NCBI RefSeq assembly: GCF_000337915.1
Contig: NZ_AOJE01000070.1
Coordinates: forward strand, 89,925 to 132,536
Direction: 5' to 3'
DNA from: Halorubrum saccharovorum DSM 1137
Lineage (GTDB): Archaea; Halobacteriota; Halobacteria; Halobacteriales; Haloferacaceae
DNA: 42,612 bases
The number at the start of each line of letters is the position of its first letter. Positions within the stretch are counted from its first letter, which is position 1. The notes beneath the pieces are model-generated. The model searched no databases. It worked only from the letters and a program-made list of their open reading frames with translations, and was not told the origin of the DNA. Of the stretch, positions 1 through 42,612 are shown one piece after another. Made by a program: the position numbers and the translations under genes.

Positions 1-8
1 GCCATCAG

Positions 9-27
9 AGATGTGTATAAGAGACAG
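9..27 (+). other. Tn5 mosaic end (sequencing adapter remnant)
   Basis: These 19 bases match the hyperactive Tn5 mosaic end used in transposase-based sequencing libraries exactly (AGATGTGTATAAGAGACAG). They sit at the extreme start of the window with no transposase gene nearby. The eight bases before them are not the standard Nextera handle as I remember it. The simplest reading is untrimmed adapter at a contig end, so bases 1-27 are not genomic. Confidence 0.9.
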
Positions 28-78
28 GCTGGCGACCCTGCGCGGGGACGGGAATCTCTGGCCGCCGGAGCAAAATGA

Positions 79-86
79 TTTATATT
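79..86 (+). promoter_or_regulatory. TATA-like box before the first histidine kinase
   Basis: An AT-rich box, TTTATATT, is centred about 24 bases before the GTG at 107 in otherwise GC-rich DNA. That spacing places the transcription start at or next to the start codon, so the kinase mRNA is probably leaderless. This supports the GTG at 107. Confidence 0.6.
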
Positions 87-106
87 GTGGTCCTGTGTAA
101 ATAACT

Positions 107-1792
107 GTGATCGGGTTGAGTCCGCTTTCTGTCGCGCTGCTTTCCGCGGTCGTTACCGGCACGTCCGCGGCGATCCTCGCGTGGCGCGAGCGGCCGGAGG
201 CGGGCGCGACGTGGCTGACGGCGCTGCTCGTCGGGCAGGTCTGGTGGACGACGTTCCTCGTCTTCGAGCTGGAGGCGCCGACCCTCGCGGCGAAGTCGCT
301 GTGGTACGACGTGCAGTGGATCGGAGTCGTGATCATCCCCGTGGGGTGGCTGCTGTTCGCGCTGGAGTACACGGGACGGGAACGGTACGTGACGCCGCGA
401 GTCGTGGCGATGCTTCTCGTCGTGCCCGCCGTCACGATCGGCGTCGTGGCCACCGGCGATCCGTGGGGGCTCGTGGTCGCCGACCGGGAGGTCGCGGCGA
501 CCGCGGTCGGCTCGTTCCTCCGCGTCGACCCGGGCACGTGGTACTACGTCATCGCCGGGTACACCTATCTGCTCGGGCTGTTCGGGTCGATCCCGATCCT
601 CCAGCTCGTCAGCGACGACGCGCGGCCCTTCCGGGGGCAGAGCGCCGCGCTGATCGTTGGGACGGCGGCGCCGTGGGCCAGCAGCGTCTTCCACCTCACC
701 GGGACCTTCCCGATTTCCGGACTGGACCCCACCCCGCTCGCGTTCGCGGTGTCCGGGGTCGCGTACCTCCTCGCGCTCTCCCGGTTCCGGCTGCTCACGC
801 TCGCGCCGGCACCGCGCCGGCGCGCGCGGCAACTGGTGTTCGAACACCTCCACGATCCGGCGTTCGTGGTCGGGACCGAGGGGTACGTGATCGACTTGAA
901 CCAGAGCGCCGCGGACACCTTCGGAATCGACCGGCGATCCGCGGTAGGGGAGCCGGCCGGTGCGATCGTTCCGCGGTACGACGACATCTCGGTCGAAGGC
1001 TCGGACCGGTCCCCGGTCTCGATCGCGGGTCCGAACGGTCGGCGCCCCTACGAGGTCACCGTCAGGTGTATCGCCGACGGACACGATCGGCCGACCGGCG
1101 AGGTAGTGGTGTTCCACGACATCGGCGAGTATCTCGGTCAACAGCAGCGGCTGGACGTGCTCAACCGGGTGTTCAGACACGACGTGCGGACGGAGACGAA
1201 CCTGATCTACGGGTACGCCGACCAGCTTCGCGACGACCCGACCGACGAGCACGCGCTGGACGTGGTCAAGAAGAGCGCCTCGCGCATCCTCGATCTCAGC
1301 GAACGCACCCGGACGGCGAGCGAGCTGTTCGATCCGATGGCGAAGTCGCCGCCGCCGGTCGCGCTCGACGCGCTCGTCGAGGAAGTGACCGCGGCGCTTC
1401 GGACCGAGTTCCCGGAGGCGAACGTCTCCGTCGAGGGCGACGTGCCGGCGGTCCGGGTCCCGGCCGTGTTGCGGGCGGTCGCGGAGAGCCTCTGTTCGAA
1501 CGCGGTCCGACACAACGACGGCGAGTCCCCCTCCGTGTGGCTCGGTGCCGCCGCGGACGGCGGGTGGGTCGAACTCTCCGTGGCCGACGACGGCCCCGGG
1601 ATCGAAGAGGCGGAGCGCGAGGTCCTGAAACGCGGCACCGAGACGCCCCTGGAACACGGCAGCGGACTGGGGCTGTGGATCGTGAAGTGGGGCGTCGATC
1701 AGGTCGGCGGGAGCGTCGAGTTCAAGGACCGGGAGCCGCGCGGGACGGTCGTCACCGTTTCGGTGCCGGTCAGGGGAGACGCAGGTCGGTAG
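107..1792 (+). CDS. Membrane-bound sensor histidine kinase (7TM-PAS-kinase)
   Basis: A 561-residue haloarchaeal sensor kinase. The first ~235 residues contain about seven hydrophobic segments and match the 7TM N-terminal region of archaeal histidine kinases. A PAS-like domain follows (about 240-345, with VGTEGYVIDLNQSAADTFGI), then the dimerisation helix with the phospho-accepting histidine in RHDVR (H358). The HATPase_c domain carries an N box (CSNAVRHND) and G boxes (DDGPGIEE, GSGLGLWIV). The GTG start fits the TATA-like box at 79-86. No response regulator gene is adjacent, so the partner must be encoded elsewhere, as is common in haloarchaea. The signal sensed cannot be told from sequence. 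A second kinase of the same architecture lies at 27590-29353. Confidence 0.9.
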   Translation: MIGLSPLSVALLSAVVTGTSAAILAWRERPEAGATWLTALLVGQVWWTTFLVFELEAPTLAAKSLWYDVQWIGVVIIPVGWLLFALEYTGRERYVTPRVVAMLLVVPAVTIGVVATGDPWGLVVADREVAATAVGSFLRVDPGTWYYVIAGYTYLLGLFGSIPILQLVSDDARPFRGQSAALIVGTAAPWASSVFHLTGTFPISGLDPTPLAFAVSGVAYLLALSRFRLLTLAPAPRRRARQLVFEHLHDPAFVVGTEGYVIDLNQSAADTFGIDRRSAVGEPAGAIVPRYDDISVEGSDRSPVSIAGPNGRRPYEVTVRCIADGHDRPTGEVVVFHDIGEYLGQQQRLDVLNRVFRHDVRTETNLIYGYADQLRDDPTDEHALDVVKKSASRILDLSERTRTASELFDPMAKSPPPVALDALVEEVTAALRTEFPEANVSVEGDVPAVRVPAVLRAVAESLCSNAVRHNDGESPSVWLGAAADGGWVELSVADDGPGIEEAEREVLKRGTETPLEHGSGLGLWIVKWGVDQVGGSVEFKDREPRGTVVTVSVPVRGDAGR

Positions 1793-1822
1793 GCACTTGT
1801 TCGCCGCCGTCCAGTCCGAAAC

Positions 1823-2251
1823 ATGAACACGTATCTCCCGTACGCGCTCCTCGCGATGGGCGCGTACGCGCTTGTCTCGCCGCTGATGCGCGTCGCGACG
1901 ACCGGCCCCGACGCGATCCCGAGCGACGTCGCGGTCGTCGTCTCGAACTCGCTTCTCATCTGCATGGCCGTGGGCGTGCTCGCGTACACCGGACAGGGGT
2001 TCACCGAACACCTCGCCTCGCCGAAGATCGTTCACGTGCTCGCGGCCGGCGTCTTCCTCGGGATCGGTATCCTGGCGCTGTACCGATCGCTCGCGCTCGG
2101 CCCGGTGAGCGTCGTGACGCCCATATTCGCGATGTTCCTCGTGTTCTCCTCCGTGATCGGATTCCTCCTTCTAGGCGAGTCGTTCAGCGCGCGGAAGGCG
2201 CTGGGCATCGCGTTCGCCGTGGCGTCGGTGTACCTCGTGTCGGGGGCGTGA
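1823..2251 (+). CDS. Single-domain EamA/DMT-type membrane protein
   Basis: A 142-residue protein of four to five hydrophobic helices. It resembles one EamA half of the drug/metabolite transporter superfamily, with the typical C-terminal signature around GPVSVVTPIF and LLLGESFSARKALGIAFAVASVYLVS. Full DMT transporters have two such halves (about 280-300 residues). A lone half could work as a dimer, like small multidrug resistance proteins. The substrate is unknown. The ATG follows 30 bases after the kinase stop, so the two may be cotranscribed. It is not a fragment by obvious signs: it has a clean N-terminus and ends after the last helix. Confidence 0.8.
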   Translation: MNTYLPYALLAMGAYALVSPLMRVATTGPDAIPSDVAVVVSNSLLICMAVGVLAYTGQGFTEHLASPKIVHVLAAGVFLGIGILALYRSLALGPVSVVTPIFAMFLVFSSVIGFLLLGESFSARKALGIAFAVASVYLVSGA

Positions 2252-2352
2252 GCCGGCACGGAGGCGACGCCGCGCTTCGGTCCCCCGATCCGGAAACGCC
2301 CGCCGCGTGACGAAATTCCTTTACTACCCACGGAGAAAGGACCGTACCCGCA

Positions 2353-3855
2353 GTGGCTCGCCTCCCGAACCCCTTCCGCGCGCTAATCTTATACATCGGC
2401 TTCGCCCTCGCGAAGGCGGGGCTGATCGACCGGCACCGCGTGGTCCGGACCACGGACCTCGCGTGGCCGCGGATCGTCACGGGGATCGCCCGGATGTCGA
2501 AGAACGCGGTCGACGTGGCGATGGTCGGCGTCTCGGTCGGCACCAGCGCGGTCGCCGGCGTCGGCTTCGCCGGCCCCTACTGGGGGCTCGCGTTCGCGCT
2601 CGGCGGGGGCGTCGCCGGCGGCACCATCGCCCTGGTCTCCCAGCGCTTCGGCGCGGAGGCGTACGGGGAGCTGGGCGACGCCGTCCGATCGAGCGTCCTC
2701 CTCGCCGCCCTCATCACGATCCCCGTCTCGGCCACCTTCTGGACGTTCCCGACGCGCTTCATCGACGTGCTGAGCAGCAACGAGGACGCGATCGCGCTCG
2801 GCGCCGACTACCTCCGGGTCGTGGGGCTCGGCGTCCCCTTCGCCGCGCTCAACCTCGTCGGCAGCCGGGTGCTCGTCGGCTGCGACGACGCCTACACCGC
2901 GATGCAGGTCCGGGCGGGCGGTGCGGTCGCGAACATCGTCCTGAGCGCGCTGTTCATCTTCGGACTCGGGTGGGGCGTCGAGGGCGCGGCGGTCGGCACC
3001 GTCCTTTCGAACGTGATCGCCGTCGCCGCGTTCACGATCGGACTCGTCCGGGGGCGGGTTCCAGGAATCGGGGAGTTCCCGATTTCGATCGATCCGCTCG
3101 GCTCGTACGTGAACCCGGACATGCTCCGCGACCTCGTGGAGATCGGCGTGCCGGTCGGCGCGCGCAACCTCGTGTGGACCGCCGCGGAGTTCCCGATGTT
3201 GGCCATCCTCGACGTGTTCGGCGAGAACACCGTCGCCGCGTTCGTCATCGCCCGTCGCATCTACGGGATCATGAACGCCCCCGGCTGGGGCTTCGGGCTC
3301 GCCTCCTCCAGTCTGGTCGGCCAGGAGCTCGGCGGAGAAGACCCCGCGGAGGCGGAGGCGTACGCCCGCGACATCATCCGCTTTTCGGTGGCGACGTACA
3401 TGGTATTCGCGGCGCTGACGGCCGTCTTCGCGGCGGATCTCGTGACGCTGTTCGCCGAGACGCCGGAGAGCCCCGAGATCCCGATCGCCGTGAACCTCGT
3501 GTACGCGGCCTGCGTCGCGGTCGTGTTCCAGGGGATCTCCGGGGGTGCGGCGGGGCCGCTCGACGCGGCCGGGGACACGAAGATCCCCTTCGCGAGCCAG
3601 TTCCTCGGGATGTTCTGCGTGTCGATCCCGCTGGCGTACGTCGGGGCCCGCGAGGCGACGCCGGCGATCGACGTACCGGGGCTCGCCGTGACGATCCCGG
3701 AGGTCTCGCTCCCCGCGATCGGGCTGTGGGGGGTGTACCTCGCGTTCCTCGCAGAGACGACGATCCCCGCCGCGATCAACTACTGGCGGTTCCACTCCGG
3801 GAAGTGGAAGAAGATAAGCGAGGCGTACCGCCCGGACGCGCCCGCCGACGAGTAG
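2353..3855 (+). CDS. MATE family efflux transporter
   Basis: A 500-residue protein with about twelve hydrophobic segments arranged in two similar halves, the architecture of MATE (multidrug and toxic compound extrusion) antiporters. Recognisable stretches are the N-terminal helix with MSKNAVDVAMVGVSVG, the GFAGPYWGLAFALGGGVAGG segment, and the second half starting at DLVEIGVPVGARNL. These proteins export cationic drugs or metabolites in exchange for Na+ or H+. The substrate is not predictable here. The GTG at 2353 is the likely start, with an AT-rich patch (TTTACTA) about 30 bases upstream. The gene ends in a hairpin shared with the convergent gene at 3893-5092. Confidence 0.9.
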   Translation: MARLPNPFRALILYIGFALAKAGLIDRHRVVRTTDLAWPRIVTGIARMSKNAVDVAMVGVSVGTSAVAGVGFAGPYWGLAFALGGGVAGGTIALVSQRFGAEAYGELGDAVRSSVLLAALITIPVSATFWTFPTRFIDVLSSNEDAIALGADYLRVVGLGVPFAALNLVGSRVLVGCDDAYTAMQVRAGGAVANIVLSALFIFGLGWGVEGAAVGTVLSNVIAVAAFTIGLVRGRVPGIGEFPISIDPLGSYVNPDMLRDLVEIGVPVGARNLVWTAAEFPMLAILDVFGENTVAAFVIARRIYGIMNAPGWGFGLASSSLVGQELGGEDPAEAEAYARDIIRFSVATYMVFAALTAVFAADLVTLFAETPESPEIPIAVNLVYAACVAVVFQGISGGAAGPLDAAGDTKIPFASQFLGMFCVSIPLAYVGAREATPAIDVPGLAVTIPEVSLPAIGLWGVYLAFLAETTIPAAINYWRFHSGKWKKISEAYRPDAPADE

Positions 3856-3882
3856 GAGGCGGTCGACGGGAAGACCGCCTCC
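3855..3882. terminator. Perfect 10-bp hairpin between convergent genes
   Basis: GGAGGCGGTC at 3855-3864 pairs perfectly with GACCGCCTCC at 3873-3882 around an 8-base loop. It starts on the last base of the MATE stop codon and ends 10 bases before the stop of the opposing gene. Position and symmetry suggest a bidirectional terminator or mRNA 3'-end stabiliser. No T-tract follows, so intrinsic termination of the bacterial type is not proven. Confidence 0.5.
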
Positions 3883-3892
3883 CGAACGACTC

Positions 3893-5092
3893 TCACCACG
3901 CCTCGCGCAGCACGCCCTCGATCGCCTCGGGCGTCGCGTCGAGGGCCTCGGGGGCGCGGTCCATCGACCAGTCGTCGGCGATGTACTCGGCGATCGCGGG
4001 GAAGTCGGCCTCCTCGACCGGCTCCAGCTCGCGGAGCCGCGAGGGGACCGAGAGGGAGTCGCGGACGGCGGCGACCTCGTCCACCACGTCCTCGGCGATC
4101 GCGGCGTCGTCGCGGCCCGCGGTCGCGACGCCGAGGCCGTTGGCGAGCGCTCGCCGGCTCGCGTCCACCTCGTCGAAGAGGTACGCGAGGACGTGCGGCG
4201 CGACCGCCGCGTGAACGTCGCCCTGCTGTACGTCGTACCGGCGCGCGAAGCCGTGCCCGAACGCGTGGATCACCGATATCTTCCGCCCGAGCTGGACGAG
4301 CAGGACGCCGACCACGGCGCGGTCGGTCGCCGCCGGGTCGTCGGCGACGTGCGGGAGCGCGTCCCGCAGGAGCCGCGTCCCGTGGACCGCGGTCGCGTCG
4401 CTCACGGGCGAGGCGTCGGCCGCGTACGGCGTCTCGATCCCCTTGTTGAACCCGTTCATCGCCGACCCCGCCAGCACCGACTTCGGGGTCGTCTCGAACA
4501 GCGCCGGGTCCGCGAGGTCGATCGCAGGCATCGCGCCCCCGCCGCTGACGGTCATCGGCTGACCGGTGGGCGACGCGTCCGCGTCGAGTACCTCCAGCGA
4601 GCCGCCGGTGGAGACGTCCGCGCCCGCGAACGTCGTCGGAATCACGACGACCGGAAGCGCGGGATCGGTCCCCGGCGCGAGGTCGCCGAGCGCCTCTGCG
4701 CCCTCTTCCGCGTCCGCGCGAAGGTCGGCAAGGTCGCGCCCGTCGACATCGAGAACCGTCGCCTGTCGAGCCACGTCGAGGCTGCTCCCGCCGCCGACCG
4801 CGACGAGGCAGTCCGCCCCGACCTCGGCCCGTCGATCGAGCAGGTCGAACGCCTCCTCGACGCGCTTGTCGGGAGTCGTTCCGTCGAAGACGCCGGCGAA
4901 CCGGTCGCCGAGCCCCTCGCGGATCGGGTCCATGAGGTCGTCGTTGGCGCCGACGTTCGAGCCGCAGACGACGAGCGCGTCCCCGAGGTCTCGCTCGTCG
5001 AGGGCGTCGCCGAGGTCGGCGACGCGCCCGCGGCCGTAGCGGATCTCACACCCCTGATAATCGTGTTCGAAGGCGTCCGCGATCGGGAGCAT
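3893..5092 (-). CDS. Divergent iron-containing alcohol dehydrogenase family protein
   Basis: A 399-residue protein with the fold signature of group III (iron-type) alcohol/glycerol dehydrogenases. It has an N-terminal nucleotide-binding half with the GGGSS loop (100-104) and DVAR, then a helical C-terminal half. Aligning by eye with E. coli FucO (ligands D196, H200, H263, H277), the first pair becomes N213 and K217 in MNGFNKGIE. H276 is kept, and the last ligand is Q290 in VQQG; the nearby H280 corresponds to FucO H267. Three of four metal ligands are therefore changed, so ordinary Fe/Zn-dependent alcohol oxidation is doubtful. It may use another cofactor, or bind substrate without redox chemistry. 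The ATG lies about 28 bases after a weak TATA-like box. Confidence 0.75.
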   Translation of the reverse strand: MLPIADAFEHDYQGCEIRYGRGRVADLGDALDERDLGDALVVCGSNVGANDDLMDPIREGLGDRFAGVFDGTTPDKRVEEAFDLLDRRAEVGADCLVAVGGGSSLDVARQATVLDVDGRDLADLRADAEEGAEALGDLAPGTDPALPVVVIPTTFAGADVSTGGSLEVLDADASPTGQPMTVSGGGAMPAIDLADPALFETTPKSVLAGSAMNGFNKGIETPYAADASPVSDATAVHGTRLLRDALPHVADDPAATDRAVVGVLLVQLGRKISVIHAFGHGFARRYDVQQGDVHAAVAPHVLAYLFDEVDASRRALANGLGVATAGRDDAAIAEDVVDEVAAVRDSLSVPSRLRELEPVEEADFPAIAEYIADDWSMDRAPEALDATPEAIEGVLREAW

Positions 5093-5250
5093 CGAACGCC
5101 GCTAGGCCGGGCGGCGGCTTGTAGCTGTGGGAACGAACGGCGCGTTCGAGCGGGAGCGGCCGCAGGTCTTCCGCGGGCGGAGCGGGAGGCGACCCCAAAG
5201 AGCCAACCCGCTCCGGCACGCACGCTTCGACGACCAACCGTCGCCCACTC

Positions 5251-10722
<5,472 letters not shown>

Positions 10723-10832
10723 GCGGATCGGTCACACCGACCGCTTTTGCGGACCTCGCGTCGCGTTCTTCCGGTCCCCGCCCGGAGAGCCGCGTGTACG
10801 GGGTTCTAGTCCTACAGCGACGAGTCACCACT

Positions 10833-11219
10833 ATGCATCGACGCGAACTCCTCACGGCGACGGCCGCGACCGTGACCGTAGGGGCGACCGCAGGCTGTCT
10901 CGGACTCGGTGAGGCCGGCCCCGGACGGCTCGACCTGACGGTCCGGAACGACGGCGACGAGGCGGTCGACGTCGACGTGGTCGTCGAGGGTGACGACGGG
11001 ACGCTGTACGCGGAGGAGACCGACCGGATCGACCCGGGCGTCGCCCGCGCGTTCGAGGCGGCGGTCGGGACGGCGGGGCGCCACGAGGCCGCCGTGACGG
11101 GCGCCGACTGGGAGGGGGTGGTCGCGTGGGACGCCGGGACCTGCGCCCTGTACGACGGGACGGTCGCCGTCGACGCCGAGACCGTCTCGGTCGCCGGCGA
11201 GTGCGTCGATCCGCGGTAG
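10833..11219 (+). CDS. Small Tat-exported lipoprotein
   Basis: A 128-residue haloarchaeal lipoprotein. The N-terminus has an RR motif (MHRREL), a short hydrophobic stretch (LTATAATVTVGAT) and a lipobox AGC with cysteine at about residue 21, so it should be exported by Tat and lipid-anchored. The mature part (LDLTVRNDGDEAVDVDVVVEGDDGTLY) resembles the beta-sandwich, conserved CARDB/Ig-like modules common on haloarchaeal cell surfaces. Two further cysteines (in DAGTCALYD and AGECVDPR) could form a disulfide. The ATG at 10833 fits the signal; 13 upstream in-frame codons do not look like signal sequence. The ligand or role is unknown. Confidence 0.75.
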   Translation: MHRRELLTATAATVTVGATAGCLGLGEAGPGRLDLTVRNDGDEAVDVDVVVEGDDGTLYAEETDRIDPGVARAFEAAVGTAGRHEAAVTGADWEGVVAWDAGTCALYDGTVAVDAETVSVAGECVDPR

Positions 11220-11270
11220 CCGAACGTTCAGGAAAATTACTTACGGTCACCGCGAAAACGGCCGGACGAG

Positions 11271-13310
11271 ATGGACGAGTACGAGGGGATAGACGAGATC
11301 GTACACGAGCCGAGCGCGGCGTTCGCCGAGTCGACGAACGTCGCCGCGTTCATGCGCGAGTACGGGATCGACGACTACGAGGCGCTGATCGAACGCACAA
11401 CCTCGGAGGTCGCGGGCGAGCCCGAGTCCGGCGTCGACTGGTTCTGGGACGAGATCGTCGACTACCTCGACATCGAGTTTTACACCGACTACGACGCGGT
11501 CCGAGACGACAGCGGCGGCCCGCAGTTCACCGACTGGTACCCCGGCGGCGAGATCAACGTCGCGCACAACGTCGTCGACCGACACGCCGCGGTCGACTCG
11601 CCGGACCGCAACCGCGTCGCGCTGATCTGGGAGGGCGAGCCCGGCGACGTGCGGGAGGTCACCTTCCACGAGCTCAAACGCGAGAGCGACCGCGTCGCCA
11701 ACTATCTCGAATCCGTTGGGATCGAGACGGGAGACACGGTCGGGCTCTACATGCCGATGGTGCCCGAGGTCGTCTCGATCCTCTACGGCTGCCTGAAGGT
11801 CGGCGCGATCGCGGTGCCGATCTTCTCCGGGTTCGGCACGGAGGCGACCGCGACCCGGATCGCGGACGCCGAGCCCACCGTCCTCTTCACCGGCGACGGG
11901 TTCTACCGCCGGGGGAGCGAGGTGCGGCTGAAAGCGACCGCGGACGCGGCGATCGAGCAGGCGGGACACGTCAGGCACACCGTTGTGTACGACCGGCTGG
12001 GGGCGACGCCCGCGGGCGACGGGGACACCGAGGGCGCCGCCGGCGACTCCGGAGACCCCGTCCCGTGGCACCCAGACCGCGACGCGACGTGGGACGAGGC
12101 GATCGGGTCGCAGCCGGTCGGATACGAGACGAAGCGGCTCCCCAGCGATCAGGAGTCACTGCTGTTGTACTCCTCCGGGACCACCGGCGAGCCGAAGGGG
12201 ATCGTCCACACCCACGCGGGCGTCCTCACGCAGTGCGCCAAGGAGATCCACTTCGGCTTCGACCAGAAGCCCGCGGACCGGTTCTTCTGGGTCTCCGACA
12301 TCGGCTGGATGATGGGGCCGTGGACGCTGATCGGCAACCACGCGTTCGGCGGGACTGTGGTGATGTACGAGGGCGCGCCAGACCACCCGGAGCCCGACCG
12401 CTTCTGGGAGATGATCGACCGACACGGAATCACCCAGTTCGGCATCTCGCCGACCGCGATCCGGGCGCTCCGCAAACATGGAGACAAGTGGGTCGAGAGT
12501 CACGACCTCTCCTCGCTTCGGATCCTGGGCTCCACCGGCGAGCCGTGGGACCCCGAGTCGTGGCGATGGTTCTACGACGCGGTCGGCGGCGGCGAGTCCC
12601 CGATAATCAACATCTCCGGCGGTACCGAGATCTGCGGCTGCTTTTTGATGCCGATGCCGAACCAACCCCTCAAACCCTGCACCCTCGGCGGACCGGGACT
12701 CGGGATGGACGTCGACATCGCCGACGAGACCGGCGCGTCGGTCAGGGAAGCGGGCGAGCGCGGGTTCCTCGTCGCGCGCGACTCGTGTCCCTCGATGACC
12801 ACGTCGCTGTGGTCCGGCGACGAGCGCTACATCGAGGAGTACTGGTCGACGTGGGAGGACCTGTGGGACCACGGCGACTTCGCGCAGAAGGATTCGGACG
12901 GGTTCTGGTTCCTCCACGGACGCGCCGACGACGCCCTGAACGTCGCCGGCCGGAAGGTCGGGCCGGCCGAGATCGAGGGCGTGCTCATCGACCACGACGC
13001 CGTCAACCAGGCGGCCGCGGTGGGCGTCCCGGACGACACCACCGGGACAGCGGTGGTCGCGTACGTCGTTCTCGACCCCGGGGTCGAGCCGAGCGACGAC
13101 CTCCGAGAAGCGCTCCGGGCGCTGGTCGGCGAAGAGCACGGGAAGCCGTTCCGCCCGCGGGAGCTGCTGTTCGTCGACGCCTTCCCGAAGACGCAGTCCG
13201 GGAAGATCATCCGGCGCGCGATCGAGTCCGTGTATCGGGGCGAAGACCCCGGCGACCTCTCGTCGATGGAGAACCCGGAGGCGCTGGAGGACCTGCGCGA
13301 TCCGGCGTGA
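11271..13310 (+). CDS. AMP-forming acetyl/acyl-CoA synthetase
   Basis: A 679-residue member of the adenylate-forming (ANL) superfamily, closest in layout to acetyl- or propionyl-CoA synthetases. It activates a short carboxylic acid with ATP to an acyl-AMP, then transfers it to CoA. Key motifs are the P-loop-like YSSGTTGEPKG (300-310), DIGWMMGPWTLIGNHAFGG, the aspartate-containing hinge region GRADDALNVAGRKVGP and the catalytic lysine K645 in TQSGKIIRRA. An N-terminal ACS-type region is present (FYTDYDAVRDDSGGPQFTDWYPGGEINVAHN). The ATG follows an AT-rich box (AATTACTTA, 11236-11243) by about 30 bases. Exact substrate (acetate, propionate or another acid) cannot be decided by eye. It converges with the peroxiredoxin at 13321. 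Confidence 0.9.
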   Translation: MDEYEGIDEIVHEPSAAFAESTNVAAFMREYGIDDYEALIERTTSEVAGEPESGVDWFWDEIVDYLDIEFYTDYDAVRDDSGGPQFTDWYPGGEINVAHNVVDRHAAVDSPDRNRVALIWEGEPGDVREVTFHELKRESDRVANYLESVGIETGDTVGLYMPMVPEVVSILYGCLKVGAIAVPIFSGFGTEATATRIADAEPTVLFTGDGFYRRGSEVRLKATADAAIEQAGHVRHTVVYDRLGATPAGDGDTEGAAGDSGDPVPWHPDRDATWDEAIGSQPVGYETKRLPSDQESLLLYSSGTTGEPKGIVHTHAGVLTQCAKEIHFGFDQKPADRFFWVSDIGWMMGPWTLIGNHAFGGTVVMYEGAPDHPEPDRFWEMIDRHGITQFGISPTAIRALRKHGDKWVESHDLSSLRILGSTGEPWDPESWRWFYDAVGGGESPIINISGGTEICGCFLMPMPNQPLKPCTLGGPGLGMDVDIADETGASVREAGERGFLVARDSCPSMTTSLWSGDERYIEEYWSTWEDLWDHGDFAQKDSDGFWFLHGRADDALNVAGRKVGPAEIEGVLIDHDAVNQAAAVGVPDDTTGTAVVAYVVLDPGVEPSDDLREALRALVGEEHGKPFRPRELLFVDAFPKTQSGKIIRRAIESVYRGEDPGDLSSMENPEALEDLRDPA

Positions 13311-13323
13311 GAGCGCCCTCTCA
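13308..13323. terminator. Palindromic hairpin formed by two convergent stop codons
   Basis: TGAGAG-CGCC-CTCTCA is a perfect 6-bp stem with a 4-base loop. Its left arm begins with the stop of the CoA ligase and its right arm ends with the stop of the opposing peroxiredoxin. The two genes are only 10 bases apart. It may act as a short bidirectional 3'-end signal, or it may be a by-product of opposing TGA codons. Confidence 0.35.
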
Positions 13324-13791
13324 GACGGTCGCCTCGTCGACCGCCGCGTCGAGGGCGTCGTAGTCGGGCTCCCGTCCGGCGTCGTCCGCGAGCCACCGGT
13401 AGGTCACGACGCCGTCGGCGTCGATCACGAACACGGCGCGCTGTGCGACCGTGTCGACGCCGTAGCGCTCGAACGACTCTATCGCGTCGTACGCCTCGAT
13501 CGCGCGGTGGGCCGGGTCGGCGAGGAGCGCGAACGGGAGGTCGTACTGCGCCCGGTAGGCGGCCAGCGCGTGCGGGAGGTCGGTACTTACCCCGAACAGC
13601 GTACAGTCGTCGCGGTCGAACCCGTCTCGGAGCGCCTCCATCTCGTCCGTGCAGGTGTTCGAGAAGGCGGCCGGGAAGAAGGCGAGCACGACCGGCTCGT
13701 CGCCGAGGCGGTCCGACAGGTCGAACGGTTCGATCTCGTCGGTCACGATCGAGGCGGTGAACGCCGGGGCGTCGTCGCCGACTTCGGTCAT
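13321..13791 (-). CDS. Peroxiredoxin (AhpC/TSA, Bcp/AhpE-like)
   Basis: A 156-residue thioredoxin-fold peroxidase that reduces hydrogen peroxide and organic hydroperoxides. The active site is PAAFSNTC, matching PxxxT/SxxC, with the peroxidatic cysteine C47. The conserved arginine is in VAQRAVFVID. A second cysteine at C63 (DDCTLF) is not at the usual Bcp resolving position (four residues after the peroxidatic one), so this may be a 1-Cys type or use a distinct resolving partner. The length is normal for Bcp/AhpE relatives. The ATG (MTEVGDDAPAF) sits where family members begin. Confidence 0.9.
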   Translation of the reverse strand: MTEVGDDAPAFTASIVTDEIEPFDLSDRLGDEPVVLAFFPAAFSNTCTDEMEALRDGFDRDDCTLFGVSTDLPHALAAYRAQYDLPFALLADPAHRAIEAYDAIESFERYGVDTVAQRAVFVIDADGVVTYRWLADDAGREPDYDALDAAVDEATV

Positions 13792-13945
13792 ACCGATCGG
13801 TCGCAGTGCTGCGGTATCACCGTTTCGCCGTCGGCAGCGAGTTCGCCCCGGTTCCAGGGAGATATCACCGAACGCGAGACCGCGGACATCAATAGGTACG
13901 GGGGCGTTCAGTCGGAATCCCGTGAATCGTTCATCGAGGCAAAAA

Positions 13946-13955
13946 GACTATAGTA
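13946..13955 (+). promoter_or_regulatory. TATA-like box before tatA
   Basis: GACTATAGTA follows a short A-tract and is centred about 30 bases before the tatA ATG at 13981. This predicts a very short leader. It is the only AT-rich patch in the 189-base gap between the divergent peroxiredoxin and tatA. Confidence 0.5.
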
Positions 13956-13980
13956 GCCAGAGAGCTACGGTGGTGTAGAG

Positions 13981-14256
13981 ATGGCAAGTGCGATTCCACT
14001 GATCGGCGGCATCCCGGCGGGCCCGGAGCTCCTCATCATCCTGCTCGTGTTGGTCCTGCTGTTCGGGGCGAACAAGATCCCGAAGCTCGCGCGGTCGACC
14101 GGTCAGGCAATGGGCGAATTCAAGAAGGGACGTGAACAGGTCGAGGAAGAACTACAGGAGATGCAGGGCGACGACAACGACGAGGCGCCGATCGAGGCCG
14201 GCTCCACGATCGACGACGAAGACGAGATCGAGACCGAGAAAGAGACCAGAGCGTAA
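13981..14256 (+). CDS. tatA: Sec-independent protein translocase subunit TatA
   Basis: A 91-residue TatA/E family protein, the pore-forming part of the twin-arginine translocase that exports folded proteins. This is the main secretion route in haloarchaea. It has one N-terminal membrane helix (about 14-28, LLIILLVLVLLFGANKIP), the conserved FG...KIP hinge, an amphipathic helix (LARSTGQAMGEFKKGREQVEEEL) and a very acidic tail suited to a high-salt cytoplasm. No tatC is nearby, so the partner subunits are encoded elsewhere. The Tat lipoprotein at 10833 is a plausible client. Confidence 0.95.
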   Translation: MASAIPLIGGIPAGPELLIILLVLVLLFGANKIPKLARSTGQAMGEFKKGREQVEEELQEMQGDDNDEAPIEAGSTIDDEDEIETEKETRA

Positions 14257-14292
14257 TCGGCTCTGCGGCGCCGATCGATCTCCGCAACGACG

Positions 14293-14298
14293 TTTTTT
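14293..14298 (+). terminator. T6 tract between tatA and tRNA-Arg
   Basis: A run of six T residues, rare in this GC-rich window, lies 37-42 bases after the tatA stop and 11 bases before the tRNA. It fits the U-rich 3' ends typical of archaeal terminators. It could also be part of the tRNA promoter, as the spacing is ambiguous. Confidence 0.45.
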
Positions 14299-14308
14299 AC
14301 GCCGCTTC

Positions 14309-14381
14309 GGGCGCGTGGCCTAGCGGACAGGGCGAGAGGTTCCTAACCTCTCGATCGCGGGTTCGAATCCCGTCGCGCCCG
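14309..14381 (+). tRNA. tRNA-Arg (anticodon CCT)
   Basis: A complete cloverleaf can be folded by eye. The acceptor stem is GGGCGCG (14309-14315) with CGCGCCC (14374-14380), followed by discriminator G. The D stem is GCC/GGC. The anticodon stem is AGAGG/CCTCT around the loop TTCCTAA, giving anticodon CCT (reads AGG, arginine). A 5-base variable loop follows, then the T arm GCGGG-TTCGAAT-CCCGT with one G-U pair. There is no intron and CCA is not encoded, as is usual in haloarchaea. Confidence 0.95.
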
Positions 14382-14415
14382 CTCCTCACTCCGTTCGTCA
14401 CGAGCGCGACTGGCT

Positions 14416-14461
14416 CCACGCTCGCTCACTGCGTTCGCTCGCGTGGATCCCGCCGTGCCCG
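14416..14461 (+). repeat. Hairpin plus degenerate copy of the tRNA 3' end
   Basis: Downstream of the tRNA, CCACGC (14416-14421) pairs with GCGTGG (14441-14446) around a loop rich in CTCGCTC/GTTCGCTC. The following 16 bases (14446-14461) match the last 16 bases of the tRNA-Arg gene (14366-14381) at 13 positions. Either a processing/termination hairpin, or a worn attachment-site-like duplication left by an integrative element; the short length makes chance similarity possible. Confidence 0.3.
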
Positions 14462-14487
14462 ATCGCTTCGATTTTCAACCGTTCTCG

Positions 14488-15189
14488 TTAGTCGTCGTCG
14501 CCGAGCCGCCGGAACGACCGGCTCGCGAGCCACACCGCCCCGACGCCGATCGCGAGCGTCGCGCCGGCCAGCAGAGGGCCGGGCTCGTACAGGAGCGGCG
14601 GGTGATAGCCGACGCCGTAGTCGAGGGCGACGTTGCCGACGGCGAGCGCGAGCGCGAGGGCCAACGCGCCGCGGGTGGTCCGTCCGAACGCCGGGAACAG
14701 CAGCGCGAGCCCGACGAACAGCAGGTGCGTCCCGAGCACGCCCCAGTAGTAGATCCACGCGTCGGGGGCCGAGACGTACTCGCCGAACGCGAGGTTCAGG
14801 GAGACGAGCGGCCAGAGTCCGAACTGGACCAGCCAGACGAACGCGACGGTCTGGAGATACGCGAGCCCCCGCGAGACCGGAGCCGCGGTCACGCGCCCCC
14901 CGCGGCGCACCGTCGGAACGAGGCTCACGAGGGCGATCCCGCCGAGCGCGACCGCGACGGCGGAGTCCGCGTATAAGGGCCACAGCGGGAGCGGCACCTC
15001 CCCCGCGGTCGGCGCGTAGTATCCGATCCCGACGGCGAGCATAAACGCGGTGAACCCGAGCACGACGGCGAGGCTCCGCGGCGTGCCGAGTAGCTCCTCG
15101 GCGATCGCGTCGCGGACGCGCCGCCGGACGGGCGCGCGCCGGAGCCGACCGAGTGACCGGAGCCGATCGGGGGGGTCAGAGCGTGTCAC
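14488..15189 (-). CDS. DUF1405-type multi-pass membrane protein
   Basis: A 233-residue membrane protein with about six hydrophobic helices. It resembles the archaeal/bacillar DUF1405 family of unknown function: LAVVLGFTAFMLAVGIGYY, the motif PLPLWPLYADSAVAVALGG, and the tryptophan-rich FVWLVQFGLWPLVSLNLAF. The frame is open for 29 more codons upstream to an ATG at 15276. However, a TATA-like box on the minus strand (15217-15208) lies about 23 bases before the GTG at 15189, so a leaderless start there is preferred. It is divergent from the pilus operon. Confidence 0.75.
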   Translation of the reverse strand: MTRSDPPDRLRSLGRLRRAPVRRRVRDAIAEELLGTPRSLAVVLGFTAFMLAVGIGYYAPTAGEVPLPLWPLYADSAVAVALGGIALVSLVPTVRRGGRVTAAPVSRGLAYLQTVAFVWLVQFGLWPLVSLNLAFGEYVSAPDAWIYYWGVLGTHLLFVGLALLFPAFGRTTRGALALALALAVGNVALDYGVGYHPPLLYEPGPLLAGATLAIGVGAVWLASRSFRRLGDDD

Positions 15190-15207
15190 ACGCCCGATTC
15201 GACCGGG

Positions 15208-15217
15208 ATAACCTAAA
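15208..15217 (-). promoter_or_regulatory. TATA-like box for the DUF1405 gene
   Basis: On the minus strand this reads TTTTAGGTTA, centred about 23 bases before the GTG at 15189. It lies inside the longer possible reading frame. This is the reason for choosing the internal GTG over the ATG at 15276. Confidence 0.5.
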
Positions 15218-15298
15218 AGCCGCCCGCTCCGTCCGGGGATTATCAGTCGCGGTGTTTTGCGAGACACCTTTTTCAACGGGCGAATCGTGGGCGCACGT

Positions 15299-18200
15299 AT
15301 GACAACCGAGGACGCCGAGCCTTCGTTCTCCCCGCCCGACGAGACGGCGGGATCGCCGGCGTCCGATCCCCCGGTGTCGGTGGGACGATACTCGTGGCGC
15401 TCGTTCCTCCGTGACCGCGGTCACGACGACGCCGCGGCCGATCTGTACGCCGATATCGGTGAGGAGCCGGTCGTCCCGGCGACCGCCGTCGACGCCCACT
15501 TCGAGGAGGGTGTCGATCGGGTGATCCGCGCCGCCGGCGTCGACGAGCCGTACACGGCCGACGGCGACACCGCCGTTCCGGGACACGGGACGCCCGAAGC
15601 GGGCACCGTCGTAATCGGTCCCGACCGCGTCGTCCTCAGCGGCGCGGCGGTCGTCCCCGCCGGGACCTCGACCGCAGCGCCTCCCGAGTCAGAGGCGGAG
15701 CCGGTCGACCGACCGACGGAACCCGACGACGCGGACTCGGGAGACGACGGAGGGTCGGAAGGCGACAGCGAGGGGCGCGATAGCGAAGGCGACGTCGGTG
15801 GGGACGGGGGCGGGGACAGCGGCGAGGTGGGGGACGACGGCGAAGCCGCCGAATCCGCCGAAGCCGCCGAAGTCGACGACCCGATCGAAACGGCGGACGA
15901 CCAGACCGAAAGCGACCGTTCAGATCTGGAGGACGCGGGGGGCACGGACGAGCCAAACGAGCCGGAAGATCGCCCCGGCATCTCGGCCGACGGGGCGGGG
16001 GTCCCGGGAGCCGTGATCGCCGCCGGGGCCGACGTGGAGTCGCTTCCCCGGCGAGCGCCGACGAGCGAGGAGTGGGACCGGATCGGCGTCGATCCGAGCG
16101 AGTTCCTCGGGTTCGACCCGTCGGAGACGGGGTACCGCGTCGGCGCGGCCGCGGCGGTCGGTGACGCCCTCTGGGACCTGTGTTCGGCTCGGTACAACCT
16201 CTACGAGGTGCCGGTGCTCAAGGGGTACTACACGTGGGACGACTACCGCGACGAGTACTTCCTCGACGAGGAGGGGAACCCGCCGACCGAGGAGAACGAG
16301 GAGGGGGAGGAGGTGCCGCTGGAGTTCACGCACGACGACAAGGTCGAGGCGCTGGGGTTCGACCCCGACCGGACCGAAGCGTTGCTTGGGGCGGGCGGGG
16401 TCGCCGCGGCCGACCTCGCGGAGCTGGTCGACGAGCGAACGGTCGACGTGAACCCGGAGGTCGACGAGGACGCGTTCTTCTCGACGGAGGGGGGCGACAC
16501 CACCCTCGCGAACCGGTACGACCTGGAGAAGGCGGTGCCGATGCCGAAGAAGCAGCACTTCCGCGAGATCGAGCGGTACTGGGTGAACAAGCCGTACGCG
16601 TTCGTGATCGTGTTCCGGTCGACGAAGGAGAACGAGGTGAAGTACTACGCGGTCCAGCCGTACCGGACCGAGATCGAGACCGACCTCGTGGAGTTCCTGA
16701 CCGGAAAGCTCCGGACGTCGATCAAGTACGCGGACGAGTCAATCGCGGGCGGGGACGAGGAGTTCCGCGAGGGCGTGATCGTCGACGAGACGCTAACGCT
16801 GCTCGACCGGTACGACCTCTACGAGCGCACGGACGACGACCGGGGGGCTGTCGACGAACTCGTGGACGACCTCGTCGATCGCTTCGGCTTCGACCTCACG
16901 GAGGGGATCGCCGGGCGGATCTCCGAGTCGCTCGGGTACGAGCCGCCGACGGAGTCGAGTCCGGCGCCAGCGAAGGTGCTGGCCCGCCCCGAGCCCGCGG
17001 TGATCGCGGAGGACCCGGAGACGCTCTCGGAGCATCAGGTCGAGAAGCTGCTGTACTACCTCAAACGGGACTTCATCGGTTACGAGCGCATCGACCCGAT
17101 CAAGTACGACATCAACGTCGAGGACATCTCCTGTGACGGGTACAACTCGCCCGTCTTCGTCTACCACTCCGACTACGAGCAGATCATCACCAACGTCTAC
17201 CACGAGACCGACGAGCTCGACGACTTCGTCGTGAAGCTCGCGCAGCGCTCCGGAAAGGGGATCTCGAAGCGCCGCCCGCAGGTGGACGCGACCCTCCCGG
17301 ACGGCTCCCGCGCCCAGCTCACGCTCGGCCGCGAGGTGTCGGACCACGGGACCAACTACACCATCCGGCAGTTCAACGAGATCCCGTTCACCCCGATCGA
17401 CCTGATCAACTGGAAGACGTTCTCGCTCGACGAGATGGCCTTCCTCTGGCTCTCGATCGAGAACCACAAGAGCCTGATCTTCGCGGGCGGCACCGCCTCC
17501 GGGAAAACGACGAGCCTGAACGCCGTCTCGCTGTTTATCCCCTCGAACGCGAAGATCGTCTCGATCGAGGACACCCGCGAGGTCGAACTCCCCCAGCGCA
17601 ACTGGATCGCCTCGGTCACCCGTCCCTCCTTCTCCGACGACGACAAGGGCGACATCGACGAGTTCGACCTGTTGGAGGCCGCGCTCCGCCAGCGTCCCGA
17701 CTACATCGTGATGGGCGAGATCCGCGGCGAGGAGGGCCGCACGGCCTTCCAGGTGATGTCCACGGGCCACACCACCTACACCACGTTCCACGCCGACACG
17801 GTCGGCGAGGTGCTCAAGCGGTTCACCACCGACCCGATCAACGTCTCGAAGACGATGTTCACCGCCCTCGATCTGGTCTCCGTCCAGACCTCCACGCGGG
17901 TGCAGGGCAAGAAGGTGCGCCGGAACAAGTCGCTAACCGAGATCAACCACTACGACGCCGAGAACGACGAGATCAACGTCCAAGACGTGTTCCAGTGGCA
18001 GGCCGAGACGGACGAGTTCCTCCAGATGGGCGACTCGAACACCCTCGAAGACATCATGTTCGACCGCGGGTGGAGCCGCGAGACGCTCGACCAGGAGCTG
18101 CGGAAGCGCCGCGTCGTGCTGGCGTATCTCATCGACCGCGGCCTCAACAGCTACGCGCAGGTGGCGGCGACGTTTCAGGCGTTTATCAACGACCCGGAGA

Positions 18201-18991
18201 CGGTGCTCGCGCTGATGGCGAACGAGGGACTGGAGCGGTCGCTGGAGGACCTCCGCGAGATGGAGTCGGTGCTGATCAACGTCGACCGCGACAAGGAGGA
18301 GATGGTGCCGCGGCCGGAGCCCGACGAGGCGGGTCGCGAAGAGGTCGAGCAGATCCTGGCGGAGGCCGAGGACCTGTTCGCGGAGTACCGCGGTCGGATG
18401 CCCGAATCCGTCGCCGACGCCCTCCTCGATGTCGCGCCGGCCCGAGACGTGGAGGCGGAGCCCGGATCCGAACGCGAGGCGCTCGCGCAGGTGGTCGACG
18501 AGGCGGCCGAGACTGCTGAGGCCGGTGAGACTGCTGAGACCGCCGAGACTGCTGAGACCGCCGAGAGCCAAGTCGAAGGGGGAGGTGACACGAGCGACGC
18601 GCCGGACTCGGACGACGCGGACGACATGGAGGGGCCGGAGCCGGACGACTCGGACGGCGCGGACGACATGGAGGGGACGGACGACGCGGACGGCGGCATC
18701 GACTTCGACGAGCCGTTCGACGAGGGGATCGACGTGCTCGACTCGGAGCCGGCGCCGGAATCCGAACCGTCGAGGGATCCGAGACAGACCGATTCCGGTA
18801 CTAGGGCGGATGTCGACGGCGGAGAGGTCGAAGTCGAGAGCGGAGACGGGGACGCCACCGAAACCGGAGCCGGTGGAGAAGACGACCTCACCACGGAGGG
18901 CGAGGGCGAGGACGACGAAGGGAACGAGGACGACGCCGACGACATCAACGACTGGGGGTTCGGTTCCGTCGAATCCCGGGGGGAGCGGTAG
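15299..18991 (+). CDS. PilB-type secretion ATPase, unusually long (1230 aa)
   Basis: A type IV pilus/type II secretion assembly ATPase of the archaeal PilB/GspE class. The hexameric cytoplasmic motor powers pilus growth. Walker A is GGTASGKT (730-737), the region with VSIEDTREVELPQ follows, and Walker B is DYIVMGEIRGEE (about 801-812), then the His box HTTYTTFHADT. The catalytic core spans about 240-1040. It is flanked by long acidic low-complexity segments: roughly 125-235 (DSGDDGGSEGD-like) and 1060-1230 with TAE and DDMEG repeats. Most GspE-type ATPases are 500-900 residues, so these tails are notable. The start is the ATG encoding MTTEDAEPS, with a CCTTTTT box about 30 bases upstream. It heads a seven-gene pilus-like operon. 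Confidence 0.9.
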   Translation: MTTEDAEPSFSPPDETAGSPASDPPVSVGRYSWRSFLRDRGHDDAAADLYADIGEEPVVPATAVDAHFEEGVDRVIRAAGVDEPYTADGDTAVPGHGTPEAGTVVIGPDRVVLSGAAVVPAGTSTAAPPESEAEPVDRPTEPDDADSGDDGGSEGDSEGRDSEGDVGGDGGGDSGEVGDDGEAAESAEAAEVDDPIETADDQTESDRSDLEDAGGTDEPNEPEDRPGISADGAGVPGAVIAAGADVESLPRRAPTSEEWDRIGVDPSEFLGFDPSETGYRVGAAAAVGDALWDLCSARYNLYEVPVLKGYYTWDDYRDEYFLDEEGNPPTEENEEGEEVPLEFTHDDKVEALGFDPDRTEALLGAGGVAAADLAELVDERTVDVNPEVDEDAFFSTEGGDTTLANRYDLEKAVPMPKKQHFREIERYWVNKPYAFVIVFRSTKENEVKYYAVQPYRTEIETDLVEFLTGKLRTSIKYADESIAGGDEEFREGVIVDETLTLLDRYDLYERTDDDRGAVDELVDDLVDRFGFDLTEGIAGRISESLGYEPPTESSPAPAKVLARPEPAVIAEDPETLSEHQVEKLLYYLKRDFIGYERIDPIKYDINVEDISCDGYNSPVFVYHSDYEQIITNVYHETDELDDFVVKLAQRSGKGISKRRPQVDATLPDGSRAQLTLGREVSDHGTNYTIRQFNEIPFTPIDLINWKTFSLDEMAFLWLSIENHKSLIFAGGTASGKTTSLNAVSLFIPSNAKIVSIEDTREVELPQRNWIASVTRPSFSDDDKGDIDEFDLLEAALRQRPDYIVMGEIRGEEGRTAFQVMSTGHTTYTTFHADTVGEVLKRFTTDPINVSKTMFTALDLVSVQTSTRVQGKKVRRNKSLTEINHYDAENDEINVQDVFQWQAETDEFLQMGDSNTLEDIMFDRGWSRETLDQELRKRRVVLAYLIDRGLNSYAQVAATFQAFINDPETVLALMANEGLERSLEDLREMESVLINVDRDKEEMVPRPEPDEAGREEVEQILAEAEDLFAEYRGRMPESVADALLDVAPARDVEAEPGSEREALAQVVDEAAETAEAGETAETAETAETAESQVEGGGDTSDAPDSDDADDMEGPEPDDSDGADDMEGTDDADGGIDFDEPFDEGIDVLDSEPAPESEPSRDPRQTDSGTRADVDGGEVEVESGDGDATETGAGGEDDLTTEGEGEDDEGNEDDADDINDWGFGSVESRGER
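18509..18562 (+). repeat. 9-bp tandem repeat within the PilB-like gene
   Basis: Six consecutive 9-bp units (GAGACTGCT / GAGACCGCC and one variant, GAGGCCGGT) encode an acidic ETA/EAG run in the C-terminal tail. The last four units alternate as an 18-bp period. Such in-frame repeats can change length by replication slippage without breaking the gene. Confidence 0.75.
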
Positions 18992-19018
18992 CCCCATGGT
19001 CGAAGCGAGGTGGGTCGC

Positions 19019-21049
19019 GTGAGCCTCGACACGGGCGTCGGCGAGGGATCCGTCGACGGGAACCTCCTCGCGGGGGTGTTCTACCCCGCCTTCGAGCTGC
19101 TGTTCGACGCCGACGGCGACTTCGTCGGCGACGTCGAGCGTAAACTCGCCGAAGCGCGCATGCCGGACCCGGTGGAGATGTACGTCTCCAGAGCGCTCGG
19201 GGTCGGCCTGCTCGTCGGCGGAGCCCTCTGGGCGCTCGGGACGCTGATCGGCTACGGCGTGTTCTCCCTCGGGCTGATCGACCCCAGCGCGCTCTCGCTC
19301 GGCATGCCCGCGCCGACGCCGGCTATCCAGGAGCTCCTGCGGTCGCTCGTCGTGCCCACCGCGGTCCTCGTCAGCGGACTCGTGTTCGGGTCGATCGGCT
19401 TCGCGATCGGTTTCGGCGGCGTGGTCGCGATTCCCTACTCGCGGGCGTCGGCGCGGGAACGCGAGATCAACCTCCTGCTGGCCGATTCGGTGTCGTTCAT
19501 GTACGCGCTGTCTGTCGGGGGGCTCAACCAGTTGGAGATTCTACGGTCGATGGCGACGGCGGAGGACACCTACGGCGAGGTGTCCCGCGAGTTCCAGAGC
19601 ATCGTCAACGAGACGGAGTACTTCGGCACCGACTACCGGAACGCGATCCGCCAGCAGTCGATGGAGACGCCCTCGGACGAGCTCTCGCAGTTCCTCGCGG
19701 ACATGCTCTCGATCGTCAACTCCGGCGGCGACATGGAGAGCTTCCTGAAGGACAAAAAGGAGAAACACCTCCGCACGTCGAAACAGGAGCGCGAGATGAC
19801 CCTAGAGACGCTGGAGCTGTTCGGCGAGATGTACATGACGCTCTCTCTGTTCCCCCTCCTCCTCATCATCATCCTCGTCATCATGGGGATGATGGGCGAG
19901 TCCGACGAGCGCCTGCTGTACGCGACCGTGTACGCCCTCATCCCGCTGACCGGCGTCGGCTTCCTCGTGCTCGTCTCCACGGTCAAGCAGGACGAGCCCG
20001 GCGACGGCTACCTTCGCCCCGACGGCGGCAGCGAGCGGCTCCGGCAGACGAGCAAAGAGGGACTGCTCCACTTCGGGTTGATCGAGGCGTTCGTCGGTCA
20101 GTTCGGCGTCTTCGATCGGATCCGGGACCGAGAGGGGACGTACAAGACCAAACAGATCCTCTCCGCGCCGCACGTCTTCCTCCGGGATAACCCGCTGTAC
20201 ACGCTCGCGTTAACCGTGCCGACCGCGCTCGTCATCGTCGGCATCGCGGTCGTCTCGGGGAACGCGCCGACGACGTTCGACGGCTGGGTGGACCGCCCGG
20301 TGTGGTCGACGTTCGTCTGGGTGTACGTCCCCGCGTACCTCGTGATGGCGCCGCTCGCGGTGTTCCACGAGTGGAGCCAGCGGACCAAGCGGGCGATCAC
20401 CGGGAAGCTCTCGGAGAGCCTCCGGAAGCTCTCCTCCGCGAACGACACCGGACAGACGCTGCTCGAATCGGTGGAGACGGTCTCGGAGACGTCGACCGGA
20501 CAGCTCGCCGAGGAGTTCGAGGTCGTCCACTCGAAGGTGAACTACGGGATGAGCCTGCGGGACGCCTTGGTGGAGTTCAACAACAAGTACGCGGTCCCGC
20601 GGCTCGCCCGGACGGTGAAGCTCATTTCGGAGGCGCAGGAGGCCTCCTCGCAGATCACGGACGTGTTGACCACGGCGGCCCAGGCGTCGGAGAACCAGGA
20701 CGACATCGAGCGCGATCGGATCTCGCAAACCCGGATGCAGGTGGCGATCATCGTGATGACGTACGTCACCCTGCTCGGCGTGATGGCGATCCTCCAGACC
20801 CAGTTCATCGACGTGATGGGCGGACTCTCCTCGCAGGCCGAGGGCGGCGGCGGTGGCGCCGGCTTCGGGGGCGGCGGCGGCGTCGACCCGGAGGTACTCT
20901 CGCTGCTGTTCTTCCACGCCGTGACGCTGCAGGCGATCCTCTCCGGGTTCATCAGCGGGTACATCCGGAACGCCGACATCGTCTCCGGCGTCAAGTTCGC
21001 CGTGGTCCTGATGACGCTCGCGCTGGGGGTGTGGATCTATGTGGGGTAG
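19019..21049 (+). CDS. PilC/TadC-type pilus assembly membrane protein
   Basis: A 676-residue type II secretion F-family protein, the inner-membrane platform on which PilB acts. Two T2SSF repeats are visible: one near residues 150-290 (NLLLADSVSFMYALSVGGLNQLEILRSMA) and one near 465-600 (LSESLRKLSSANDTGQTLLESVE). Each is followed by membrane helices, with 9-10 helices overall. A glycine-rich loop (GGGGGAGFGGGGG) sits near residue 615. The double-length form is typical of haloarchaeal PilC. The GTG at 19019 is chosen because GAGGTG (19007-19012), a good Shine-Dalgarno match, lies six bases upstream; an in-frame GTG at 19010 lies inside that site. The 3' end overlaps the next gene by 11 bases. 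Confidence 0.9.
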   Translation: MSLDTGVGEGSVDGNLLAGVFYPAFELLFDADGDFVGDVERKLAEARMPDPVEMYVSRALGVGLLVGGALWALGTLIGYGVFSLGLIDPSALSLGMPAPTPAIQELLRSLVVPTAVLVSGLVFGSIGFAIGFGGVVAIPYSRASAREREINLLLADSVSFMYALSVGGLNQLEILRSMATAEDTYGEVSREFQSIVNETEYFGTDYRNAIRQQSMETPSDELSQFLADMLSIVNSGGDMESFLKDKKEKHLRTSKQEREMTLETLELFGEMYMTLSLFPLLLIIILVIMGMMGESDERLLYATVYALIPLTGVGFLVLVSTVKQDEPGDGYLRPDGGSERLRQTSKEGLLHFGLIEAFVGQFGVFDRIRDREGTYKTKQILSAPHVFLRDNPLYTLALTVPTALVIVGIAVVSGNAPTTFDGWVDRPVWSTFVWVYVPAYLVMAPLAVFHEWSQRTKRAITGKLSESLRKLSSANDTGQTLLESVETVSETSTGQLAEEFEVVHSKVNYGMSLRDALVEFNNKYAVPRLARTVKLISEAQEASSQITDVLTTAAQASENQDDIERDRISQTRMQVAIIVMTYVTLLGVMAILQTQFIDVMGGLSSQAEGGGGGAGFGGGGGVDPEVLSLLFFHAVTLQAILSGFISGYIRNADIVSGVKFAVVLMTLALGVWIYVG

Positions 21050-21608
21050 GCGACGCTCGTCGGCGTCCCGAGGCCCGCCGGCCGCCCGCGCACAGACCCC
21101 GATCGACTTCGCGGTCGGAGCCGGCGTGTTCCTGTTGACGCTCGCGTTCGTGATCGCCTTCGTGCCGACGCTTTTCGACCCCTTCTCGGCGGCGTCGACC
21201 GCTTCGCCGGTGGTGAGCGATCGCGTCGCGGCCGGCGTCGCCGGCGACCTGCTCGCGGCGTCGCCGGCGGAACCGGGCGTGCTGTCGCCGGCCTGTACGG
21301 TCGCCTTCCTCAGCGCGAACGCGACGCTCGGGACCGACGCCGACTGCCATCCCGACGTCGCCGAAAACCCGGCGACCCACTTCGGGATCGACGGCGACGT
21401 GCAGGTGGTGATCCACGAGCTCGACCGGCGGAACCCGAGCACGAACGCGTCGAACCTCTCGATCGCGACGCGTCACGGCCGGTTCGAGGTCGAGCCGGAC
21501 CGGACCACCGCCGACACGACCGACCCGACCGGCGAAGACGTCACCGTCTCACAGCGACTCGTCTCGATCGGCGGGACGCAGTACCGGCTCACGGTGCGGG
21601 TGTGGTGA
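21039..21608 (+). CDS. Pilin-like secreted protein 1 of the pilus operon
   Basis: A 189-residue protein with a basic N-terminus, one hydrophobic helix (about 23-45, IDFAVGAGVFLLTLAFVIAFV) and an extracellular remainder with asparagine sequons (NAT, NAS, NLS) and two cysteines. ARAQTPIDF before the helix resembles the archaeal prepilin cleavage context (basic residue, A/G, then the hydrophobic segment), with an acidic residue at the start of the helix. It overlaps the PilC gene by 11 bases, so translation is coupled. It is probably a minor pilin or pilus-associated protein. No named family is recognised with certainty. Confidence 0.65.
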   Translation: MWGRRRSSASRGPPAARAQTPIDFAVGAGVFLLTLAFVIAFVPTLFDPFSAASTASPVVSDRVAAGVAGDLLAASPAEPGVLSPACTVAFLSANATLGTDADCHPDVAENPATHFGIDGDVQVVIHELDRRNPSTNASNLSIATRHGRFEVEPDRTTADTTDPTGEDVTVSQRLVSIGGTQYRLTVRVW

Positions 21609-21610
21609 CC

Positions 21611-22246
21611 ATGAACACGAGAAACGACCGGGCGCAGGCGCACACCCTGGAGGCGTTCGCGGCGGCGATCCTGCTCGTCGCGGGCCTCACGTTCGCCCTG
21701 CAGGCGACCGCGGTGACCCCCCTGTCGGCCAGCACGTCGAATCAGCACATCGAGAACCAGCAGCGAGCGGTCGCGAACGACCTGTTGGCGACGAGCGCCG
21801 AGAACGGCGATCTGGAGGCCGCGGTGCTGCGCTGGAACACGACGAATCAGGCGTTTGCGTCGAGCCCGCCGGAGGTCGACGGCCCGGCCTACACGCAGGC
21901 CGACGGGCCGAACGGGTTCGACGCCGCGCTCGGCGGCTTCGGCGAGGCGCTGAATCGGGCGTTCGCCGACCGGCAGATCGCCGTCAACGTGGATCTGCGC
22001 CACTACAACACGTCGGCCCGGACGGAGCGACTCACGACGCCGCTGATCGATATGGGGACGCCGAGCGACAACGCGGTGAGCGCGACGCGGACGGTCGCGC
22101 TCGCCGACGACGCGAACCTGACCGCTCCGAACCACACCGACTCGACGCTCGGAGAGCTGTCCGACGGAGAGTTCTACGCGACCGAGACCGCGACCGATCC
22201 GCTGTTTACCTACGTGGAGGTGCGAATCGTCGTATGGCGGATGTGA
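21611..22246 (+). CDS. Pilin-like secreted protein 2 of the pilus operon
   Basis: A 211-residue protein. NDRAQAHTLEAFAAAILLVAGLTFAL puts a DRAQ prepilin-like site and a conserved-type glutamate before a single hydrophobic helix, followed by a soluble domain rich in alanine, threonine and asparagine. The layout is that of a type IV minor pilin. Start: the ATG at 21611 just after the previous stop, with GGTGA immediately upstream; a GTG nine bases earlier is also in frame. It overlaps the next gene by 13 bases. Confidence 0.65.
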   Translation: MNTRNDRAQAHTLEAFAAAILLVAGLTFALQATAVTPLSASTSNQHIENQQRAVANDLLATSAENGDLEAAVLRWNTTNQAFASSPPEVDGPAYTQADGPNGFDAALGGFGEALNRAFADRQIAVNVDLRHYNTSARTERLTTPLIDMGTPSDNAVSATRTVALADDANLTAPNHTDSTLGELSDGEFYATETATDPLFTYVEVRIVVWRM

Positions 22247-23226
22247 GCCTCGGCCCCCCGGACCGCGACCGCCTCTTCGGCGGCGAGGACGCAAGCGAGG
22301 CGGACCGCGGCCAGCTCCTGCTCGTCGCGGGGCTGGTGATGGCCGTCTCGCTCGTGACGCTGGTCGTCCTGTTGAACGCGACCATCTACAGCGAGAACGT
22401 CGCGACCCGCGGGGTCGCGTCGGCCGACGGGGAGGCGCTAGAAGTGAGAGCGACCGCGGTCGACGGGACCGGCGAACTGATCGACGCCACCAACCGCGCG
22501 GGGCCGGGGGGCCACGGCAACGCGACCGAGACGGTCCGAGACGGCGTCACCGACCTCGACGCGGAGATGTCCCGTTCGTACGCGGAACGGGGCGGAGTGA
22601 CGCACCTCGAACTGTTGGGGGTCCAGAACGGGACCCGGATCACGGGGGCCATCACCGGGAACGCCACGGGCGATCCGAACGCGTCGACCCTCGCCCGCGA
22701 CGTCGACCGAACACGCGGCTTCGTGCTCGACGTCGACCCGGGGAACCTCACCGATGCGAACGCGACCAGCGCCGTCGACGACGCGTTCCACGTCGACCTC
22801 GACAACTCGACCGGCGGAAGCCGACAGGTGTACGTGTACAACGGATCCGACGGCAACGTCACCGTCGCGGTCGGCGAGAACGGGAGCGTTCCGGCGGCTC
22901 GGTGTGCAGTGCCGCCCGACGGGCGCGGTCGCGTCGCCGTCGACCTGACCGGCGAGCGGCTCGGCGACCGCCCCTGTCCGGGGATCTGGCCGACGACGCT
23001 CGTCGCGCCCGACGACGCCTACGACATCGCCCTCATGAACGCGAGCGCGGCCGGCGGTGAGGTGACGGCGACCGCGCGGCCCGTCTCGGGGGACACCGTC
23101 ACCGCCGATCCCGGTTTCGGGGCGACGCCGGCGGTGTACGGGGCGTCGATCGAACTCCGCTACCGGACCGCGGAGCTCCGGTTCGAGACCGCCGTTCGGG
23201 TCGCCCCGGGTGAGCCCGATGCGTGA
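22234..23226 (+). CDS. Pilin-like secreted protein 3 (largest), N-glycan sequon rich
   Basis: A 330-residue protein. ADRGQLLLVAGLVMAVSLVTLVVLLN gives a DRGQ prepilin-like site and one hydrophobic helix (about 28-48). The long ectodomain has many N-x-S/T sequons (NAT, NGT, NAS, NLT, NST, NGS, NVT) and two cysteines, as expected for a glycosylated cell-surface protein. A strong Shine-Dalgarno match (GGAGGTG, 22216-22222) lies 11 bases before the ATG and inside the preceding gene. The large ectodomain could make it a tip or adhesive subunit; that is inference. Confidence 0.65.
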   Translation: MADVSLGPPDRDRLFGGEDASEADRGQLLLVAGLVMAVSLVTLVVLLNATIYSENVATRGVASADGEALEVRATAVDGTGELIDATNRAGPGGHGNATETVRDGVTDLDAEMSRSYAERGGVTHLELLGVQNGTRITGAITGNATGDPNASTLARDVDRTRGFVLDVDPGNLTDANATSAVDDAFHVDLDNSTGGSRQVYVYNGSDGNVTVAVGENGSVPAARCAVPPDGRGRVAVDLTGERLGDRPCPGIWPTTLVAPDDAYDIALMNASAAGGEVTATARPVSGDTVTADPGFGATPAVYGASIELRYRTAELRFETAVRVAPGEPDA

Positions 23227-23728
23227 GGGCCCTGGGTCGGGGAGAACACGGCTCCTGAGCGACGATCGCGCAGTGAGCGTCACCGTCGGATACGTCCTGA
23301 CGCTCGCGATCGGGGCGATGTTGCTCTCCGGTGTCGTCATCGGGGTCGGCGGCGTCGTCGACTCACAGACCGATCGGGCCGTTCAGAGCGATCTCTCGGT
23401 CCTCGGACAGACCGCGGCCGCGAACGTCGAGAGCGCCGACCGCCTCGCGCGTGCGGCAGAGGCCGGCCGATCGAACGCGACCGGCGCGACGAACGCCACC
23501 GTCGCGGTCGCCGTCGACCTCCCGACCCGAGTGGCGGGGATCCCCTATCGGATCGCGGTCGATGACGACGCCGTGACGCTACGCACCGACCGCCGCGAGG
23601 CGGCGATGGAGATCGCTCACACGGCACGAGTGAACGTTACACCGACGACCGTTCGCGGCGGGCCGATCCGGATCGAATACGACCACGGCGGAGCGGGCAC
23701 CGGTAACCTGACGGTGGTCGAACGATGA
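23219..23728 (+). CDS. Type IV pilin-like protein 4
   Basis: A 169-residue protein. SDDRAVSVTVGYVLTLAIGAMLLSGVVIG closely recalls the haloarchaeal pilin N-terminus (DDRAVSPVIG...), with cleavage expected after RA and a hydrophobic helix forming the pilus core. The ectodomain is short, with sequons in NATGATNATV and NVT. The ATG at 23219 is preferred over the in-frame GTG at 23210, because GGTGA (23209-23213) then acts as the ribosome site. It overlaps the previous gene by 8 bases and the next by ATGA. Confidence 0.75.
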   Translation: MREGPGSGRTRLLSDDRAVSVTVGYVLTLAIGAMLLSGVVIGVGGVVDSQTDRAVQSDLSVLGQTAAANVESADRLARAAEAGRSNATGATNATVAVAVDLPTRVAGIPYRIAVDDDAVTLRTDRREAAMEIAHTARVNVTPTTVRGGPIRIEYDHGGAGTGNLTVVER

Positions 23729-24534
23729 GCGACCGCCGGCGACCGACCGTTTCGATCGGTGATGGCGGGCTCGCCGCGCTCGCGGACGACGAGCGCGGCG
23801 TGAGCAACGTCGTCGGCTACGTGCTGGTGTTCTCGCTCGTCACGGTGACGATCGGAACGGTGTTCGCGGTCGGCATCACCGGACTCGAGGACAGACAGGA
23901 GGCCGCGCGCGTCGCGAACGTCGAGCGCGCATTCGACGTGTTCGACGACAACCTCCGGGACGTTCAGCGCTACGGCGACCCGAGCCGATCGACGGAGATC
24001 CGACTCAGCGGCGGGACGCTGTCGGTCGCGGAGACGACCGGCGTGGAGCTGCGAAACGCGTCTGACGGCGTGGTCCGGGGGTTCGAGTTCCGGGCCCTGA
24101 CGTACGCGAACGGAGACACGACCATCGCGTACGAGGGCGGGGCGTGGTTCCGCAGCGACGGCGGCAGCGCGGTGATGCGCTCGGAGCCGCGGTTCGTCGC
24201 GGCCGACGGGCGAACGACGCTTCCGATCGTCCGGCTGTACCCGCTCGGCCCCGAGACCGTCGACCGGGACGGGACGGTGCAGGTGGCGGTGAGCCGGACC
24301 TCCAAGCCGAACCTCGTGCAGGTCGCCACTGCCGGCGCCGACGACGGCCCATTCGATCTGCGGATCGAGTCGCCGTACGCGGAGGCGTGGAGCCGGTACT
24401 TCGAGCGGACGGACGGGTTCTCGGTGAACGGGACCGCGACCGACACGGCCAACGGGACCGTCGTCGCTGATCTCGATCACGGCGACGAGGTGTTCATCGC
24501 CGACGCGGCCGTCAACATCCGGCTCCAGCGCTGA
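23725..24534 (+). CDS. Type IV pilin-like protein 5
   Basis: A 269-residue protein. DDERGVSNVVGYVLVFSLVTVTIGTVF is a pilin/archaellin-like N-terminus with cleavage expected after RG. After the helix comes GITGLEDRQEAARVANVERAFDVFDDNLRDVQRYG, a predicted extended helix as in pilin stalks, then a beta-rich domain. Start ATG overlaps the previous stop (ATGA). It is the last gene of the PilB-PilC-pilin operon. Its size and position suggest a minor rather than a major pilin. Confidence 0.75.
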   Translation: MSDRRRPTVSIGDGGLAALADDERGVSNVVGYVLVFSLVTVTIGTVFAVGITGLEDRQEAARVANVERAFDVFDDNLRDVQRYGDPSRSTEIRLSGGTLSVAETTGVELRNASDGVVRGFEFRALTYANGDTTIAYEGGAWFRSDGGSAVMRSEPRFVAADGRTTLPIVRLYPLGPETVDRDGTVQVAVSRTSKPNLVQVATAGADDGPFDLRIESPYAEAWSRYFERTDGFSVNGTATDTANGTVVADLDHGDEVFIADAAVNIRLQR

Positions 24535-24595
24535 TCGGTGTCTCGTCACATCCTCGAACGCACCACTGAAGCCCGCGGCGCCGCACCGTCTCGGT

Positions 24596-25495
24596 ATGAC
24601 CGAGGAGCTGTACCTCGCCGACGACACTGTGACGACGTTCGAGGCGACCGTGGAGCGCGCGCTCGACGACCGCGTCGTCCTCGACCGGACGCACTTCTAC
24701 CCCACGGGCGGGGGACAGCCCCACGATACCGGAACGCTCCGGGTCGCGGACGGGGCGGCGACCGACGGCGATGACCCCGCGGAGGGCGACGACACCGCGG
24801 AGGGCGACGACACCGCGGAGGGCGACGCCGCTGACCGACGCTGGCGCGTCGTCGACGTACAGAAGAAAGACACCGTCTATCACACCCTCGAACCGGCGGG
24901 CTCGAACGGTGACGCCGGTTCCTCTCCCGAGCCGGGGACGACCGTTGTGGGCGAGATCGACGCGGCGCGGCGACGCGCGCACTCTCGGTACCACACCGCA
25001 CAGCACCTGCTGTCGGCGCTGCTGCTGTCCGAGTTCGACGCGACGACGACGGGGAATCAGCTCTACGACGACCACGCGCACCTCGACGCCGCCTACGACC
25101 GCTTCGACGACGGCGACCTCGCGCGGATCGAGGACCGGCTCAACGAGCTCGTGGCCGACGGGCGCCCCGTGCGGAGCTACAGCATGGACCGCGCGGAGGC
25201 GGAGGCGACGCTCGACACCGACCGCACCCGGATCGATCTGCTTCCCGAGTCGATCGCGGAACTGCGGATCGTGGAGATCGGCGGTGTCGGTGGCGCGGAG
25301 GACCGCGACGGCGGCGACGGCGGTGACGGCGTCGGGACCGACGAGGCGCCCTACGACCGCACCGCCTGCGCCGGGACGCACGTCGGCAACACGGCCGATA
25401 TCGGTCGGATCGTCGTCACGGGTCGCGAGACGAAGGGGAGCGGTGAGGAGCGCGTCCGGTTCGCGCTCGCCGAGCACGTCGACGCCGGGCGGTGA
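24596..25495 (+). CDS. alaX: Alanyl-tRNA editing protein AlaX
   Basis: A 299-residue free-standing editing domain related to AlaRS, which hydrolyses mischarged Ser-tRNA(Ala) or Gly-tRNA(Ala). Zinc ligands are visible: HTAQH (H133, H137) and CAGTH (C258, H262). The substrate-binding glycine motif GGGQPHDTG (38-46) marks the larger AlaX-M type. Two acidic insertions are unusual: residues 59-76, encoded by an 18-bp tandem repeat, and a glycine/aspartate stretch near 233-250. Both are probably surface loops. No neighbour is functionally related. Confidence 0.92.
   Translation: MTEELYLADDTVTTFEATVERALDDRVVLDRTHFYPTGGGQPHDTGTLRVADGAATDGDDPAEGDDTAEGDDTAEGDAADRRWRVVDVQKKDTVYHTLEPAGSNGDAGSSPEPGTTVVGEIDAARRRAHSRYHTAQHLLSALLLSEFDATTTGNQLYDDHAHLDAAYDRFDDGDLARIEDRLNELVADGRPVRSYSMDRAEAEATLDTDRTRIDLLPESIAELRIVEIGGVGGAEDRDGGDGGDGVGTDEAPYDRTACAGTHVGNTADIGRIVVTGRETKGSGEERVRFALAEHVDAGR
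24770..24823 (+). repeat. 18-bp tandem repeat inside alaX
   Basis: Three in-frame 18-bp units encode DDPAEG-DDTAEG-DDTAEG. Units two and three are identical in DNA, suggesting recent duplication. Copy number is likely variable between strains. Confidence 0.8.
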
Positions 25496-25536
25496 CGGGC
25501 GACGGGAAGCGTCTCTCTCGCGCCGCGATCCCGCCG

Positions 25537-25544
25537 TTTATATA
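25537..25544 (+). promoter_or_regulatory. TATA box of the transcription factor S gene
   Basis: TTTATATA is centred 26 bases before the ATG at 25566. It is the clearest TATA box in the window and predicts a leaderless mRNA. Confidence 0.7.
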
Positions 25545-25565
25545 CGATCCGCGGTTGGTTCCGCC

Positions 25566-25886
25566 ATGAAGTTCTGCGACGAGTGCGGATCGATGATGAA
25601 GTCCGGCGAGGGCGAGGACCACTGGGTATGCGACTCCTGCGGCTACGAGATCGGACGCGAGGATGAGGACGACGAGTGGACCACCGAGTCGCAGGTCGAG
25701 TCGGAGATCGTCGACGTGAGCGACGCCGAGGACAAGGGGCTCCCGCAGACGACCGCCCACTGCCCGGAGTGCGGGAACGACCGCGCGTACTGGTACATGC
25801 AGCAGATCCGGTCGGCAGACGAGTCCGAGACCCGGTTCTTCGTCTGTACCGAGTGCGAACACAAGTGGCGCGAAGACGACCACTGA
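25566..25886 (+). CDS. tfs: Transcription factor S (TFIIS/RPB9-like)
   Basis: A 106-residue archaeal transcript-cleavage factor that rescues backtracked RNA polymerase. The N-terminal zinc ribbon uses C4, C7, C22 and C25, as in RPB9/RPA12. An acidic linker follows, then the C-terminal TFIIS-type ribbon with C66, C69, C94 and C97. The catalytic acidic pair D85-E86 is in RSADESETRFF and would enter the polymerase funnel. The start is fixed by the TATA box and the family N-terminus MKFCDECGS; the frame is open far upstream only because of high GC. Confidence 0.97.
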   Translation: MKFCDECGSMMKSGEGEDHWVCDSCGYEIGREDEDDEWTTESQVESEIVDVSDAEDKGLPQTTAHCPECGNDRAYWYMQQIRSADESETRFFVCTECEHKWREDDH

Positions 25887-25957
25887 GGCGGCCCGAAGCC
25901 GTCGAACTCCGCTGATCGCCGCATCCCTTTTACTTCCCCCGGCGGGAAACGCCGCCC

Positions 25958-26518
25958 ATGGATCCGCCCGTCGTCCCCCGCGAGCGCCTCGGCGACTGGC
26001 AGCGCGTCGACGAGACGACGGAGCGGGCGTTCGCCGCCGGCCCCGTCTCGGTCGACGCGAGCACGGTGCGGTACGAGCGCGCCGCGGCGAGGCCGCCGCG
26101 CCCGTTCTGCTTCGCGAGTCGCCTGCACATTCGTCCGGAGACCCCGCCGAACGCCGTCCTCACCGCGCTCGTCGAGCGACGGGCGCGGTCGGGGTTCCGC
26201 GAACGGCTCGCCGAGCGCGACATCGCCGAAGTGGAACACCGCGGCGACCGAGCGATCGCGGTCGACGATCCGAGGGCGTCGCGGGCGACGCTCTCGACGT
26301 TCCGCGGCGTCGCGCGCGTCGGAACCGAGAAGCGACGCACGCCGATCGAGGCGCTGCTCGCGGTCTGGGAGTCCGGTGAGTACCTCCTCGGCGGCGGGGC
26401 GTACCCCATCGGCGAGGGTCCGTACCCCTCTGGGGGGAGCCCGGCGGACGCGCGCCGAGAGCTCCTGGGAATCGTCCGGGGGATCGAATCGCCTGCCGAC
26501 CGCGACGGGGCCGATTAG
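25958..26518 (+). CDS. Conserved-looking haloarchaeal protein of unknown function
   Basis: A 186-residue soluble protein, not recognised. It begins MDPPVVPRERLGDWQRVDE and has a basic central half (RLHIRPETPPNAVLTALVERRARSGFRERLAERD), mixed alpha/beta in character, and a glycine/proline-rich segment near 145-160. There is no signal peptide or membrane helix. A CTTTTACTT box about 28 bases upstream of the ATG suggests its own leaderless promoter. It converges with and overlaps the next gene by four bases (26515-26518). Confidence 0.7.
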   Translation: MDPPVVPRERLGDWQRVDETTERAFAAGPVSVDASTVRYERAAARPPRPFCFASRLHIRPETPPNAVLTALVERRARSGFRERLAERDIAEVEHRGDRAIAVDDPRASRATLSTFRGVARVGTEKRRTPIEALLAVWESGEYLLGGGAYPIGEGPYPSGGSPADARRELLGIVRGIESPADRDGAD

Positions 26519-27051
26519 CAGGGCACCGCGCCCGCGCTCGACTCGATCGGCGAGCCGTCGTCGCGGTACTCCGAATCGCCGACGGAGCCGGAGAACATCG
26601 GGAGCCGGAGCTCGTAGGCGTACAGCACGTCGAACGCCGCGAACGGATCGACGCCGTTCGAGACGGCTTCGCGCGCGGTCAGCCTGACGCCGGCGGCGAG
26701 CGTCACGATCGGATCGCCGTCGAGCGTCCCCGCCGCCTCCATCCCGAACTCGTTGCCCGCGGCCGGATCGGTCAGCACGGAGAGGTGGACGAGCGTCTCG
26801 ATCGCCGCCCCCTGATCGCCGATGGAGATCGGGTACCCCTCGCCGGCGAAGCACCGTGTCGGGGGATCGACACGGTCGCCGTCGCCCTCGGCGACTCCAC
26901 CGTTCGAGCCACCCGCGTCCGCATCTCCGCCGCCCGGCGTCGCGACGGCGACACCGACGACCGCCCCGCTCGCGACGGTCGCCGAGAAGAGCAGCAGCGC
27001 GGCGGAGATCGCGGCGAGGGCGGCGAGTCGGGTCCGGGATCGGCGCGTCAT
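26515..27051 (-). CDS. Secreted haloarchaeal protein of unknown function
   Basis: A 178-residue protein with a signal sequence (MTRRSRTRLAALAAISAALLLFSATVASGA), a short glycine/aspartate linker (about 40-62) and a mature domain containing CFAGEGYPISIGDQGAAIETLVHLSVLTDP. Two cysteines, one early in the domain and one as the last residue, may pair. It is probably exported or anchored by the N-terminal helix. An A/T box (GTTTTTACC on the minus strand, 27083-27075) lies about 28 bases before the ATG. The stop overlaps that of the convergent gene. Confidence 0.75.
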   Translation of the reverse strand: MTRRSRTRLAALAAISAALLLFSATVASGAVVGVAVATPGGGDADAGGSNGGVAEGDGDRVDPPTRCFAGEGYPISIGDQGAAIETLVHLSVLTDPAAGNEFGMEAAGTLDGDPIVTLAAGVRLTAREAVSNGVDPFAAFDVLYAYELRLPMFSGSVGDSEYRDDGSPIESSAGAVPC

Positions 27052-27185
27052 CAGGGAGGGCTACGGCCGGTCGGGTAAAAACGGCGTCCTCCCGGTTATC
27101 CGGTCTGATACTCGACCGAGAGAGGTCCGCGGGAGACGCGGGGAGCTCCGAGAGGCACTCGCGCCGAGCGGCGTCACTCCCGCGG

Positions 27186-27557
27186 TCACGCCTCGCCGAG
27201 GAGTCCGTCGACGAGCAGTTCCGCGGAGGCGACGTTCGTCGCGAGCGGGACGTCTTTCACGTCGCAGACGCGCAGGAGCGCGGAGATGTCGGGCTCGTGG
27301 GCCTGCGCGGTGAGGGGATCGCGGAGGAAGACGACCCCGTCTATCGCCCCGTCGGCGATCTTCGCTCCGATCTGGAGGTCCCCCCCGTACGGCCCCGAGG
27401 CCTGTCGATTCACCGCCAGTCCCGTCTCGTCGGCGATGCGTTTACCCGTCGTTCCAGTGGTGACGAGTTCACACTGGCCGAGCGCGTCGGCGTGAGCGGT
27501 GACGAACTCGACCATCTCGTCTTTCAGCTCGTCGTGGGCAATGAGCGCGATTCGCAT
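27186..27557 (-). CDS. mgsA: Methylglyoxal synthase
   Basis: A 123-residue MgsA that converts dihydroxyacetone phosphate to methylglyoxal and phosphate. All key residues of the E. coli enzyme are found at a constant offset of 11: H8, D9, D60 (catalytic base, GGDLQIG), D80, H87 and D90. The phosphate-binding TTGTTGKR motif is present. It is 123 residues against about 150 in E. coli, lacking mainly the termini. The promoter (TTTTAA, 27587-27582) sits over the stop of the upstream kinase gene, so it can be expressed separately. Confidence 0.95.
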
Positions 27558-27581
27558 ACGTGGTGTACTCGACCGCGGTGG

Positions 27582-27587
27582 TTAAAA
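27582..27587 (-). promoter_or_regulatory. TATA-like box for mgsA
   Basis: On the minus strand AGGTTTTAAC is centred about 28 bases before the mgsA ATG (27557). It abuts the stop codon of the histidine kinase gene (27592-27590), giving mgsA an independent leaderless promoter in a 32-base gap. Confidence 0.6.
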
Positions 27588-27589
27588 CC

Positions 27590-29353
27590 TCACGCGAACT
27601 CGGTCGATCGATCCGCGGGAAGGGACACCGTCACCGCGGTTCCGTCCTCGGTCTCGGAGAAGCTGAGAGACCCGTCCACCTCGCGGATGATCCACGTCGC
27701 CAGCCAGAGACCGACACCGCTCGCGTGTTCGAGCGGCGTTTCGGTCCCCCGGTCGATCGGTCCAATCTCGCGGTCGGGGATCCCCGGACCGTTGTCGCGT
27801 ATCCGAAGCCGGACGGTGTCGCTCTCGCGTCGCTCCGGCGTCGTGATCGCGATCTGCACTCGCGGGCGGTCGGCGTCGTTGTGCTTGATCGAGTTAGTGA
27901 GCAGCTCGTCGAGCGCCGAGACGACGATTCCGCCGGTGTCGACCCACGCCGGTTCCGTGCGGTCGAACGCAATCGCGGCCTCGGGATGTCGGCGGCGCTT
28001 GGTCGCGACCAGCTCTTTGAGTTCGGCCGTGAGGTCGATCGACTCGCGGGCGGAGTCGTCTAGACGCCCCATCAGGTGAGAGAACCGCTCGTTGCGCTCG
28101 ATCATCGTCTCGACGGTCCGTTCGATCGTTTCGAGGTGCCGCAGAGCATCGGGGTCCGTGACGTCGTCCCTGAGGAGCGATGCGTTCCCCTGAATGGCGG
28201 TCGCGTCGTTGCGGAAGTTGTGACGCAATAACCGGTTTAACACCTCCAGCTGTTGCTCCCGCTGTCGCTGATCGGTGATGTCCCGGAGGCTGATCAGTCG
28301 CCCGGTCAGCGCTCCGAAGCCGCGCTGAAGGGGCGAGACCCGCACGTCGTAGTAGCGGACCGCACTCCCCTTCTTTCGTTCGAACTCCGTCTGGAACGAA
28401 TTCTCCTCATCCGCGTCTCGGCCGTTCGCGTCGGTGTCCGTGGCGTCCCCGTCCATCGCACCCCCGTCTATCGCGGCGGCGAGATCGGGAAACGCCTCCG
28501 CCAGCGGCCGTCCGATCACGTCGGTGATATCTCGGTCCAAGAGCGCCTCGGCGGCCGGGTTGCCGTCGACGAGTCGGCCCCGGTGGTCCACGACGACGAC
28601 GGCGTCGGTTATGCTCTCGATCACCTTGTCGCGGGCCACCTCGCGGACCACCGGAACGATGTCGAACAACCGGTGACGAACGGTGATGACGGTCAACGCG
28701 ACGCCCGTGATCGAGAAGCCGATGATCGTCGTGTCGATCGCGGGCGGCGTGGCGCCGAGGAGGAACACTCCGTTGCCGATCCACGGGGAGCACACCGCGA
28801 GCAGCACCCCGATAGCTTGGCTGCGGTACAGGTGATCTGACCGGACCAACAGCCGGACGATGAGTACCGCTCCGACCGACAGGAGGAGGTACGAGTACGC
28901 CGTATGTATCCAAAACGCCGGGCCGGGGATCGACGTGACGCCCGTGAGCGATCCGTGCGACACGAGGTCCGTCCCGGTCCGGAACAGCCCGTGGCGCCCG
29001 TTCGTCCAGATAGCGACCAACACGAGCACCGGCTCGACGGCCAACAGGAGCACGGTGCGGCCGGTCAGCCACCGGCTCCGACCGGTGTACGCGAGCGCAA
29101 AGAGCAGCCACATCGCGATGACGGCGACGATCCCGAAATACTGGACGTTCGCCCAGAACACGGACGCCGACAGCCCCGGACTCGCGAGCTCGGCGATCTT
29201 CCCGCCTGCCCAAACCGTGACGCCTACAAGCAGGACGCCGAGCGGTAGCGCACCCGCGATGTCGCGGTTGCGCAGGGCGACGACCGAGAGGAACGCCGAC
29301 AGCCCAGCGGCGACGGCGATTAGGAGGACGTAGGCGACGTGATGTACAGACAT
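27590..29353 (-). CDS. Membrane-bound sensor histidine kinase (7TM-PAS-kinase)
   Basis: A 587-residue kinase with the same layout as the one at 107-1792. Seven hydrophobic helices span 1-225. A PAS domain (about 240-365, ESITDAVVVVDHRGRLVDGNPAAEALL) is interrupted by an acidic insertion (301-319). The phospho-accepting histidine is H378 in RHNFRND. The ATPase part has an N box (ELLTNSIKHND) and G boxes (DNGPGIPD, ASGVGLWLA). No response regulator lies beside it. The ATG encodes MSVHHVAYV. No good TATA box lies at the leaderless distance, so the transcript may have a leader from the AT-rich patch at 29590-29603. Confidence 0.9.
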   Translation of the reverse strand: MSVHHVAYVLLIAVAAGLSAFLSVVALRNRDIAGALPLGVLLVGVTVWAGGKIAELASPGLSASVFWANVQYFGIVAVIAMWLLFALAYTGRSRWLTGRTVLLLAVEPVLVLVAIWTNGRHGLFRTGTDLVSHGSLTGVTSIPGPAFWIHTAYSYLLLSVGAVLIVRLLVRSDHLYRSQAIGVLLAVCSPWIGNGVFLLGATPPAIDTTIIGFSITGVALTVITVRHRLFDIVPVVREVARDKVIESITDAVVVVDHRGRLVDGNPAAEALLDRDITDVIGRPLAEAFPDLAAAIDGGAMDGDATDTDANGRDADEENSFQTEFERKKGSAVRYYDVRVSPLQRGFGALTGRLISLRDITDQRQREQQLEVLNRLLRHNFRNDATAIQGNASLLRDDVTDPDALRHLETIERTVETMIERNERFSHLMGRLDDSARESIDLTAELKELVATKRRRHPEAAIAFDRTEPAWVDTGGIVVSALDELLTNSIKHNDADRPRVQIAITTPERRESDTVRLRIRDNGPGIPDREIGPIDRGTETPLEHASGVGLWLATWIIREVDGSLSFSETEDGTAVTVSLPADRSTEFA

Positions 29354-29680
29354 GTCGGACTTTTTTTCCCTTCGTGTTCGTCGACGGCGGATCCGGACGC
29401 GGACCGGTCAGCGGACTCTCGGCCTCGGGCGCGTTGCGGGCGAAACCGAGCGGCGAGAATCCCCGCGAGTCGGGGGCAGCCGCTCATATGTACCATCGAC
29501 GTGCGTTCCCGACGAGAGCACAACAGCGCCGCTACGCGCGGCGAGGTCATGTGTCTGTGCCCTCGTGGTGAAACACAAGAGTCCGTATTAAAATATCTAT
29601 GTCTGTATTTGTAGCGGTTGAGAACGGATCCGAAAGTCATCTCTCGGCGGACCGGACCGGCCGTGTCGCCCGTCGGAGTC
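29354..29680. other. 327-base gap with an AT-rich patch
   Basis: No convincing gene. A stretch near 29580-29625 (around TATTAAAATATC) is far more AT-rich than the rest of the window. On the minus strand it could be the U-rich terminator of aCPSF1 or a promoter giving the kinase a leader of about 220 bases. A 106-codon minus-strand frame across it has composition like shadow frames and is not called. Confidence 0.5.
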
Positions 29681-31606
29681 CTACTTGAACCGGAACGTCT
29701 CCAGGTTCTTCGGCGCGAACGTCCGCATGTTGTAGTCGTGGTACAGCGCCGACGAGAGGTCCTGTACGGAGCGCTCGTCGCCGTGGACGCAGAGCACTTT
29801 CTCGGGGCGCGGATTCATCGTCTTCACGAAGTTCTCTAACCCCTGTCGGTCCGCGTGGCCGGAGAAGCCGTCGACGACCTCCGTCCCCATCTCCAGGGTG
29901 AGCGTGTCGCCGCGGCCGCCGCCGCCCCAGCCGTCGACCGGGATCTCGTCCCAACCGTTCTGGATCCGGCGGCCGAGCGTCCCCTGCGCTTGGTATCCGA
30001 CGAACACGAGGTTCGATTTCGGGTCCGATCCGATGTGGCGGAGCCACGACATGATCGGACCGCCCTCGATCATCCCCGAGGTGGAGATGATGATACACTC
30101 GTCGCCGTCGGCGACCTCCTGCCGCTCGTCTTCGCCGGCGTCGATGTGGTTGAACTGGTCGGCGAGGAACGGGTTCTCGTCCTCGTGGAAGATCCGGTCG
30201 CGGAGGTCGTCTCTGAGGTACTCGGGGTAGGTGGTGTGGATCGCGGTCGCCTCCCAGATCATGCCGTCGAGGTGGACGGGCATCTCCGGGATGTCGCCGT
30301 TCCGCATCGCCTCCTCTAAGACGAGCATGATCTCCTGGGAACGCCCCACGGCGAACGCGGGGATGACGACCTTCCCGCCCTGCTCGTACGTCTCGTTGAT
30401 GACCTCCTTCAGCGCCTCCTCCGAGTCGGCCTGGTCGGTCTGGTAGTCGTCGCGACCGCCGTACGTCGACTCCAGCACGAGCGTCTCGACCCGCGGGAAG
30501 TCGTTGACGGCGCCGTTGAACAGGCGGGTGTCCTCGTAGTGGATGTCACCGGAGAAGGCGACGTTGTAGAGGCCGTCGCCAATATGGAAGTGGGTGACGG
30601 CGCTGCCGAGGATGTGGCCCGCGTTGTGGAAGGTGAGCTTCACGTCCGGCGCGATGTCGGTCACGTCGCCGTACTCCAGCGGGATCGTGTGTTTGATCGC
30701 CTCACGGACCTGCGACGACTCGTAGGGCGGCGTGCGTCCGTCCTTGGCGGCGACGTCGAGGTAGTCAAGGGTGAGAAGCCCCATCAGGTCGCGGGTCGGC
30801 TCCGTCGTGTATATCGGGCCGTCGTAGCCGTACTTGAAGAGGAGCGGGATGAGCGCCGAGTGGTCGAGGTGGGCGTGGGTGAGCACGACCGCGTCGAGGG
30901 TCGCGGCCCCGGCCCCGAGCGCCTCGGGGACCTGCAGGTACGGCACCTCGCCCTCCGCGCCGGGCTTGTCGCCGCAGTCGATCAGGATCCGCGTCTCGGG
31001 CGTCGAGAGGATGAAGGCGGCGCGCCCGACCTCGCGACAGCAGCCGAGCGTCGTGATCCGGACCCACTCGTCGTCGGACATCTCCTCGCGGTGGATCTGC
31101 CGGCCGACGCGTTCGAGGATGTCGCGTCGCTCCTCGCGCTCGTTCTTCAGGAATCCGCGCACGTTCGAGACGGTGGAGGACTCGATCGGGGGCGTCCGAA
31201 CGACCTCGGGGGTCCAGCCGACCTCCTGGGTGATCTCCCGGAGCGTCGAGCCGCGGCGACCGATCACCATGCCGGGCTTCTCGGCCTCGATGACGACCTC
31301 GCCGGTGTCCTCGTGGAAGTCGAGGTCGGTCACGCCGGCCTCCTCCGGGATCACCGACCGGACCTCCTCCTCGGCGCGTGCCGGGGGTGAGAGGGCGCTC
31401 GGATCCGGACGGACCGTGATCCGCTTCCGGAGTTTGGAAGCGAGCCGTCGGATGAGATCGCCGTCGCCGGCGAACTCCTTGGGGTCGCGCGTGTACACGA
31501 CCAGCTCCGGCCCTTCGTATTTCACGTCGGTGACCGTGATGTCGTTCGGAATCTCCTGTTCGATCTCTGATTTCAGGGTATCGAGTTGCTTATCGACTTG
31601 ACTCAT
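29681..31606 (-). CDS. aCPSF1 (FttA) transcription termination ribonuclease
   Basis: A 641-residue archaeal homologue of the CPSF73 cleavage factor, a beta-CASP metallo-beta-lactamase nuclease that cuts nascent RNA and drives transcription termination. Two N-terminal KH-like modules come first (about 1-145, with GMVIGRRGSTLREI at 112-125). The nuclease core carries the zinc-binding motif 2, HAHLDH (H244, H246, D248, H249), then GHILGSAVTHF, the beta-CASP region and FVGYQAQGTLGRR, with FSGHADRQGL near the C-terminus. Full length and intact. It is a single-gene unit with a leader of uncertain length; weak AT-rich boxes lie at 31696-31713 and 31770-31778 on the minus strand. Confidence 0.96.
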   Translation of the reverse strand: MSQVDKQLDTLKSEIEQEIPNDITVTDVKYEGPELVVYTRDPKEFAGDGDLIRRLASKLRKRITVRPDPSALSPPARAEEEVRSVIPEEAGVTDLDFHEDTGEVVIEAEKPGMVIGRRGSTLREITQEVGWTPEVVRTPPIESSTVSNVRGFLKNEREERRDILERVGRQIHREEMSDDEWVRITTLGCCREVGRAAFILSTPETRILIDCGDKPGAEGEVPYLQVPEALGAGAATLDAVVLTHAHLDHSALIPLLFKYGYDGPIYTTEPTRDLMGLLTLDYLDVAAKDGRTPPYESSQVREAIKHTIPLEYGDVTDIAPDVKLTFHNAGHILGSAVTHFHIGDGLYNVAFSGDIHYEDTRLFNGAVNDFPRVETLVLESTYGGRDDYQTDQADSEEALKEVINETYEQGGKVVIPAFAVGRSQEIMLVLEEAMRNGDIPEMPVHLDGMIWEATAIHTTYPEYLRDDLRDRIFHEDENPFLADQFNHIDAGEDERQEVADGDECIIISTSGMIEGGPIMSWLRHIGSDPKSNLVFVGYQAQGTLGRRIQNGWDEIPVDGWGGGGRGDTLTLEMGTEVVDGFSGHADRQGLENFVKTMNPRPEKVLCVHGDERSVQDLSSALYHDYNMRTFAPKNLETFRFK

Positions 31607-31783
31607 ATCTCACTGCGGGTCGTCGGGACCGCCGTCGTCGTCGAGTCGCGCCGTGTATCGGGACGCGGATCGACGCCGAACGGTCGACCGTGACGGGGTA
31701 GGCATAGTGGTAGTACTGTCCGTAGGTGGTTCCGTGCGGGAACAGCCAGCGAAAACCCGCTTGCCCGATAATTAGCCCGGTCG

Positions 31784-31790
31784 TTATAAA
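31784..31790 (+). promoter_or_regulatory. TATA box deciding the start of the next gene
   Basis: TTATAAA is centred at about 31787. A transcription start about 25 bases on falls near 31812, after the first in-frame ATG (31803) but before the ATG at 31836. This favours the downstream start. Confidence 0.6.
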
Positions 31791-31835
31791 ACCCCTTCGC
31801 AAATGGGAAACCTCCCGACCGCGAACGGCGAGTAC

Positions 31836-32345
31836 ATGCGTATCACGCCCGAGACCGTCCGCGACGAACACGCCTGGGCCCGCGATCGAGCCCCGGTCGT
31901 CGTTCCCGTCATCAACGAGACCCGCGAGCGGCTGGGCCGGCTCTTCGAGACCGAGGTGGACTCGGTCACCCCCGAGGCGTACCGACGCGAGGTCGACGCG
32001 GTGTTCGCCGACGGCGAGGCCGCGGTCAACGTGGCCGGCTGCGCCGCCCTGCTCCGCGACCTCGACGTGGCGGGCGACTACCCCGGATTCGTCGTCGACG
32101 AGGTCCTCGGCCGCGAGCTGGCCGCGACGATCGCCGGCGGCCGCCCGCTCTCGCTGCTCGCGCAGGCGACGTTCCACTTCGTCGACGTGCACGTCGCGGA
32201 GGACGAGACCGCCGACGGCGCGGGCGCGGCCGGCGCCGACGACCTCGACGCGGCGCTCGCGGCCGGGTTCCAGACGCGGCTCCCCGGCTGGGAGTGGCGG
32301 GAGGGAGAGAGTCCGTTCGCGGTCGGTGCGGGTCGCGACGAGTAG
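31836..32345 (+). CDS. Conserved-looking haloarchaeal protein of unknown function
   Basis: A 169-residue acidic, soluble, largely helical protein, not recognised. It starts MRITPETVRDEHAWARDRAPVVVPVINETRERLGRLFE. It contains FADGEAAVNVAGCAALLRDLDVAGDYPGFVVDEVLGRELA and ends in a tryptophan-containing PGWEWREGESPF. There is no signal or membrane helix. The ATG at 31836 is preferred to the one at 31803 on promoter spacing; with the earlier start it would be 180 residues. It is divergent from aCPSF1 and convergent with the SDR gene. Confidence 0.7.
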   Translation: MRITPETVRDEHAWARDRAPVVVPVINETRERLGRLFETEVDSVTPEAYRREVDAVFADGEAAVNVAGCAALLRDLDVAGDYPGFVVDEVLGRELAATIAGGRPLSLLAQATFHFVDVHVAEDETADGAGAAGADDLDAALAAGFQTRLPGWEWREGESPFAVGAGRDE

Positions 32346-32361
32346 CGGTCGGTTCGACCGC
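32345..32361. terminator. Perfect 7-bp hairpin between convergent genes
   Basis: GCGGTCG (32345-32351) pairs with CGACCGC (32355-32361) around a 3-base loop. It starts on the final base of the preceding stop codon and lies 13 bases before the end of the opposing SDR gene. Same placement as the hairpins at 3855 and 13308. Confidence 0.45.
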
Positions 32362-32374
32362 CGCCGAGCCGCGG

Positions 32375-33265
32375 TCAGCTCGTGTACTTCCGGACGAACT
32401 CGTACCCCCGATCGAGGATCGCGTCGGGCAGAAATCGCGCGAGCACGCCGATCCGGGCGACTGCGCCGGGCTGGACTCGCGCCGGCGGCTGCGTCGCGCT
32501 CGCGGCGTTGACGATCGCGTCGGCGACGACCTCGGGCTCGATCGCGCCGGGGCCGTCGCCGCCGATCAGCTGCGTGTCCTCGAACAGCTCGTAGAACTCC
32601 TCGTAGGCGCCGGAGCGGTCGAGGCCGCCGTCGTCGGTCCCGTCGCCTTCGCCCCCGCCGCCGTCGGCCGCCTCGCCGTCCGCGTCATCGCCACCCGCCT
32701 CTCGCTCCGCGCGCTTCGAGAAGTTCGTCCGCACGGGGCCGGGCTCGACGACGACCACGTCGATCCCGTACTCCGCGACCTCGTTGCGGAGCGCGTCCGA
32801 CATGGCCTCGACCGCGAACTTCGAGCCGCTGTACACGCCGCCGCCGGGGAACGACACCCGCCCGGCGACCGACGAGACGTTGACGATCGTCCCGTCGCGC
32901 TCGCGACGCATTCCGGGGAGGACGGCCTTGATGAGCCGATGGGGACCGTACACGTTCACGTCGAACTGCTCGCGGACCTTCGCGGTCGGCACGTCCTCGA
33001 CCGGGCCGAACTGGCCGTAGCCGGCGTTGTTGATCAGCGCGTCGATCGCGCCCTCCTCGTCGAGAATTCGATCGACGACGCGGTCCACGTCGTCCTGGTC
33101 CGTGACGTCGAGCGTCGCAAGCTCGCAGCCCGCTTCGCCGAGCGTCTCGATGTCCGCGGGGTTCCGCGCGGTCGCGTACACGGTCCACCCCTCGTCGAGG
33201 AACGCGCGCGCCGCGGCACGCCCGATGCCCGAGGAACAGCCGGTGATGAGTACCGTCTTCTGCAC
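32375..33265 (-). CDS. SDR family NAD(P)-dependent oxidoreductase
   Basis: A 296-residue classical short-chain dehydrogenase. The cofactor motif is TGCSSGIG (8-15), the structural motif is NNAG (79-82), and the catalytic serine (about 132), Y145 and K149 are in the YSGSK context. An acidic, glycine-rich insertion (GDDADGEAADGGGGEGDGTDDGG) lies in the substrate-binding region before the C-terminal helices and is probably a salt-adapted loop. The substrate is unknown. The GTG at 33265 is preferred because it lies just before the first beta strand and about 29 bases after a TATA-like GAGTTAT (minus strand); an in-frame ATG at 33292 would add nine residues. Confidence 0.88.
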   Translation of the reverse strand: MQKTVLITGCSSGIGRAAARAFLDEGWTVYATARNPADIETLGEAGCELATLDVTDQDDVDRVVDRILDEEGAIDALINNAGYGQFGPVEDVPTAKVREQFDVNVYGPHRLIKAVLPGMRRERDGTIVNVSSVAGRVSFPGGGVYSGSKFAVEAMSDALRNEVAEYGIDVVVVEPGPVRTNFSKRAEREAGGDDADGEAADGGGGEGDGTDDGGLDRSGAYEEFYELFEDTQLIGGDGPGAIEPEVVADAIVNAASATQPPARVQPGAVARIGVLARFLPDAILDRGYEFVRKYTS

Positions 33266-33317
33266 GCGTCGTCGGTCGGTCCCCGGCGGCATAACTCTCC
33301 CGACCGCCGGCGAAACT

Positions 33318-33365
33318 CAAACTGGAAGCGGACACGCAAACTGGAAGCGGACACCCAAACTGGAA
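33318..33365. repeat. 19-bp direct tandem repeat, 2.5 copies
   Basis: Two 19-bp units (33318-33336 and 33337-33355, CAAACTGGAAGCGGACACS) differ only at the last base, and a half unit follows (33356-33365). It lies in the gap between the start of the SDR gene and the end of psmA. It could be an iterated protein-binding site upstream of the SDR promoter or slippage DNA. Confidence 0.8.
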
Positions 33366-33401
33366 AAGCCGGAAGCGCGCCCGCGGACGACTGCCGCCGC
33401 G

Positions 33402-34205
33402 TTACTCCTCGTCGTCGGTCTCGTCGGCGTCCGCGTCCGCGTCTCCGGACTCGTCGTCATCGGCCTCGTCGTCGCCCGCGAGCAGGTCGCGATCGGCGAG
33501 GACCTCCTCGATATCGTCGGCCGGAAGCTCCGCGTACTCCTCGTCGTCGACCGTGATCGTGGCGACGCCGACCCCGTCGGGAGACAGCTCGCCGTCGTTC
33601 GACTGCGCGAGGGTGTCGAGCGCGAGCCCGACCGCCTCGTCGATCGAGAGGCCCTCCTCGTACTCGGTTTCGAGGTAGTCGCGGAGGTCGCTCCGGTCGG
33701 AGCCGATCGAGAGCGCCTGCCACTCGTAGGGGGTGCCGGACGGGTCGGTCTCGAACAGGCGCGGCTCGCCGTTCTCGATCCCGCCGACGATCAGCGCGAC
33801 GCCGAAGGGGCGCGCGCCGCCGACCTGCGTGTACTGCTGGATGTGGTCGGTGATGTTCTTGGTGAGCGTCTCGATGCCGATCGCCTCGCCGTAGCGCAGG
33901 CGATTCACCTGCGCCTGGCGGCGCGCGAAGTCGATGAGCTGGCGGGCGTCGGCGACGTGGCCGGCGCTCGCGACGCCGACGTGGTCGTCGGCCTTGTGGA
34001 GCTTCTCGATGCTCTCCGGCTCCATCAGCGGGGACCGGGCGCGCTTGTCCGCCGCGAGGACGACGCCGTCCTCGGCGCGGACGCCGACGCTCGCGGTCCC
34101 CCGTTTCACCGCCTCCCGGGCGTACTCGACCTGGTAGAGCCTGCCGTCGGGAGAGAAGATTGTGATTCCTCGGTCGTACGCCTGTTGTTGGGATTGGCCC
34201 TGCAT
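33402..34205 (-). CDS. psmA: Proteasome subunit alpha
   Basis: A 267-residue 20S proteasome alpha subunit, which forms the outer rings and gates substrate entry. The gate-forming N-terminus is MQGQSQQQAYDRGITIFSPDGRLYQVEYAREAVKRG, with the YDRG and proteasome A-type signature. The C-terminal tail is very acidic (DDEADDDESGDADADADETDDEE). The start is the ATG encoding MQGQ; the frame is open for 62 more codons only because it runs through the upstream gene. It is the last gene of a four-gene operon, four bases after the rnp2 stop. Confidence 0.97.
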   Translation of the reverse strand: MQGQSQQQAYDRGITIFSPDGRLYQVEYAREAVKRGTASVGVRAEDGVVLAADKRARSPLMEPESIEKLHKADDHVGVASAGHVADARQLIDFARRQAQVNRLRYGEAIGIETLTKNITDHIQQYTQVGGARPFGVALIVGGIENGEPRLFETDPSGTPYEWQALSIGSDRSDLRDYLETEYEEGLSIDEAVGLALDTLAQSNDGELSPDGVGVATITVDDEEYAELPADDIEEVLADRDLLAGDDEADDDESGDADADADETDDEE

Positions 34206-34209
34206 GATA

Positions 34210-34689
34210 TCACTCGGTGTCGAACGCCGCCGCGCCGACGTACCCCGACCCGGTCCGCACGTCGCGCGCGTCGCCGCGCACGACCGCGGACCGCTCGGCG
34301 CCTTCGAACGCGACGTCTCGCTGTGTCGAAGTACCGCCCGCGCGACCCATATATCTTTCCTCACAGGCACGCACCGTCCCCGAAATCCCACGAACGCGGA
34401 TCCCGACGGGGTCGTCGTCGACCTCGCTCACGCACCCGATCACCGCGCGGGCGTCGTCGACGTGGCCGTGACGGGCCCGGACGATCGCCTCCCCCTCGCC
34501 GTCGCCGTGCGAGAAGGACAGCAGCGTGAGGTCGGCGTCGGCGCTCCCGGCGTCGCCGAGGAGGTTGCCCGCGGCGTACCACAGCGCGCGCTGGAACGCG
34601 CGGCGCCCGAGGGCGGCGTCGGGCCACGTCTCGATCCCGACCGCGAGGTACCGCCAGCGCGGTCGGAGGTGTTTGGGGAGGTGTTTCAC
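34210..34689 (-). CDS. rnp2: Ribonuclease P protein component 2 (Pop5/Rpp14 family)
   Basis: A 159-residue archaeal Pop5 homologue, which with Rpp30 forms the core protein pair that activates the RNase P RNA for tRNA 5' processing. The N-terminus MKHLPKHLRPRWRYLAVGIE is characteristic, followed by an alpha/beta fold with GNLLGDAGSADADLTLLSF and GEAIVRARHGHVDDARAVIGCVSEVDD. It sits between the methyltransferase (seven bases upstream) and psmA (four bases downstream). Its partner Rpp30 is encoded in the same operon. Confidence 0.92.
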   Translation of the reverse strand: MKHLPKHLRPRWRYLAVGIETWPDAALGRRAFQRALWYAAGNLLGDAGSADADLTLLSFSHGDGEGEAIVRARHGHVDDARAVIGCVSEVDDDPVGIRVRGISGTVRACEERYMGRAGGTSTQRDVAFEGAERSAVVRGDARDVRTGSGYVGAAAFDTE

Positions 34690-34696
34690 GGCGGAG

Positions 34697-35320
34697 TCAC
34701 CCGGAGAGCGCGTCCCCGCGCTCCGCGACGATCACGGCCACCTGATCGTGGACGCGTTCGACCGCGGTCACCGCGAACCCTTCGGCGGTGAACGCCTCGA
34801 CGAGCGTGCCGACGGTAGCGGGATCGTCGACCTCGGGGCCGTAGAACGGCGCCTCCGGGTCCGGCTCCTCGAAAAAGGCCACGTCGCCGAGGACGATCCG
34901 GCGGGCGCCCGTGTCGGCCATCTCGCGGATCGCCTCGCGCTTCTCGTCGTCCGCGAGGTGGTGGAGCGCGAAGTTCGAGGTGACGACGTCGACCCGCCGG
35001 TCGGGAGCGACCTCGGGGTCGCGGAACTCGCCGTACGCGAACTCGACGTTCTCGATGCCGCGCTCGTCGGCCTTGCGGCGTCCCTCGTCCATCATCCCCT
35101 CGCTAACGTCCCGCGCCAGCACGCGCTCGGCGTCGGGCGCGAGCGCCAGCGCGATGGCGCCCGTGCCGGCGCCGAGATCGAGGACCACGTCGTCGGCGTT
35201 CGGGTCCGCGTAGTCGACGACGAGGCTCGCGCAGGCGTGGTACTCGTCGCTCTTCGAGTCGTCGTACTCCGCCGCCTTCTCGGAGAAGCGCGCGGCGTGC
35301 TCCTCAACCGTCTTCTTCAT
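34697..35320 (-). CDS. Class I SAM-dependent methyltransferase
   Basis: A 207-residue Rossmann-fold methyltransferase. The SAM-binding motif I is VLDLGAGTG (46-54), the acidic motif II region is VLARDVSEGMM, and motif IV is VDVVTSNFALHHL. The target is unknown, but being nested between two RNase P protein genes suggests a role in RNA or ribosome biology. The start is the ATG at 35320; the GTG at 35329 is also in frame. It overlaps the end of rnp3 by 17 bases. Confidence 0.88.
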   Translation of the reverse strand: MKKTVEEHAARFSEKAAEYDDSKSDEYHACASLVVDYADPNADDVVLDLGAGTGAIALALAPDAERVLARDVSEGMMDEGRRKADERGIENVEFAYGEFRDPEVAPDRRVDVVTSNFALHHLADDEKREAIREMADTGARRIVLGDVAFFEEPDPEAPFYGPEVDDPATVGTLVEAFTAEGFAVTAVERVHDQVAVIVAERGDALSG

Positions 35321-36044
35321 ACCTGCCACGTCGGACCCCCGGCTCTATGAAGGCCTCGGAGCGGCGCTCCCGGTTGCGGGCCGCGATCTCGCCCCACGCG
35401 CGGAGCCCCTCGCGGACCCACTCGGCGTCGAACCCGACCGCCTCGGCGGCGGCGACGACCTCGCGCGGCGCGCGGAGTTCGAGATGCGACCGCGGGTTCG
35501 CGCTGACGACGTGGGGCGCGTCGTAGTAGGTCACGATCTCGCGGAGCTTCCGGAGGTCGGCGAGCGCACGGACCCGCTTCCCGCCGGTCGCGCGGAACAG
35601 CGGGCCGAGGTCGAACTCGACGTGGACCCCGTTGTCGCGGGCGGCCTTCGCGAGGACGTGGTTGAAGTCGCCCGAGCCGTCCATCGGCCGGACCAGCACG
35701 TCGACGCGGGGCTCTTCGACCGCGAACCGGTTGAGGCCGTCGTCGCCGCCGACGACGCAGACCACGGTGCGGTCGGACCGGTAGTTTCCCACCGCGCCCG
35801 AGGCGCTCGTCGCGCCGTCGGCGTCGATCTCGACCGCGTCGACCACGTCGATCCCGTACTCCTCGCGGAGCGCGTCGGCGTCGCTCGACCGCCCGCCGGT
35901 TCCGGCCCCCCCGCCTGCCCCGGCGGGGTCGATCGCCTCCCGCGTCCGGACGACGACGCCCTCGTAGCCGTACCGCGCCGCGGTGGCGGCGTGGCGGGCG
36001 GCGGTCGCGTCGCCGTCGGGGCGGGCGTGGACGGCCTCGTACAT
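35304..36044 (-). CDS. rnp3: Ribonuclease P protein component 3 (Rpp30)
   Basis: A 246-residue Rpp30 homologue with a TIM-barrel-like PHP-related fold. Recognisable stretches are MYEAVHARPDGDATAARHAATAARYGYEGVVVR, DVLVRPMDGSGDFNHVLAKAARDNGVHVEFDLGPLF, and the C-terminal VVSANPRSHLELRAPREVVAAAEAVGF. A glycine/alanine insertion near 43-60 is haloarchaeal-style loop expansion. The start is the ATG encoding MYEAVH; 27 in-frame codons upstream are arginine-rich shadow sequence. It is first in the operon rnp3 - methyltransferase - rnp2 - psmA and divergent from the DUF357 gene. Confidence 0.93.
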   Translation of the reverse strand: MYEAVHARPDGDATAARHAATAARYGYEGVVVRTREAIDPAGAGGGAGTGGRSSDADALREEYGIDVVDAVEIDADGATSASGAVGNYRSDRTVVCVVGGDDGLNRFAVEEPRVDVLVRPMDGSGDFNHVLAKAARDNGVHVEFDLGPLFRATGGKRVRALADLRKLREIVTYYDAPHVVSANPRSHLELRAPREVVAAAEAVGFDAEWVREGLRAWGEIAARNRERRSEAFIEPGVRRGRYEEDG

Positions 36045-36093
36045 GTCCGCCCGTTTCGGCTCCGGGGGTATCGAGGTTGCGCTTCGGCGACGG

Positions 36094-36103
36094 CTTTTTG
36101 AAC
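36094..36103. promoter_or_regulatory. AT-rich box shared by divergent rnp3 and DUF357 genes
   Basis: CTTTTTGAAC is centred about 26 bases before the DUF357 ATG (36124) on the plus strand. On the minus strand the same tract could serve rnp3 with a leader of roughly 28 bases. It is the only AT-rich patch in the 79-base gap between them. Confidence 0.4.
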
Positions 36104-36123
36104 CGCTCCCCGGAACGGCTCGC

Positions 36124-36408
36124 ATGGCCGCGGACTTAGCGGAGAAGACGGACCGCTACGAGCGGATGCTCGCAGACGCGCTGGCGGTCGCGGAGCCGCG
36201 CCCGCCCGCCGACACGCCCCTCGGCGAGGCCGCCGCCGACGTGGCGGAGATGGCGGAGTCGTATCTGGACGACGGGCGCCACTTCCGCGAGGACGGCGAC
36301 CCCGTCAACGCGCTCGCGTCGTACTCGTACGGCTACGGCTGGCTCGACGCCGGCGTCCGGATGGGGCTGTTCGCCGTCCCCGACGACACCGAGCTGTTCA
36401 CGACGTGA
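36124..36408 (+). CDS. DUF357 domain protein
   Basis: A 94-residue, all-helical archaeal protein of the DUF357 family. The signature is the segment YLDDGRHFREDGDPVNALASYSYGYGWLDAGVRMGL (about 46-81), reminiscent of a single TPR-like hairpin. Its function is unknown; the family is widespread in archaea and small. The start is the ATG encoding MAADLAEKTDRYERML, with a promoter box about 26 bases upstream; the open frame before it is a shadow of rnp3. Confidence 0.9.
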   Translation: MAADLAEKTDRYERMLADALAVAEPRPPADTPLGEAAADVAEMAESYLDDGRHFREDGDPVNALASYSYGYGWLDAGVRMGLFAVPDDTELFTT

Positions 36409-36512
36409 GCGGGCCCCGGGTTCCGATCGACTCCTTATAAATGTCGCGACGCCCCTCGTCGCTTCCGGGCGCGGGCGCCTTTTCCGTCGAGCGCGTCAAC
36501 GGGGAGGCACAC

Positions 36513-37190
36513 ATGACTGACGCGCTGTTCGTCGTGAGCGAAGAGGGGTACTGGGCCGAGGAGTGTATCGAGCCGCTGACGACGCTCGAAGCCGAGGGGG
36601 TCGACGTGACGGTCGCGACGCCCTCCGGATCGCCGCCGGTCGTCGACGAGCGGTCGCTCGACCCGGACGCCGCGGGGGGCGAAGAACGGGTCGCGGAGCT
36701 CCGCGAGGTCGACGAGGAGCACCCGGGACTGAACGATCCGGAGCCGATCGCACAGGTCGCGGCCGACGGCTACGACGCGGTCGTGTTCCCCGGCGGCCAC
36801 GGCACCGTCTGGGACGTGAACCAGGACCGGCACGCGCGCCAGCTCCTGCTCGACGCGGTCGCGGGCGAGGCGGGCGTCGCCTTGGTCGTCTGCCACGCGG
36901 TCGGAATCTTGGCGTTCACGCGCGAGGCCGACGGGACGCCCCTGGTCGAGGGACGCTCCGTCACCGGCTTCCCGAACGCGTGGGAGGCGGACATCGTCGA
37001 CGACGACGACGTGATGCCCGACGGCCGGAAGCTCCCGTACTGGGTGGAAGACGAGGTCGTCCTCGCGGGCGCCGATTGGGACGCCGAGCTCGACGCCGAC
37101 ACGAGCGTCACGGTCGACGGCGACCTGATCACCGCGCGCGGGCCGGGATCGTCGGCCGACGCGGCGGAAACGCTGCTCGAGGAGCTGTAA
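36513..37190 (+). CDS. DJ-1/PfpI family protein
   Basis: A 225-residue class I glutamine-amidotransferase-like protein of the DJ-1/PfpI/Hsp31 group. The nucleophile elbow is VVCHAVG with C127 followed by H128. Glutamates near the N-terminus (WAEECIE) are placed like the DJ-1 residue that activates the cysteine. Family members act as chaperones, glyoxalase III/deglycases or proteases, so a role in removing reactive dicarbonyls is possible; methylglyoxal synthase is encoded 9 kb away, which is only circumstantial. The ATG is preceded by GGGGAGG, a plausible ribosome site, and TATA-like boxes lie at 36434-36442 and about 36477-36486. Confidence 0.88.
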   Translation: MTDALFVVSEEGYWAEECIEPLTTLEAEGVDVTVATPSGSPPVVDERSLDPDAAGGEERVAELREVDEEHPGLNDPEPIAQVAADGYDAVVFPGGHGTVWDVNQDRHARQLLLDAVAGEAGVALVVCHAVGILAFTREADGTPLVEGRSVTGFPNAWEADIVDDDDVMPDGRKLPYWVEDEVVLAGADWDAELDADTSVTVDGDLITARGPGSSADAAETLLEEL

Positions 37191-37206
37191 GTCAGAGAGA
37201 ACGGCC

Positions 37207-37491
37207 CTATCGAATCACGAACGCCGGCTCCTCGATCCGCTCGCTCTTGCACTCCGGGCACCGCGAGGGCTCGTTGATCGGGTCGTCGAAGCCGTCGAAG
37301 CCGCAGTCGCGGCACTCGGGCGGCGCGACCAGCAGTTCCGCGTCAGTGCCGTCGTCCGCGATCGACCGCGAGACGTGCTCCACGTGGTCGTACACGACGG
37401 GCGTCGGCAGCGACAGCGTTTCCCCGAGATCGCTCGCGGTCGCCGGCCCCTCGCGGAGGCGGTCGGCGATGCGCTGGCGGGTCGTCTCCAT
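37207..37491 (-). CDS. HTH / zinc-ribbon transcriptional regulator
   Basis: A 94-residue archaeal regulator. The N-terminal winged-helix part (about 1-50, RQRIADRLREGPATASDLGETLSLPTPVVYDHVEHV) is followed by a four-cysteine zinc ribbon (CRDCG...CPECKSE). It resembles the COG3357 group of predicted HTH plus Zn-ribbon regulators. The targets are unknown. A clear TATA-like box on the minus strand (GTTTTATATG, 37520-37511) is centred 24 bases before the ATG, so the mRNA is probably leaderless. It is convergent with the DJ-1 gene. Confidence 0.85.
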   Translation of the reverse strand: METTRQRIADRLREGPATASDLGETLSLPTPVVYDHVEHVSRSIADDGTDAELLVAPPECRDCGFDGFDDPINEPSRCPECKSERIEEPAFVIR

Positions 37492-37510
37492 GGGTCGGAT
37501 TCGACGGCGG

Positions 37511-37520
37511 CATATAAAAC
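37511..37520 (-). promoter_or_regulatory. TATA box of the HTH/zinc-ribbon regulator
   Basis: On the minus strand this reads GTTTTATATG, centred 24 bases before the ATG at 37491. It is one of the strongest boxes in the window. Confidence 0.65.
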
Positions 37521-37551
37521 GCCGACGGCGGCTCCGAGCGTCGTCCCCGCC

Positions 37552-38094
37552 TCACTCGTCCGGGTTCGGCGCCAACACCACGAGCGCGGTGCCGTCCTCG
37601 GTCGCGGTCGGCTCGACCGCCGTCTCGCCGTCGAACCGGACGATCTCGCCGGCCTCGACCGCGTGTTCCTCGCCGTCGAGGCGAACGTCGAACGCGCCCG
37701 TCAGCGCGTGGAAGAGGACGGTCCGGTCGGGGTGGGTGTGCTCGGGGACGCTCTGCTCGGCGTCCAGCGACAGCCGGACGGTCTTCGGCTCGCGCCCCGG
37801 GAACGCCGCCGCGTGCGGCTCGCCGTCGAGGTCGGCGAGCCGGACCTTCTCCGCGCCCGACTCGGGGTCGACCTTCGGGAACTCGGCGACGAACCGGGAC
37901 GCCTCCTCGCGCTCGACCGCGTAGCCGTCCGCGTCGAACGCGGGCGTCTCCGCCGCCATCTCGTGGTAGAGCGGCGTCGGCTCGTGGTCGTTGACGACGG
38001 TGAGCGTCTCGCCGGGGTCCAGTTCGGCGAACGCCTCGTGGATCCGGTCGTGTCGCTCGCTCGGCGGGAGCCGTCTGACATCTAGTTCGGTCAT
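37552..38094 (-). CDS. DUF2249-cupin fusion protein
   Basis: A 180-residue two-domain protein. Residues 1-80 resemble the DUF2249 domain (LDVRRLPPSERHDRIHEAFAELDPGETLTVVNDHEPTPLYHEM), which in other proteins accompanies redox or nitrogen-oxide related modules. Residues 95-180 form a cupin barrel with the metal-binding HTHPDR (an H-x-H pair) and GAFDVRLDGEEHAVEAGEIVRFDG. The usual glutamate ligand of the first cupin motif is not evident. The pairing suggests a small metal-dependent sensor or enzyme; the actual substrate is unknown. Confidence 0.85.
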   Translation of the reverse strand: MTELDVRRLPPSERHDRIHEAFAELDPGETLTVVNDHEPTPLYHEMAAETPAFDADGYAVEREEASRFVAEFPKVDPESGAEKVRLADLDGEPHAAAFPGREPKTVRLSLDAEQSVPEHTHPDRTVLFHALTGAFDVRLDGEEHAVEAGEIVRFDGETAVEPTATEDGTALVVLAPNPDE

Positions 38095-38161
38095 CGACCG
38101 CTACTCGCTCCCCGAGGGGGATGAGCCGCGTCGCGAACACGTTCGGGTTTGCGAACCGGTC

Positions 38162-38872
38162 TCACTCGCCGTCCGAGGGGTCGCCGCCGTTGCCGTCGCC
38201 CTCGATCAGCGACGCGATCCGGTCGCCGATACGCGCCATCGTCGCGTCCGAGAGGCCGTGACCGTCGCCCTCGTCGATCCGGAGGTCGACCGCGACGCCG
38301 GCCCGACGGAACACCTCCGCGGTCGCGCGGACGCGTTCGACCGGGACGTAGGGGTCGTCCTCGCCGCTGTCGAGCGCGACGGGCGTGCCCGCGAGGTCAC
38401 CGTTCTCCGCTTCAGTCTCGACCGATCGCTCCGTCGGGTGCTCGCCCGGAAGCGCCGCGGAGGCGACGAACGCGCCGCCGTACCGCCGCGGGCGACGCCG
38501 GAGGTACTCGCTCACGACCGCGCCGCCCTGCGAGACGCCGACGAGCACGACGCGCTCGGACGAGATCCCGATATCGCCGGCGGCGTCGACGGCCGCCGCG
38601 ACGCAGTCGACCGCCGAGGTCAGCGCCGGCTCGTTGGCGGCGATCGGCGCGTCGTGGCCCGCCGGGAACCAGTTCGAGCGGACCGCCTGCGGGGCGAAAA
38701 GCGCCGTGCCCGGCCGGTAGAACTCGTCGGCGAGGCGGAGCAGCCCCTCGGCCGTCCCGCCGCGGCCGTGGACGAGCACGACCGCGACCTCCGCGGCCGC
38801 GGCCGGGGCGCCGGCAGTCTCCAGGGTGGCGTCCGCGTGCGCCCCCTCGACGCCCGAGAGCTTCCGCGTCAT
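38162..38872 (-). CDS. Alpha/beta hydrolase (phospholipase/carboxylesterase type)
   Basis: A 236-residue esterase of the YtpA/MhqD-like carboxylesterase group. The oxyanion-loop motif is VLVHGRGG (33-40), the nucleophile is S114 in GVSQGG, the acid is about D173 in GEDDPYVP and the histidine H205 is in GDGHG: a complete catalytic triad. It starts with ATG overlapping the stop of the upstream dioxygenase (ATGA), so the two are translationally coupled. The frame is open much further upstream but only as a shadow of that gene. Such pairs occur as MhqO/MhqD in Bacillus, where they protect against quinones. Confidence 0.9.
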   Translation of the reverse strand: MTRKLSGVEGAHADATLETAGAPAAAAEVAVVLVHGRGGTAEGLLRLADEFYRPGTALFAPQAVRSNWFPAGHDAPIAANEPALTSAVDCVAAAVDAAGDIGISSERVVLVGVSQGGAVVSEYLRRRPRRYGGAFVASAALPGEHPTERSVETEAENGDLAGTPVALDSGEDDPYVPVERVRATAEVFRRAGVAVDLRIDEGDGHGLSDATMARIGDRIASLIEGDGNGGDPSDGE

Positions 38873-39924
38873 CGCTCGGCGTCTCCCCCGGCGTTCGCGT
38901 CGGCTCCGCCTCCGAGCTCGAAGGCGGGGAGCTGGCTCTCGATCAGCTCGCGGTCCTCTTCGAACCGCGGCGGGAGGTACAGCTCCGTCGCGTGGCCGGT
39001 CGCGTCGGGGTCCGCGAGTCCGGGGGTCTGCGGGCCGTCGGGCGTCGGGGCCTCCGTCGCGAGCTCGACGAGGAGCCCGCCCGGACCGCGGACGTACAGC
39101 GAGTGGAAGAAGTGGCGGTCCTTCACCCGCGACACGTCGTAGCCGCGGTCGCGGAACAGGTCGTGCCACTCCAGCAGCGCCTCGCGGTCGGGAACGCGCA
39201 CGGCCGCGTGGTGGAGCGCGCCCGGCCCCTCGCGGAGGTACGGCGCGTCCCGGTCGAGGAGGTCGACGACGGTTGCGCGGTCGCCCGGCGCGCGGTACCG
39301 GATCCGGTCGCCGGCCTCCGCCTCGTACTCGAAGCCGAGCGTGTCGAGCACGCTCGCGGTGCCGTACGGGTCTGTCGGGAGCGCGGTGACGCCGTACAGC
39401 CCGCGGATCGCGGCCGACTCGGGAACCGGATCCGACTCGAGAGCCGGGTCGGCCGCGGTGGCGTCGCCCGAGTCGGCCGCGGTCCCCTCGGCGCCGCCGA
39501 TCCACGGGTCGCCGTCACCGCCGCTTTCGACCAGTTCGACTCGGGTCCCGGAGGGGTCGGAGGCGGAGAGCGCGCTGTCGCCGAAGCGGTCGGAGGCGGG
39601 GACCTCTTCGACCGCGACCCCACGGTCGGCCAGCCGCTCGTGCCAGTAGCCGAGCGAGCCGGGCGGGACCGCGAAGGCGACGGCGGCGTACCCGGGTTTG
39701 CCGGAGCGCCCGGGGTCGCCGTGCGGGTCCGGGAAGACGGTGAACACGGAGCCGGGCGAGCCCGTCGCGTCGCCGAAGTAGAGGTGGTACTGGAGCGAGT
39801 CCTCGTAGTTCACGGTCCGGCGCAGCAGCCGGAGGCCGAGAGTCTCTGCGTAGAACGCGGCGTGTGCGCCGGGGTCGCCGACGATCCCCGTCACGTGGTG
39901 GAGGCCGGAGGTGTCCGAGAGCAT
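38869..39924 (-). CDS. VOC family ring-cleaving dioxygenase-like protein (MhqO/LinE type)
   Basis: A 351-residue protein of two vicinal-oxygen-chelate modules. The first begins SGLHHVTGIVGDPGAHAAFYAETLGLRLL with the first metal histidine; the second starts at about residue 180 and has ALHHAAVRVPD and the glutamate ligand in GGLLVELATE. The layout is that of hydroquinone/catechol extradiol dioxygenase-like proteins (LinE, MhqA/MhqO), which use Fe(II). An acidic linker with alanine/serine joins the modules. The start is the ATG encoding MLSDTSG; nine extra codons upstream are possible. It is first in a two-gene operon with the hydrolase at 38162. Confidence 0.88.
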   Translation of the reverse strand: MLSDTSGLHHVTGIVGDPGAHAAFYAETLGLRLLRRTVNYEDSLQYHLYFGDATGSPGSVFTVFPDPHGDPGRSGKPGYAAVAFAVPPGSLGYWHERLADRGVAVEEVPASDRFGDSALSASDPSGTRVELVESGGDGDPWIGGAEGTAADSGDATAADPALESDPVPESAAIRGLYGVTALPTDPYGTASVLDTLGFEYEAEAGDRIRYRAPGDRATVVDLLDRDAPYLREGPGALHHAAVRVPDREALLEWHDLFRDRGYDVSRVKDRHFFHSLYVRGPGGLLVELATEAPTPDGPQTPGLADPDATGHATELYLPPRFEEDRELIESQLPAFELGGGADANAGGDAER

Positions 39925-40006
39925 GCCTAGCGGTGGGTCGCGCCGGCGCAAACCGGTGTCGGTGGCGGAAGCGAGCGATAGGGGGACCGGCCGCCGCCGG
40001 CCGCCC

Positions 40007-40372
40007 TCAGGCGAGCAGCAGCAGCCGAACGTTGCTCGCGGTGAGGTAGGTCCCGACGAGTGTCAACAGGACGGGCGGGAAGTAGTAGAGGAGTCCGTCG
40101 CCCTCGCGGGCGCCGGTGACGCTGATCCAGACCATGATCAGGTACACGGCGATCTTCAACACGACTAACCCGCCGAGCCCGAAGGAGTCGAGCGCGAGCG
40201 CGACGACCGGATTCGCCTCGTCGATCGTCGGGACGTATTCCAGGAACGCGATCGTCGAGACGATGTCGCCGACGCCGTACGTCGCCGTCGCGGCGATCCA
40301 CAGCCAGTAGAACTCCTGAGGGCGACGACTGTACGTCGGGCGTCGCCGCCGCCGATCGCGGGACCGGGACAC
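40007..40372 (-). CDS. Small multi-pass membrane protein (DUF5658-like)
   Basis: A 121-residue protein with a basic N-terminus and about three to four hydrophobic helices (FYWLWIAATATYGVGDIVSTIAFL, LGGLVVLKIAVYLIMVWISVTG, LLYYFPPVLLTLVGTYLTASNVRLLLL). The segment YGVGDIVSTIAFLEYVP...EANPVV is like small archaeal DUF5658-type membrane proteins of unknown role. No ATG is available nearby; the GTG encoding VSRSRDRRRRR is the best start, so a basic cytoplasmic N-terminus is expected. It is divergent from nth. Confidence 0.7.
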   Translation of the reverse strand: MSRSRDRRRRRPTYSRRPQEFYWLWIAATATYGVGDIVSTIAFLEYVPTIDEANPVVALALDSFGLGGLVVLKIAVYLIMVWISVTGAREGDGLLYYFPPVLLTLVGTYLTASNVRLLLLA

Positions 40373-40483
40373 GTCTCGACGTGTCGGGGTGTCGACGTGA
40401 ATCTGCCGGTTCGGAACGGAGAGGCAGGGCGGAGGGCGCGCCGCTTCCGGATCGTTCAATGGCGCCGGCGCGGAGGGATCGGC

Positions 40484-41167
40484 ATGGGAACGCCACTGGA
40501 GCCACGGGAGGAGCAGGTCGAGGAGGTCCTCGACCGGCTGTACGAGGAGTACCCCGATTCGACCATCTCGCTGAACTACTCGAACCGGCTGGAGCTCCTC
40601 ATCGCCGTGATCCTCTCCGCGCAGTGCACCGACGAGCGCGTGAACGAGGTGTGTTCGGATCTGTTCGAGACGTACGAGACGCCCGAAGAGTACGCGAACG
40701 CGCCTCAAGAAGAGCTCGCGGAGGCGATCAACTCGATCACCTACTACAACAACAAGGCGAAGTACATCCGGTCTGCGTGCGCCGATATCGCCGAGAAACA
40801 CGACGGCGAGGTGCCCGACACGATGTCGGAGCTGACCGATCTGGCGGGCGTCGGTCGCAAGACCGCCAACGTCGTGCTCCAACACGGCCACGACGTGGTG
40901 GAGGGAATCGTCGTCGACACCCACGTCCAACGGCTCACCCGCCGGCTCGGGATCACGGAGGAGGAACGCCCAGAGTCGATAGAGCAGGACCTGCTCGAGG
41001 TCGTTCCCGAGAGCGACTGGCAACAGTTCACGCACCTCATGATCGATCACGGCCGCGCGACGTGTACCGCGATCAACCCGGACTGCGGCGACTGCGTGCT
41101 CGCCGACGTGTGTCCCTCGGAGAAGGGCGACGGCGACGTGGACCTGGCGAGCGGCGAGGCGTGGTAA
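40484..41167 (+). CDS. nth: Endonuclease III
   Basis: A 227-residue DNA glycosylase/AP lyase that removes oxidised pyrimidines in base excision repair. The helix-hairpin-helix motif is LAGVGRKTANVVLQHG with catalytic lysine K126, the catalytic aspartate is D145 in VVDTHVQR, and the 4Fe-4S cluster cysteines are C194, C201, C204 and C210 in the standard C-x6-C-x2-C-x5-C spacing. The start is the ATG encoding MGTPLEPREEQ, with a TTCAAT box about 27 bases upstream; the open frame before it is not part of the protein. Length is typical. Confidence 0.97.
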   Translation: MGTPLEPREEQVEEVLDRLYEEYPDSTISLNYSNRLELLIAVILSAQCTDERVNEVCSDLFETYETPEEYANAPQEELAEAINSITYYNNKAKYIRSACADIAEKHDGEVPDTMSELTDLAGVGRKTANVVLQHGHDVVEGIVVDTHVQRLTRRLGITEEERPESIEQDLLEVVPESDWQQFTHLMIDHGRATCTAINPDCGDCVLADVCPSEKGDGDVDLASGEAW

Positions 41168-41246
41168 TCCGGCGCCCGCCGAAGTCCGTTCGTGGCCGGT
41201 CATTCACCGCACAGGCACGTGCGGCCGATTACGGAGAATCGAGGAG

Positions 41247-41280
41247 AAAGCCTCGCGCTTCAGCGCGGGGAGGATGTCAA
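41247..41280 (+). mobile_element. Solo right end of an IS200/IS605 (IS1341-type) element
   Basis: CCTCGCGC (41251-41258) pairs with GCGCGGGG (41263-41270) around the loop TTCA, followed by AGGATGTCAA. From memory this is the right-end hairpin and TCAA terminus found after tnpB genes of haloarchaeal IS605-family elements. No tnpB or tnpA is present: only about 80 bases separate it from the nth stop. The element's end coincides with the stop codon of the regulator at 41277. It may also act as a terminator between the two convergent genes. Confidence 0.55.
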
Positions 41281-41621
41281 TCGGTGCTGTCGCTGAACTG
41301 GACGACGAGTCGTTCGGTGGCGAGGGCGTACACCGTCATCTCCCGGCCCTTCTGGGAGTACCACGTCTTGGTCGGCGTGATGAGGTCGGCTTCGCAGAGC
41401 CGATCGAGGTGGTACGATACGTTCTGTACCGACTGATCGACCGAGTTGGCGATCTCCGACGCGGTTCCGGGATCCGACGTGAGCGTACTCAGAATCTCTT
41501 GTGCCGACTCGGAGGAGAGGACCTGGAGCACGTCGGTAGATTCATCGCGATCGACGACGACGCTCGTTCGTTCGCGGGGAGCGTGGTCGACTGGAGGCTG
41601 GTGTGGGAAGGCGCTTGCCAT
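41277..41621 (-). CDS. Winged-helix (ArsR-like) transcriptional regulator
   Basis: A 114-residue regulator. DVLQVLSSESAQEILSTLTSDPGTASEIANSVDQSVQNVSYHLDRLCEADLI is an ArsR-type winged helix with the recognition helix in QSVQNVSYHLDRL, followed by the wing with TKTWYSQKGREMTVYALATERLVV. No metal-binding cysteine pair is seen, so it is probably not metal-sensing. The start is the ATG encoding MASAFPHQPP; 62 in-frame codons upstream run through the shared promoter and are rejected. Its last codons touch an IS right end (41247-41280). It is divergent from the GbsR-like gene. Confidence 0.85.
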   Translation of the reverse strand: MASAFPHQPPVDHAPRERTSVVVDRDESTDVLQVLSSESAQEILSTLTSDPGTASEIANSVDQSVQNVSYHLDRLCEADLITPTKTWYSQKGREMTVYALATERLVVQFSDSTD

Positions 41622-41687
41622 GGAGTGTTCTGATCTCGTGACTGGACGGTTCAGTTTGTTCGGTACGCTCCGAATGAACGAATCAAA

Positions 41688-41702
41688 CAATTTAATGCTT
41701 AC
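41688..41702. promoter_or_regulatory. Bidirectional AT-rich promoter between two regulators
   Basis: The patch AACAATTTAATGCTT is the only AT-rich stretch between the divergent regulators. Reading plus, TTTAAT is centred about 26 bases before the ATG at 41721. Reading minus, ATTAAATTG would start transcription about 45 bases before the ATG at 41621. Each regulator could control both genes here. Confidence 0.55.
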
Positions 41703-41720
41703 GGAGTCCACGAGGGAGAC

Positions 41721-41774
41721 ATGACACGGCAGGCTGCCCACCACGCGGCGCGGAAGACAGAGAGCCATGAGTGA
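41721..41774 (+). CDS. Leaderless 17-codon upstream ORF overlapping the GbsR-like gene
   Basis: ATG at 41721 lies at the predicted transcription start, about 26 bases after the TATA-like patch. It opens a 17-residue frame (MTRQAAHHAARKTESHE) ending in TGA at 41772-41774, eight bases past the ATG of the regulator at 41767, in another frame. If translated, it would couple to or attenuate the regulator. The peptide itself resembles no family I know. Confidence 0.4.
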   Translation: MTRQAAHHAARKTESHE

Positions 41775-42273
41775 GGAAGACCGCGCCGCCGCGCGCGAGC
41801 GCGTCATCGAGTCGATGGAGCAGTCGGCGGAAGTCTACGGGCTCAGCCGGAGCGCGGGCCGCATCTACGGCGTGTTGTACTTCTCCGAAGAGCCGCTCTC
41901 GATCCCGGATCTCGTCGACGAGACAGGCTACGCGAAGTCGACGATCAGCAACGTCACCCGCACGTTGACGCGGATCGGGATGGTCCGTCGCCGGTCCTCT
42001 GACGGCGGGGGACGGCGCGTTCGCTACACAGCCGTGCGTGAGATCTGGTTCATCCTCCAGGATGTCTTCCAACAGTACGTCCAGCGGGAGATTCAGACGA
42101 CGCTGCGGACGATCCAACGCGCACAGGCCCAACTTCCCGACGGTAACGAACCCGAGACGGAGCAGATCGAGGAACTGCGAGCGACGTACGAGGATCTCGA
42201 AGAGGTCGTCTCGCTCGTCTCGGAGTTCACCGCCGCGGAGCTCCGGGACGCCCTCGAATCCTACGACCGATAG
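41767..42273 (+). CDS. GbsR/MarR family transcriptional regulator
   Basis: A 168-residue regulator. The winged helix spans about residues 20-90: SRSAGRIYGVLYFSEEPLSIPDLVDETGYAKSTISNVTRTLTRIGMVRR, with the recognition helix AKSTISNVTRTL and wing SSDGGGRRVRYTAVREIW. A long C-terminal helical region (100-168, REIQTTLRTIQRAQAQLP...EQIEELRATYEDLEEVVSLVSEF) should mediate dimerisation. GbsR-type proteins often control osmolyte (choline/glycine betaine) genes in bacteria; here the target is unknown. Start: the ATG encoding MSEEDRAAA, inside the upstream ORF at 41721-41774. Confidence 0.9.
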   Translation: MSEEDRAAARERVIESMEQSAEVYGLSRSAGRIYGVLYFSEEPLSIPDLVDETGYAKSTISNVTRTLTRIGMVRRRSSDGGGRRVRYTAVREIWFILQDVFQQYVQREIQTTLRTIQRAQAQLPDGNEPETEQIEELRATYEDLEEVVSLVSEFTAAELRDALESYDR

Positions 42274-42292
42274 CGAACCCTGTGACCGGTAG

Positions 42293-42450
42293 TCACCAGT
42301 AGACGGTGTACTCGCAGGTGTCGTCTCTCTCGCGACGACAGGCGTCCCCCGTTTCCTCGATGAAGACGAACGCGTCGACGGAGGCGTACCGCCTGGCGAC
42401 GCCGCGGACGAGGCCGCGATCGAACGGACAGGGATAGGGGTTGTGACACG
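42293..42450 (-). pseudogene. C-terminal remnant of a truncated gene
   Basis: A minus-strand frame ends at 42293 with a protein-like stretch: CHNPYPCPFDRGLVRGVARRY, then ASVDAFVFIEETGDACRRER and DDTCEYTVYW. It has four cysteines and real-protein composition, unlike shadow frames. Nothing upstream supplies a start: it runs straight into the IS-type right-end hairpin at 42458-42477. About 50 residues remain. The C-rich end recalls small sensor modules, but I cannot name the family. Best read as a gene cut by the element to its right. Confidence 0.45.
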
Positions 42451-42612
42451 TCAGTGACCCACGACTGAAGCCGTGGGCTTGTCAGTGGACTCCCCTTCTG
42501 CCGCCGAATCGACGGTGGCGGTAAATCCGCCGTTCAGGTTCAGCGTCCCTGACGTCAGCGCACACTGACAGGGTGCGCCTCCACTCGAAGACGTCTGCCC
42601 CGAGTGGAGACG
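42451..42612 (-). mobile_element. 3' end of an IS1341-type (tnpB) element, running off the window
   Basis: A minus-strand frame open to the window edge (53 codons) ends PCQCALTSGTLNLNGGFTAT...STDKPTASVVGH and stops at 42453-42451. The final codons run through a hairpin: CCCACG at 42458-42463 with CGTGGG at 42472-42477. Hairpin-ended tails of this kind are, in my memory, typical of haloarchaeal IS200/IS605 tnpB genes and their overlapping omega-RNA. The zinc ribbon and RuvC motifs would lie beyond the window, so the family call is tentative. A 7-bp direct repeat GTCAGTG flanks the hairpin. Confidence 0.45.

Follow-up and report, generated by a model that had tools for sequence, protein, structure and literature searches.

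In the portions of the literature drawn on here, the closest counterparts of the locus studied are the PATEs of Haloquadratum (Dyall-Smith et al., 2011, PMC3119063), a work that also describes how an element loses its core between palindromes close to its ends. According to that account ISHwa23, a 1500-bp IS605-type element, was reduced to a 52-bp terminal-only form by repeat-mediated deletion. For IS608 (ISHp608), the text of PMC5934647 on the element ends gives a left cleavage site (CL, TTAC) recognized through a left guide (GL, AAAG), a right cleavage site (CR, TCAA) recognized through a right guide (GR, GAAT), and insertion 3′ of TTAC. IS605B stem loops that stand alone with no transposase, some of them reaching into the 3′ end of a gene, are reported from Borrelia plasmids in the relevant section of PMC2775950. 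On the RNA side, the part of PMC8612924 on ISDra2 describes guide RNAs of about 150 nt including some 16 nt of flank, and sot RNAs are treated in PMC12558985, as far as its text was available, as omega-RNAs with a right-end hairpin.

The window (the whole 42,612-nucleotide stretch of Halorubrum saccharovorum DNA analysed here) carries a 52-bp unit between an endonuclease III gene (nth) and a winged-helix regulator gene (Table 1). This unit very probably descends, as a terminal-only form, from an IS200/IS605-type element with tnpB, like ISHwa23 by description. It resembles the Haloquadratum 52-bp PATEs (the ISHwa23 and HqIRS46 core deletions, as portrayed in that source) in its length of 52 bp with the target included, in a probable deletion between repeated near-terminal palindromes, in a TnpB-coding parent of about 1500 bp and, at other copies with empty sites, in the lack of a target duplication. 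It differs in its distribution, here a Halorubrum-containing genus and other genera, with ISHwa23 compared by description only, and the stop-codon text of PMC3119063 is silent on insertion at stops. The parental elements share CL, GL, GR and CR with IS608 as described, and insertion 3′ of TTAC is a further common feature; the mini-element has one hairpin, no GR and no gene. The Borrelia stem loops are likewise lone and without transposase, but there 8 nt of left flank form coding sequence, and the available text of PMC2775950 reports no TTAC/TCAA stop exchange. This kind of element has been known since 2011; the part worth following is the register in which one stop codon takes the place of another.

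Extent, anatomy and copies of the mini-element

A sequence-only reading of the window had described positions 41247–41280 as a tnpB-less IS605 right end fused to the end of the regulator gene. Much of this stood: the stem-loop, the AGGATG tail and TCAA are present at their places, TCAA abuts the 3′ end of the gene, the interval from nth to the regulator contains no tnpB, and the IS605-family origin and the loss of tnpB hold. The start at 41247 and the label of a right end only did not, as the conserved unit begins at the TTAC upstream and its left half matches parental left ends.

These bounds came from a scan of public prokaryote genomes with the exact 34-nt core of 41247–41280, in which records near the window's own may be absent. 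A bounded TTAC-to-TCAA unit was present at all 35 loci recovered, 52 bp long in 29 and 53 bp in six; conservation ran leftward from the core as far as TTAC and ended there, and the DNA outside differed from locus to locus. The genera named among these loci were Halorubrum, Natronomonas, Halobellus, Haloquadratum, Halorhabdus, Halostagnicola and Halomicroarcula, together with MAGs. No tnpB remnant was seen upstream of the unit. A lone right end was considered and rejected on the TTAC boundary, which all 35 exact-core loci possess and which is exact in 53 of 56 units classed as minis.

The hairpin has an 8-bp stem with a TTCA loop and folds as single-stranded DNA, with a stability not clearly above that of shuffled sequences (z = −1.24; 26 of 200 shuffles equally good), and the evidence for it is therefore its recurrence and not its stability. 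Without coding capacity, 52 bp long and bearing one near-terminal palindrome, the unit corresponds to a terminal-only PATE; with no gene, a single hairpin and no GAAT guide, it is not a complete IS200/IS605 element.

Table 1. Features of the mini-element and its two neighbouring genes, in window coordinates.
Feature	Position	Strand	Basis
52-bp single-hairpin mini-element (terminal-only PATE), target tetranucleotide included	41229–41280	+	Conserved block in exact-core loci
TTAC, target and left cleavage site CL; putative former TAA stop codon of the opposite-strand regulator	41229–41232	+	Joined flanks; empty sites of other copies; IS608 CL = TTAC (PMC5934647, text on ends)
Left-end arm GGAGAATCGAGGAG-AAAG; AAAG 41247–41250 = left guide GL	41233–41250	+	Identical arm in parental left ends; IS608 GL = AAAG (PMC5934647, text on ends)
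Hairpin CCTCGCGC-TTCA-GCGCGGGG; parents have one at each end	41251–41270	+	Parental ends; fold
Right-end tail AGGATG-TCAA; TCAA 41277–41280 = right cleavage site CR	41271–41280	+	Parental right ends; IS608 CR = TCAA (PMC5934647, text on ends)
Winged-helix (ArsR-like) regulator gene, 114 aa; TGA stop 41277–41279 inside the element	41277–41621	−	Pfam HTH_20, HTH_5
Endonuclease III (nth), convergent with regulator; ATG 40484 by eye, frame open from 40397	40484–41167	+	Pfam HhH-GPD, EndIII_4Fe-2S on 40397–41167

Within the genus, 57 mini copies were found in 29 of 52 genomes (at most 3 mismatches in 52), 14 of them in the same version as the window's, and a reversed control pattern gave 0 matches in every genus genome under the same mismatch search, which puts the recurrence beyond chance. 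A degenerate form of the mini searched against viral contigs gave 0 matches. The window's own genome holds two copies (L001 and L002) that are identical over 52 bp, and a 28-nt right-end pattern with at most 3 mismatches found no additional right end there. The second copy, L002 (G000:C43:30257–30308), has a 454-aa minus-strand ORF beginning about 65 bp to its left, and to its right no stop-register gene was scored by codon usage (training set with one misframed gene). At L047/L106 (G019:C28) an ortholog of the window regulator has a mini about 145 bp away, at a different site.

To the right of the element, a divergent winged-helix gene pair (window 41277–42273) appeared, by eye, to be retained in several relatives beside differing left flanks, as if it moved as a unit. 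A different IS605-type hairpin, CCCACGACTGAAGCCGTGGG, is found at 42440–42612 and in L177, adjoining a minus-strand tnpB past the window edge; this tnpB, of another type, starts beyond the right edge at G000:C70:132645. The assembly contains N-joined duplicated stretches at the 42440–42612 end, and the adjacent tnpB may be partly a scaffolding artefact.

Full-length relatives and a proposed collapse

Parental elements were sought in the genus genomes by separate queries with 24 nt of the left part and 29 nt of the right part and by pairing ends about 1.5 kb apart among the matches listed. Twenty stretches were inspected, eleven of them picked for ends at about that spacing; 11 of the 20 hold elements of 1497–1500 bp, ten of these with a 426-aa ORF, and the remaining nine comprise five copies of a 346-bp form plus elements of 392, 550, 615 and 1365 bp. 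The ORF of L246, the one scanned, matches Pfam OrfB_IS605 and Cas12f1-like_TNB. A second parent type carries tnpA (126 aa) and tnpB behind a GAGGCG left arm, an arm it has in common with the 53-bp minis.

Parental left ends read TTAC-GGAGAATCGAGGAG-AAAG-hairpin-TGAATCC and parental right ends GGGAAT-hairpin-GGATGTCAA, so that all four IS608-type signals (CL, GL, GR and CR) are present in the parents, and a 21-bp block, CCTCGCGCTTYAGCGCGGGGA, is nearly identical at both ends. The mini is composed of 22 nt of the parental left end, the 21-bp block and then the parental right end, that is, of the parent minus its core. Most parental left ends have TTTA as their hairpin loop, and parental right ends have TTCA; the minis have mostly TTCA and some TTTA, a mixture expected if the exchange fell at varying points within the block.

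We propose that the near-identical 21-bp block shared by the two parental ends, the left one made up of TTAC, 18 nt and the hairpin and the right one of the hairpin, 6 nt and TCAA, provided the repeats for the collapse. A deletion between the two blocks would have dropped about 1.45 kb, including tnpB and the omega-RNA, and its product would be one hairpin with a left arm and a right tail, which the mini-element fits. Two results count against it: at the mismatch limits used, the matches listed for the window's own genome include no parental pair, and no site was found where one genome has a full-length element and a second genome a mini, a comparison of little power because a single orthologous pair of any sort was seen, with both members full-length (L220 and L221).

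The 346-bp form occupies five sites on G017:C2 (L254–L258), lacks a long ORF, is identical at 342–346 of 346 positions and has the same ends. In L254, the one scanned of the five, the 3′ part matches RF02656 with E = 1.4e-17, its 74.3 bits falling short of the gathering score of 88. This form has the look of an element without tnpB in which an omega-RNA is retained.

Stop codons at the insertion sites

The flanks of 12 minis were joined and used as queries against 51 genus genomes, with 6 candidates scored per genome; loci were compared for four of the 12 (L037, L024, L030, and L025), and L051 came from a separate flank comparison. Among the matches listed, six relatives of L037, 90–97% identical, span the junction without the element, with TTAC unchanged in four, and 11 relatives of L024 do the same, with TTAC unchanged in two and altered bases in the rest; TTAC is intact in 6 of these 17. 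No bases are duplicated at the L037 and L024 insertions, which lie 3′ of TTAC. Junctions were altered for L030, L025, and L051. The sequence-only reading had asked for the empty site in relatives; for the window copy none was found, the closest regulator ortholog being 83% identical and having a different left flank.

In the relatives compared for L037 and L024, the right-hand gene (SepF and 3-hydroxyacyl-CoA dehydrogenase, respectively) ends in G-TAA, whose reverse complement contributes the TTAC. The joined flanks of the window give the same G-TAA, and after insertion the opposite strand reads T-TGA from TCAA, the regulator's TGA stop being the reverse complement of the TCA in that tetranucleotide. 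Read from the opposite strand, where they are GTAA and TTGA, the two cleavage tetranucleotides place a stop in the same register. The window protein ends in ...FSDSTD* now and in ...FSDSTE* on the joined flanks; its ortholog in G027 ends in ...HDSTE*, and the orthologs at L105 and L106, which lack the element, end in TD followed by TGA (L106 by eye), which speaks against a special role. Taken together, the flanks suggest insertion into the stop codon of the window regulator, with the stop restored by TCAA. Insertion 3′ of TTAC, as seen at other copies, would here have fallen on the regulator's TAA codon, and TCAA, being TTGA on the opposite strand, would have returned an in-frame stop while changing the end of the protein from ...STE to ...STD. 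The regulator appears undamaged because the stub brings its own stop signal.

This register was then counted across loci with a codon-usage score on the 240 nt to the right of each site, requiring a gene in exact register and open for at least 50 codons. Such a gene was found beside 12 of 55 minis, 7 of 40 other right ends and 15 of 558 background TTAC sites (Fisher p against background = 5e-7 for the minis and 3e-4 for the other right ends), counts that omit one mini and two other right ends with short flanks. Among right flanks scored as coding, the figures were 12/17 for minis, 7/10 for other right ends, and 15/159 for background. A laxer rule gave 14 of 55 minis against 16 of 558, although two of the 14 (L088 and L240) had open frames of fewer than 20 codons. 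The 558 background sites were taken from the window and 35 eight-kb loci, many of them in accessory DNA that the codon model handles poorly (398 of 558 had no coding frame), and the enrichment therefore does not separate target choice from survival. Elements that land within genes would be expected to disappear, and survival alone could thus produce the stop-codon pattern.

The last codon changes from NNG to NNT in 21 rows, with the former base deduced from TTAC and three rows having short or doubtful frames; the change is synonymous in 19, and GAG becomes GAT in L024 and L230. All eight mini neighbours scanned contain a Pfam domain, these having been picked for long open frames with L023, L025, and L237 left out, and the genes include sepF, deoxyhypusine synthase, methylmalonyl-CoA mutase and a class-V aminotransferase; beside full-length copies a Pfam domain was found in one of two genes scanned. 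What appears to be new here is that TTAC is often the TAA stop of the right-hand gene, with TCAA returning an in-frame TGA. A literature search that covered few subscription papers found no published equivalent of such a stop-for-stop insertion.

Mobile unit, terminator or guide RNA

On balance, we consider the mini-element to be probably an immobile scar, because the IS608-type right guide GAAT would have been lost. The main alternative is that the 52-bp unit is itself mobile, a Y1 TnpA acting in trans to excise and insert it with one hairpin serving as both ends, which we regard as possible though the less likely of the two. The copies are dispersed and in part identical, as the 14 of one version illustrate, and recent spread of the mini fits this at least as well as old scars do. 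Precise empty sites exist for some minis, a Y1 TnpA is encoded in 41 of 51 genus genomes, and nine of the 18 mini-bearing genomes among G000–G033 have no full-length pair (ends paired by eye, among the matches listed). Six strain-specific copies in Haloquadratum were all of 52 bp, which in the wording of the passage on them in PMC3119063 “may indicate” mobilisation.

Against mobility stands the loss of a guide. In IS608, as its ends are described in PMC5934647, each cleavage site is recognized via its own guide; in the mini the parental right guide GAAT is missing and the left guide AAAG occupies its spot. Among 42 right ends that lack a left arm, 38 have GAAT directly ahead of the hairpin; in 52 of 56 minis the tetranucleotide there is AAAG, the latter partly by construction since the class is in part defined by the left arm, and both sets are collected loci deduplicated by right flank and no census. 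Two loci depart from this division: L213, classed as non-mini, has TTAC and AAAG and is probably misclassed, and L231 has TTAC 25 nt before GAAT. With CL, GL, one hairpin and CR retained and GR gone, the mini is predicted to be cleaved poorly at its right end. The two subfamilies of 52 and 53 bp match the two parental left-end types, and both loop types, TTCA and TTTA, are present in the minis; repeated collapses would give both patterns. Moreover, a Y1 TnpA match is absent in 4 of the 29 mini-bearing genomes (G015, G019, G028, and G034, the last 79% complete). G019 has a full-length-type pair of ends 1428 bp apart. A broader proposal, that TTAC/TCAA elements use stop codons as a protein-silent niche (NNG TAA to NNT TGA, synonymous for fourfold-degenerate codons) and that the single-hairpin stub may still transpose without a right guide, is offered tentatively and seems to us less likely than not as a whole.

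A role in RNA is far less plausible. The hairpin sits between the convergent nth and regulator genes and might have been retained to terminate transcription or to stabilize the mRNA 3′ end of either one, as the sequence-only reading had entertained in its suggestion of a borrowed terminator. This is improbable: a consensus scan not made for archaea found 0 terminator-like sites in 41100–41400, the stem is followed by AGGATGTCAA and not by a T run, and among the 29 relatives' regulator loci compared a like motif lies nearby only in L106 and L111, at other places.

Least credible of all, at a very low probability, is the proposal of the same reading that the unit is the solo 3′ end of an omega-RNA used in trans by a TnpB elsewhere. 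Its appeal lies in ISDra2, where bases beyond the right end serve as guide (PMC8612924, in its account of that element), in the 13 tnpB places of the window's own genome (14 match rows, two overlapping in one gene), and in sub-threshold matches of the minis to Rfam HgcC (27 and 24.3 bits, where the gathering score is 50; E = 0.012 and 0.065), a family to which several tnpB elements in the set also have weak matches. None of the 13 tnpB places has the mini's right end beside it (at most 3 mismatches), and the same sequence occurs at many sites unrelated to tnpB, the observation that the reading itself had named as refuting it. RF02656 (sot0042) has no match in either copy of the genome at E up to 0.1 and matches two parents with 160 bits (L246) and 166.5 bits (L253); it is also without a match in the other scanned tnpB elements L163, L176, and L177, and its absence from the minis alone therefore proves little. 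The stronger argument is anatomical, in that about 30 nt of right end remain behind a left end, compared with about 150 nt in ISDra2; of the omega-RNA, whose scaffold lies upstream of the right-end hairpin, just the last hairpin is kept. Judged by its sequence, a solo guide role for the mini is unlikely, and the stub, having no omega-RNA scaffold, most likely serves as neither guide nor terminator.

Lone IS605-like hairpins in archaea can be two fused ends and are not to be taken for solo guide RNAs. With the mini-element one could also ask by experiment if a single hairpin is enough for Y1 transposition, a question left from 2011. Finally, the replacement of stop for stop is a simple rule that would let elements sit against conserved genes without visible harm.
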